Assembly (NCBI GenBank): GCA_027858715.1
Contig: JAQICD010000274.1
Coordinates: 1-53,726 of the forward strand
Reading direction: 5' to 3'
Length of the DNA: 53,726 bases
From: Prolixibacteraceae bacterium
Lineage (GTDB): Bacteria > Bacteroidota > Bacteroidia > Bacteroidales > Prolixibacteraceae
A program made the position numbers and the translations under genes. Below, one piece after another: positions 1 through 53,726 of this stretch (position 1 is its first letter; each line of letters starts with the position of its first letter). Below the pieces are notes generated by a model that saw only the letters and a list, made by a program, of their open reading frames with translations, was not told the origin of the DNA and did not search any database.

Positions 1-876
1 ATTGTCACCATTTCAGGATTGGCATTTCTAATAATTATGGTAATATTCCTTCGACATCGGATAAAAAAAGCCAAAAAGCGATTACAAAAATCGTATGATG
101 AAATGGTGGCAATTACAAATAATCTCAAAAATGAGATTGCCCGACGTGAAAGAATTGAAATCAATCTGGTTGCAGCAAAAGAAAAAGCCGAAGAAAGTGA
201 CCAGCTAAAATCTGCATTTCTGGCTAACATGAGCCACGAAATACGTACTCCCATGAATTCGATTATGGGTTTTGCCAGTTTGTTACCAAGTGAGGAATCA
301 AAAGAATTGATGGCTCAATATGCAAAAATTATTGTTCAAAACTCAGAGCAACTTGTTAACATCATCGATGATATCGTGCTTTATTCGAAATTGCAAACGA
401 AGATGATTGCCTTAAAGAAAAGCTCGTTTGAAATAAAACTTCTGTTTGATAATCTAAAAATGTCATTCAATCTTCCAATTTATACCGATAACATTGCCCT
501 CATTGCTGAGCTTGATGCCCCAAAAGGACTCATGCTAGAAACTGATTATGATAAAATCCGCCAGGTTTTTTCAAACCTGATTTCCAATGCTTATAAATAT
601 ACCGACAAAGGAGAAATTAAATTTGGTTGTAAGCAGTGTGAAGGTGATGCACTGTTTTTTGTTAGTGATACAGGAATTGGGATTCCGGAAAAAGACATCG
701 ATAAAATATTTTCACGTTTTTACCGGGCTTCAAATGCAGAAAGAAGAAGTCAAAATGGCACTGGGCTTGGGCTCAGTATCGTTTCTGAACTCATTGAATT
801 GCTTGATGGAATAATTTGGATCGAAAGTGAAGAGGAAAAAGGTAGTACTTTTTACTTTAAAGTAAACCAACATTAA
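1..876 (+). CDS. Sensor histidine kinase, C-terminal part (truncated at left window edge)
   Basis: HisKA H-box 'FLANMSHEIRTPMNSIMGF', N-box 'VFSNLISNAYKYTDKG', G1/G2 'VSDTGIGIP' and 'GTGLGLSIV'; frame is open upstream of the listed TTG start. Confidence 0.93.
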   Translation: MVTISGLAFLIIMVIFLRHRIKKAKKRLQKSYDEMVAITNNLKNEIARRERIEINLVAAKEKAEESDQLKSAFLANMSHEIRTPMNSIMGFASLLPSEESKELMAQYAKIIVQNSEQLVNIIDDIVLYSKLQTKMIALKKSSFEIKLLFDNLKMSFNLPIYTDNIALIAELDAPKGLMLETDYDKIRQVFSNLISNAYKYTDKGEIKFGCKQCEGDALFFVSDTGIGIPEKDIDKIFSRFYRASNAERRSQNGTGLGLSIVSELIELLDGIIWIESEEEKGSTFYFKVNQH

Positions 877-925
877 CAATGCCTGGTTTTTGCTAACTCT
901 CAGGTATTGTTTATGCTATTCAATT

Positions 926-1138
926 TTAATCAACTTCTTCGAAATCGACATATTCACCTTCGTCTTTGTCTATTATTTTTTCGCCTTTCTTATTAAAACG
1001 AACAGTGGTTTCACCCTCAGGTTTTTCGGTTGTATTTCCCCTTGTCTGCTTATTATTGTTGGGCAGTAGCAACCGGATAATAAATCGAACCACAAAATAA
1101 ATGAACAATATAAAAAGCAGTGTACGAATAAATCCCAC
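926..1138 (-). CDS. Small membrane protein, DUF4834-like
   Basis: 70 aa, one N-terminal TM helix plus acidic tail '...GEYVDFEEVD'; resembles short DUF4834 proteins of Bacteroidota. Confidence 0.65.
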   Translation of the reverse strand: MGFIRTLLFILFIYFVVRFIIRLLLPNNNKQTRGNTTEKPEGETTVRFNKKGEKIIDKDEGEYVDFEEVD

Positions 1139-1190
1139 GATGTATAAACTTTAAATAATTACTTTAAATAAAAACAGTATAAAGATATTA

Positions 1191-1883
1191 CTAACTCTCC
1201 AATTCTCCATCAAAAACCTCAAGCATTTTTTTCAGCACAATGTCTTTTGCCTTGTTAAAATCTTGTTTCTCTCCAAGCTCTTTCTCAAGCGAAGTAACTC
1301 CCCTGTCGATAAAACCGCAAGGATTGATGTGCTGAAAATAGGTTAGATCGGTATTTACATTTAAGGCAAAACCATGCATCGTTACAAAACGCGAACTCTT
1401 AACCCCAATGGCACAAATCTTACGTGCTGTAGGCTTTCCCGTATCGAGCCAAACGCCTGTTGCCTTTTCATCACGTTCGCCTTTCATTCCGTATTCAGCA
1501 ATTGTTTTAATGATGGCTTCTTCCATTAGTTCGATGTACTTTCGCAATCCGATGCCAAAATTTTCAAGGTCGAAAATCGGGTATCCCACAATTTGCCCCG
1601 GTCCGTGATAAGTGATATCACCACCGCGGTTTGTTTTAATAAACGAAGCATGGGCAGCCTGTAACTGAATGTAATTCAAAAGCAAATTATGTTCATCTCC
1701 ACTCTTTCCGAGCGTGTAAACATGTGGATGCTCAACAAACAACAGGTAATTATCAGAATGAATTTCAGCATCATTCTTTTTAGCAATTTTCTGCTCAATT
1801 ATTTTTTGCATCAGTACCTCCTGATAGTCCCACGTTTTTTGGTACTCCGAAACATCTAAATCTTCAAATTTTATCTTCTTCAT
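1191..1883 (-). CDS. lipB: Lipoyl(octanoyl) transferase
   Basis: 'NRGGDITYHGPGQIVGYPIFDL', 'KICAIGVKSSRFVTMHGFALNVNTDL', 'INPCGF'. Confidence 0.95.
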   Translation of the reverse strand: MKKIKFEDLDVSEYQKTWDYQEVLMQKIIEQKIAKKNDAEIHSDNYLLFVEHPHVYTLGKSGDEHNLLLNYIQLQAAHASFIKTNRGGDITYHGPGQIVGYPIFDLENFGIGLRKYIELMEEAIIKTIAEYGMKGERDEKATGVWLDTGKPTARKICAIGVKSSRFVTMHGFALNVNTDLTYFQHINPCGFIDRGVTSLEKELGEKQDFNKAKDIVLKKMLEVFDGELES

Positions 1884-1896
1884 TTCTGTCTCCTCA

Positions 1897-2748
1897 TTAT
1901 TCTACATGCTTTTCGGCGTGATAAGATGAACGCACCAAAGGTGCACTCTCAACAAAACGGAATCCTTTTTCAAGACCAATCTTGCGATACTCTTCAAAAA
2001 CATCAGGATGAACATACTCCTGCACCGGAAGGTTCATTTTTGTTGGTTGCAGGTATTGACCAAGGGTCAATACCTGGCAGCCTACTTCAAACAAGTCGTC
2101 CATTGTTTCGAGTATCTCGTCGCGAGTTTCTCCCAGTCCGAGCATAATGCCACTTTTGGGTACAATACCCGACGTTGCAATAATTCTTAACACATTCAAA
2201 CTCACCTTGTATTTTGCCCGGCTTCGAACCTGTGGAGTTAAACGACGCACGGTTTCAAGGTTATGAGAAATAATGTCGGGATTGGCATCAATCACTTTTT
2301 GCACCAGTTCAGAATCGCCATCAAAATCAGGAATAAGCACTTCAATGGTTACCGAAGGGTTTACGCGCTTAATCTCGTCGAGGGTTTTAGCCCAATGGCC
2401 GGAGCCTTTGTCGGGCAGATCGTCGCGATCGACCGAAGTGAGTACAGCATGTTTAAGCCCCATCAATCGTATCGATTCAGCAACATTCGACGGCTCAGCC
2501 TCGTCGGGCGGTAAGGGCTTGCCTGTTTGTGTAGCACAAAATTTGCAACTGCGCGTACAAACATCGCCCAAGATCATAAGTGTTGCTGTGCCGGCTGCCC
2601 AGCACTCTCCCATATTCGGACATTTACCACTGGTGCAAATCGTATGAAGATGATATCGGTTAACAATATTTTTTACTTGCTTAAAATTTGTGCCTTTGGG
2701 CAGTTTAATTTTTAACCAATCGGGTTTTCGATCTAAACGCTCGTTCAT
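1897..2748 (-). CDS. lipA: Lipoyl synthase (radical SAM)
   Basis: 'CTSGKCPNMGECW' and radical SAM 'CTRSCKFCAT'; adjacent to lipB. Confidence 0.97.
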   Translation of the reverse strand: MNERLDRKPDWLKIKLPKGTNFKQVKNIVNRYHLHTICTSGKCPNMGECWAAGTATLMILGDVCTRSCKFCATQTGKPLPPDEAEPSNVAESIRLMGLKHAVLTSVDRDDLPDKGSGHWAKTLDEIKRVNPSVTIEVLIPDFDGDSELVQKVIDANPDIISHNLETVRRLTPQVRSRAKYKVSLNVLRIIATSGIVPKSGIMLGLGETRDEILETMDDLFEVGCQVLTLGQYLQPTKMNLPVQEYVHPDVFEEYRKIGLEKGFRFVESAPLVRSSYHAEKHVE

Positions 2749-2840
2749 TTTTTCTTCACCTTAAAACAGCTCGCAAGATATAAATTCCATTTTCAAAAAC
2801 CGATAATATTCGTCGCTGTATGCAAATTTTAAATGACAAA

Positions 2841-2879
2841 AACCGCTCAATACTGCAAGAGAATCAGTATTGACCGGTT
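2841..2879 (-). terminator. Hairpin terminator after the lipoprotein gene
   Basis: 15-bp inverted repeat with one mismatch: aaccgctcaatactg / cagtattgaccggtt; T-rich on the minus strand after the stem. Confidence 0.6.
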
Positions 2880-2916
2880 AAATACAATCGATGTATAATA
2901 CAACAACTAAAGTTTT

Positions 2917-3387
2917 TTAATTTAGCGATTTGATATTTTCTAATCGTAGTTCCAGAAGTTTCATTCTTTTCTCAAAGGCTTCGCCAACTGTTGCCATGGC
3001 TGCAACCTGTTCTTCATCCATAACCGCCTCTAAATTTTCCATTTTAGAATTCATTTCAGCATAATGCATCGAAAATTCACCAAAGGCAATGGCCATTTCT
3101 CCTGCTACCTTCATCACTTTCAATTTTTCAACCATCGACATTTCTTCAGCTTCTTTGCTAAGCAACTCCGGATTTTTAATATAGAAAGTTTCAATTTTGT
3201 TGGCAAATTCATTGATCGATTTCTCCGAAGCACGGATAAATTTCACTACTTCGGGGTTATCCTGAATTTCAGCTGGAATTTCAACAGCCAGGGGAGGCAT
3301 TGTTTCAACTTTGTTGCTTTTTTTATTCGAACACGACGAAAAAACAACAACAAGTCCGATAACTAAAAAATATATAAGCTTCTTCAT
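2917..3387 (-). CDS. Putative lipoprotein, unknown function
   Basis: Signal peptide and lipobox 'MKKLIYFLVIGLVVVFSSC'; 156 aa, helical. Confidence 0.7.
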   Translation of the reverse strand: MKKLIYFLVIGLVVVFSSCSNKKSNKVETMPPLAVEIPAEIQDNPEVVKFIRASEKSINEFANKIETFYIKNPELLSKEAEEMSMVEKLKVMKVAGEMAIAFGEFSMHYAEMNSKMENLEAVMDEEQVAAMATVGEAFEKRMKLLELRLENIKSLN

Positions 3388-3399
3388 TTTATATGAGAT

Positions 3400-3999
3400 T
3401 TAAAATTGTTTAACCCCGGAAAGCCCTAAGACACCTAAAATAGTTCCGATTAGCAGTGCTAACAAGAAGTAAACAAGAATGAGTACCAATATACTAACTA
3501 CAAAATAAGCCGTTCGCTTTTCCTTGGGTACATTTGTTATGGGCTCGAACCCAAGGTAAAGGATGTACAAACTATACAACCCGGCCAAACCAGCAATAAT
3601 TGCTAACGAGGGAACAAGGTAAAAAATACCGGCTACAAAAACAGGGGTGTATGAGTAAGCTACCATTTTAACAGCATTACCAAGCGTAACTTTTGCATTG
3701 AACCTAGATGCAAGATAACTGATAACCCAACCGGTAATCAACACGCCGGCAACCAGGCTCACATATGAAGTTATTGCCTGGCTCAGCCCCCATTCGAACG
3801 AGGAATATCGCCCCCACAAAGGAACTTTAATACCAATCAGCCAATAGCCGATTAACGATGCAAGTGCCGGTATTGCAGCCAGCGGAAGTACATACTGCTT
3901 CAAAATATCCGAAACTACACCTTCATCTTTCCTAATAACCTTCCAGGCTTCGCCAGGGTTTAGCAGAACTTCTTTAATCCGATTAATCATTTTCTCCAT
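3400..3999 (-). CDS. Yip1-family integral membrane protein
   Basis: 199 aa; N-terminal 'INRIKEVLLNPGEAWKVIRKDEG' followed by multiple TM segments, typical of Bacteroidota Yip1/YIP1-like proteins. Confidence 0.7.
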   Translation of the reverse strand: MEKMINRIKEVLLNPGEAWKVIRKDEGVVSDILKQYVLPLAAIPALASLIGYWLIGIKVPLWGRYSSFEWGLSQAITSYVSLVAGVLITGWVISYLASRFNAKVTLGNAVKMVAYSYTPVFVAGIFYLVPSLAIIAGLAGLYSLYILYLGFEPITNVPKEKRTAYFVVSILVLILVYFLLALLIGTILGVLGLSGVKQF

Positions 4000-4127
4000 A
4001 GCAAGATCAATTTTAATTACATTGCTAAGGTATTGATTATAAAAATTAGCTGTAGCTTCTTTTTGAAACTGATTGGATTTGATTTAAAAGTGCAGATTAT
4101 TAGTCTGTAAGTGATTACTTTTTTAGA

Positions 4128-5072
4128 TTAGAAAAGAGTAAGTTGATTTAAAAAGAAGTCGTAAAACTGATCTTCGGCAACCCATTTTGCCTGCTTTACA
4201 CTAAAGCCTTGCGAACTGCGATAAATATTCCCTTTTGATGTGCCACGCTGTTCAATATTAATTGCTTTCGACTCAAAACGAAACAATTCAAACGCTCCCA
4301 AAAAAACAACCGGCAATACATCGTACATATAATATTTCGCCTTCACATCAAAATCGGGTTTAAACAAATCGTACACCAAAGCGCTCAATTTGTATTCTTT
4401 CTGTTTTTCAAGACAAAACATTAAATAGTCATCAACCGGAAGCATGTACGATATGTCGAGCGGAAACATAAGCTTTTGAACTTTTGCTTCCAATAACGCC
4501 AAAGCAGAAACAGGATCCCAAAAAACATTCCATTCGGCGCTTCCGTCGTGGTCGGGATAAACTACATTTCCATCTGATAAAAATGCCCCGCCCATCCACA
4601 ATACCTTTTCAATTTTCGATCCAATTTCGGGATGTCTTTTCAATAAATGTGCAATATTGGTTGAAGGACCTGTAAGAATAATGGTAACTTTTTCGTCTTC
4701 GTTCTCAATTTTACGAGCCATAAAATCAACTGCATCTTCATCTGCCACACGTACGTCGTCTGTTTTTTGTTCTAAAAGCAAGGGAACCCGACTTGTAAAA
4801 TGATTTTTCTCCTGCCACTCGGACGGAAAAGGATTAACAGGCTCAGCATTGCTTTTACAAACCTCTACATCGTAACGACAGAATAAACTTAAAATTTGTG
4901 CTGTGGTATCTACAGCCGACGACAATATACAATTACCACCTGTAACTGTTATGCCAATTAACTTGTATTTACTTAATGTGAGCATGGTAATTAAAGCCAC
5001 AAAATCATCAACTGAGCCATCGTGATCCAATATTACAGGCTTCTGAAGTGTGTTAGTCAGATTAAGTTGCAT
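4128..5072 (-). CDS. Nucleoside hydrolase (inosine-uridine preferring family)
   Basis: N-terminal 'VILDHDGSVDDFVALI', 'ILTGPSTNIAHLL', 'VLWMGGAF', 'AEWNVFWDPVSA'. Confidence 0.88.
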   Translation of the reverse strand: MQLNLTNTLQKPVILDHDGSVDDFVALITMLTLSKYKLIGITVTGGNCILSSAVDTTAQILSLFCRYDVEVCKSNAEPVNPFPSEWQEKNHFTSRVPLLLEQKTDDVRVADEDAVDFMARKIENEDEKVTIILTGPSTNIAHLLKRHPEIGSKIEKVLWMGGAFLSDGNVVYPDHDGSAEWNVFWDPVSALALLEAKVQKLMFPLDISYMLPVDDYLMFCLEKQKEYKLSALVYDLFKPDFDVKAKYYMYDVLPVVFLGAFELFRFESKAINIEQRGTSKGNIYRSSQGFSVKQAKWVAEDQFYDFFLNQLTLF

Positions 5073-5120
5073 TATTGTTAGGTGTTAGGTATTTATGCAA
5101 AAGTAACATTATTATTGAAA

Positions 5121-5159
5121 AACAATAAGCCCTGACAGAATTCAATCTACCAGGGCTTA
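5121..5159 (-). terminator. Rho-independent terminator downstream of asd
   Basis: taagccctg (5126-5134) / cagggctta (5151-5159); U-rich tract on the minus strand. Confidence 0.65.
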
Positions 5160-5187
5160 ACGTATTAATTTTAATCAATTCTAAGTT

Positions 5188-6192
5188 TTAAATCTCTTTA
5201 TTTTCAATTAACCATTCAGCAATTTGAACAGCATTAAGTGCAGCACCTTTTTTAATCTGGTCGCCTACGCACCAGAAAGTAATTCCTTTCGATGCAATGT
5301 CTTTACGTAAACGTCCTACGTAAACATCATCCTGCCCCGAAACGAACAAGGGCATAGGATATTTTTTATCGGCCGGATTATCGAGCACGGTTAAACCTTT
5401 AAAATTTTCCATTGCCTTACGAACTTCGTCAATCGAAAGATCTTTCTCTGTTTCAACCCAAATAGCTTCGGAATGTGCTCGGGTAACAGGAATACGCACA
5501 CAAGTAGCCGAAACTTCAGTATCGGTGTGCATAATCTTTTTTGTTTCCCAGTTCATTTTCATTTCCTCTTTGGTATAATCGTTATCGAGAAATACATCGA
5601 TATGAGGAATAACATTCATTGCCAGCTGATATTGGAATTTTTCGGCTTTTACTTCTTCGCCGTTTGCAACCTGCTTAACTTGTTCTTCGAGCTCGGCAAT
5701 ACCCTGTGCGCCGGCGCCACTAGCTGCCTGATAAGTTGCACAATGAATACGGGTTATCTTCGATAAATCTTCAATCGGTTTAAGGGCAACTACCATTTGA
5801 ATAGTTGAACAGTTTGGATTGGCAATAACATTACGTGGCCTTATTTTAGCATCTTCTGCATTTACCTCTGGCACTATCAATGGTACGTCATCGTCGTAAC
5901 GAAACGCACTCGAATTGTCAATCATTATAGCACCATGCTTTGTAATTGTTTTTTCAAACTCTTTAGAGATACTTGCCCCGGCCGAAGTCAAAGCAATGTC
6001 GATATCTTTAAAATCGTCGCCATGTTTAAGTTCCTTAACAACAAGTTTCTTCCCCTTGAATTCGTATTCGTTTCCGGCACTTCGCGACGACCCAAACAAC
6101 ACCAGTTCATCGAGCGGGAAGTTGCGCTCATCAAGCACTTTTAAAAATTCTTGTCCAACGACACCACTGGCACCAACAATAGCGACTTTCAT
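5188..6192 (-). CDS. asd: Aspartate-semialdehyde dehydrogenase
   Basis: '[18 protein letters not shown]', '[18 protein letters not shown]', '[12 protein letters not shown]', '[17 protein letters not shown]'. Confidence 0.96.
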
Positions 6193-6283
6193 AATCTTAA
6201 TAATTTTAGTAAATTGTTAAACTCTTTTGAATTTTAATAATTTATAATAACAAAATTAAATAATCCCTTCAAAATTCATCACC

Positions 6284-9200
6284 ATGCCCCGAATAATTCT
6301 ATTCATCCCCCTGTTTTTTACCTTAACCTTAAGTAAAACACCTAAAGCACAAATAATATATACCGAATCGTTTACTGTTCCCGATAAAGGTTTTTGGGCC
6401 GACAGCACCGGTCGTGTTATTTCCGATTTAAATGATGTGGCCTGGAGCATGGATATTGGCAATGCTGTTTTTGAAGATGAAAACGATTATGCCAAAACTG
6501 TTGGCACAGCTGGCGGGCGTTTCGAAGTACTCGATTCTGACGGCGAAATTACCTGGGCTTCAGATAAAATCGACATCTCTAAATTCGATTTGATAAATAT
6601 TTCGTTACGCGCAAGTGAAACGGGCAGCAGCAGTGTTGAAGAAAAAAAATATCTGAAAGCTTTTTACGAACTCGACAATGATATTCTTTCCTTCTCGCCT
6701 ATAGAAAAAGTCGCAGGCAATTGGGGCGAAACAACACTCGAACAAAAAAGCATTAGCGGAAATTCACTCCGACTTATCGTAAAAATGAATTCATCATATG
6801 CCAACGATAAAGTTATTCTCGACGACATAAGCATTGAAGCAATTGACGAAAGCAGTCTCGAACCATCAGCAGTTCAAATTTCCGCTGCTCCGGCATTTTC
6901 CTTTCCTGGCATCACTTTTAATGTAGAAGCCTTTGTTATAAACGGAAATGATGAAAGATTGACAGCCCCAAACACTCAACTCATTTTATCAATCGGCGGA
7001 AAAACCCATCTGTCAGAACCGGACAGTACTGGCATTTTTCAATGGGAAATATCAGCAACCACACCAGGTGAACACCTTATAGAAATCGAATCTTCAGACT
7101 ATCCAATACCAGTTGTTGGGCAATTGATTACAATTTACGACCCAAAGGATGTTGTAAGCTATGTTGATTTTGAAGATAGTACATCCTTGCAAGGTTTTGA
7201 ATACCTCGAAAATTGGGAAATCAACTCAACAGCCCCCATTGACGGAAACAAATCGCTACAACACAAACCTGACACTATTATTAATTCCGATTCTGTAATT
7301 TACCGGTCTTATGAAAGTGTCGGAAACCACGACGACGAGTTACTCATTTCGTTTATGCTAAAAAACGGGAATTGGGATCCGTCCGCATCCAATTCGTTTT
7401 ATGTTGTAATTGAACCAATAACTGACACAATTGAAACAACGCTAGCCATAGGTGTGAATGCAAAAGGTTCAACCGACCTCGTTTCGGTGTGGACTTACCA
7501 AAACGGTGCAGCAGATGTATTGCTGGCCGAAACTAATTTCGACTGGAACGAAGAACAAACAGCCACCATAAACATATCCCGAAAACAAGGAGGAGACTGG
7601 ACATTGAATGTTTTCGATACTCAAAAGGGAATTTATTCAGAAACTTCATTTTGTTATCACAATCTTTTAGAAATATACAAGCTCAAACTGATTTACAACT
7701 ACACTTCGACCCGTGCCGGACAACTTTGGTTCGACAATCTGTTAATCCATTCTAAGAATTCTCCTCCTTCTGTTCTGTCTGCTAGAAGTATTAATCCTGA
7801 ACAATTTGAAATCACATTCACCGAACCGATTGATACCATTTCGTTAACAGCCGATAACTTTCTAGTATCATCACCCGACGGTCATAAATTCCTCGTTCAA
7901 TCAATTAAAGTATCAAATGCGAACACCATACAACTTTTTACCGGACACGTTAACTCATCGACTGTCCTAATGGTTACGGCTCAAAATATTTGCGACTTAA
8001 AAGGCTTATGTACCAAAAATTCAACAACAACATTTCTAAATGTTCTCAATGCCGAATATGGTGATGTAGTAATTAATGAAATCATGGCAGATCCATATCC
8101 TCCACAACAGCTACCCGATGCCGAGTATATTGAAATTTTTAACCAGTCGGACAAAAACATTTTGCTCTTTAACTGGGGCTTGAGTGTTCGTAACAACTTT
8201 CGCACTATAAGCGATTCCATAATTATTACGCCACAACAACACCTCATACTGTGCAAACCCGACTATTTTGAAGAATTTTCGAAATATGGATTAACTTACG
8301 GGCTCAACCGTTTCCCTTCGCTACTAAACTCAGGAGCAGAAATCGGGTTGTACGCCTCCAATAAACAGACAATTGACCAAATCACATATTCCGATTCGTG
8401 GTATTACAATGTTGAAAAAGATGACGGTGGATTCAGCCTCGAAAGAATTGATGCCAATCGTTTTTGCGGACAGTCGAGCAATTGGTCAGTTTCTGAAAAC
8501 AACTCGGGCGGTACGCCGGGTTTCGAAAATTCAATTGCACGCGAAAATACCGATACTGTTCCGCCTGCTCTAATATCATACATCATAAAAAAAACCAACA
8601 GAATAGAGCTTGAACTTAGCGAAGCAATTGACACCAGCAACTTTTCGGCTAAAAACATAGAATTTGAACCTTTTGAAATTACAAGTCTTACGACGAAAAA
8701 CAACATTATAGCCATTGATTTTACCGCGGCACTTACCAACAAAAGGACATACTCACTTACAGTTTCAAATATAACCGACGAATGTGGCAACATAGCAATG
8801 CCAATAAATTGCACATTTTTAATTAACCTGCCCGAAGCTGGCGACATCCTGATAAATGAACTGTTGTTCAATCCGATAGATAACGGATCTGATTTCATTG
8901 AACTATACAATCACTCAGATTATCCTGTCTATTTATCAACTATGTATTTTGCAACACGCGACAATTTGCTTGCATTGAAATCGATTAACCGTTTCTCAAA
9001 GTATAGCGATACATTAAAACCAGCATCATATTGCGTTGTTACTACCGACACAACAAATATTAACGAACAGTACATGGTTGATAAGAATTCGCTGTTGATA
9101 CAAGCTTCAAAATTACCCGCGATGTATAATACCGAAGGGCGAATCGTTTTACTAAACGATTCGATAGAAGTTATCGACGAAGTTTATTATCACGAATCGA

Positions 9201-9676
9201 TGCATTGCAAATGGATGGCCGGTTTCGATGGTGTTTCGCTTGAAAGAGTTTCGTTTGATGTTACAACAAACACTGAAGGCAACTGGCAATCGGCCTCATC
9301 TCTTACAGGATTTGCTACTCCAGGCGGAAAAAACTCTCAGCAAAAAACGGACAAAAGCCACCTTGAAATTGTGGTCGAATTAGAATCTGATGTATTATCT
9401 CCCAACGGCGACAATTACAACGATGAACTTACTATAGGAATTTCTGGTGATGCCACGGGATATCTTATCAATCTGTTTGTTTACGACACCCAGGGTAACG
9501 AAAAGAAACGATTACTAAACAACGCGTTAAGTGGAACTAAGAATGAAGTCGTTTACGATTTACGCGACAATAACAATTTACTGCTTCGCACGGGTACTTA
9601 TATTCTATACACCGAAATGATTCATACCGATAAAAAAACCTTCACCCATAAAAAAGCATTTCATATTACCCAATAA
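6284..9676 (+). CDS. Large secreted protein with two lamin-tail domains and a C-terminal SPNGD/FlgD-Ig-like module
   Basis: N-terminal signal peptide; 'GDVVINEIMADPYPPQQLPDAEYIEIFNQSD' and 'GDILINELLFNPIDNGSDFIELYNHSD' (LTD); 'VLSPNGDNYNDELTI' C-terminal module; 'PPALISYIIKKTNRIELELSEAID' Ig-like segment. Confidence 0.85.
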   Translation: MPRIILFIPLFFTLTLSKTPKAQIIYTESFTVPDKGFWADSTGRVISDLNDVAWSMDIGNAVFEDENDYAKTVGTAGGRFEVLDSDGEITWASDKIDISKFDLINISLRASETGSSSVEEKKYLKAFYELDNDILSFSPIEKVAGNWGETTLEQKSISGNSLRLIVKMNSSYANDKVILDDISIEAIDESSLEPSAVQISAAPAFSFPGITFNVEAFVINGNDERLTAPNTQLILSIGGKTHLSEPDSTGIFQWEISATTPGEHLIEIESSDYPIPVVGQLITIYDPKDVVSYVDFEDSTSLQGFEYLENWEINSTAPIDGNKSLQHKPDTIINSDSVIYRSYESVGNHDDELLISFMLKNGNWDPSASNSFYVVIEPITDTIETTLAIGVNAKGSTDLVSVWTYQNGAADVLLAETNFDWNEEQTATINISRKQGGDWTLNVFDTQKGIYSETSFCYHNLLEIYKLKLIYNYTSTRAGQLWFDNLLIHSKNSPPSVLSARSINPEQFEITFTEPIDTISLTADNFLVSSPDGHKFLVQSIKVSNANTIQLFTGHVNSSTVLMVTAQNICDLKGLCTKNSTTTFLNVLNAEYGDVVINEIMADPYPPQQLPDAEYIEIFNQSDKNILLFNWGLSVRNNFRTISDSIIITPQQHLILCKPDYFEEFSKYGLTYGLNRFPSLLNSGAEIGLYASNKQTIDQITYSDSWYYNVEKDDGGFSLERIDANRFCGQSSNWSVSENNSGGTPGFENSIARENTDTVPPALISYIIKKTNRIELELSEAIDTSNFSAKNIEFEPFEITSLTTKNNIIAIDFTAALTNKRTYSLTVSNITDECGNIAMPINCTFLINLPEAGDILINELLFNPIDNGSDFIELYNHSDYPVYLSTMYFATRDNLLALKSINRFSKYSDTLKPASYCVVTTDTTNINEQYMVDKNSLLIQASKLPAMYNTEGRIVLLNDSIEVIDEVYYHESMHCKWMAGFDGVSLERVSFDVTTNTEGNWQSASSLTGFATPGGKNSQQKTDKSHLEIVVELESDVLSPNGDNYNDELTIGISGDATGYLINLFVYDTQGNEKKRLLNNALSGTKNEVVYDLRDNNNLLLRTGTYILYTEMIHTDKKTFTHKKAFHITQ

Positions 9677-9680
9677 AGCA

Positions 9681-9710
9681 AAAGCCCCACCTGGAAAAAG
9701 GTGAGGCCTT
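9681..9710. terminator. Bidirectional terminator between convergent genes
   Basis: aaagccccacctggaaaaaggtgaggcctt: near-perfect inverted repeat between the LTD gene (+) and oadB (-). Confidence 0.6.
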
Positions 9711-9733
9711 CAACATAATTATAAACAAACATT

Positions 9734-10945
9734 TTATCCTAAAAACGAAATCAAAACACCTGCTGCAACAGCCGAGCCAATTACACCTGAAATGTTACTG
9801 GCCATGCAATATTGCAAAACATGGTTTTTTGTATCGTACTTAAGAGCAATTTCGTTAGCAACCCTCGATGCCATAGGCACAGCACTTAGGCCTGTTGCAC
9901 CAATCAGTGGGTTTATTTTCTTCTTCGAAAACATGTTATATCCTTTTACAAGGAAGATGCCTCCAATTACTGAAATAGCAAAAGCGAAGAATCCACCTAC
10001 AATAATTCCGATTGTTTTGAAATCAAGAAATACATCGCTGGTCATAGTCGCACCTACAGTAAGCCCAAGAAATATTGTTGCCGCATTCATAATAGGCCCG
10101 CTGGCAGCATCGCTCAAACGCAGGGTATTGGCACCGATTTCTTTCACAAGGTTACCAAAAAGCAACATTCCAAGTAACGGTACCGACGAAGGCACAAAGA
10201 AGGCAATTACAATTCCAAGTACAATTGGGAACGCAATTTTTACTGCTTTTATATTCTTTATCACGTTTTTCGAAGGATACAATTTATCCTGTTCTTTCAT
10301 GTTGATCTTAAGCTCTTTTGAGCTACAGGTTAATTTTACCATAAAAGGTATAATAACCGGCACCAGCGCCATGTACGAATAAGCAGCAATGGCAATAGGT
10401 CCCAGCAAATGCGGAGCAAGAATAATTGTGGTGTAAATCGCAGTTGGGCCGTCGGCTCCACCAATAATGGCGAGCGATCCAGCTTCTTTAGGACTAAACC
10501 CTGCAGCTATTGCTACCAATAACACCGAAAAAATTCCAAGCTGAGCCGCAGCTCCAAACAAGCTAAGTTTCAAGTTACGTAACATTGGTCCAAAATCGGT
10601 CAATGCTCCTACTCCCATAAATATTATAGGGGGAAGCAAACCGGTTTTTATCAACGAATAGTATAAAAAGTTCATGATACCATATTCGTGTGCAATTTCA
10701 AAAAGATTCATGTACTTATGGTCGCCCAGTTCAATAAATTCGCCGGGAACAATCCCCATACCTGCACCCGGAAGGTTAGCAAGAATTACACCAAAACCAA
10801 TAGGTACAAGCAGCAGAGGCTCGTATTGCTTTTTTATGCCCAGGTAAAGCAATACTACTCCAACAAACAGCATCAAGAGTGGTGCCGGATTTTCGAGCAG
10901 ATTGCTGAACGCAGTCATGTCATATAGTTTCCTAAGTATATCCAT
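9734..10945 (-). CDS. oadB: Na+-translocating decarboxylase beta subunit
   Basis: Polytopic protein; 'GSLAIIGGADGPTAIYTT', 'DAASGPIMNAATIFLGLTVGATM', 'NPLIGATGLSAVPMASRVANE', typical of OadB/MmdB/GcdB. Confidence 0.93.
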   Translation of the reverse strand: MDILRKLYDMTAFSNLLENPAPLLMLFVGVVLLYLGIKKQYEPLLLVPIGFGVILANLPGAGMGIVPGEFIELGDHKYMNLFEIAHEYGIMNFLYYSLIKTGLLPPIIFMGVGALTDFGPMLRNLKLSLFGAAAQLGIFSVLLVAIAAGFSPKEAGSLAIIGGADGPTAIYTTIILAPHLLGPIAIAAYSYMALVPVIIPFMVKLTCSSKELKINMKEQDKLYPSKNVIKNIKAVKIAFPIVLGIVIAFFVPSSVPLLGMLLFGNLVKEIGANTLRLSDAASGPIMNAATIFLGLTVGATMTSDVFLDFKTIGIIVGGFFAFAISVIGGIFLVKGYNMFSKKKINPLIGATGLSAVPMASRVANEIALKYDTKNHVLQYCMASNISGVIGSAVAAGVLISFLG

Positions 10946-10960
10946 AAACGGTTATTCAAT

Positions 10961-12859
10961 TTATCCTAACAATACCAATACATCATCTTCTTCAACATCC
11001 TCGCCGGCATTTTTCACCTCAACAACTTTTCCCGCCTTATCGGCTTTAATAGCGTTGAAAGTTTTCATTGCCTCAATGTATCCAATCAAATCACCTTCTT
11101 TGATTTGATCTCCAACTTTTATCGGAGTTTCAGTAGTGTTTTTTGTGAGATAAAACTTACCTTCAAGCGGAGCCGTAATTTCGTATGCGTCGGCAGGTGC
11201 GTCCGTGGCAGGCTTTTCAGACGTTGACGGAGCTGCTTCAGCAGCCGGCTGACTAACATCATCGCCGTATGATACAGTTACTTTAAAGTTTTCGCCGTTT
11301 ACATTAACATTCATAGATGATGGTTGTCCGCTAAATGCTGGTGTTTGGGCACCAGCTGATTTAGATTCTGACCCAGTACCTTTAAGTAAGCCACCACCTT
11401 CAACTTTTTTCTTAGCAAGATCTTCTTCAAATGCTTTTTTTGCTTCGCCTGACTTATAAGCACGGTATTGCTCAGGATGCATTGCCAGTTCGAACAATTC
11501 TTCTTCGTCCTGACCAAAGTCCCAGTTGTTATCCTTCATTTCCTTACGGAACTCGTCGAGTTTATCGGGATATTCATCCTGTGGACTACCAGTAAATAAT
11601 TCGCGCCCTTGTTCTTTAGCAAGTTTCTTTATTTCAGGAGCAACTTCTCCTGGCAGCTTACCCGATTTACCCAAAATCATATCCCAAATATTATCGGCGA
11701 TCATACTCCAGCGCTCTTTGCCTTTCTCCATTTGAGTTACATTAAACAAGGCAAGGTTTTTAACATATTGTGAAAAAGGTGTTACAAGCGGCGGATAACC
11801 TACCTTTGGCCATACATGAGCAACTTCGTCGAAAAGCTTAATCATTAACTCATCCTGCGTAATTTCAGGTTTGTTGCGTTTTCTGAACCATTTATTTAGG
11901 CTTTCCTGGTTGTCTTTAAGGTCGTTCATCAACGAGCCCATCATACCTCCTGGCAATCCGGGAGCAATAAGCAACGAATTCAACTGACGGTTACGTTGTG
12001 GAATATAATAACCCAGAAAGTCGTCAATAAATTCCTGTGTCAGGGCACGGGCATTCATGTAGGCTTTCATATTTACGTCGGGTACACTAAAGCCAGCATC
12101 TTTCAGCATTTCTTTAACCATTAGAATATCGGCATGCCCTGTTCCCCATGAAAGCGGCTCCATACCTACGTCGATTATTTCACAACCTGCTTTAGCTACT
12201 TCGAGAATAGATGCAGGAGTAAAACCCGGACCAGTTTGACCGTGGTACTGCACCAACGTATTTGGATGTTTTTCTTTGATGTATTTTACAATTTTGCCTA
12301 ATGATACTGGGCGTCCAATTCCAGCCATATCTTTCAGACATATCTCATCAGCTCCATTTGCAATTAATTCGTCGGCCAGGTCGCAGTAATACTCAACAGT
12401 ATGTACAGGCGAATAAGTTAAACTCAGTGTTGCCTGAGATACCATTCCTGCATCTTTAGCATATTTAATCGAGGCTGATATATTTCTTGAATCATTAAGT
12501 CCGCAGAAACTTCTGGCAATATCTGTTCCCTGTGCTTTCTTAACTTTATAGAAAAGTTTACGTACATCGGCAGGTACCGGATTCATCCGAAGACCATTGA
12601 GCGAACGATCGAGCATATGTGTTTCAATGCCGGCCTCGTTAAACGCCTTTGTCCACTCACGAACACTCTTATTCGGATTCTCACCAAATAGCAGGTTAAT
12701 TTGCTCAAATCCTCCACCATTTGTTTCAACCCGCGCAAAACAGCCCATGTCAACTATTTCGGGAGCTATTTTTACTAACTGATCAACTCGTGGCACATAT
12801 TTTCCTGCACTTTGCCACATATCTCGATACACTAACGAAAATCTAATATCCTTTCCCAT
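10961..12859 (-). CDS. oadA: Oxaloacetate decarboxylase alpha subunit / pyruvate carboxylase subunit B-type protein with C-terminal biotinyl domain
   Basis: 'RYRDMWQS' region, 'ARSFCGLNDSRN', 'ICLKDMAGIGRP', C-terminal biotin-lipoyl domain with 'IEAMKTFN'. Confidence 0.9.
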   Translation of the reverse strand: MGKDIRFSLVYRDMWQSAGKYVPRVDQLVKIAPEIVDMGCFARVETNGGGFEQINLLFGENPNKSVREWTKAFNEAGIETHMLDRSLNGLRMNPVPADVRKLFYKVKKAQGTDIARSFCGLNDSRNISASIKYAKDAGMVSQATLSLTYSPVHTVEYYCDLADELIANGADEICLKDMAGIGRPVSLGKIVKYIKEKHPNTLVQYHGQTGPGFTPASILEVAKAGCEIIDVGMEPLSWGTGHADILMVKEMLKDAGFSVPDVNMKAYMNARALTQEFIDDFLGYYIPQRNRQLNSLLIAPGLPGGMMGSLMNDLKDNQESLNKWFRKRNKPEITQDELMIKLFDEVAHVWPKVGYPPLVTPFSQYVKNLALFNVTQMEKGKERWSMIADNIWDMILGKSGKLPGEVAPEIKKLAKEQGRELFTGSPQDEYPDKLDEFRKEMKDNNWDFGQDEEELFELAMHPEQYRAYKSGEAKKAFEEDLAKKKVEGGGLLKGTGSESKSAGAQTPAFSGQPSSMNVNVNGENFKVTVSYGDDVSQPAAEAAPSTSEKPATDAPADAYEITAPLEGKFYLTKNTTETPIKVGDQIKEGDLIGYIEAMKTFNAIKADKAGKVVEVKNAGEDVEEDDVLVLLG

Positions 12860-12908
12860 ATCTTTTTTTTCAATAAATTAAAGAATTACTTTAATTATAT
12901 GTTATACA

Positions 12909-13172
12909 TTATTCTTTATTAATAGAAGTTACTTTACCCTTACCACCGGTAACAATTTGTACAGCTGACACAATTGCAGCCATCTTTTCAGGAGATGTTA
13001 TTCCCAAAACAGAAGTGACATTTTGCCTAATCACCTTTTGTGCTTCAGGTATAAATCGATTAACGAACTTAATAATGGTATTCCCTATCAGTATTACTAA
13101 AAAGAGTATTATAAATACTGTACCCATTCCAATTCCAAGCAGCTGAAGAGCCAATTCAAAATTTTCACTCAT
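12909..13172 (-). CDS. oadG: Na+-translocating decarboxylase gamma subunit
   Basis: Small membrane-anchored protein upstream of alpha; likely real start is MSENFELALQLLGIGMGTVFIILF rather than the longer ORF start at 13238. Confidence 0.75.
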   Translation of the reverse strand: MSENFELALQLLGIGMGTVFIILFLVILIGNTIIKFVNRFIPEAQKVIRQNVTSVLGITSPEKMAAIVSAVQIVTGGKGKVTSINKE

Positions 13173-13483
13173 AGTTATATGTTTGTATGGTTTAAATTCC
13201 TGAAAATAACAAATTGTTACCAGAACATAATATTTCAATTACGATTTGAAACAAGTGGGAATCAATTTGAAACAAATAAAAAAAATAAAACACTCCCTCT
13301 TAAAAAAAATATTTTGGCATATTACTAAAATTCGTCGCAATTATAACATTAATAGGTTAAGGATATAAGCCAACACACGCGAAAAAATACTATTTATAGA
13401 TTTCTTAACATTAGCAGAACAGCTAAATGAAAAGTTGATATTTTGAATGACAACTTATTCTGTTTAGATTACGTTATAACTAA

Positions 13484-13527
13484 ATATAGCGGGGGGCTTT
13501 CGTTAAAACGAAAGCCCCCCGCTATAT
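13484..13527. terminator. Long perfect inverted repeat, terminator of the rpoBC-DUF3467 transcription unit
   Basis: atatagcggggggctttcgtt aa aacgaaagccccccgctatat: 21-bp perfect arms directly after the DUF3467 stop. Confidence 0.75.
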
Positions 13528-13546
13528 GTCATAAAATCCTGTAAGA

Positions 13547-13879
13547 CTATGCCTGTGGAATATTACCTCCTGAAAAACCACCCATAGGAGGCATTTTAGG
13601 ATCCCGCCCCTGTGGCAGGTTGATGATTCCATGTTGTGCTTCGAACTTCTTAACATTGTCTTGAAGTGCTAACAACAGCCTTTTAGCATGTTCCGGAGTC
13701 AATATGATTCTTGATTTAACTCCCGCTTTAGGTACACCGGGCATTACTCTTACAAAATCAACGATGAACTCGGATGTTGAATGCGTAATAACTGCAAGGT
13801 TTGAATATATGCCTTGGGCAACTTCATCATTCAACTCGATGTTCAACTGATTAGGATTTTTCTTTTTATCATCTTCCAT
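13547..13879 (-). CDS. DUF3467 domain-containing protein
   Basis: 110 aa, 'LNIELNDEVAQGIYSNLAVITHSTSEFIVDFVRVMPG...KSRIILTPEHAKRLLLALQDNVKKFE'; starts 14 bp after the rpoC stop. Confidence 0.85.
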   Translation of the reverse strand: MEDDKKKNPNQLNIELNDEVAQGIYSNLAVITHSTSEFIVDFVRVMPGVPKAGVKSRIILTPEHAKRLLLALQDNVKKFEAQHGIINLPQGRDPKMPPMGGFSGGNIPQA

Positions 13880-13893
13880 AATACGGATTTTTA

Positions 13894-16800
13894 TTAATCG
13901 TCATCACCATCTTCGTAATCGTCTTCAAGGTCTTTCTGTTCAACCAATCTGTCGTATTCTTCCTTAGAACCAACTACAAGGTTTTTATATTCTTTTAAAC
14001 CTGTACCTGCTGGAATAAGATGACCACAAATTACATTTTCCTTTAACCCATTCAGATCGTCAACTTTACCGTTTATCGCAGCTTCGTTCAATACTTTAGT
14101 AGTTTCCTGAAACGATGCAGCTGACATCCAGCTTTTGGTTTGAAGAGCAGCGCGAGTTATACCTTGCAATATCTGGCTTGATGTAGCAGGAATTGCTTCG
14201 CGGGCTTCTATTAACTTCTTATCCTTGCGTCGCAATTGAGAATTTTCATCACGCAATTTACGTGCAGTGACGATCTGTCCTTCTCTGAAACTTTCGCTCT
14301 CACCACGATCGATTACAACTTTCTTATTATATATCCAGTCGTTTTCGCGGTTAAAATCAAGTTTATCGATTAATTGTTTTTCGAGGAAACGGGTATCTCC
14401 CGGATCAACGATTTCAACCTTACGCATCATCTGACGAACAATAACTTCAAAGTGCTTGTCGTTAATCTTCACACCCTGCATACGGTAAACATCCTGTACC
14501 TCGTCAACTATATATTCCTGAACCGCAGTAGGTCCCTTGATGTTCAGAATATCTCCTGGTGTAGTTGCTCCATCAGATAATGAAGTACCTGCACGGATAT
14601 AATCGTTTTCCTGAACAAGAATCTGACGCGAAAGTGGAACGAGGTATTTCTTTACATCACCCGTACGTGAGGTTACAATAATCTCACGATTACCACGCTT
14701 AATCTTACCCAGCGATACTTCACCATCAATTTCTGACACAACAGCGGGGTTCGAAGGATTACGGGCTTCAAACAACTCGGTCACCCTTGGCAAACCACCA
14801 GTGATATCACCTGCTTTACCTGAGGCCCGGGGTATTTTCACCAGAATTTCACCCTGTGAAATTTTCTGCCCGTTTTCAACCGACATGTGGCCTCCCACAG
14901 GTAGGTTATACGAACGAATCATATCCCCATTGTCATCAAGTACAATTAATGACGGGTTTTTCGCTTTATCACGTGTTTCGGTAATTACCTTTTCTTTATA
15001 TCCGGTTTGTTCGTCCGATTCTTCACGATAGGTGACCCCATCAATCATGTTTTCGAATTTAACCGTACCGTCGTATTCGGTAATAATTACACCGTTATAT
15101 GGATCCCACTCACAAAGAAGCTGGTCTTTCTTAACTTCCTGGCCGTTCTTAATAAATAGTTTCGCACCATAAGGTAACCCGTTTGTAGAAACTACGATAC
15201 CCGTGTTTTTATCTATAATCCTTAATTCAGCAAGACGGCTCACTACAACATCAATGTCATTGCCATCTTCCGATTTACGTGTAACTGTACGTAATTCTTC
15301 AATTTCTGCAATACCATCGAAACGTGAAACAAGTGTTGACTGCGAAGATATATTACCGGCAATACCACCCACGTGGAAGGTTCGCAAAGTAAGCTGTGTT
15401 CCTGGCTCACCAATAGACTGGGCAGCAATAACACCTACCGACTCGCCTTTTTGTGCTGAGCTACCTGTTGCAAGGTTGCGCCCGTAACACTTTGCGCAAA
15501 CACCAGTATCCGACTCACATGTCAAAACCGAGCGGATTTCAACTCTTTCGATTGGTGAATCTTCAATTCTTTTGGCAATTTCTTCGGTTAATTCTTCTCC
15601 CGAACGAATAATTAAATCGCCGGTTAACGGGTGGTAAATATCATGTACAGTTGTTCGTCCCAAAATACGTTCTTTGAGGGTTGCAACAACTTCTTCATTC
15701 TTTTTAATAGCTGTGGCAACAAGACCACGCAATGTTCCACAATCATGTTCCTGAATAATAACATCCTGGGCTACATCAACCAAACGACGGGTAAGATATC
15801 CTGCATCGGCTGTTTTCAGCGCGGTATCTGCCAAACCTTTACGAGCACCGTGCGTCGAAATAAAGTATTCAAGTACCGACAGTCCTTCTTTAAAGTTCGA
15901 AAGGATAGGGTTCTCAATAATTTGAGCCGATGTTGAACCAGATTTTTGTGGTTTGGCCATAAGACCACGCATACCACAAAGCTGTCGTATCTGTTCTTTC
16001 GAACCACGAGCTCCCGAGTCAAGCATCATATAAACAGGATTAAACCCTTGCTTATCGCTACTTAGGGTATTCATTACCACCTGGGTAAGTTTGGCATTTA
16101 CGTGTGTCCATGTGTCAATTACCTGGTTGTAACGCTCATTATTTGTAATGAAACCCATGTTATAGTTCATCATCACCTCATCAACCTCCGCATATCCTTC
16201 AGCAACCATTTCTGACTTATCTTCAGGAATTATTACATCGCCTAAATTAAACGACAAACCTCCACGATAAGCCATTTTATAACCCAAATCCTTGATATTA
16301 TCGAGGAAGTTTGCAGTTATTGAATTATTGGTTCTTTTCAACACAAAAGCAATGATGTCTCGCAATGCTTTTTTAGTAAGGAGCTGATTGATGTATCCAG
16401 CTTCAACAGGAACATTCTGGTTAAAAATAATTCGACCAATAGTGGTCTCTATTATGTGGAATATGGGGTTTCCGTTTTCATCCAAATCATTTACTTTACA
16501 CTTCACAATGGAGTGCAAATCAACTTTTCGTTCGTTGTAAGCAATAATAGCTTCTTCAGCTGAATAAAAACGTAATCCTTCGCCTTGGGCTCCTTCCCGA
16601 TGCTTAGTCATATAATACAACCCAAGAACCATGTCCTGTGATGGTACAGTAATAGGAGCACCATTTGAGGGATTCAACAGGTTGTGAGATGAAAGCATCA
16701 ACAACTGAGCCTCCAGTATTGCAGCATTACCCAATGGTAGGTGTACTGCCATCTGGTCACCATCGAAGTCGGCATTAAAACCTGTACATGCCAGAGGGTG

Positions 16801-18183
16801 AAGTTGAATTGCTTTTCCTTCAATTAGTTTAGGCTGAAAAGACTGAATAGATAAACGGTGCAAAGTAGGAGCACGGTTCAGCATAACAGGGTGTCCTTTC
16901 ATAACATTCTCAAGAATGTCCCAAACAACAGGGTCTTTACGGTCAACAATTTTCTTGGCCGATTTTACTGTTTTAACAATACCTCTTTCAATTAATTTCC
17001 GAATAACAAAAGGTTTGTACAGCTCAGCAGCCATATCCTTTGGGATACCGCATTCATGTAATTTCAGGCTTGGTCCGACCACAATAACCGAACGGGCTGA
17101 ATAATCGACACGTTTACCGAGCAGATTCTGACGGAAACGTCCTTGCTTTCCCTTCAAACTATCAGAAAGCGATTTCAACGCCCTGTTGTTCTCGGTTTTA
17201 ACTGCATTCGACTTTCTTGAATTATCGAATAACGAATCTACCGATTCCTGAAGCATCCTTTTCTCGTTACGCAAAATAACATCAGGTGCTTTGATTTCGA
17301 TCAAACGTTTAAGTCGATTGTTTCTGATTATAACCCTACGATATAAATCGTTCAGATCGGATGTGGCAAACCTACCACCATCCAATGGCACTAAAGGTCT
17401 CAGATCGGGAGGTATTACCGGAACAACTTTCACAATCATCCACTCGGGACGGTTGAGTTTAACACTTGCCCTGAAAGCTTCAACAACCTGAAGTCTTTTG
17501 AGAGCTTCATTTTTACGTTGCTGCGATGTTTCGGTATTTGCTTTATGACGAAGATTAAAAGACAAATCGTCAAGTTCGATACGCTCAAGAAGCATTTGCA
17601 ATGCATCAGCCCCCATACCCGCGATAAACTTATCCGGATCGCTGTCTTCTTTTACCTGATTGTCTTTTGGAAGCGTATCCAGAATATCCAGATATTCTTC
17701 TTCAGTAAGGAAGTCAAGATACTTTACACCATCCAAGGCTTTTACTCCAGAATTAATTACCACGTAACGTTCGTAATAAATAATTGTATCTAACTTCTTA
17801 GTTGGCAATCCGAGTAAATACCCAATTTTGTTAGGTAATGATTTAAAATACCAGATATGCGCTACGGGAACAACAAGTGAAATATGTCCCATGCGTTCGC
17901 GACGTACTTTCTTTTCGGTAACTTCAACACCACAACGGTCACATACAATGCCCCGGTATCGAATGCGCTTATATTTACCACAATGACATTCGTAATCCTT
18001 TACAGGACCAAAAATTCTTTCACAGAACAAACCATCGCGTTCGGGCTTGTAGGTTCTGTAGTTTATCGTTTCAGGCTTTAGTACCTCACCATGAGAACGT
18101 TCAAGTATCTCTTCGGGTGATGCTAAGCTGATAGAGATTTTGCTAAAGCTACTCTTTACTTTATTGTCTCTTCTAAAAGCCAT
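13894..18183 (-). CDS. rpoC: DNA-directed RNA polymerase subunit beta'
   Basis: 1429 aa; '[15 protein letters not shown]', '[23 protein letters not shown]', '[16 protein letters not shown]'. Confidence 0.99.
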
Positions 18184-18248
18184 TTATTATAGTATTATCG
18201 TTTACAAATAAAAAAACTATAAATCCGGAATATCCTGCAAAATAGGAA

Positions 18249-21200
18249 TTAATCCATATTTACACTTAATCCCAATCCTCGTAATTCGTGTAACAACACG
18301 TTGAGCGATTCTGGTATTCCGGGTTGAGGCATTGGGTCGCCTTTTACAATAGACTCGTAAGCCTTAGCACGACCAATTACATCGTCAGATTTTACTGTCA
18401 GGATTTCCTGCAGTATATGAGAAGCTCCAAATGCTTCGAGAGCCCAAACCTCCATTTCACCAAAACGCTGGCCACCAAACTGTGCCTTACCACCTAATGG
18501 TTGTTGAGTAATCAATGAATACGGACCAATTGAGCGGGCATGCATCTTGTCTTCGATCATGTGCCCCAGTTTCAACATATAAATAATTCCAACTGTTGCA
18601 GGCTGATCAAAAGGTTCGCCTGTTTCACCGTCATACAAGTTTGTTTTACCATAGCGTGGTAAACCTGCCTTGTCGGTATATTCATTAATTTGGTCGAGTG
18701 TTGCCCCATCAAAAATCGGAGTGGAAAACATCAACCCAAGCTCTTTACCAGCCCATGCAAGAACAGTTTCGTAAATCTGTCCAAGGTTCATACGGGAAGG
18801 TACACCAAGCGGGTTCAATACAATATCAACCGGGGTTCCGTCGTTGAGGAAAGGCATATCTTCGTCGCGTACAATACGCGAAACAATACCTTTATTACCG
18901 TGACGTCCGGCCATTTTATCACCAATCTGGATTTTACGCTTTTTGGCGATGTATATTTTGGCAAGCTGAATAATACCGGTTGGGAGTTCATCACCAATAG
19001 TAACATTATATCGTTCGCGACGGGCAACTGCCTCGTATTCTTTATATTTTAATACGTAATTATTAACAAGATCCCGAATCATTATATTCTTCTCATTATC
19101 GGTAGTCCACTTATTCGGATCTACACTGATATAATCGATTTCCTGGAGTTGTTTTAAGGTGAATTTCACACTTTTGCTAATCAATTCAGCACCATAATAA
19201 TCGCGAACACCTTGAGATGTTTTTCCATTTACAAGTTGGAATACACGCTCCTGTAAGTCAACATTTAAAGCTGATATCTCACGATCGAATTTCTCATCTA
19301 TCTGTTCAAGCAAAGGTTTCGAAGTATTCCGCCCCTTTTTGTCTTTAACGACACGCGAGAAAAGTTTTTTATCAATTACCACACCATTTAACGATGGGCT
19401 TGCCTTAAGTGAGGCATCTTTTACATCGCCTGCTTTATCACCAAAAATAGCTCTCAGCAATTTTTCCTCCGGCGAAGGATCTGATTCACCTTTCGGTGTA
19501 ATTTTACCAATAAGAATATCGCCGGGCTTAACATTTGCCCCAATACGTATCAACCCGTTTTCGTCAAGGTTACGAGTAGCTTCTTCGCTAACATTCGGAA
19601 TATCTGAAGTAAATTCCTCCATTCCTCGTTTGGTTTCACGAACCTCAAGCGAATGTTCATCGATATGAACTGATGTAAAAACATCTTCGCGTACGATACG
19701 TTCCGAAATCACAATTGCATCCTCGTAGTTATAACCCTGCCATGGCATAAATGCCACCTTAAGGTTTCGTCCCAATGCTAAATCACCACCTTGTGTTGCA
19801 TATCCCTCAGTAAGAATTTGTTTTTCTTCAACCTTCTGTCCTTTTCGCACAATCGGGCACAATGTTATGCTTGTACCTTGATTGGTTTTCTGATATTTGG
19901 GAAGCCTGTATGATTTTAGCTCTGATTCAAAGCTTACGTACTTTTGATTGTCTGTAAGGTCATATCGTACAACAATTTCATTTGCATCTACAAATTCAAC
20001 AACACCTGCACCTTCAGCACGAATATGCACACGGGAGTCGGTAACTACACGTTTTTCCAAACCTGTTCCCACGATAGGCGCTTCGGGTCTTACAACCGGA
20101 ACAGCCTGACGCATCATGTTAGAACCCATCAAAGCACGGTTTGCATCATCGTGTTCGAGGAAAGTAATTAAAGATGCAGCGATCGATGCTATTTGGTTTG
20201 GACCAACATCCATTAAATGTATATCATTAGGCTCTACAACAGGATAATCGCCTTCAAGTCTTGCTTTTACCTTGTTATTTATAAATCGACCTTTCTCGTC
20301 AATAGGTGCGTTTGCCTGTGCAATCACCTGCTCTTCTTCCTCTTCTGCTGTAAGATAAACAACACCTTCATCAGATAAATCTACCACACCTTCTTTTACT
20401 TTACGATAGGGTGTTGAAATAAATCCCAGATCAGTAACTTTAGCAAATACACATAATGAAGAAATAAGACCAATATTCGGGCCTTCAGGTGTTTCAATAG
20501 GACACAAACGTCCATAGTGTGTAAAGTGAACGTCACGAACCTCGAATCCGGCGCGTTCGCGAGAGAGACCACCTGGTCCAAGAGCCGACATACGTCGTTT
20601 ATGGGTCATTTCAGCCAAGGGGTTAGTTTGATCCATAAACTGCGATAAGGCATTGGTTCCAAAGAATGAATTGATTACCGATGAAATAGTTTTCGAATTA
20701 ATCAAATCGATTGGAGTAAATACCTCATTGTCTCTTACATTCATTCTTTCGCGAATAGTACGAGCCATACGTGCCAGTCCAATACCGAACTGGTTAAACA
20801 TTTGTTCGCCTACCGTACGAACCCGTCTGTTCGAAAGGTGATCAATATCATCAACATCTGTCTTTGAATTAACCAGTTGAATCAAATGCTTAATTATCGC
20901 AATAATATCTTCATTAGTAAGAACACGGTTGTCAACATCAACATCAAGGTTCAATTTTTTGTTGATACGATAACGCCCTACATTTCCAAGATCATATCTC
21001 TTTTCGGAGAAGAAAAGATTTTCGATTACTTCTCTTGCTGTAGATTCATCTGGCGGTTCGCTATTACGCAACTGACGATAAATATGTAAAACCGCTTCTT
21101 TTTCTGAGTTACAAGGATCTTTCTGAAGTGTATTATAAATGATTGCGTAATCTTGTAAGTTCGTATCTTCTTTATGCAATAAAATTGTTTTTGCACCTGA

Positions 21201-22061
21201 ATCAACAATCATTTCGATGTGTTCGCTCTCTAAAACAGTTTCACGATCGATGATCACTTCGTTACGCTCAATTGATACTACTTCTCCGGTATCTTCGTCA
21301 ACAAAATCTTCAACCCATGATTTCAACACACGGGCAGCCAGTTTACGTCCTGTTAATTTTTTCAGCGCAGTTTTCGATACCTTAATTTCATCGGCAAGAC
21401 CGAATATTTCAAGAATATCTTTGTCGCCTTCGTAACCAATTGCTCGTAGCAATGTTGTTACGGGTAATTTTTTCTTACGGTCGATATAAGCATACATTAC
21501 ACTATTAATGTCTGTAGCAAATTCGATCCATGATCCCCTGAATGGGATGATTCGGGCTGAATATAATTTTGTGCCGTTTGCGTGTACGCTTTGTCCGAAG
21601 AAAACACCGGGTGAACGGTGCAACTGCGAAACGATAACCCTTTCAGCTCCATTTATTACAAATGTACCTCTTTCGGTCATGTAGGGTATTGTACCCAAAT
21701 AAACATCCTGAACAACAGTATCAAAATCTTCGTGCTCAGGGTCGGTACAATATAGTTTCATTTTTGCTTTCAGCGGTACACTGAAAGTTAACCCTCTTTC
21801 GATACATTCATCAATTGAATAACGTGGGGGATCGATATAATAATCGATAAATTCAAGTACAAAGTTGTTCCGAGTATCAGTAATAGGAAAGTTCTCGGTA
21901 AATACTTCGTACAGCTTTTCGTCTTTCCTTATTTCAGGAGTTGACCCCAGTTGAAAAAAATCAATGAATGACTTGATTTGAATGTCAAGAAAGTCGGGAT
22001 AGTCGAAGACGTTTTTCGTTGTTGAAAAACTAATCCTTTGATTTACAGTATTCAAAGACAT
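18249..22061 (-). CDS. rpoB: DNA-directed RNA polymerase subunit beta
   Basis: 1270 aa; '[67 protein letters not shown]'. Confidence 0.99.
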
Positions 22062-22108
22062 TTATATGATTTATTTATTGAACTTAAAATATAAAAACAC
22101 AAAAAGGC

Positions 22109-22134
22109 TTAATCCCGACGTACGTCGGGATTAA
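22109..22134. repeat. 26-bp perfect palindrome in the rplL-rpoB intergenic region
   Basis: ttaatcccgacgtacgtcgggattaa equals its own reverse complement; core TCCCGACGTACGTCGGGA. Confidence 0.95.
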
Positions 22135-22141
22135 ACCATTG

Positions 22142-22161
22142 TAACCCTTTGATATGGGTTA
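22142..22161. other. Short hairpin after rplL
   Basis: taaccc tttgatat gggtta, 6-bp arms, immediately downstream of the rplL stop. Confidence 0.5.
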
Positions 22162-22168
22162 AAAGACC

Positions 22169-22546
22169 TTATTTAAGTTCAACTTCCGCTCCAGCTTCAG
22201 TTAATTGTTGCTTAAGAGCTTCAGCTTCTTCTTTCGAAACTTTTTCTTTGACTGCTTTGGGAGCACTATCAACTACTTCTTTAGCTTCTTTAAGGCCAAG
22301 GCCTGTTAACTCTTTAACCAGCTTCACTACAGCCAACTTAGATGCACCAGCTGCTTTGAGGATAACATCAAACTCAGTTTGAACTTCTTCAGCAGCGTCA
22401 TCGCCACCGGCAGCCGGATCGGCTACAGCTACTGCTGCAGCCGCAGGTTCGATACCATATTCTTCTTTTAATATCTCAGCTAGTTCGTTTACTTCTTTTA
22501 CAGTAAGGTTAACTAATTCTTCTGCAAGTTTCTTTAAATCCGCCAT
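22169..22546 (-). CDS. rplL: 50S ribosomal protein L7/L12
   Basis: '[44 protein letters not shown]'. Confidence 0.98.
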
Positions 22547-22579
22547 TTTAACTACGATTAAAATGTTATAAATAATTTA

Positions 22580-23107
22580 TTACTCTTTCTCTGATAATGT
22601 TTTTAATATACCGGTAATTGTTTGACCGCTGCTTTGCAGTGCGGAAATAACATTTTTTGCCGGTGATTGAAGGAGTGCAACAACATCTCCGATGAGTTCT
22701 TCTTTCGACTTGATACTGGAAAGCATTTCCAGGTTGTTTTCGCCCATATAAACAGACTCTTCAACATAAGCCGCCTTAAGAACCGGTTTCTCTAGTTTTG
22801 CGTTCTTTTTACGAAACTCTTTTATGAGTTTTGCAGGAACATTTCCTGTATTACAGAACATCAAAGCAGTGTTACCCTTCAGTGCGTCATAGAGCTCTTC
22901 AGTATTCTTTTCAGAACCTTCAATAGCTCTTTTTAAGAGCGTATTCTTTGCTACAATCAATTTTACTTCTTTTTGGAAACAGATTCTTCTGAGTGAAGTT
23001 GTTTTTTCTGCATCCAATTCAGCTATATCTGTAAGGTAAAAATGATTGTATGAATTGATTTCCTGTGTCAGGTTATCGATGATAGCTTGTTTTTCAGATC
23101 TCTTCAT
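22580..23107 (-). CDS. rplJ: 50S ribosomal protein L10
   Basis: 'IVAKNTLLKRAIE', 'LKGNTALMFCN'; between rplA and rplL. Confidence 0.96.
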   Translation of the reverse strand: MKRSEKQAIIDNLTQEINSYNHFYLTDIAELDAEKTTSLRRICFQKEVKLIVAKNTLLKRAIEGSEKNTEELYDALKGNTALMFCNTGNVPAKLIKEFRKKNAKLEKPVLKAAYVEESVYMGENNLEMLSSIKSKEELIGDVVALLQSPAKNVISALQSSGQTITGILKTLSEKE

Positions 23108-23117
23108 AATTCAGTTT

Positions 23118-23813
23118 TTACTCCTGTACAGATTTTGGATCAATATGAATACTAGGACTCATTGTACTTGATAATGAAATACTTTTCATGTAAGTACCCT
23201 TTGCAGCCGTAGGCTTCAATTTTAATATCGTATTGATAAATTCACGTGCATTTTCCATAATCTTTTCGGAAGTAAATGCTACTTTACCGATTGATGTGTG
23301 GACTATTCCGTATTTATCAACTTTGAAATCAATTTTTCCTTGCTTTATTTCCTTAACAGCATTACCAACATCCATGGTAACTGTACCGCTTTTTGGGTTC
23401 GGCATCAGTCCACGAGGTCCGAGAATACGTCCTAACGGGCCTAATTTACCCATTACAGGGGGCATGGTGATGATAACATCAACATCGGTCCATCCACCTT
23501 TAATTTTCTCGAGGTATTCGTCCAGACCAACAAAATCAGCACCTGCATCTTTAGCTTCCTGTTCTTTATCAGGAGTTACCAAAGCCAGAACCTTAACTTC
23601 TTTGCCAGTACCATTGGGTAAGGTAACAACCCCACGAACCATTTGGTTTGCTTTACGAGGATCAACACCTAACCGAATGTCGATATCGACCGAAGCATCA
23701 AATTTCGTGGAAGTAATATCTTTCACGAGTTTAGAGGCCTCTTCGAGGGTGTAAGCTTTTCCCTTTTCAAGCTTTTCTAAAGCAAGTTTCTTATTTTTAG
23801 TAATTCTAGCCAT
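23118..23813 (-). CDS. rplA: 50S ribosomal protein L1
   Basis: '[23 protein letters not shown]'; start probably MARITKNKK, three codons inside the listed ORF. Confidence 0.97.
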
Positions 23814-23833
23814 TATTAACAATTGTTAAATGT

Positions 23834-24274
23834 TCAATTAAATGGAGAATCACCTTTAATAGTAATCCCCATACTTCGGGCAGTACCAGCAACCATTCTC
23901 ATTGCAGATTCAACAGTGAAGCAGTTCAAATCGGACATTTTACCTTCGGCAATTGTCCGTACCTGATCCCATGTTAAGGAAGCTACTTTTTTAACATGAC
24001 GTTCAGCAGAACCACTTTTCACTTTTGCTGCTTCAAGAACTTGTACAGCCACAGGGGGTTGTTTAATTATAAAATCAAACGATTTATCAGCAAATACTGT
24101 AATGATTACAGGTAAAACTTTACCTGCTTGCTCTTGAGTTCTTCCATTGAACTGCTTACAGAACTGCATGATGTTAACCCCTTTGGCACCCAATGCTGGC
24201 CCAACCGGTGGTGACGGGTTTGCCGCGCCACCCTTAATTTGGAGTTTGATAATTCCAGCAACTTCTTTAGCCAT
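23834..24274 (-). CDS. rplK: 50S ribosomal protein L11
   Basis: '[35 protein letters not shown]'. Confidence 0.98.
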
Positions 24275-24295
24275 AACAAAATATTGATTTGTTTT

Positions 24296-24844
24296 TTACT
24301 CCTTCTCGACTTGCATAAATCCAAGCTCCAAAGGTGTTTTGCGACCGAAAATCTTAACCATTACTTTCAACTTCTTCTTTTCGTCGTTAACTTCTTCGAT
24401 AACTCCGTTGAATCCGTTAAATGGCCCATCGATCACTTTAATTGTTTCTCCTACAACGTAGGGTACGGTAATTTCTTCTTCGTTTTCGGTTAATTCATCC
24501 ACTTTCCCTAATATGCGGTTTACTTCACTCTGACGCATCGGAGCAGGATCTCCGCCCTTTACATCACTCAAGAAACCGATCACATTCGTAACATTTCTGA
24601 GAATGTGGGGAACTTCACCAACTAACGCAGCTTCTACCAGCAAGTAACCGGGGAAAAAGTTACGTTCCTTACTGACTTTTTTACCGTTGCGAATTTGATA
24701 GACTTTTTCTGTAGGTATCAATACCTGTGAAACATAGTCCTGGAGACCAGCTGATGCAATTTCGCCTTCGATATATTCCTTCGCTTTCTTTTCTTTTCCC
24801 CCTATCGTGCGTAGGACATACCATTTTCTTTGGATATCGCTCAT
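24296..24844 (-). CDS. nusG: Transcription termination/antitermination protein NusG
   Basis: 'KWYVLRTIGGKEKKAKEYIE', 'FFPGYLLVEA', KOW region 'VGETIKVIDGPFNGFNGVIEEVN'. Confidence 0.97.
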   Translation of the reverse strand: MSDIQRKWYVLRTIGGKEKKAKEYIEGEIASAGLQDYVSQVLIPTEKVYQIRNGKKVSKERNFFPGYLLVEAALVGEVPHILRNVTNVIGFLSDVKGGDPAPMRQSEVNRILGKVDELTENEEEITVPYVVGETIKVIDGPFNGFNGVIEEVNDEKKKLKVMVKIFGRKTPLELGFMQVEKE

Positions 24845-24859
24845 TTTGACCTCCGGTTA

Positions 24860-25051
24860 TTAATAAAATAGACTGTACACAAATTCCATAACATTTTCAA
24901 AAATTGAATCCATTACGAAAATTGCCAGTGCGATTATTATGGAAGCAACCATTACTACTACTGCGCTACTTTGTAACTCTCTCCATGTTGGCCATGTTAC
25001 TTTATGAACCAACTCATTGTAAGATTCTTTTACGTATGTGCCAACTTTCAT
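24860..25051 (-). CDS. secE: Preprotein translocase subunit SecE
   Basis: 63 aa 'YVKESYNELVHKVTWPTWRELQSSAVVVMVASIIIALAIFVMDSIFENVM'; upstream of nusG. Confidence 0.95.
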   Translation of the reverse strand: MKVGTYVKESYNELVHKVTWPTWRELQSSAVVVMVASIIIALAIFVMDSIFENVMEFVYSLFY

Positions 25052-25088
25052 TGTCTTCGTTTTATTTAAATGGCAACTTAATAATTTG

Positions 25089-25140
25089 TGCGGATGGTAA
25101 GAGTCGAACTTACTGGTTCTCCCACTATGAGATCATCCGC
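25089..25140 (-). pseudogene. tRNA-like element lacking an anticodon arm (degenerate tRNA)
   Basis: Minus strand 5'-gcggatgatctcatagtgggagaaccagtaagttcgactcttaccatccgca-3': 7-bp acceptor gcggatg/catccgc, T-arm gtaag-TTCGACT-cttac, short ctc/gag D-like arm with GG in the loop, no anticodon stem-loop. Confidence 0.75.
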
Positions 25141-25144
25141 AAAT

Positions 25145-25174
25145 ACAGTCTCACCCCGCAAGGGATGAGACTGT
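25145..25174 (-). terminator. Hairpin downstream of tuf (terminator/attenuator candidate)
   Basis: acagtctcacccc gcaa gggatgagactgt, 13-bp stem with one G-U; weak U-tract. Confidence 0.5.
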
Positions 25175-25196
25175 GATAAATATTTAGAATATCTTA

Positions 25197-26384
25197 TTAT
25201 TCTATAATTTCAGTTACCTGACCGGCTCCAACTGTACGTCCACCTTCGCGGATTGCGAACTGAAGACCTACGTTAACAGCTACAGGGTAAATCAATTCTA
25301 CTGTGATAGTTACATTATCACCAGGCATTACCATTTCGCGTCCTTCGGGCAGGGTAATTTCACCTGTTACATCAAGGGTACGAATATAGAACTGAGGACG
25401 ATATTTGTTGTGGAATGGAGTATGACGTCCACCTTCTTCTTTTTTTAATACATAAACCTCAGCTTTAATCTTAGTGTGAGGAGTAATTGTACCTGGCTTA
25501 CACAAAATTTGACCACGTTTTATCTCTTTTTTGTCAACACCACGAAGCAACAAACCTACGTTGTCACCAGCTTGTCCATCATCAAGAATTTTACGGAACA
25601 TTTCAACACCAGTACAAACAGTTTTACGACCTTCAGCACCTAAACCAATAAGCTGTAAATTATCGCCAGTGTGAACAACACCAGTTTCGATACGTCCAGT
25701 AGCAACAGTTCCACGTCCTGTAATTGAGAATACGTCCTCAACAGGCATCAGGAATGGCTTATCAACATCACGTGGCGGCAGTGGTATCCAGCTGTCGCAG
25801 GCATCCATCAATTCCATTACTTTTTCCTCCCATTGTTCTTCGCCGTTCAATGCACCAAGTGCAGAACCTTGAATTACAGGAGCAGAATCACCTTCGAATT
25901 TGTAGAAATCGAGCAATTCACGCAATTCCATTTCAACGAGTTCAAGCAATTCAGGATCGTCAACCATATCGACTTTGTTCATGAAAACAACAATCTTAGG
26001 TACGTTTACCTGACGGGCTAACAGAATGTGCTCACGTGTTTGAGGCATGGGACCGTCGGTAGCAGCACAAACCAAAATTGCACCATCCATCTGAGCAGCA
26101 CCAGTTACCATGTTCTTTACATAGTCGGCGTGTCCAGGACAGTCAACGTGTGCATAGTGACGCGTCTCTGTTTGATACTCAACGTGTGCAGTGTTAATTG
26201 TAATACCCCGTTCTTTTTCTTCAGGAGCATTATCAATTGAATCAAACGCTTTAACTTCTGATAAACCTTTTTTTGCTAATACCGTTGTAATAGCAGCGGT
26301 AAGGGTGGTTTTACCATGGTCAACGTGGCCAATAGTACCAATGTTGACATGGTCTTTATCCCTATTAAATTTTTCTTTAGCCAT
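25197..26384 (-). CDS. tuf: Elongation factor Tu
   Basis: '[20 protein letters not shown]', '[25 protein letters not shown]', 'MNKVDMV'. Confidence 0.99.
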
Positions 26385-26459
26385 AACTTAAGATATTAGA
26401 TAACGTTAACTATTTTTATTATCTGATTTTTATTTTTCACTCTATAATATATAACAATG

Positions 26460-26531
26460 AGCCGATGACGAGAATTGAACTCGTGACCTCTTCCTTACCA
26501 AGGAAGCGCTCTACCCCTGAGCTACATCGGC
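26460..26531 (-). tRNA. tRNA-Thr (GGT)
   Basis: Minus strand gccgatgtagctcaggggtagagcgcttccttGGTaaggaagaggtcacgagttcaattctcgtcatcggct; full cloverleaf, anticodon loop ttGGTaa. Confidence 0.95.
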
Positions 26532-26536
26532 AAGGA

Positions 26537-26603
26537 GTGGGAAGAGCAGCCCCGACTACTATCGGAGAAACCTACGAAGGCTAAGCCTTCGTATTAATCC
26601 CTC
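26537..26603 (-). pseudogene. Partial tRNA-Tyr copy with the T-loop replaced by an imperfect palindrome
   Basis: gtgggaagagcag + ccccgactactatcggaga + aacctacgaaggct; the intact tRNA-Tyr has gtgggaagagcag + gattcg + aacctacgaaggct at 26604-26636. Confidence 0.75.
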
Positions 26604-26604
26604 G

Positions 26605-26686
26605 TGGGAAGAGCAGGATTCGAACCTACGAAGGCTGAGCCAACAGATTTACAGTCTGCCCCGTTTGACCGCTTCGGTATCTTCCC
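26605..26686 (-). tRNA. tRNA-Tyr (GTA)
   Basis: Minus strand gggaagataccgaagcggtcaaacggggcagactGTAaatctgttggctcagccttcgtaggttcgaatcctgctcttccca; class II tRNA with long variable arm. Confidence 0.96.
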
Positions 26687-26778
26687 TTTATAATATGTTT
26701 TAGAACTCACGAAGGCTGAGCCAACAGATTTATCCCGATGTACATCGGGACTCCGTTTGACCGCTTCGGTATCTTCCC
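26687..26778 (-). pseudogene. tRNA-Tyr-derived 92-bp repeat unit A with palindrome in the anticodon arm
   Basis: Keeps the tRNA-Tyr 5' acceptor strand, D-arm and variable arm; 'cagtctg' is replaced by tcccgatgtacatcggga; T-arm/acceptor 3' half lost. Confidence 0.85.
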
Positions 26779-26870
26779 TTTTAAATATGTTTTAGAACTT
26801 ACGAAGGCTGTGCCAACAGATTTATCCCGATGTACATCGGGACCCCGTTTGACCGCTTCGGTATCTTCCC
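26779..26870 (-). pseudogene. tRNA-Tyr-derived 92-bp repeat unit B with palindrome in the anticodon arm
   Basis: About 87 of 92 positions identical to unit A by hand comparison; same palindrome tcccgatgtacatcggga. Confidence 0.85.
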
Positions 26871-26913
26871 TTTAATATTTATTTGAACGTAATCTACCCA
26901 ATCTACAGAAATC

Positions 26914-26941
26914 GGACGATTTTGTGGATTCAAAATCGTCC
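26914..26941. other. Perfect 10-bp hairpin upstream of the tRNA/tuf unit
   Basis: ggacgatttt gtggattc aaaatcgtcc, in the raiA-tRNA intergenic region. Confidence 0.6.
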
Positions 26942-27065
26942 TGGAAATCATTGTAATAACAGGCTCAAAAAACAAACCCTTAACAGTTAACTTTGTTCCT
27001 GAAAAGGGTGTGCAAATGTATAAATCTTTTTAAATAATACACAAAAAATAGTCGTTTTTTATTTA

Positions 27066-27374
27066 TTATTTCTCTTTACGCTTTTCTTTGAATTTGGTCA
27101 ACTGCTTTTTCATAGCGTCAACTGCCAGTGTTGTTGCCTCTTCAAAAGTATCTGCATGTTTCTTTGTGAAAAGGTAATCCTTGGCCGGAATTGATAATTT
27201 TATTTCAACTTCTTTGTTGTTTGATGTTTCAGGCTTAACTACTTTTAGTATAACTTCAGCACTGATAATACCATCAAAGAAAGTATCAAGCTTATTTACT
27301 TTTTTATTCAAGAATTCAACCAGCTTTTGATCAGCTGTAAAATGCACATCATTGATTTTAAGGTTCATGTTCAT
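27066..27374 (-). CDS. raiA: Ribosome hibernation-promoting factor, RaiA/HPF family
   Basis: 102 aa; 'NLKINDVHFTADQKLVEFLNKKVNKLDTFF...VEIKLSIPAKDYLFTKKHADTFEEATTLAVDAMKKQLTKFKEK'. Confidence 0.9.
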   Translation of the reverse strand: MNMNLKINDVHFTADQKLVEFLNKKVNKLDTFFDGIISAEVILKVVKPETSNNKEVEIKLSIPAKDYLFTKKHADTFEEATTLAVDAMKKQLTKFKEKRKEK

Positions 27375-27383
27375 TCCTCCTTT

Positions 27384-28265
27384 TTAGCTCCTTGGATGAG
27401 CCTGATTATAAACTTTTTTCAATTGTTCGAATGTTGTATGTGTATAAATCTGAGTAGCGGACAAATTAGCATGTCCCAGAAGTTCTTTCACTGCATTTAA
27501 ATCGGCACCATTGTTCAACAAATGCGTTGCAAAACTGTGACGCAATACGTGTGGACTTTTTTTCCTAACAGTAGTTACCATAGATAAATGCATTTTAACG
27601 ACCCGATAGATTAGCTTATCGTAAACTTGTTCTCCCTTGGAAGTTAAGAAAAGATAATTACTATTTCCATCAATCTCTACCCTCTTTTCCAAATAATCGT
27701 TAAAAAAAACTTTTACTTCTTTAGGAAACGGTACTATCCGCTCTTTCTGACGCTTCCCCATCACCCTTACTGTAAAATTATTGATGTCAACACTTAACAT
27801 TGTTAAATTTTTCAATTCGGCCAACCTGACTCCTGCACCATAAAGTAGCGAAATCATAAGTTTATCACGACTCCCGGTAAAATCAGAAGGGAACAAACCT
27901 AAATCGAGCAATTGATTCAGATTTTCTTCACGAACGTAAGTAGGAAGCTTCTTTGCTACTTTCGGTGAATTTACGAGCTGAGCAGGGTTATGATCAATTA
28001 CATCTTCACGCATCAGATATTTGTAGAACGACTTGAGTGTTGAAATTTTACGTCCAACTGATCTGGCACTAATACCGTGATCCATCATCGACATAACCCA
28101 ACGCCTGATATCCTTTGACGATACATTTTTAATATCAAAATCCCCGACCGAATCATTCATAAACTGAACAAATTGATCGAGGTCATTTCTATATGCTACA
28201 TACGTATGCTTTGAACAGCGTTTTTCGTATTGCAGATATTTAATATAATCGTCAAGCAGAAGCAT
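27384..28265 (-). CDS. xerC: Tyrosine recombinase, XerC/XerD family
   Basis: 'LLYGAGVRLAELKNL', 'HVLRHSFATHLLNNGADLNAVKELLGHANLSATQIYTH'. Confidence 0.93.
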   Translation of the reverse strand: MLLLDDYIKYLQYEKRCSKHTYVAYRNDLDQFVQFMNDSVGDFDIKNVSSKDIRRWVMSMMDHGISARSVGRKISTLKSFYKYLMREDVIDHNPAQLVNSPKVAKKLPTYVREENLNQLLDLGLFPSDFTGSRDKLMISLLYGAGVRLAELKNLTMLSVDINNFTVRVMGKRQKERIVPFPKEVKVFFNDYLEKRVEIDGNSNYLFLTSKGEQVYDKLIYRVVKMHLSMVTTVRKKSPHVLRHSFATHLLNNGADLNAVKELLGHANLSATQIYTHTTFEQLKKVYNQAHPRS

Positions 28266-28270
28266 TTCTA

Positions 28271-28330
28271 AAATTGGGTTTATTCTTAAACAGAACTATC
28301 TGGAATTATGTTCTGCCTAAACCCAAATTT
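28271..28330 (-). terminator. Nested inverted repeat between rpsU and xerC
   Basis: ttgggttta...taaacccaa outer arms and cagaac...gttctg inner arms. Confidence 0.55.
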
Positions 28331-28522
28331 CTACTCTTCTTTGTTTTGTAATTGCTCAATATATATGGCCTTCATAATTTCGGCACGGCGAGAAACAGAT
28401 GGTTTGATGAAAGCCTGACGGCTACGTAATTCTTTGATTACACCAGTTTTTTCAAATTTACGCTTAAATCTTTTGAGCGCTCTTTCAATGTTTTCGCCTT
28501 CTTTTACAGGTACTACAATCAT
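28331..28522 (-). CDS. rpsU: 30S ribosomal protein S21
   Basis: 'MIVVPVKEGENIERALKRFKRKFEKTGVIKELRSRQAFIKPSVSRR'. Confidence 0.97.
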   Translation of the reverse strand: MIVVPVKEGENIERALKRFKRKFEKTGVIKELRSRQAFIKPSVSRRAEIMKAIYIEQLQNKEE

Positions 28523-28630
28523 ATTGAATATTGTTAATTTGTTATTTTAAATTCTTAAAACGGAGCGCAAATTTAGTAATGATTTGAATATTTTCAAATT
28601 TATTTCTTCTTTTTTGATCTTCTCTTTATT

Positions 28631-29623
28631 TCAATGTGCCAACAATTCAACATCTGTAGTTAAATAAGGCGATATTTTTTTATAACTGACACTGTCAATC
28701 ACCATATCTTGTAACAGTTGTTCCAACGCTTTCAGACTTCCGTTTTTGGCACGATAATCGATAATCGCTCTTGCCTGTTTGTATTTGCAATAAGGATGTT
28801 TTTTCAACTCATCGACGGTACAAAAATTTATGTTGATGGCTTGTATCTGCAATATATCAACTGTCAACAAGGGTTTTACTGCCTGAAATGTTTCTTCAGG
28901 AAGGTTATATACCTGAAGTAATTGGTCAACAGAATAAAATCCACCCAAATATTCACGAAATTTACATATGCGCGAAGCAAAAACGGGACCTATACCGGGT
29001 AAGGTCGTTAAAAGAGCTGAATCAGCATAGTTTAATTCAATAGGCGACACTCTCTTTTCTCTGCCAATTGTTGTCTTTTTCTCTACTGAAACAGATTCAT
29101 TATTTTCTTTCAGATGGTCGTATTTAGCAACTTTTTGTAGATTCCTATTTCTGTCTTTTAATTTAACATTATTTTCTACCTTAATTTGAATATATGGTTT
29201 CAGCTGCCGATAAATGGTAGTGTCAATTCCATAGACCTTCAGCATGTCTTCAGGTTTATAAAAAAAAGCTCCACTATTACGGTAATTCATAAATATCTCA
29301 GTCGTTTTTTTGCTTAAGCCAAGCTTTATAAGATCCGTATTGGAAACGGTGTTAGGATCAAATGCAAATAATTCTTTTTCAGCTAAATAGGGATCTGTGA
29401 GATTTTGTTTGTCGGCATTACTGAAATTATTCCCATAAATACTATCGATTTCCCGCATATTCCGGGCAATTATCTCTGAATAGTCAGTTCTGTCCTGAAA
29501 CAGAACAGGAACCAGGATGCGAAAGATTAGCGCCAGAAACAAAATAATAATAAGCACGACAGAACCATTACGTTGTGCCTTAGTCATGTACAGAATCTCA
29601 TCAAGGTATTGCTTCATCTTCAT
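28631..29623 (-). CDS. Membrane-anchored helix-hairpin-helix protein (ComEA-like HhH repeats)
   Basis: N-terminal TM; 'IELNYADSALLTTLPGIGPVFASRICKFREYLGGF' and 'ININFCTVDELKKHPYCKYKQARAIIDYRAKNG'. Confidence 0.85.
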   Translation of the reverse strand: MKMKQYLDEILYMTKAQRNGSVVLIIILFLALIFRILVPVLFQDRTDYSEIIARNMREIDSIYGNNFSNADKQNLTDPYLAEKELFAFDPNTVSNTDLIKLGLSKKTTEIFMNYRNSGAFFYKPEDMLKVYGIDTTIYRQLKPYIQIKVENNVKLKDRNRNLQKVAKYDHLKENNESVSVEKKTTIGREKRVSPIELNYADSALLTTLPGIGPVFASRICKFREYLGGFYSVDQLLQVYNLPEETFQAVKPLLTVDILQIQAININFCTVDELKKHPYCKYKQARAIIDYRAKNGSLKALEQLLQDMVIDSVSYKKISPYLTTDVELLAH

Positions 29624-29735
29624 CTGAGCAGCTTTTTACCACTAATTTCAGATTATATTGTATTGCATACGTTGATATTACCAAAAAAATGAAAAGTTCT
29701 TAACAAACAATACATTTCGGGAGATAAACCGAATT

Positions 29736-31124
29736 TTAGAATTTTATAAGTCCAACACTATTCATCAGAACCAAAGCAATAGCCAATGGAGCAACATACC
29801 TGACAATAAATAAAAATATGGGGAAATAAGATGCCTTAAACAAACCATTGGAAGACAGTTCGCCTTTTAGTTTTGTTTTGCCGAATAGCCAAGCAACAAA
29901 AATTACAATTAGCAATCCACCAAGCGGTAAAAGCACATTGGAAGAGATAAATTCAAGTATCCCGAATAAATTTCGGCCAACAATAGAAAGTTCAGGTATA
30001 TGGTATAAAGACAAACTAGACAATATTCCAAGAAAACCAATTCCCAATGAAGCGAGCAGGGTGGCTCTTCCGCGAGTTATATGAAGCTCTTCGGTAAAGT
30101 ATGCTACCACTACTTCGAGTATCGAAATGGTTGATGTAAGTGCTGCAACAGTAAGCAAAGTGAAGAAAAATAATGCAAAAATATATCCGCCTTTCATCTG
30201 CGCAAAAATATTTGGCAAGGTAAGAAACACGAGATCCGGGCCTGAAGCCGGGCTGATACCAAATGCGAATACTGCCGGAAATATGGCGACTCCAGCCATA
30301 ATTGCAATTAACGTATCGATGATAGCAACTGCTGCAGTTGACATTCCTAGGTTCTCATTCTTTTTAATATATGACCCATAGGTAATGAGCGTACCCATTC
30401 CTATGCTTAACGAGAAAAAGGCCTGTCCCAATGCCTCAAGAACGGTTGATGCTTTTATCTTCGAGAAATCCGGTTCAAATAAAAACCGCAATCCCTCGGC
30501 AGCACCTGGTAAAGTTATGGCCCTGATATCTAATATTACAATTAACACAATCAATACTGGCATGAGTATTTTGGTGTATTTCTCAATTCCCTTTTCAATA
30601 CCAGCCCATACAACACTGCCCGAAATACATAAAAACAAAACGGTCCAGAACAAAGGTCGCCAGTTGCTGTTTTGAAAATCGTTAAACTGTGATATGATGC
30701 TTTCCGGCGATTCGCCTGTAAACTGATTTGTTATAGCTTTAAAAAGATATTCGAGAGTCCAGCCGGCAACAACACTATAAAATGCATTAATCATGAAGGC
30801 TGCAGCAATACCCATAACACCAATCCAAAACCATTTTTGCCCTGGCCGAAGTAACCTGAAAGCACCAAAAGGGTTTCGCTGCGTACTTCGTCCAATTGTC
30901 AGCTCTGAGAGCATAACCGGCAACCCTATGAGAATAATAAAGCCAAGATACAAAAGCAAGAAAGCTCCTCCACCATTTTCGCCGGCGATGTAAGGAAAAC
31001 GCCATATATTACCCAGTCCCACAGCAGAACCTGCGGTAGCTGCAATTACACCAAACTTACTTCCAAAAGAACCACGCTTCACGTTTTCAGGCATATACAA
31101 CAGTGTTAGATTTTTTTCAGCCAA
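29736..31124 (-). CDS. Sodium-dependent transporter, neurotransmitter:sodium symporter family
   Basis: 'GVIAATAGSAVGLGNIWRFPYIAGENGGGAFLLLYL', 'QAFFSLSIGMGTLITYGSY'. Confidence 0.95.
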   Translation of the reverse strand: MAEKNLTLLYMPENVKRGSFGSKFGVIAATAGSAVGLGNIWRFPYIAGENGGGAFLLLYLGFIILIGLPVMLSELTIGRSTQRNPFGAFRLLRPGQKWFWIGVMGIAAAFMINAFYSVVAGWTLEYLFKAITNQFTGESPESIISQFNDFQNSNWRPLFWTVLFLCISGSVVWAGIEKGIEKYTKILMPVLIVLIVILDIRAITLPGAAEGLRFLFEPDFSKIKASTVLEALGQAFFSLSIGMGTLITYGSYIKKNENLGMSTAAVAIIDTLIAIMAGVAIFPAVFAFGISPASGPDLVFLTLPNIFAQMKGGYIFALFFFTLLTVAALTSTISILEVVVAYFTEELHITRGRATLLASLGIGFLGILSSLSLYHIPELSIVGRNLFGILEFISSNVLLPLGGLLIVIFVAWLFGKTKLKGELSSNGLFKASYFPIFLFIVRYVAPLAIALVLMNSVGLIKF

Positions 31125-31201
31125 AAATAATAATCATTCGTGTTGTGCATGTCATTTTTACAAAAAAAATTGCAAGTTTTATTAAACGTTAAATCGGGAT
31201 G

Positions 31202-31230
31202 AAAAAAAGCCGGGAAGAGAACCCGGCTTT
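31202..31230 (-). terminator. Rho-independent terminator of the class IIA aldolase gene
   Basis: aaagccggg aagagaa cccggcttt, U-tract on the minus strand. Confidence 0.8.
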
Positions 31231-31254
31231 AAAAATATTTGTTTGCTTCAATGA

Positions 31255-32334
31255 TTAAATACTATCAATGCTGTTCAAATCATTAAAAGCTAATTTTAAT
31301 CTTTCAATCATCGATTCTTGTCCCTTACGCAACCAAACCCTGGGGTCGTAATATTTCTTATTTGGCTTATCATCACCTTCAGGGTTTCCAATTTGAGACT
31401 GGAGGTAAGCCCGGTTTTCTAATTCGAATGCGCGAATACCATCCCATGTAGACCACTGAGTATCGGTGTCGATATTCATTTTTACAACTCCATAACCAAT
31501 TGCTTCACGTATTTCTTCGGTAGAAGAACCACTACCGCCATGAAATACAAACGAAACCGATTTTGCATCTTTTAGCCCGTGCTTTTCTTGTATGAATTCC
31601 TGCGAGTTTTTCAAAATTTTTGGTTCCAATTTTACATTTCCGGGTTTATATACACCATGTACGTTACCGAATGCAGCTGCAATAGTGAAATTTGGCGAAA
31701 CCTCTTTTAAAGCTTCGTAGAAACGGTTAACCTCTTCAGGTTGTGTATAAAGCAATGCATTATCAACCCCTGCATTATCTACTCCGTCTTCCTCTCCACC
31801 GGTTATCCCCAGTTCAATTTCAAGAAACTGATCAATTTTGTTCATCCGCTTAAAATATTTCACCGAAATTTCGATATTTTCATCAAGCGATTCTTCCGAC
31901 AAATCGAGCATATGTGAACTAAACAAGGGCTTACCTGTTTCTTTGTAATATGCTTCACTGGCTTCAATTAATCCGTCAATCCATGGTAATAATTTTTTTG
32001 CAGCATGGTCGGTATGCAAAACAACCCTAACTCCATAAGCTTCGGCTAACTGATGTACATGTTTTGCGGCTGACACTGCACCTAGCACCTGTGCCTTTTG
32101 TCCTTCTAGCTTAAGTCCTTTACCTGCCATAAATGCAGCTCCGCCGTTCGACAACTGGATAATTACGGGAGCATTGGAAATTTTGGCTGCTTCCATTACA
32201 GCATTAATCGAGTCGCTGCCCACTACATTTACTGCCGGCAATGCAAATTCATTAGCCTTTGCATACTCATAAAGATATTTTAAATCGCTACCAGTTACAA
32301 CTCCGGGCTTTACTACTTCTGAAACGGGTTTCAT
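31255..32334 (-). CDS. fbaA: Class II fructose-bisphosphate aldolase (long, FbaA/class IIA type)
   Basis: 359 aa; 'VVLHTDHAAKKLLPWIDGLIEA', 'ITGGEEDGVDN', 'FVFHGGSGSSTEEI', 'GVVKMNIDTDTQWSTWDGIRAFE'. Confidence 0.95.
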   Translation of the reverse strand: MKPVSEVVKPGVVTGSDLKYLYEYAKANEFALPAVNVVGSDSINAVMEAAKISNAPVIIQLSNGGAAFMAGKGLKLEGQKAQVLGAVSAAKHVHQLAEAYGVRVVLHTDHAAKKLLPWIDGLIEASEAYYKETGKPLFSSHMLDLSEESLDENIEISVKYFKRMNKIDQFLEIELGITGGEEDGVDNAGVDNALLYTQPEEVNRFYEALKEVSPNFTIAAAFGNVHGVYKPGNVKLEPKILKNSQEFIQEKHGLKDAKSVSFVFHGGSGSSTEEIREAIGYGVVKMNIDTDTQWSTWDGIRAFELENRAYLQSQIGNPEGDDKPNKKYYDPRVWLRKGQESMIERLKLAFNDLNSIDSI

Positions 32335-32526
32335 AATTTTTAATTTAACATTTAGACTCCTATAAACAACTCATAAATGGGATTGTTTACTGGAATAGAG
32401 TTTTTTGTCATCTATCTGCTTTTTGTTAAGGTTACTTTAACAGATGCATAACCAATAATCATTGTGCTGCATTAGAAGGAATTATATTTAAATTGCAGCT
32501 GCAAAAGACCAATGCAAAAAAAAACA

Positions 32527-32557
32527 TTGTATTAAAACCTCCAATTTTATACTTTTG
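32527..32557 (+). promoter_or_regulatory. Putative Bacteroidota sigma-ABfr promoter for the + strand aldolase
   Basis: TTG (32527-32529), 20-nt spacer, TACTTTTG (32550-32557) matching TAnnTTTG; 57 bp before the ATG. Confidence 0.5.
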
Positions 32558-32614
32558 TACATCTTGCAAATCAGAAATACAAGAATATTTATTAACACAT
32601 AAAACCAAAATCAA

Positions 32615-33610
32615 ATGACTGTTAGTTATAAAGACCTCGGTTTGGTTAACTCCAAAGAGTTGTTCAAAAAAGCGGTTGACGGTGGATACGCTATACCTGC
32701 GTACAACTTCAATAACCTCGAACAAATTCAAGCAATTTTACAAGCCTGTGTTGAAACAAAATCACCAGTAATTCTTCAAGTTTCATCAGGTGCACGTAAA
32801 TACGCCAACGCTACTTTATTACGCAACATGGCCAAGGGTGCTGTTGAGTATGTAAAAGAACTGGGATACGAAATTCCAATTGTATTACATCTCGACCACG
32901 GCGATACTTTCGAATTATGCAAAGATTGTATCGACAACGGCTTCTCATCGGTAATGATTGACGGCTCACACCACTCGTACGAAGAAAATGTTGCATTAAC
33001 AAAAAAAGTAGTTGAATACGCACACAAATTCGACGTAACCGTTGAAGGCGAACTTGGTGTTTTGGCTGGTGTTGAAGACGACGTAGTAGCAGAAGAATCG
33101 AGCTATACCAAACCTGAAGAGGTTGAGGATTTTGTTAAGCGTACCGGCGTTGACTCACTGGCTATCTCTATTGGAACATCGCATGGAGCACACAAGTTCA
33201 CTCCTGAGCAGTGTACCAAAAATGAAGATGGCGTATTGGTTCCACCACCATTGAAGTTCGAAATTCTCGAAGAAATCGAAAATCGTATTCCAGGCTTCCC
33301 AATTGTACTTCACGGTTCATCTTCAGTACCAGTTGAGTACATTCAAATGATTAACGAAAATGGCGGTGACCTTGCTGCTGCTGTTGGTATTCCTGAAGAT
33401 CAACTTCGTAAAGCAGCCAAATCAGCAGTTTGTAAGATCAACATCGACTCTGACGGACGTTTGGCAATGACCGCTGCTGTTCGTAAGGTGATGAAAGAAA
33501 ATCCTTCTGAATTTGACCCTCGCAAATACCTCGGCCCTGCCCGCGATGAACTCAAAAAATTGTACATGCACAAAAATATCAAGGTATTGGGATCGGCTGA
33601 GAAAGCCTAA
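32615..33610 (+). CDS. Class II fructose-bisphosphate aldolase (class IIB-like)
   Basis: 331 aa; 'YAIPAYNFNNLEQIQAIL', 'IVLHLDHGDTFELCKDCIDNGFSSVMIDGSH', 'VEGELGVLAGVEDD', 'IVLHGSSSVP', 'CKINIDSDGRLAMTAAVRK'. Confidence 0.94.
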   Translation: MTVSYKDLGLVNSKELFKKAVDGGYAIPAYNFNNLEQIQAILQACVETKSPVILQVSSGARKYANATLLRNMAKGAVEYVKELGYEIPIVLHLDHGDTFELCKDCIDNGFSSVMIDGSHHSYEENVALTKKVVEYAHKFDVTVEGELGVLAGVEDDVVAEESSYTKPEEVEDFVKRTGVDSLAISIGTSHGAHKFTPEQCTKNEDGVLVPPPLKFEILEEIENRIPGFPIVLHGSSSVPVEYIQMINENGGDLAAAVGIPEDQLRKAAKSAVCKINIDSDGRLAMTAAVRKVMKENPSEFDPRKYLGPARDELKKLYMHKNIKVLGSAEKA

Positions 33611-33677
33611 GCATACAAGATGTTTTATATCGATTATAAAAAGCTGTTGTTTGTTTCAAGCTACAGCTTTTCTTTTT

Positions 33678-35984
33678 TTAAAAAGGATATCCAATGGCAA
33701 TGTTAAAATTCAGATCATCGGAACTAAATGCTTTTGAAGTATGAATCCAACGCTGCCCCAGAGGCAACGAAGGTGACCGCAGCTTAACTCCAACGTCGGC
33801 GCGAAGAACAAAATACGGCAATACCAATCGCAAGCCTGCCCCCGACCCCACTGCGATCTCATTATAGAAATCATAGAATTCAAAAACAGCACCTTCGCGG
33901 TTATCAAAACGGTTTATTGCCCAAATATTTCCTGCATCAACAAACAACGCACCTTCAAGCATCCAGAATAACTGAAAACGGTATTCTATATTGGCTTCAA
34001 GCTTGATGTCAGATGTCTGATTTGGATAAGCATTCCCTGTTGGCGAATAAGTACCTGGCCCTATCGACCTTACATGCCAGGCTCGTATGCCATTAGCCCC
34101 GCCTGTAAAATATTGTCGCTCAAAAGGCATCAGGTTAGAGTTTCCGTATGGATATGCTACTCCAACGAATGCACGTGCTGCAAATTTATTATACTTGTCG
34201 AATCGATATCCGTATCGCCATTCAAAATCGCCTCTCAAATATTGGGAAAAACGAGTCCCGAAATATTCGTAATACATCAACGGCTCACCATTTTCTCCAA
34301 TAGACGACGATGCAACCAACGAACGGTTTAATACATTACTCAAGCCAAACAAAAAATTACCTGCGGCTTCAATATCAACTTTAAAATACTTATAATTTGC
34401 ACTTCCACCCCTGCTTTGTGTGTTATATACAAAACTATAATTACTGGCATAAATTATATGATCGGTATAGCTACTCTTAATATATAAATCTTCAATAGAA
34501 TTAATGAAGCTCTCATTCAGACTAAAAATACGTACAGCATTCAAATCAAGAAGATTAAAACTATGACTTTTCTGAATTGATGAACGCCATTGGTATCCCA
34601 ACCGGGCATTAACAACCGTACGTGTATAATCAGGTCGTCTTTGGTAATTGTACGCCAACGAAATAGACGTAAAAGGAATGGAGTGTAATTTTAATTTTTG
34701 TTCATTAATTGGAAAAAGAAAACCAGGAAGCCGCAACCGCATACTCCCGCCATATTCAATAGTGTTAAATTTTTGATCATCTATCCCGGTAACCTGACGC
34801 TCAGTTGCTCCTCTTAATGTAATATCGAAAATTTCGGCACCTCGAAATAAGTTGCGATGCTGATAATTTAGGTTGCCCGCTACCCCCAAATCACCCGATG
34901 CATTTGTACCCTCAATGTCGAATGAATAGTTTTGACGGGTTTGTAAAGGCAAATATACACGCGCATTAAGTCTTCCATGCAAACTGTCGTTTGCTAAATG
35001 CTCCTCATCAAACTGTATATTCACATACTTGAATTGCCGAAGTGCATATAAATTATTATACATTTTATCTTCAAGCCTTTTCTGGTAAATATCACCCGGA
35101 AACATTTCTATAGTTTTCAGAAGAACTTTTTCTTTAATCGGAACAGTTTTGTTATAGTGAAACAAAAAATCACCTACTTGTATCGTATCCTTATAACCTA
35201 CATTGTTTATTTCGTCGATGTTTGTGCTTATTCCACCCATATAAAACGAATAGCTATCGACTGTGAACTTTTTATGCTGGCTATAATTGCTATTCACCAA
35301 TATCGAACGGTCTTCAATTATTAAATCTATATCGGCCTGATATTCGTAATTGGTTGTATCAATCTGAAAATGAATAAAATCCTCTGAAAACTTAAAGTAA
35401 CCCCTATTTCGAAATTCATCTGATATTCGTTTTCGCTCATTCTCAAGCAATCCTACATCTAAAATATCATCATTAGAAATTATTGCTTCTCGGCGGATCT
35501 CATTAATTTCTTGTAACAAATTTCTATCATTTACTATATAATCAATAGTGCGTACACGATAGGACTGGCCTGTTTTTATAGCGTAATTCACCGTAGCAGT
35601 CTTATTGCTAAATGAAACAGAGTCGTTTATCGATGCCCTATAATAGCCTTTATTATGTAAATGCATTAACAGTTGCTGCGATGACTTGTTTTTAAGTCCA
35701 ATATCGTAAATCACCGGGGGCTCTCCAATATTTTTAAGTATCCCTTTTTCACGTTTCTTGGATGACATGTTATATAGCCACAAATGAAAACGAATAAAAC
35801 CAAGTATCTTCAGATTTTCTCTCTGTCGTAAATGCTTTTCCAGTTCTTTCTCCTCTATATCATCATTATCAACTTTTACTGTTACATCTTTCAATAAATA
35901 TTCATCATCTGGAACGTAACGGGTCATTCGACACCCGGAAAACAATACCATTAATACCAGCATTACAGTTAAAGATATCCTCAT
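33678..35984 (-). CDS. tamL: BamA/TamA-family outer membrane assembly lipoprotein (TamL-like)
   Basis: Lipobox 'MVLFSGC'; POTRA-like N-terminal half; C-terminal Omp85 barrel with 'FERQYFTGGANGIRAWHVRSIGPGTY' and 'GSGAGLRLVLPYFVLRADVGVKLRSP'. Confidence 0.88.
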   Translation of the reverse strand: MRISLTVMLVLMVLFSGCRMTRYVPDDEYLLKDVTVKVDNDDIEEKELEKHLRQRENLKILGFIRFHLWLYNMSSKKREKGILKNIGEPPVIYDIGLKNKSSQQLLMHLHNKGYYRASINDSVSFSNKTATVNYAIKTGQSYRVRTIDYIVNDRNLLQEINEIRREAIISNDDILDVGLLENERKRISDEFRNRGYFKFSEDFIHFQIDTTNYEYQADIDLIIEDRSILVNSNYSQHKKFTVDSYSFYMGGISTNIDEINNVGYKDTIQVGDFLFHYNKTVPIKEKVLLKTIEMFPGDIYQKRLEDKMYNNLYALRQFKYVNIQFDEEHLANDSLHGRLNARVYLPLQTRQNYSFDIEGTNASGDLGVAGNLNYQHRNLFRGAEIFDITLRGATERQVTGIDDQKFNTIEYGGSMRLRLPGFLFPINEQKLKLHSIPFTSISLAYNYQRRPDYTRTVVNARLGYQWRSSIQKSHSFNLLDLNAVRIFSLNESFINSIEDLYIKSSYTDHIIYASNYSFVYNTQSRGGSANYKYFKVDIEAAGNFLFGLSNVLNRSLVASSSIGENGEPLMYYEYFGTRFSQYLRGDFEWRYGYRFDKYNKFAARAFVGVAYPYGNSNLMPFERQYFTGGANGIRAWHVRSIGPGTYSPTGNAYPNQTSDIKLEANIEYRFQLFWMLEGALFVDAGNIWAINRFDNREGAVFEFYDFYNEIAVGSGAGLRLVLPYFVLRADVGVKLRSPSLPLGQRWIHTSKAFSSDDLNFNIAIGYPF

Positions 35985-36110
35985 TCCTGATTATTTTTAT
36001 CTGCTTAAAAATATAAAAACAAAATTAAAAAACAATTCCTTTCAAGTGCCGACCACCTATTCTTATTTAAATTCATTAATTTTGAAAATAAATTATTCAT
36101 CTATCGATCT

Positions 36111-36878
36111 ATGCTCAGCAAAAACAAAACCAAATTCATACTCTCTTTACAAAGAAAAAAAAAACGCGACTCGAATATGCTCTTCGTGGCCGAGGGTGAA
36201 AAAACAATCCATGAGTTAGTTAAAGCAAAGTACAATTTTCACTCTATTTTTGCCACTACCGAACGACTACAAAAATTTGAAAATATAAATTGCCCCCTCG
36301 AAGAAGCAACCACAGCTGAGCTTGCAAAAGTAAGTGCCTTTAAATCGACACCGCAGATGCTGGCTGTATGCCACCAAAAAAAGAATGAAATCAACTACGA
36401 AGAAATCAGTAACGAAATATCAATTGTTCTCGACGAGATTCAGGATCCGGGTAACCTGGGTACAATTATAAGGCTGGCTTCGTGGTTTGGCATCAAAAAC
36501 ATCATCTGTTCACATCACACAGCCGACTGCTATAATCCTAAAGCCATACAGGCTACCATGGGAGCTATTGCTCATGTAAAAATACACTATATTGAACTGG
36601 ATCGTTTTTTAGCACATCCGATAATGCAATCCATAAATCGTTACGGGGCTTTTCTCGAGGGCGAAAACATTTATACTGCCAACCTAAATCACCATTCAGC
36701 ACTTATCATTTTAGGGAACGAAGGAAAAGGTATTTCAAAAACCGTTGAGCAGCTCGTGAGTCACAAGCTTTTAATACCATCATTTAGTAACGAAAAACGA
36801 GTCGAATCGCTTAACGTTTCTATGGCTGCCGCTGTAATTTGCTCTGAATTTAAACGTCGCTCAATCCCAATACAGTAG
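36111..36878 (+). CDS. TrmH/SpoU-family RNA 2'-O-methyltransferase
   Basis: 'VLDEIQDPGNLGTIIRLASWFGIKNIICS', 'PKAIQATMGAIAHVKIHY', 'LIILGNEGKGISKTV', 'LNVSMAAAVICSEFKRR'. Confidence 0.93.
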   Translation: MLSKNKTKFILSLQRKKKRDSNMLFVAEGEKTIHELVKAKYNFHSIFATTERLQKFENINCPLEEATTAELAKVSAFKSTPQMLAVCHQKKNEINYEEISNEISIVLDEIQDPGNLGTIIRLASWFGIKNIICSHHTADCYNPKAIQATMGAIAHVKIHYIELDRFLAHPIMQSINRYGAFLEGENIYTANLNHHSALIILGNEGKGISKTVEQLVSHKLLIPSFSNEKRVESLNVSMAAAVICSEFKRRSIPIQ

Positions 36879-38418
36879 CTACTTTTTCGGCACATCGTTC
36901 TCCATCAACCGCCGACGATACGATACCACCGGCATAGCCTGCACCTTCGCCACACGGAAATAAACCCGGCATTTTTACATGTTCAAATGTATCTTCATTT
37001 CTCGGAATTCTAACCGATGATGAAGTTCTTGACTCTACCCCCATTACCATCGCTTCGTTGGTTAAAAATCCACGTGCTTTTTTTTCAAACATTTTAAATC
37101 CTTCGCGCAATCGGCCTGCAACATTAACCGGCAACCATCGATGCATATCCGATGAAATTATTCCCGGACGATATGACGATTTTATAAGCGAAGACGAATT
37201 CTTACCGCTTACAAAATCGCTTAAGCGCTGTGCTGGTGCCAGTTGAGATTCGCCGGCCATCTGAAAACACTTTCTCTCCAAATCTTCCTGAAATTTCAAT
37301 CCAGCCAGTTCTCGATGATGGTGGTATTGTTTCAAATCGGCGGTATGAATTTCGGTTACTATGCCCGAATTGGCAAACACCCCCCCCCTGTGCGAAGGCG
37401 ACATGCCGTTTACCACCAACTCACCTGGAGCTGTCGAAGCCGGAACAATTACGCCACCCGGACACATACAAAAAGAATAAACTCCACGACCTTCGACCTG
37501 ACTTACAAAGCTATAACTTGCTGCTGGTAGATATTTACCACGATTTGGCCGGTGGTATTGAATCTGGTCGATTAACGCCTGCGGGTGCTCTACCCTCACT
37601 CCTACGGCAAAATTCTTAGCTTCGAGATGAATCCCCCTGTCACGTAAAAGTTTATAAATATCGCGTGCCGAATGCCCTGTTGCCAGAACTACTGCACGCC
37701 CCTTAAATATGGTTCCATCAAGTGTCTTTACACCCAGCATTTCACCATTTTTAACAATAAAATCGACTACACGCTGGTTAAAATGCATTTCACCCCCGTA
37801 ATCCAGTATCGTTTTGCGGATATTCACAATTACGCGGGGTAAAACATTGCTGCCAATATGAGGATGGGCATCAATTAATATTTCGGGCTGTGCTCCATGA
37901 AAATGCAAAACATTGAGAATTTTACGTATATCGCCTTTCTTTTTTGATCGTGTATAAAGCTTACCATCAGAAAATGTACCGGCACCACCTTCTCCAAAGC
38001 CATAATTTGAATCCGGGTTAACCCCATTATTGCGGTGAATAGCTGCAATATCGGCTTTTCGCGACGAAACATCCTTGCCACGTTCAACAATAACCGGTTT
38101 TATACCAAGTTCAATCAACCGTAAGGCTGCAAATAGCCCGGCAGGTCCGGCTCCAACAATAATCACTTCAGGCTTATTTGCTACATTTAAATAATGCAAC
38201 TCAGGCCTGACTATAGCATCGGGCAATTCACCAACATATACTTCAACCCCAAGATTAATACGCACATTACGTCCACGAGCATCTACCGACCTTCGTACAA
38301 TGTTGAAATGCGAAATATCATCAACTGGCAGTTTAAGTTTTCCCGCAACCACCTCTTTACAAGCCTCTTCGTTTGATGCCACTTTTGGCGATAGACAAAT
38401 ATTAATCTGATGAATCAC
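36850..38418 (-). CDS. FAD-dependent oxidoreductase family protein
   Basis: 522 aa; 'EVIIVGAGPAGLFAALRLIELGIKPVIVERG', 'GEGGAGTFSDGKLYTRSKK', 'FPCGEGAGYAGGIVSSAVDGERCAE'. Confidence 0.93.
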   Translation of the reverse strand: MIHQINICLSPKVASNEEACKEVVAGKLKLPVDDISHFNIVRRSVDARGRNVRINLGVEVYVGELPDAIVRPELHYLNVANKPEVIIVGAGPAGLFAALRLIELGIKPVIVERGKDVSSRKADIAAIHRNNGVNPDSNYGFGEGGAGTFSDGKLYTRSKKKGDIRKILNVLHFHGAQPEILIDAHPHIGSNVLPRVIVNIRKTILDYGGEMHFNQRVVDFIVKNGEMLGVKTLDGTIFKGRAVVLATGHSARDIYKLLRDRGIHLEAKNFAVGVRVEHPQALIDQIQYHRPNRGKYLPAASYSFVSQVEGRGVYSFCMCPGGVIVPASTAPGELVVNGMSPSHRGGVFANSGIVTEIHTADLKQYHHHRELAGLKFQEDLERKCFQMAGESQLAPAQRLSDFVSGKNSSSLIKSSYRPGIISSDMHRWLPVNVAGRLREGFKMFEKKARGFLTNEAMVMGVESRTSSSVRIPRNEDTFEHVKMPGLFPCGEGAGYAGGIVSSAVDGERCAEKVATVLGLSDV

Positions 38419-38465
38419 GTTATACGCTTGTTAAATGAATTGAGTATTGAAACCATCTGAACAGC

Positions 38466-39257
38466 TTATTCAAAATGAAAACTGAGCGTTAGAATATGTG
38501 AATTAAGTTTTTTAAAAGCCTGACTATAATACTTGGGTTGCGGATGTTGTGGCGGATCGGCAAGCATGCTGTTTAAGCCGAAACTATATTTCAATTCTGC
38601 CGAGAGCCTGAAAAACTGCAAATACATATCCCATCCCATGCCTGCTTCGGCATAAAATGTTACTCGTTTAGTACGTAATAAATCTTCTTTAGCCGACTTC
38701 GAAATATCAATACGCATAGCCAATCCGCTAATCATATACGGACGTTGATTTATTATCCGTTTTGATTTGTATTTAACCAGCAAAGGAAAATCGAGATAGG
38801 TTGATCGTAATGTATATGAGTTTGTATTAGAAGGCTCATTCAAATCGTGTAAAGGAATGTTAAAAACGATTTGTCGTGAACCGAACGATAATCCTGGCAG
38901 AAACCTCAGATCGAGATTCTCGCTTAATCTCAGGTTTGAAACAATACCAACAGTAAAACCTGGTATGAGGGTTGCGACATCGGCACGTATGACCCGGCCA
39001 ACTTCGTCAACTTCGCTCATGAATTCTGGATAAATCTCTTGTAGTAAATCTGCATCAAAGTCGGGATTGTCGTTCAACGAGCCGTAGTGCAAAAAGCCCA
39101 GATCATGTGTATTAACACCCAGCGTAAACCCAAAATGAATGGTTCGATCGTCGAAGGTAGTAAGATTAGGCACTCCCCACATTTGGGCTTTTACAGCAAA
39201 TGTTGAAGCTAACAATACTATAAGCACGTAAAATCGTAATCCCGCTATTTTGTTCAT
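38466..39257 (-). CDS. porT: PorT family outer membrane protein (T9SS-associated)
   Basis: Signal peptide; 'FGFTLGVNTHDLGF', 'FTVGIVSNLRLSENLDLRFLPGLSFGSRQI', 'STYLDFPLLVKYKSKR'; next to ubiE. Confidence 0.88.
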   Translation of the reverse strand: MNKIAGLRFYVLIVLLASTFAVKAQMWGVPNLTTFDDRTIHFGFTLGVNTHDLGFLHYGSLNDNPDFDADLLQEIYPEFMSEVDEVGRVIRADVATLIPGFTVGIVSNLRLSENLDLRFLPGLSFGSRQIVFNIPLHDLNEPSNTNSYTLRSTYLDFPLLVKYKSKRIINQRPYMISGLAMRIDISKSAKEDLLRTKRVTFYAEAGMGWDMYLQFFRLSAELKYSFGLNSMLADPPQHPQPKYYSQAFKKLNSHILTLSFHFE

Positions 39258-39341
39258 TCGTCAATTTTTACTTTCAAAAAAAAATTTCTTAACACTTATG
39301 ATTTTTATAAAACCAAAAGTTTAATGAAATATTGTAATCAC

Positions 39342-40061
39342 CTACGACTTATGTCCAACATAAATTGTAGCTATACGAAACGACAAAGGAATTTGCTTCA
39401 GACCTGAAAATCCACACTCTGACATTATCTCAAGAAAATCATCACCTGCCGGAAATACATTTATTGATTCGGGCAAGTACATGTATGCTCTTTTATCTTT
39501 AGATATTACTCGTCCGAGCAATGGTAAAATATAAAACGAATAAAAGTGATATAACTGCTTAACGGGGAAAACAACAGGTTTTGAAAATTCTAGAATGATG
39601 AATGGCGCACCAGATTTTAAAACCCGGTTAATATCACGAAGCCCTGCTTTTAAATCTGCAAAATTACGTACTCCAAAAGCAACTGTAGCTGCATCGAACA
39701 TTTCATCTTTGTAGGGTAACTGTTCTGCATCACCAACTTCAAGCTTAATTATCTTTGTTAACGAACATGCACTTACCTTATTATTTCCTTCTTCAATCAT
39801 CATTTCAGACAGGTCGATACCGGCAACCGAACGTACTCCGACTTTTGCAGCCATAATGGCCAGATCGGCTGTTCCGGTTGCAATATCCAATACATTATCG
39901 GGCTTGTAGCTTTGCAAAATTCTAATAATCCTCTTCCGCCACAACACATCTATCCCTAATGAAAGCAAATGATTCAGCAAATCGTAATTACGGGCAATAT
40001 TGTTAAACATTGCCCGCACCTCGTTCTTTTTATCGTCGCTACTGTTATACGGTTGTACCAA
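39342..40061 (-). CDS. ubiE: Demethylmenaquinone methyltransferase (UbiE/MenG)
   Basis: 'VRAMFNNIARNYDLLNHLLSLGIDVLWRKR', 'VLDIATGTADLAI', 'VAFGVRNFADL'. Confidence 0.95.
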   Translation of the reverse strand: MVQPYNSSDDKKNEVRAMFNNIARNYDLLNHLLSLGIDVLWRKRIIRILQSYKPDNVLDIATGTADLAIMAAKVGVRSVAGIDLSEMMIEEGNNKVSACSLTKIIKLEVGDAEQLPYKDEMFDAATVAFGVRNFADLKAGLRDINRVLKSGAPFIILEFSKPVVFPVKQLYHFYSFYILPLLGRVISKDKRAYMYLPESINVFPAGDDFLEIMSECGFSGLKQIPLSFRIATIYVGHKS

Positions 40062-40072
40062 TTTGTATTCTA

Positions 40073-41122
40073 TTAAATTGAACCACTCATTTTGTCAATA
40101 TATCCAAACGATTGATCGTCAATCCTAACCTCGCCTTTTGTAACATGCCCCAATGTAAAATATGGTGTTTTCAATTCGTACATGTAATCAATAAAAGCAT
40201 CTTCATTTTCAGGACTTACACTCACTATAACCCGACCCATGGCTTCGCCAAACAAAAACGAATCAACACGTGTCTCTGCAGCTGTTGTTATATCAAATCC
40301 TAAACCTTTTAACCAGCCGGCTCGAAGTAATGTAAAAAACACGCCTCCCTTGGCAACAGGTGCAGCACTATCAATCAGTGAGAGTTGTACTAACTCTTTA
40401 ATTGATCCGGCTATCTGTGCTTCAAGTTTCAAGTCGAATTGAGGTAATGGAGAATCTGAAATACCATGATAAAATTCAAGGTAATCTGATGTACTTATAT
40501 CATTGGTTACCCGACCCAACATGAAAATGTTATGACCTTTACTCTTAAATCCCGGATCCATGCATACCAATTGCTTTTCAGTATTATCGTTTAAAACTCC
40601 GACCAAAGTAACAATTAATGTAGGCGCATTGTTGCCATGTTCATCAAAATGATCGAAGCGTATTTTACGATCTGAAATCTGAACACCAAAAACAGCAGAA
40701 GCATTCTCAAGACCTTTCTTAATGCCTTGTGCTATGTTATTGCCGTTAGGATCGGCATAGTTAATATGGTACAGCATGGCTGTTAAAGCCAACGGCCTGG
40801 CACCATAACAAATCATTTTACGTGCAGCCCGTGCAACCAATATTTCTGCAGCTTTTTGCGGGTCGCGTTCGAGATGATGATGCATGGCATGCGTTGTCAT
40901 CGACATAAACTGCTTTCCATTACCGGCATCGAAGAAATTAGATTCGTTGTATCTTCCTTCTTTCAGATTATCAATATCCGAACCACCATCTGTGAAATCA
41001 TTGAAATAGTTCAAAGGTGAAAGATTTGGATTCACCATCAGATTCATAATTATATCACCAATGTCGGCTGGTTCAGGCAATTGATTAATATCAAATTCTG
41101 TATTATCTGTTTTTTCAGTCAT
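40073..41122 (-). CDS. AIR synthase-related protein (PurM/PurL-superfamily single-module protein)
   Basis: 349 aa; ATP-binding PurM-fold features ('AARKMICYGARPLALTAML', 'IFMLGRVTNDISTSDYLEFYHGI', 'AAPVAKGGVFFTLLRAGWLKGLGFDI'). Confidence 0.7.
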   Translation of the reverse strand: MTEKTDNTEFDINQLPEPADIGDIIMNLMVNPNLSPLNYFNDFTDGGSDIDNLKEGRYNESNFFDAGNGKQFMSMTTHAMHHHLERDPQKAAEILVARAARKMICYGARPLALTAMLYHINYADPNGNNIAQGIKKGLENASAVFGVQISDRKIRFDHFDEHGNNAPTLIVTLVGVLNDNTEKQLVCMDPGFKSKGHNIFMLGRVTNDISTSDYLEFYHGISDSPLPQFDLKLEAQIAGSIKELVQLSLIDSAAPVAKGGVFFTLLRAGWLKGLGFDITTAAETRVDSFLFGEAMGRVIVSVSPENEDAFIDYMYELKTPYFTLGHVTKGEVRIDDQSFGYIDKMSGSI

Positions 41123-41331
41123 AGCTTTGCTTTTAGAAATACAAAAGTATTTAAAAGTTATTATAGTTTAATGTTGTTTTGAAAGATAATTATTTATCCA
41201 ATCATATCAAAACCATGAAATTTGCCCAATTGCTTTAAAGCTAAGTAATAGTTTTGTGATTTCTGAAAATTTGTAATAAAAGAGGTATCTTTATGTTTCA
41301 GCTTTGCAAAACGTAAAGTAAACAAAGCAAA

Positions 41332-41339
41332 TACATTTG
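41332..41339 (+). promoter_or_regulatory. Putative -7 element of the SDR gene
   Basis: TACATTTG matches TAnnTTTG 26 bp upstream of the ATG; no convincing -33 element at standard spacing. Confidence 0.3.
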
Positions 41340-41365
41340 TAAACACACAAACAAAACGATTAAAT

Positions 41366-42133
41366 ATGAACAGAATTGCATTAATAACAGGCGCCACATC
41401 GGGGATAGGACGTGCTACAGCTAAGCTTCTTGCTGCCAATAATTTTGATGTAATTATTACCGGCAGAAGGAAAATACTTTTGGAACAGGTGGAAGAGGAT
41501 ATTGCAAAATCATGGCCATCGGAAGTTTTTACACTGAATTTTGATATCAGAAACAAAAACGAAGTAAGAGAAGCAATAAACTCTTTACCTGTTGAATGGA
41601 AAAACATATCGCTTTTAGTGAATAATGCCGGTCTTGCATCGGGATTTGAACCACTAAACGATGGAGATTTTGAAGACTGGGATAAAATGATTGACACCAA
41701 TGTTAAAGGTCTTTTGTACATTACACGAGAAGTATCCAGGCTTATGATACCTCGCAAAAGCGGGCATATTATCAATATCTCATCCATCGCCGGACGTGAA
41801 ACATATCCAAACGGGGGAGTATATTGCGGTACGAAACAAGCAGTTGAAGCCATCAGCCAGGGTATGCGACTTGATTTTCTACCTCATAACATTAAAGTAA
41901 GCAGAATAAGCCCGGGAATGGTCGATACCGAATTTTCGATTGTCCGTTTCCACGGAGATAGCGAGAAAGCATCTAACGTTTACGAAGGACTTGTGCCGCT
42001 ATATGCCGAAGACATAGCCGAGGCTGTTTTATTTATGGCTACCCGACCCGACCACGTTAATATCGACGACATGCTCATTTTACCAACTGCCCAGGGATCT
42101 GCCAGGGATGTGGTTAAAGGAAATAGTCATTAG
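41366..42133 (+). CDS. SDR-family NAD(P)-dependent oxidoreductase
   Basis: 'ALITGATSGIGRATAKLL', 'LLVNNAGLASG', 'HIINISSIAGRETYPNGGVYCGTKQAVEAIS'. Confidence 0.95.
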   Translation: MNRIALITGATSGIGRATAKLLAANNFDVIITGRRKILLEQVEEDIAKSWPSEVFTLNFDIRNKNEVREAINSLPVEWKNISLLVNNAGLASGFEPLNDGDFEDWDKMIDTNVKGLLYITREVSRLMIPRKSGHIINISSIAGRETYPNGGVYCGTKQAVEAISQGMRLDFLPHNIKVSRISPGMVDTEFSIVRFHGDSEKASNVYEGLVPLYAEDIAEAVLFMATRPDHVNIDDMLILPTAQGSARDVVKGNSH

Positions 42134-42228
42134 TATCAAAGTCATTAGTCATTAGTCATTAGTCATTAAGTTATTGGACACTGGTCATTGGTCATTAGTC
42201 ATTAGTCATTAAGTTATTGGTCACTGGT
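42125..42228. repeat. GTCATTA heptamer tandem repeat with higher-order duplication
   Basis: 4 perfect GTCATTA units (42141-42168) + agttattggacactggtcattg, then 3 units (42191-42211) + agttattggtcactgg. Confidence 0.93.
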
Positions 42229-42411
42229 AAAATATTAATGTGACTTTAGCTCTATCACAAAACGTTTAGGATGGAGCATGCTCCGTTACAATTTTGAACT
42301 TGCTGACCACAACACGATAAAAAGCCTATTACATAAAGCGGAAAACAACCCATAGAAAACAATTGCCTTCTACTACTTTCAATTGATTCCCATTGCCTTT
42401 AGTGCCTCCCC

Positions 42412-43155
42412 CTACATGAACCCCTGGTCTTTCAGCACCTTCAACAACCCCTCTGAAAAATGTTCGTTATCAGCCTTTTTGTATCGCACATCGGTAAAGA
42501 CTTGTGCAAGCGTTTCTTTTGCATTTTCTTTAACGAATTGCGTATTGACCTCTAACGTTTCCTTTTCTTTGTATAAACGCTTAATATCGGCCTCTGAGTA
42601 GTCGGAATAGATGTCTTCATGCACTATTGCCTCCAAAGGAAGTCTTTCTGTCTGCTTAGGCATCTCATCGGGCCAACCAATTGTGACTGTAGTTATGGGG
42701 ACAACGCCTTTCGGTAAATTCAATACTTCGATAATTTTATCTGCATTGTAAGTTGTTGTTCCAATATAGCAAATACCAAGACCTTCAGCCTCGGCTGCAA
42801 CACAAACATTTTGTGCAACAAGGAGCGCATCAATTGCAGCTGTTATAAACGACAGAAAATTATCATACCCGGGTTCAGCATTATTGAGCCTACACCACTT
42901 GTTAAACCGGTTAAAATCGGCACAAAAAGTCACAACATTAGGCGCATGCAATGCCATTGGCTGATTAAAATGTGCTGGTGCCAATTTCTGTTTGATTTTA
43001 ATATCACTTGTATTTATTATTGAATAAACTTGCATGTTCCCAGTTGTTGAAGCCCTGCAGCCAGCGTCAAAGATTCTTTGCAACAAATCTCCATCAATTT
43101 TTTTGTCTTTGTATTTCCGTATTGATCGGTGATTTAATAAAATATCTAAAGCCAT
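42412..43155 (-). CDS. Nitroreductase family protein
   Basis: 'LLNHRSIRKYKDKKID', 'FDAGCRASTTGNMQVYSII', 'EAEGLGICYIGTTTYN', 'TVTIGWPDEMP'; start probably MALDILLNHRS, inside the listed ORF (43224). Confidence 0.9.
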   Translation of the reverse strand: MALDILLNHRSIRKYKDKKIDGDLLQRIFDAGCRASTTGNMQVYSIINTSDIKIKQKLAPAHFNQPMALHAPNVVTFCADFNRFNKWCRLNNAEPGYDNFLSFITAAIDALLVAQNVCVAAEAEGLGICYIGTTTYNADKIIEVLNLPKGVVPITTVTIGWPDEMPKQTERLPLEAIVHEDIYSDYSEADIKRLYKEKETLEVNTQFVKENAKETLAQVFTDVRYKKADNEHFSEGLLKVLKDQGFM

Positions 43156-43212
43156 AAATGTTGTATTATAATTAATAAACAAAGAAAGTAAAATAATTAA
43201 ACATTCTGAAAA

Positions 43213-43240
43213 GTCATTAGTCAATTGTCATTTGTCATTA
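43213..43240. repeat. Second cluster of degenerate GTCATTA heptamers
   Basis: gtcattagtcaattgtcatttgtcatta. Confidence 0.85.
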
Positions 43241-43278
43241 GTAAAGAAAGTCCAAATTATGAAGGCAATAAAATAATA

Positions 43279-43302
43279 AACCCGAACATTTCTGTTCGGG
43301 TT
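43279..43302. terminator. Hairpin between the giant Ig-like gene and the nitroreductase gene
   Basis: aacccgaaca tttc tgttcgggtt, perfect 10-bp stem. Confidence 0.6.
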
Positions 43303-43315
43303 GGTTATAGAAAAT

Positions 43316-43347
43316 AAAAAAGGGTGACCGTATGGCCACCCTTTTTT
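43316..43347 (-). terminator. Terminator of the giant Ig-like gene
   Basis: aaaaaagggtg ... caccctttttt, 11-bp stem with built-in A/T tracts, 18 bp after the stop. Confidence 0.8.
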
Positions 43348-43364
43348 AATCAATCAATTCGGTA

Positions 43365-46300
43365 TTACCTCTTAATAATCCTTACAGCTTTGGCTACGCC
43401 CTCTTCAGTGTGTAATGAGAGGAAGTAAGCTCCACTGCGCAATTCGCTTGTTTGAATTGTATTTTTAGGATTGTGAACTTCTTTTACAAGTTGTCCAGCA
43501 ATGTTTGTAATAACTGCTTTAGTTATATGAACATCGTGAGATACATCAAACTTAATGTAGTTATCAAATGGGTTAGGATAAACATCGATGGCCACATCTG
43601 CTAATGATATTCCGTCGCGCAATGAAGCGTTTACAATATCATAATCAAAGTAAGGCTCAACTTTGTAGTCGTCTCCACCACCATAAACGATACCGGCTAC
43701 TTCATACCTGAACTCTTCAGTCCAAGAGTAAGTCTCTGGCTGGTATATATAAAGGTCGATAGCATATGTAGCTCCACCTTCGTTAGCAATTGTAACATTA
43801 CCTTCTACAGTTTCAGTAGCACGTCCGCTAACCATTACCCTTACAGATTCGTAAGATTCACCTACGGTTTCGGTGTCAGGTATAGGAACTGGTTCTATGT
43901 TAAGACTTAACAATGTACCTGTAACAGTAACATCAGAAATTTGAGTGATGTTGTTGAATTCTCCAATTTTACCTTGAACTTCAACAGCTGAACCAACATT
44001 CACGGCTGAGTTTCCACTGTCGTAAACATAGATTCCACTCCATTCAGCATTATCATCCTGCATATAGAAACCATTGTTGTCTGTAATAGTTACAATACCT
44101 TTCAGTATAACTACCTGATCAGTGTAGTCGGTTGAACCAGGACGATCCTGAGCATCAGCAATTGCGATTTCTAGAATTACTGGTTCTTCTTCTACTACTA
44201 CAGCTTCAGATGTACGGTCACCTACGTTATCCGCATTGTCAACAGCTACTGCATTGTATGTTCCGGGAACAAGCCCTGCAATACTTACAGTTGCATCAAC
44301 ATCAGCAACAACAGTAACTTTAACAGCTTTACCATCGGCGATTGCACTTTCCATTACAGTAACATCAGTGTCAACATCATCTTTTACAAGATAAACAACA
44401 CCATTTTCATTACTGCTCATAGTTGCGCTTCCTTCACCTTCAGTTACAGTAACCGGAGTTAATGTAGCAATTGGTGCAGTGAAATCACCTGTAGTAAATG
44501 GCCACCATTCTGCGTCAGTCTTAACATCCCACTCGTTGCCAGCCTCATCGGTAATGGCTCCGGTTTGGATATAAACACTGTACTGAGTGTTTTCTGCAAG
44601 TCCTTCTACATCAAATGTCAACGTGTTACCTTCAATCATCGTCTCATCAACCACGAAAGTGAATGATTCGTTTGAATTTGCAACACTTACATAACGCTCT
44701 TCACGTACAGGAGGAGCAATGCGTTCGTCGCAGAAACTGATTGATATAGTAGTATTAACATCTACACCTGTAGCATTTTTCTCAGGAGTTATGATATTAT
44801 AGCATTTTACAAATTCTACATCTACAATATCAATTGTCCATGTTTCAGCATCAGCAATACCTTCGTATTCCTGTGCCATAGGAGCTGCATCGTAATCCAT
44901 GAATGAACCTTTATCGATTTGTACATAGAATGATCCGTAGTACAAGTCGTTGGTAACGTATGTAAATGTATTGTCACCAGCATCAGTAAAGTCAGCAATG
45001 TCGATTGAATCAGCAACTTCGTCTGTGTCAGCATCATATATTACAACATAACCATCTTCTTTAGTTATCCCGTTATCGAATACGATAGCAAGTTCAATAT
45101 CTGTATAGTCACCTGCTTCATATGGGAAATAAGTGGCTACAGGAGCAATAATGTCCATTACATCGAATGTAAGTTCACTACCGGCAGCGATATAGTTAGC
45201 TTCACATACTGCATTATCGTAGAAGGTTCCTTCCATGAATGTTACAGTGTTAATTGTGTCGCTCAACAAGCTATCAACAAGCACAGTGTATGTAACGCTG
45301 TCTAAGCGTGTCATCGCATAAACTTTACCGTTAACATCAATACTGCTGTCATCTGCATTGATTTCTTCGCTGAACTCAATAATAAGTTCAACTTCGCTTG
45401 TATCAACAACAGCTAAAGGTGCAATAATCTCTGCAGTTGGCAGGGTGTTTTCACCTGTAGTGAAACTCCATGCTTGCGCAGGACTTAAGTTTGCATTTTC
45501 AGAACCGTCGATTAACAGACCTTCAGGTACATTAACGAAGATTAAAGTTGTATCCGGTAATCCGTTTACAACAGCAGAAATACTGTTGTTGTCTTCACCA
45601 ATTGTCATATCTGCAATAGCTATTTCCATTGTGAAGTCGGCACTGTCAGTCAATTCAATGCTTCCAGCTCCAGCAACAACACCAAAGGTTTCTTCAAATG
45701 TCATGCTAAGCACGATTTCTGAAGGCACACAAGTAGAGTCGTCAGCAGGAGTAACAGCAGTTGCAGTTGGTCCTGTGTAATCACCAACATTGAAGTACCA
45801 TTCAGTTTCACCACCAATTGTAAAGTCGTTTGGTGTCGAAACAGTTGAAGTATCACCCAAAGCTTCTGTTTGAATAAATACGTAGTAATCTGATTCATCT
45901 ACAAGGTAATCGGCAATGTTAACAGTTAATGTACTGTCAGCACACATGTCGGCTACAATTGTAATTGTATCAGTTTTACCATTAGTTATGTTGTGTAACA
46001 TCAACATTCCCGCAGGATCTGTTAATGCTTCAACACCTTCGTTGAATGCTACAACTAAGCTGTCAACATCAGCAATGGTAAGGTTAGAAGCTCCTTCGCC
46101 TGTTGGGCTAAGAATATCGTAACCAGGTACGAATACATCGTCGTTACCAGTCTGGAATCTCCATACAAATGGATTATCGATGCCACCAAAGTAAGTTAAG
46201 CTACCAGGATAGTCGTTGGTTATTGCACCATTATCTACCATTACATAATAGCTTTCTTCATAAGCACCGAATTGACGGTTGATATTGTCACGAAGCTCTA

Positions 46301-49300
46301 CATCTTCGATAATAACAGTATTACCTTCAAATACAACAGCTTCGTCGTTTACATCAAATGTTTTCCATAGTTTTTCAACCATAGTATAGCTTTCAGGATC
46401 GTAACGATATTCATATATCCTGATTGTACCCTCACCAGCTTCAACGTCTAATGGCTCAAAATCAAGCTCATCAACGAAACTCATTGAAAGGTCAGCAATA
46501 ACATAACCATAATCTTCTGCTGGTAATACTTCGTATTCCCATGGATTAGTATTATGGTTATATGCAGGATCAGTTGATGCCAATACAGGAGCAACATCAT
46601 TAGTGATGGTAAATCTCCATGTAATAGTATCACCTACACCATCCCAGTAATTAGACTGTGCATCGCCAATTACATCACCCGAAACACGGATATAATAAGT
46701 ACCGGTACGTGTGAAAGTAGTATTAGGATTAACTGTGAGTATGTTGTTGGTTAAACCATTATATACATTCTCAGCATCAAGGTCGTAATTTGCAAAACGA
46801 TCTGAAGATGGTCCAACATAGAATGGAATAAACTCAACAATATTACCAAAGTCTTCTCCCGGGTCACCTACCCAGCCCATGGTATTATCGTGATGGTAAA
46901 TATAAATACCTGAATTATCACCCATATCATCTACAATAATGTTTTCATCAAAGATGATGGTAAGGTCACTATTCTTAGGTACACTATCATTAACAGCAAT
47001 CAGATTACCGTCTTCATCTCTTGTGTCATTAGGTATGAACACAATTGGTGTTGGAGGTGTATCGTCTGATGTGCTGAAGTTCCACTCAAATTGTGCAAGC
47101 TCAGGATCGATTACAATGCTACCATTCCTTTCGCATGAAGTTGTGTCGGTTACAAAACCGGCAGGTACTTCTACATAATAGGCAGTGAACTCTTCGAATG
47201 TTCCTTCAACTTCTGCAGGTGATACTACAGGAATATGAAGTACACGTTCGTTGTCTTCGTCAACATATACATCGTTAGCACTTACAGTTGCGTAAACCTG
47301 ACCGTTCATTCTGCGAATTACCAGTGAGTCTGTTGAACTTGCAACAGTTGCAACTGGCTCGCTAAACAAGATAGCCATTTCATCATCCTCTAGATCAGCA
47401 CTATTCCATGTAGATTCTTTCAATACGTTTGTATTGGTAAAATCTCCGGGATTTGACTCATCTGAAGGATAGAAAGCTTCTGCGTAAGGAACTTCTGTAT
47501 CCATTACACGGAAAATGCAATCTTTGCCCATGAATTCGTTTCCGTCGGGTACACGCTTGGTGTCTTTAACCGATCCGGCAGAGAATTCAATATAGTACCA
47601 GCCTTGTGAATTTAATGGTTCAGCAAGTGTCAGGTAAATATTACTCTTACCGTCTTCTACAACAACTTCAACGCTTTCAATAACAACTGAGTCACCAGTA
47701 CTTGTACCTGCTTCGTTGGTTTCGTAGAAAGTAAGGAAATCACCATTCATGGTAGCAGTTAAGTCACTTTCCAGTAATGGAAGGTTGGCTTCGCTCCACC
47801 AGTTTACATCACCACTAGGCCAGCCACTGCTTGAATCATAATCGATACCAGCAAATGGAGTTTTAACCACTTCATGGTCAAACTGCAAGTGAATTGGGCT
47901 GCCAGCAGCTACACATTGATTTTCGCAAACATCATCACCACTAACATCCATAATGGTTAATACCGGTGGTATGTCGTCGCGTGTGTTAATAATTACCAAT
48001 GGATCATCACCACCGTAAATATTACGCTCATCATCACAGTCCTCTGCATCAGTAAATACATTATCATCTAATGAAATTACATATTCAGTATTGCTCTTCA
48101 GACCAAACTCTTCTTCCAAACCTGTTAAGGCAGGCGACCAACGATCTTCTGAACGATAAACTTTAATAATCGCATAATCAGCTCCCGATTCAGAGATTGT
48201 ATAATCACCGCTTTCATCGGTATCTGTATGGTTATTGTCGCTATCCCATGTTAATGGAGTACCATTCTCTGTTAAAGTGAGAGCAGCAGCAAATTCATCA
48301 TAAACAGCACTATTAGACAATACTGTCCATGCATCGCTGTTATCTGAATCTTGCAGGAATACTGATTCATTGAATTCAACTTTCAATAATGAAGAAGTTG
48401 GAACATTATTGATAGTTTCACCGGCATCGCCTGAAACAACCATTCCATTGTATTCATCATCATCAAGAGCTACTCCAAGATAAGAGAAGTCCTGAACTAC
48501 AGTCCAGCTTGCAATAGGAGCTTCGTAGTCGCGAACATCAAATGTCCATGAAGCGCCATCGCTGCAGTCCCATTCATTTCCTGAATTGTCGATAAACAAT
48601 CCGGCAGGAACACGTACACGGTAAGTCTCACCGCTTAAGTACATATATGAAGTAGGTATAGTGAATTTCCACTGATTATCCTCATCCTCTACAGCTTCTT
48701 TAACTGCTAAGCTTACAGGAATACGTTCGTGTGGATCTATCTCACCTATTCGATAAATATATACATAAGCTGAATCACCTGTGATAGCAGGGTTGATCAT
48801 TACTTCATTCTTTTCAAAGAAAGTAATTTCAATGTCAGCCTCAGGCTCAACACATGTAGTTGGTGCCCAATCTACATCGCATGGTGCAGTATTATCTTCG
48901 GTTGCAAAGGCTAGGTAATCTTTACCTACCCATTCGCCAAAATAATTATCATCACCATTACATCCATCTACATCAGAAATAGCCCAACGGTCAATTTCTA
49001 AATAGTACATTGATTCTTGTGGCAATATAGTTCTTGGACTTGAACTTGTTAATAGTTGGAAAGCTTCAGCTTCATTAGCTATTAATGTACTATCCAATGG
49101 ATAAAGTGTAATCGTATTACCATCAATTACGTATGCTAATGGCACACCAAGGTTGTTGTGATAATCACGAAGTACAATTTTATTTCCTGTAACATCAGCA
49201 TCATTGATCTGTATATCCTCATTAAATTCAAGTACGATTGAATCTTCAACAGCAATTACATCAACATCGGTTGGCATTCCTGTTGCAAGATCAATAATAT

Positions 49301-52300
49301 ATGAACCAACAGTTGGATATGTTTCATCATCTGCGCCTGTTAACAATACCGGAGCATCGTCATCACAGAAAGAAACTGCCAGCGGCCCTTCAACGGTACA
49401 ACCGTTTGGTGCAGGACGCAAGTCTTTAATACGATAGTTTTCAGTTTCGAAGCCCATTGTTTCGTCAGCATAAGGCCATGTGGCTTCAATTTCTGAATCT
49501 TCGTCGTACAGGTCAACTTCATCGTCATAAGCAAAGAAATAGATATCATAATCATATTCACCTTCGCCTGGGTCAGCAGTAAATTCAAATTCAGCTACGC
49601 CTCCATCTGTTTCCGCTTCACCAGCTTCAACACCCAATGACATCCAGCTGTCGTCGTCAACACATGCTTGTGCAGATGTTACTGCATCGTCACCAGCTTC
49701 AACAATTACGTAACGAATAGTACCTTCCTCGTTGATCTCAGCAGAGAATTCAATTTTACTTGCTGATTCTGAATCAACAGATGTTCCATCAAACTCTGGT
49801 GCTGTGATATCTTCAGTTGTGAAAGAAACTGATTTGTCAACAACAGCGTTTCCGTTTTCATCCTGTAATTCAATTGCACCAGCTAAATTGATAAACGACA
49901 GAGTATATACTGCTTCATCAACCATTGATGGGTTGTTATCTGCTGTTAAGCTCCAGTCGGGGCCATTAGGATCGCGAGGAACAATACGGATGTGTTGTTT
50001 ATCATTATCTTCACCCAGTACATCAGTTCCAACAAATTCAATATCGAAATCAATATCTGTTGCAGCACCAAATTCTGCATTTGCAGCTCGGTCTAAAGTA
50101 AAATAATCAGCAGCATTGCTTACATTTAGCGGATCTCCATCTGCTAATATCGGCAATTCGCTGATGTAAGCATATAAATGTGCATTTGTTGCAATATGTT
50201 CATCATCATCTTCGGGCCAGAAAGTTACTGTTGGTGCAATATTATCACCAATACAGAATGTCCATGTACAAGTTGTTGAAGTTAATGTACTATTAATATC
50301 ATTTGTAATTAATGCTTCAGTAACTTGTGAACCTGCAGCTTCTTTAAAAGCACCAGCTCTAATATTTACATCATAACAGCTATCCCATTCGAATTCTTCG
50401 TACACGCCTGCATTAGCCAATGCTATTTCGGTATTCAATTTCCATTTAGTACCGCTTGAGCCTGCTACTTCTGTAAAAGCTGTAGCAGAAACATGTAAAT
50501 ATGCATCAGTTACATTTGTTATTGTACCAGCTTTATATACCTGAATATCTATTCCACTTACCGGAACAACTGCTTCTGAGAAGGTAATTTCCAAATCAGG
50601 TGTAGTGCTTGTAGAGTAAACAGGATTGTTAGGTACAAGATCACCACAAATAATTTCAGGTATCGGATCTGGGCCAACACAGAAAGTCAATGAATCATTA
50701 ACGGTTACCTCAGCATTGGGTAAGCCTACTTCGTTGAGTACAAAACCCTCTGGTATATGTATATAATATTGAGTATTGTATGCCAGTAGATGCTGGAACA
50801 ACGATTTATCAAATATAATCTCATTGTCATCTTCTGCAATATTATATGAAGCATCGATGTATGCAATTAAAGTTGCATCACCTGTTAGACGCCACAATTC
50901 AATTTTCTTACCAGATTGAGGCGTTACATCCTCATCCCATGTAATGATAATATCGGTTTCGTCTTTGTCAGCTAAACATGTAGCATAAGGATCTGAATCT
51001 GGATTATCTGGTACAAATGCAGTAATTAAAGGTGCAGTTGCATCGATTGTGGTAAACATAGCTACAGTGAAATCATCTTCAGATGGATAGGCACAATCAA
51101 AAGCGCCTGTAGCAACAATTGCTGAATCTAAATCAAAATGGATATAATAATTTGAATTATCAGCAATTATAGTTCCATGTAAATCCAACTCATAGCTAAT
51201 CTTAGTTGAAAAAGCATCAACTGGTGATCCTTCACCAGCATCAATTGTTGTTACAGCAGCACCACCTTCTTCATATATTGTAAGAGCAGGTCCACTTACA
51301 CCTTCCATGGCTCCACCAAATACAAATTCAATTGTAAATAATGAATCCTCGGTAAGGCCAATCTCAGCATAATCAGTATTGGTTAAATCCAATTCAACTT
51401 CATTCAATGAAGCTGAAACAATACATTCAGTAGGAACTACTGGCGCAGGAACTGTAAAGTTTGCACAAGCTTCAGCCAATGCATTCATGTTATCATCGGT
51501 AAGAGCCGGATCATCAAGATAGTCTTCCAATTCGTTTGGATTGTCGATGAAACATACCTGGTAATCAACATCCTCAGTAAAATTAGGATCGTCTTTATCG
51601 GTATAGTAAGGATCGATATAAAAACGAGCAATGTCACCCACCACATCAAGAGTAAAATTCTTCACATCGAATGATACAGGAGTTAAAGTTGCATCTTCAT
51701 TTACAATATTCAATGCAAAATAACGACGTAATGCGTTAGCATCTTCGATTTTTTCGGTTGGTTCTAAGTTTTTAAAACCATCAAACCCAAGTTGTACCCA
51801 CTCATCGATTTCAACAAGGATGAAAGCGGTATCCGCTACATCAAAGTTTTCGTCGAGGTATGGCTCAACAACACCCGGATCATTAGCCACCATATCATCA
51901 TCTTCGTAGAAGATTACTTCAGGTGGACGGCTATCTTCACTGCGGAATGATGTCCAGTAGTTTTCTATAGCACAACCATCGGCCGGAGCATCACCATTAT
52001 TATAAGTATCCTCAATAGTCAGGTTATCTTCAGTGCGTAGAGCTTGCTCAAGTGCTACCGTGTACCAAGTTTCTGAATCGAACTCATAAGGTGCTTTAGG
52101 TGTAATTGTAATTACAGTTTCACCATCATCATTATATTCTACCCCAAAAGTTACATTATCCAAAAAGTATGAAGTACCCGGATCGTCACCTGAGTAGATG
52201 ATTTGACCGCCGGTTAATGCAGCAGGAGCGTCAGTTAAACCAAGATATTTACGCATTTGAATATAGTTACCTACAAATGTATCGTCGCCAAGTACATCTG

Positions 52301-53726
52301 TTAAAGTATAACCATCTACTGCCGGTGCATATACATATTGATCGATAGTAATCACAATCACCTTATCGCGATCTACATCCTCGGTTGAATCGCAAGGTTC
52401 AAATGAAACAATAGGGCCAAGGTATGCTTCCACACAGAATGTTTCATTAGGAGAAGAAAGTAATTCATTTCCATTAGGGCCAAAACGATCTTCATCAGCA
52501 GCATCCTGTATTGTATTATAATTAACTGAAACAGTTAAGCTCTCACTTGAAGAGAAAGCAACAGTAGGATAAATAACCAATTGCATATCATCATCATCGT
52601 AGAATGATCGACTAACATCAACGCTATAGTTGCTTGTTAAAGATCCTTGTAATGATACAATTCCGGGGATATCAGCAGGTAAAATAAGCTGTCCGTTTTC
52701 TTTTTCAACTGCTTCGTTGAATGAAATATAAACAGCACCACCACGTTTAATACCATCGATATCACAACCTGTTACTATATCATCTTCATCAACTAAATCA
52801 GCTGAGAATGTTACTTCCGGAGGAAGTACATCGTAAGTAGAAGGACGAACAGAAACAATAGGACCAACATTGTAAGTATTAGTTGGCAAGAAATCATTTG
52901 AACCACATACTGATTCATCTGCACCAAACATATAAACTACATAGTCCATACCATGTGTAGCTTCGAGTTCAGTTATATGTTCCAACAATTCAGTTTCTGA
53001 AGGTGCATTTACAGTTCCACTTTCATATACATCAATATTTTTGTTATCAGTTGAAGCGCTTGTTCCAATCCACTCATAAGTATTACTTGGAGTATCTACC
53101 ACATCAAAAATAACTTCTGCACTTTCAGGAGCGTATTTATCAGCTGTACCAACATCAACAGAATCTGCACGTACTACAATATAATAATACAATGCATCCT
53201 CGGGTGATTCAAGATTAATGCTAAAACTTGTTCCATCAGGACTTTTCCAATCCTTAATAGTCAGTGCATCTAACTGGTAATCACCTGAGGTAAACACCTC
53301 AGAATCAGCAGCAATTGCATTATCTGATTCGTCGATTAAACCGGCCAATAAAGAAACGGTATATTCAGTATCGTGATCAAGATCGTCTGCTGGGGTAACT
53401 GTAATAACAGTTTCTACGCTACCTTCGACAATTGTAGCATCAAAGTCGCCACCACTAAAACTCACATAACCATCAACATTGCTGTTAGTTAATTCATTGG
53501 CATCAATAATACCTGTTTCGTCAAGTGTTATTGTGAAATTGGTATTAGCAAAACACGACAACATTGCAAAAGTAGCCTCAGGTGCTTCTCCATCTTTAGT
53601 TGAGAAGTTCCATGGAGTATCATCTGCTTGTCCGTTTGTATTGAAACCGGCAAAAGTAAGTCCGCGACCATCAATAATAATTTCTGGTTTAATACGTACA
53701 TACATATCAGTTAACGAAGGCATATC
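43365..53726 (-). CDS. Giant secreted multi-repeat Ig-like (Big_5/SbsA-type) protein with OB-fold-like module and T9SS C-terminal sorting domain; N-terminus beyond the window
   Basis: At least 3452 aa; roughly 18-20 repeats with 'IVFDENI...', 'YYIHIPEGF', 'WTF/WNFSTxDxxxP' signatures; C-terminal 'IDVYPNPFDNYIKFDVSHDVHITKAVITNIAGQLVKEV...LRSGAYFLSLHTEEGVAKAVRIIKR'; no signal peptide within the window, so truncated. Confidence 0.9.
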   Translation of the reverse strand, partial: DMPSLTDMYVRIKPEIIIDGRGLTFAGFNTNGQADDTPWNFSTKDGEAPEATFAMLSCFANTNFTITLDETGIIDANELTNSNVDGYVSFSGGDFDATIVEGSVETVITVTPADDLDHDTEYTVSLLAGLIDESDNAIAADSEVFTSGDYQLDALTIKDWKSPDGTSFSINLESPEDALYYYIVVRADSVDVGTADKYAPESAEVIFDVVDTPSNTYEWIGTSASTDNKNIDVYESGTVNAPSETELLEHITELEATHGMDYVVYMFGADESVCGSNDFLPTNTYNVGPIVSVRPSTYDVLPPEVTFSADLVDEDDIVTGCDIDGIKRGGAVYISFNEAVEKENGQLILPADIPGIVSLQGSLTSNYSVDVSRSFYDDDDMQLVIYPTVAFSSSESLTVSVNYNTIQDAADEDRFGPNGNELLSSPNETFCVEAYLGPIVSFEPCDSTEDVDRDKVIVITIDQYVYAPAVDGYTLTDVLGDDTFVGNYIQMRKYLGLTDAPAALTGGQIIYSGDDPGTSYFLDNVTFGVEYNDDGETVITITPKAPYEFDSETWYTVALEQALRTEDNLTIEDTYNNGDAPADGCAIENYWTSFRSEDSRPPEVIFYEDDDMVANDPGVVEPYLDENFDVADTAFILVEIDEWVQLGFDGFKNLEPTEKIEDANALRRYFALNIVNEDATLTPVSFDVKNFTLDVVGDIARFYIDPYYTDKDDPNFTEDVDYQVCFIDNPNELEDYLDDPALTDDNMNALAEACANFTVPAPVVPTECIVSASLNEVELDLTNTDYAEIGLTEDSLFTIEFVFGGAMEGVSGPALTIYEEGGAAVTTIDAGEGSPVDAFSTKISYELDLHGTIIADNSNYYIHFDLDSAIVATGAFDCAYPSEDDFTVAMFTTIDATAPLITAFVPDNPDSDPYATCLADKDETDIIITWDEDVTPQSGKKIELWRLTGDATLIAYIDASYNIAEDDNEIIFDKSLFQHLLAYNTQYYIHIPEGFVLNEVGLPNAEVTVNDSLTFCVGPDPIPEIICGDLVPNNPVYSTSTTPDLEITFSEAVVPVSGIDIQVYKAGTITNVTDAYLHVSATAFTEVAGSSGTKWKLNTEIALANAGVYEEFEWDSCYDVNIRAGAFKEAAGSQVTEALITNDINSTLTSTTCTWTFCIGDNIAPTVTFWPEDDDEHIATNAHLYAYISELPILADGDPLNVSNAADYFTLDRAANAEFGAATDIDFDIEFVGTDVLGEDNDKQHIRIVPRDPNGPDWSLTADNNPSMVDEAVYTLSFINLAGAIELQDENGNAVVDKSVSFTTEDITAPEFDGTSVDSESASKIEFSAEINEEGTIRYVIVEAGDDAVTSAQACVDDDSWMSLGVEAGEAETDGGVAEFEFTADPGEGEYDYDIYFFAYDDEVDLYDEDSEIEATWPYADETMGFETENYRIKDLRPAPNGCTVEGPLAVSFCDDDAPVLLTGADDETYPTVGSYIIDLATGMPTDVDVIAVEDSIVLEFNEDIQINDADVTGNKIVLRDYHNNLGVPLAYVIDGNTITLYPLDSTLIANEAEAFQLLTSSSPRTILPQESMYYLEIDRWAISDVDGCNGDDNYFGEWVGKDYLAFATEDNTAPCDVDWAPTTCVEPEADIEITFFEKNEVMINPAITGDSAYVYIYRIGEIDPHERIPVSLAVKEAVEDEDNQWKFTIPTSYMYLSGETYRVRVPAGLFIDNSGNEWDCSDGASWTFDVRDYEAPIASWTVVQDFSYLGVALDDDEYNGMVVSGDAGETINNVPTSSLLKVEFNESVFLQDSDNSDAWTVLSNSAVYDEFAAALTLTENGTPLTWDSDNNHTDTDESGDYTISESGADYAIIKVYRSEDRWSPALTGLEEEFGLKSNTEYVISLDDNVFTDAEDCDDERNIYGGDDPLVIINTRDDIPPVLTIMDVSGDDVCENQCVAAGSPIHLQFDHEVVKTPFAGIDYDSSSGWPSGDVNWWSEANLPLLESDLTATMNGDFLTFYETNEAGTSTGDSVVIESVEVVVEDGKSNIYLTLAEPLNSQGWYYIEFSAGSVKDTKRVPDGNEFMGKDCIFRVMDTEVPYAEAFYPSDESNPGDFTNTNVLKESTWNSADLEDDEMAILFSEPVATVASSTDSLVIRRMNGQVYATVSANDVYVDEDNERVLHIPVVSPAEVEGTFEEFTAYYVEVPAGFVTDTTSCERNGSIVIDPELAQFEWNFSTSDDTPPTPIVFIPNDTRDEDGNLIAVNDSVPKNSDLTIIFDENIIVDDMGDNSGIYIYHHDNTMGWVGDPGEDFGNIVEFIPFYVGPSSDRFANYDLDAENVYNGLTNNILTVNPNTTFTRTGTYYIRVSGDVIGDAQSNYWDGVGDTITWRFTITNDVAPVLASTDPAYNHNTNPWEYEVLPAEDYGYVIADLSMSFVDELDFEPLDVEAGEGTIRIYEYRYDPESYTMVEKLWKTFDVNDEAVVFEGNTVIIEDVELRDNINRQFGAYEESYYVMVDNGAITNDYPGSLTYFGGIDNPFVWRFQTGNDDVFVPGYDILSPTGEGASNLTIADVDSLVVAFNEGVEALTDPAGMLMLHNITNGKTDTITIVADMCADSTLTVNIADYLVDESDYYVFIQTEALGDTSTVSTPNDFTIGGETEWYFNVGDYTGPTATAVTPADDSTCVPSEIVLSMTFEETFGVVAGAGSIELTDSADFTMEIAIADMTIGEDNNSISAVVNGLPDTTLIFVNVPEGLLIDGSENANLSPAQAWSFTTGENTLPTAEIIAPLAVVDTSEVELIIEFSEEINADDSSIDVNGKVYAMTRLDSVTYTVLVDSLLSDTINTVTFMEGTFYDNAVCEANYIAAGSELTFDVMDIIAPVATYFPYEAGDYTDIELAIVFDNGITKEDGYVVIYDADTDEVADSIDIADFTDAGDNTFTYVTNDLYYGSFYVQIDKGSFMDYDAAPMAQEYEGIADAETWTIDIVDVEFVKCYNIITPEKNATGVDVNTTISISFCDERIAPPVREERYVSVANSNESFTFVVDETMIEGNTLTFDVEGLAENTQYSVYIQTGAITDEAGNEWDVKTDAEWWPFTTGDFTAPIATLTPVTVTEGEGSATMSSNENGVVYLVKDDVDTDVTVMESAIADGKAVKVTVVADVDATVSIAGLVPGTYNAVAVDNADNVGDRTSEAVVVEEEPVILEIAIADAQDRPGSTDYTDQVVILKGIVTITDNNGFYMQDDNAEWSGIYVYDSGNSAVNVGSAVEVQGKIGEFNNITQISDVTVTGTLLSLNIEPVPIPDTETVGESYESVRVMVSGRATETVEGNVTIANEGGATYAIDLYIYQPETYSWTEEFRYEVAGIVYGGGDDYKVEPYFDYDIVNASLRDGISLADVAIDVYPNPFDNYIKFDVSHDVHITKAVITNIAGQLVKEVHNPKNTIQTSELRSGAYFLSLHTEEGVAKAVRIIKR

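Follow-up and report, generated by a model that had tools for sequence, protein, structure and literature searches.

Two tandem partial copies of the tRNA-Tyr gene, each with part of its anticodon arm replaced by a perfect palindrome, lie within the window (the whole 53,726 nt stretch of Prolixibacteraceae DNA analysed here). An association of short GIY-YIG nucleases with palindrome-bearing partial tRNA copies is well supported, and the class so defined adjoins numerous tRNA genes in Bacteroidota and has also been seen, though sparsely, in other phyla. The window units very probably belong to this class. It is also reasonably probable that these units, together with a third tRNA-Tyr remnant close by, are gene-less members of an element class whose GIY-YIG nuclease breaks and partly duplicates tRNA genes. 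Whether the palindrome marks the site of nuclease cutting is close to evenly balanced, leaning slightly against. The data point to a little-noticed class of selfish element attacking tRNA genes.

With regard to genomic setting, the locus comprises hpf, for a ribosome hibernation factor of the Hpf/RaiA type (27066..27374; Pfam PF02482), an intact tRNA-Tyr (GTA) gene (26604..26686; ARAGORN, and Rfam RF00005 at 58.6 bits), tRNA-Thr (GGT) as the next gene downstream (26459..26531; ARAGORN) and tuf, encoding elongation factor Tu (25197..26384; Pfam PF00009/PF03144/PF03143), all of which are on the minus strand. Since tRNA-Tyr is read from this strand, the two units sit 5′ (upstream) of it, within the intergenic region from hpf to tuf, and the preliminary description, which had them after the tRNA, gave the direction the wrong way round. 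Lying between hpf and tRNA-Tyr, they would precede the tRNA in a tRNA-tuf transcript. A candidate promoter box read from the sequence, TACATTTG (27013..27020, minus strand), matches the Bacteroidetes −7 box TAnnTTTG and would place the start of transcription ahead of the units. The order tRNA-Tyr, tRNA-Thr and tuf is retained in another genome of the genus (L035), where neither unit type is present and the tRNA-Tyr sequence is the same as that of the window. A phage-integrase-family (XerC-like) gene at 27384-28265 of the window is apparently an ordinary neighbour, and no integrase carried by the elements themselves was noticed.

The two units occupy 26687..26778 and 26779..26870 on the minus strand, are both 5′-type copies of 92 bp, and are identical to each other at 87 of 92 positions, as previously described. 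In transcript direction, each consists of the 5′ part of the tRNA, the palindrome, the remaining anticodon arm, the variable arm, a truncated T-arm and an AT-rich spacer. The first 27 bases agree with tRNA-Tyr at 26 positions in one unit and at all 27 in the other. Thereafter the 18-bp perfect palindrome TCCCGATGTACATCGGGA, located by palindrome search at 26733..26750 in unit 1 and at 26825..26842 in unit 2, replaces exactly 7 nt of the tRNA-Tyr anticodon arm, CAGACTG (minus strand), in both units, which confirms the swap first noticed there. The tRNA copy restarts at TAAATCTG and extends to the T-arm (31/36 identical), which ends after GTTC; beyond this the sequence is AT-rich, so that the reported decay on the T-arm side also holds. 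Neither unit offers the cloverleaf combination of anticodon, T-arm and paired acceptor stem, and intact tRNA-Tyr and tRNA-Thr are the sole calls made here by both ARAGORN and Rfam, in keeping with the view that the units are not normal tRNAs. Their predicted RNA folds beat those of shuffled sequences (z of −2.7 and −2.8). Each unit is a partial copy of the adjacent tRNA, on the same strand, with a palindrome anchored on both sides at Tyr 28^36, which is the anatomy of the class.

The third remnant is of the 3′ type and lies between tRNA-Tyr and tRNA-Thr (26537..26603, minus strand; recognised from a repeat of GTGGGAAGAGCAG, alignment and fold). Its acceptor 3′ strand is intact, and a hairpin at 26573-26593 replaces the variable arm. 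The imperfect palindrome CCCCGACTACTATCGGAG (26550..26567; sequence and fold) replaces the T-loop, the position of which is occupied by CTCCGATAGTAGTCGGGG.

Recurrence of the Tyr junction was assessed in 120 genomes of the family with a pattern that allowed any 9-38 nt between CAAACGGRG and TAAATCTGTTGGC. Six matches were found, in three of the 120 genomes and in three genera, and two of them are the units of the window. Each of the six inserts is a TCCCGA..TCGGGA-type palindrome at an identical junction, one having decayed through point changes, and the Tyr units are gene-less (i.e. without a nuclease) in all three genera. One genome (G016) has its units downstream of tRNA-Tyr; another (G423) has a single unit upstream, as in the window. 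At the latter locus (L208:1275-1395), a gene-less partial copy of the 5′ kind also accompanies the tRNA-Thr that neighbours tRNA-Tyr, and the palindromes of this copy are in its D-loop and anticodon arm.

A search of the window's genome for the unit palindrome, as the preliminary description had proposed, places it at 12 sites with no more than two mismatches. Two of these sites (C227:13084 and C145:7550) belong to partial copies of tRNA-Asn, in which the palindrome has the same tRNA positions as in the Tyr units; others are not in tRNA copies but in intergenic repeats and immediately downstream of rplL. The pattern CCCGA..TCGGG occurs 60 times in this genome, against 12 for the reversed pattern (about 5-fold), and the palindromes of the tRNA copies resemble this dispersed pool. 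One member within the window, TCCCGACGTACGTCGGGA (22113-22130), differs from the unit palindrome by two mismatches, is flanked by TTAA on either side and falls between rplL and a minus-strand frame of 1270 aa (putative rpoB, by position). At four further loci of this genome (L044, L045, L046 and L049) the palindrome is found within another dispersed repeat (..TTAGGCAATCCCGATGTACATCGGGAGAACTCGCAT..) that is not recognisably tRNA-derived.

Across 393 genomes of the order, a palindrome-bearing sequence followed by a T-arm motif was matched in 64, some matches being unrelated to tRNA. Many of them, often in tandem, adjoin an intact tRNA gene that they copy in part; the isotypes are Asn, Val, Thr, Lys, Ala, Gly, Met, Leu and Arg. 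Palindromes are thus placed in the D-, anticodon- or T-arm of partial tRNA copies in the same genome, in its family and in other families of the order. The original interpretation is accordingly upheld in part. Its suggestion of a tRNA-derived repeat family was apt, as the family is widespread, with palindromes in tRNA stem-loops, and its notion of a REP-like palindrome was correct as to dispersal; the connection to a GIY-YIG nuclease was not foreseen, and the many isotypes and the third remnant were missed.

At the gene-bearing loci, a short open frame ends at or inside the partial tRNA and encodes a GIY-YIG nuclease (PF01541, E-values of 5e-19 and 3e-17 for two proteins), mostly of 80-100 residues. 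The catalytic residues Y5, Y16, G18, R26, H30 and E62 are invariant in eight nuclease sequences. Pfam scans of two proteins returned no separate DNA-binding domain, with only a T5orf172 match, overlapping PF01541, in one of them. By sequence, the nearest solved structures are UPF0213 proteins (1zg2, 1ywl) and SLX1 chains, homing nucleases of the I-TevI type being less similar, and this likeness to SLX1 makes action on hairpin DNA conceivable. The usual order is intact tRNA, terminator, nuclease, 3′ partial tRNA copy with palindrome, and terminator. A mirror form also exists, in which a 5′ partial copy and the nuclease stand ahead of the intact tRNA; gene-bearing relatives of this 5′ type include L124 (the cultured Flagellimonas amoyensis, Leu type), L125, L126 and L133.

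Linkage to tRNA genes is almost entirely co-directional. Amongst 118 distinct short GIY-YIG proteins, a set that takes in Met-seeded loci, the nearest tRNA within 900 bp is on the same strand for 59 and on the opposite strand for one, with none for the remaining 58. On a tree of 106 nucleases, built from a short alignment and with many forks open, the isotype labels require 35 changes, as opposed to 52.4 when shuffled (0/200 as low). The neighbouring tRNA is seemingly the target of each nuclease. A scan of contigs identified records named as Prolixibacteraceae, Proteiniphilum, F. amoyensis, Ignavibacteria and Patescibacteria, plus single loci labelled Levyibacteriota and Chloroflexi; the query was a Met-type nuclease pair, and the named loci are therefore biased towards Met. 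Most of these loci consist of a tRNA with a palindrome-bearing copy, and in a few, such as L119 (Ignavibacteria, Met) and L137, no clear palindrome-bearing tRNA copy was seen. A phage origin was considered and set aside, as a tblastn search with one Val-type tRNA-linked protein gave no match among 50,697 phage records.

There is no GIY-YIG gene in the window, nor did the genome, which is 82 % complete, yield a nuclease specific for Tyr; the path from the window to the nuclease runs via tRNA-Asn. Elsewhere in the same genome, a partial tRNA-Asn copy continues straight on from a GIY-YIG gene (C227:12818-13006); the palindrome of this copy is one mismatch away from that of the Tyr units and has the same junction. 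The second tRNA-Asn copy, on C145, is accompanied by GIY-YIG remains. Within the family, one genome (G010) has two gene-less Asn units, with a palindrome identical to that of the Tyr units, that precede an intact tRNA-Asn and then a nuclease; the rod-like RNA fold of the Tyr units is not clearly common to these Asn units. In another (G013), a single locus combines intact tRNA-Asn, the nuclease and a copy that has palindromes in both its anticodon arm and its T-arm. In the same genus, the palindrome of the corresponding tRNA-Asn copy has decayed in G006, and in an Asn copy of G007 (L235) related palindromes stand in for the D-loop, the anticodon arm and the T-loop alike. The anticodon arm of the nuclease-linked tRNA-Asn is the family norm. 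For Tyr itself, a gene-bearing 5′-type element with T-loop hairpins is known from another organism (L125).

The tie between nuclease and hairpin holds at 34 tRNA-linked short GIY-YIG loci picked by PF01541 alone, blind to palindromes. A hairpin is anchored in copies of the locus's own tRNA at 28 of the 34, on both sides at 18, and a control with reversed tRNAs gave one-sided matches at six loci and two-sided matches at none. More broadly, 73 two-sided hairpins were recorded around 127 intact tRNAs (control 0), a number that falls to 39 once palindrome-selected loci and spurious matches are dropped (loci L055-L084 having been picked with the palindrome pattern). Every one of these 39 junctions is inside an arm (anticodon 24, T-arm 8, D-arm 7, elsewhere 0), the counts not being phylogenetically independent.

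Junction positions are typical of the isotype: 28^36 for Tyr, 28^46 in all 13 Val cases, mostly 37^48 for Met, the D-loop for Leu (taa, cag) and Arg, the T-arm for Asp, and several for Asn. These positions are common to families whose palindrome sequences differ. The hairpin sequence varies yet stays palindromic, and in the Met type both sides change in four of six pairs, with a covariation of 0.452 against 0.143 when shuffled, such that pairing is kept up despite sequence change. Among the matches listed, palindrome-bearing tRNA copies occur in 9/25 genomes with short GIY-YIG genes and in 0/45 without (p = 3e-5; p = 0.002 if ten hidden carriers are allowed for). Conversely, a GIY-YIG gene is nearby at 13 of 21 palindrome-selected tRNA loci and not at the other eight (about a third), some stretches of which end at contig ends.

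The reading that we favour begins with a gene-bearing form, in which an intact tRNA is joined on the same strand by a GIY-YIG gene of about 80-100 residues, usually just 3′ of the tRNA and sometimes just 5′, and by at least one palindrome-bearing partial copy. Cleavage, repair and the arrival of the palindrome are steps that we infer. The nuclease would break one particular arm of the tRNA gene, and tandem partial duplications would arise on repair, by analogy with SegB of phage T6; a copy would persist if one of the palindromes already dispersed in the genome had taken the place of its attacked arm. Such copies could neither be cut nor function as tRNA, and selection would maintain the single intact copy. 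In the window, the attack would have fallen on the anticodon arm of tRNA-Tyr, in its 5′ half, and in the third remnant on the T-loop, and the nuclease gene would since have gone. The interrupted arm is confined to the partial copies and the intact tRNA is unrecoded; taken with the lack of a separate DNA-binding domain in the proteins scanned, this speaks against simple homing, at least as judged from sequence. A recoded rescue (i.e. cleave-and-rescue) is likewise not supported, intact tRNA-Tyr being identical to that of the empty same-genus site and the anticodon arm of intact tRNA-Asn being the family norm. Also counting against the favoured reading are the failure to find a Tyr-specific nuclease in this genome, the gene-less state of the Tyr units in all three genera, and proteins with a catalytic domain alone that are closer to UPF0213 and SLX1 than to I-TevI.

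Alternatively, dispersed REP-like palindromes might enter any hairpin-forming spot as neutral scars, purged from functional tRNAs and kept in duplicates that the nuclease merely supplies. The occurrence of the palindrome in intergenic repeats and downstream of rplL, the 5-fold excess of CCCGA..TCGGG over its reversed control and the Asn copy with all three loops replaced would each fit; however, the isotype-typical positions common to families with different palindromes would not, and palindromes are carried by most nuclease-linked loci, above what neutral decay would lead one to expect, making this account unlikely. Hairpins could also be the very thing recognised, with an SLX1-like GIY-YIG nuclease acting on DNA hairpins of tRNA genes and palindromes, and the palindrome being a mobile unit swapped into arm loops. 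The closest solved relatives, UPF0213 and the structure-specific nuclease SLX1, the restriction of all 39 junctions to stem-loop arms and the identical palindromes in Tyr and Asn copies are consistent with such an exchange. We know of no mechanism that moves a 16-20-bp palindrome, though, and the isotype-typical position within the arm argues for sequence recognition as well, so that exchange of this kind appears distinctly improbable. A wider proposal, possible but doubtful, is that minimal SLX1-like GIY-YIG nucleases attack tRNA genes as hairpin-forming DNA and put mobile perfect palindromes in their arms. These would amount to a new mobile element that spreads partial tRNA arrays in Bacteroidota, and probably in Ignavibacteria and Patescibacteria, gene-less arrays, that of the window included, being its non-autonomous passengers.

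That the units are themselves functional RNAs, serving for example as decoys of tRNA or as signals for processing of the tRNA-tuf transcript, could be argued from their shared direction, their place between the promoter-like box and tRNA-Tyr, and folds better than those of shuffled sequences. The fold may nevertheless be explained by a perfect palindrome plus inherited tRNA pairing, neither the T-arm nor the acceptor 3′ strand is retained, and the units are missing at the same-genus site L035 and present in only 3/120 family genomes; such a role is highly improbable. Terminators or attenuators were also dismissed as the reason for the palindromes, the anchored junctions lying inside tRNA arms and not at transcript ends. 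Finally, an assembly artefact, which the preliminary description named as the finding that would overturn it, might be feared of tandem repeats in a draft assembly (279 contigs, 82 % complete). The units are, however, mid-contig, the same junction exists in two other genera, and palindrome-bearing tRNA copies are found in a single-contig genome (G328); artefact is rejected on these grounds, and the chance of it, or of fortuitous similarity, is negligible.

Amongst known systems, SegB of phages T4 and T6 is the closest. SegB and other free-standing GIY-YIG homing endonucleases are encoded outside introns, beside tRNA genes of many isotypes (PMC13096335, PMC2988022). SegB is implicated in breaks within tRNA-containing DNA, and in phage T6 the tandem amplification of tRNA-Tyr plus segB reportedly depends on it (PMC13096335). 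An intron-free GIY-YIG gene adjoining tRNA genes is common to both systems, but SegB is a phage nuclease, whereas the genes described here are chromosomal, bacterial and of about 80-100 residues; furthermore, the palindrome-replaced arms of partial tRNA copies are unmentioned for SegB in the excerpts of its description (PMC13096335). I-TevI and similar homing nucleases have an added DNA-binding domain, in contrast to the catalytic domain alone seen here. Free-standing phage GIY-YIG nucleases beside tRNA genes are therefore already known; no description of chromosomal tRNA-linked ones, or of arm-replacing palindromes, was found in the open-access literature, as judged mainly by titles and abstracts.

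Resemblances to other elements are more limited. UPF0213 and SLX1 GIY-YIG proteins are the nearest solved structures by sequence, and no tRNA-gene linkage is known to us for either. REPs occur between genes as repeats associated with an HUH transposase (RAYT), and share with the present elements the use of short, dispersed palindromes; here, however, the palindromes occupy typical sites inside tRNA copies and the linked gene is a GIY-YIG nuclease. Rickettsia palindromic elements likewise insert palindromic sequence within genes and RNA genes, but are longer and are not known to be tied to tRNA duplicates and a nuclease. Integrative elements that target tRNA genes (tyrosine recombinase att sites) also leave partial copies beside an intact tRNA, whilst the copies described here have palindromes in their arms.

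If the favoured reading is true, small nuclease elements target the tRNA genes of bacterial chromosomes in several phyla, and SegB-type tRNA amplification would extend from phages to bacterial chromosomes. The loci would also constitute a natural assay of how an essential gene is retained alongside a nuclease possibly able to cut it, and would explain where some dispersed Bacteroidota palindromes come from.

Pseudo-tRNAs with arm hairpins are open to mis-annotation. ARAGORN labels some palindrome-bearing tRNA copies as tRNA-???, tRNA-Phe(aaa) or tRNA-Pyl (L081, L157 and L207), and such labels in Bacteroidota annotations may be spurious. Intact tRNAs can also be found in long tandem arrays, as at L034 (G018:C1:130000-132500), where 15 are present in repeats of Thr, Tyr and Gly; the single PF01541 match of that genome is within a 608-residue frame (UvrC-sized). 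A separate branch of short GIY-YIG proteins (L087, L088, L098, L107 and L111) has no tRNA neighbours and is flanked by dispersed repeats and other palindromes, several of these repeats being of the TGTCATTTCGA/TGTCATTCCGA type, which suggests a second association between GIY-YIG genes and repeats.
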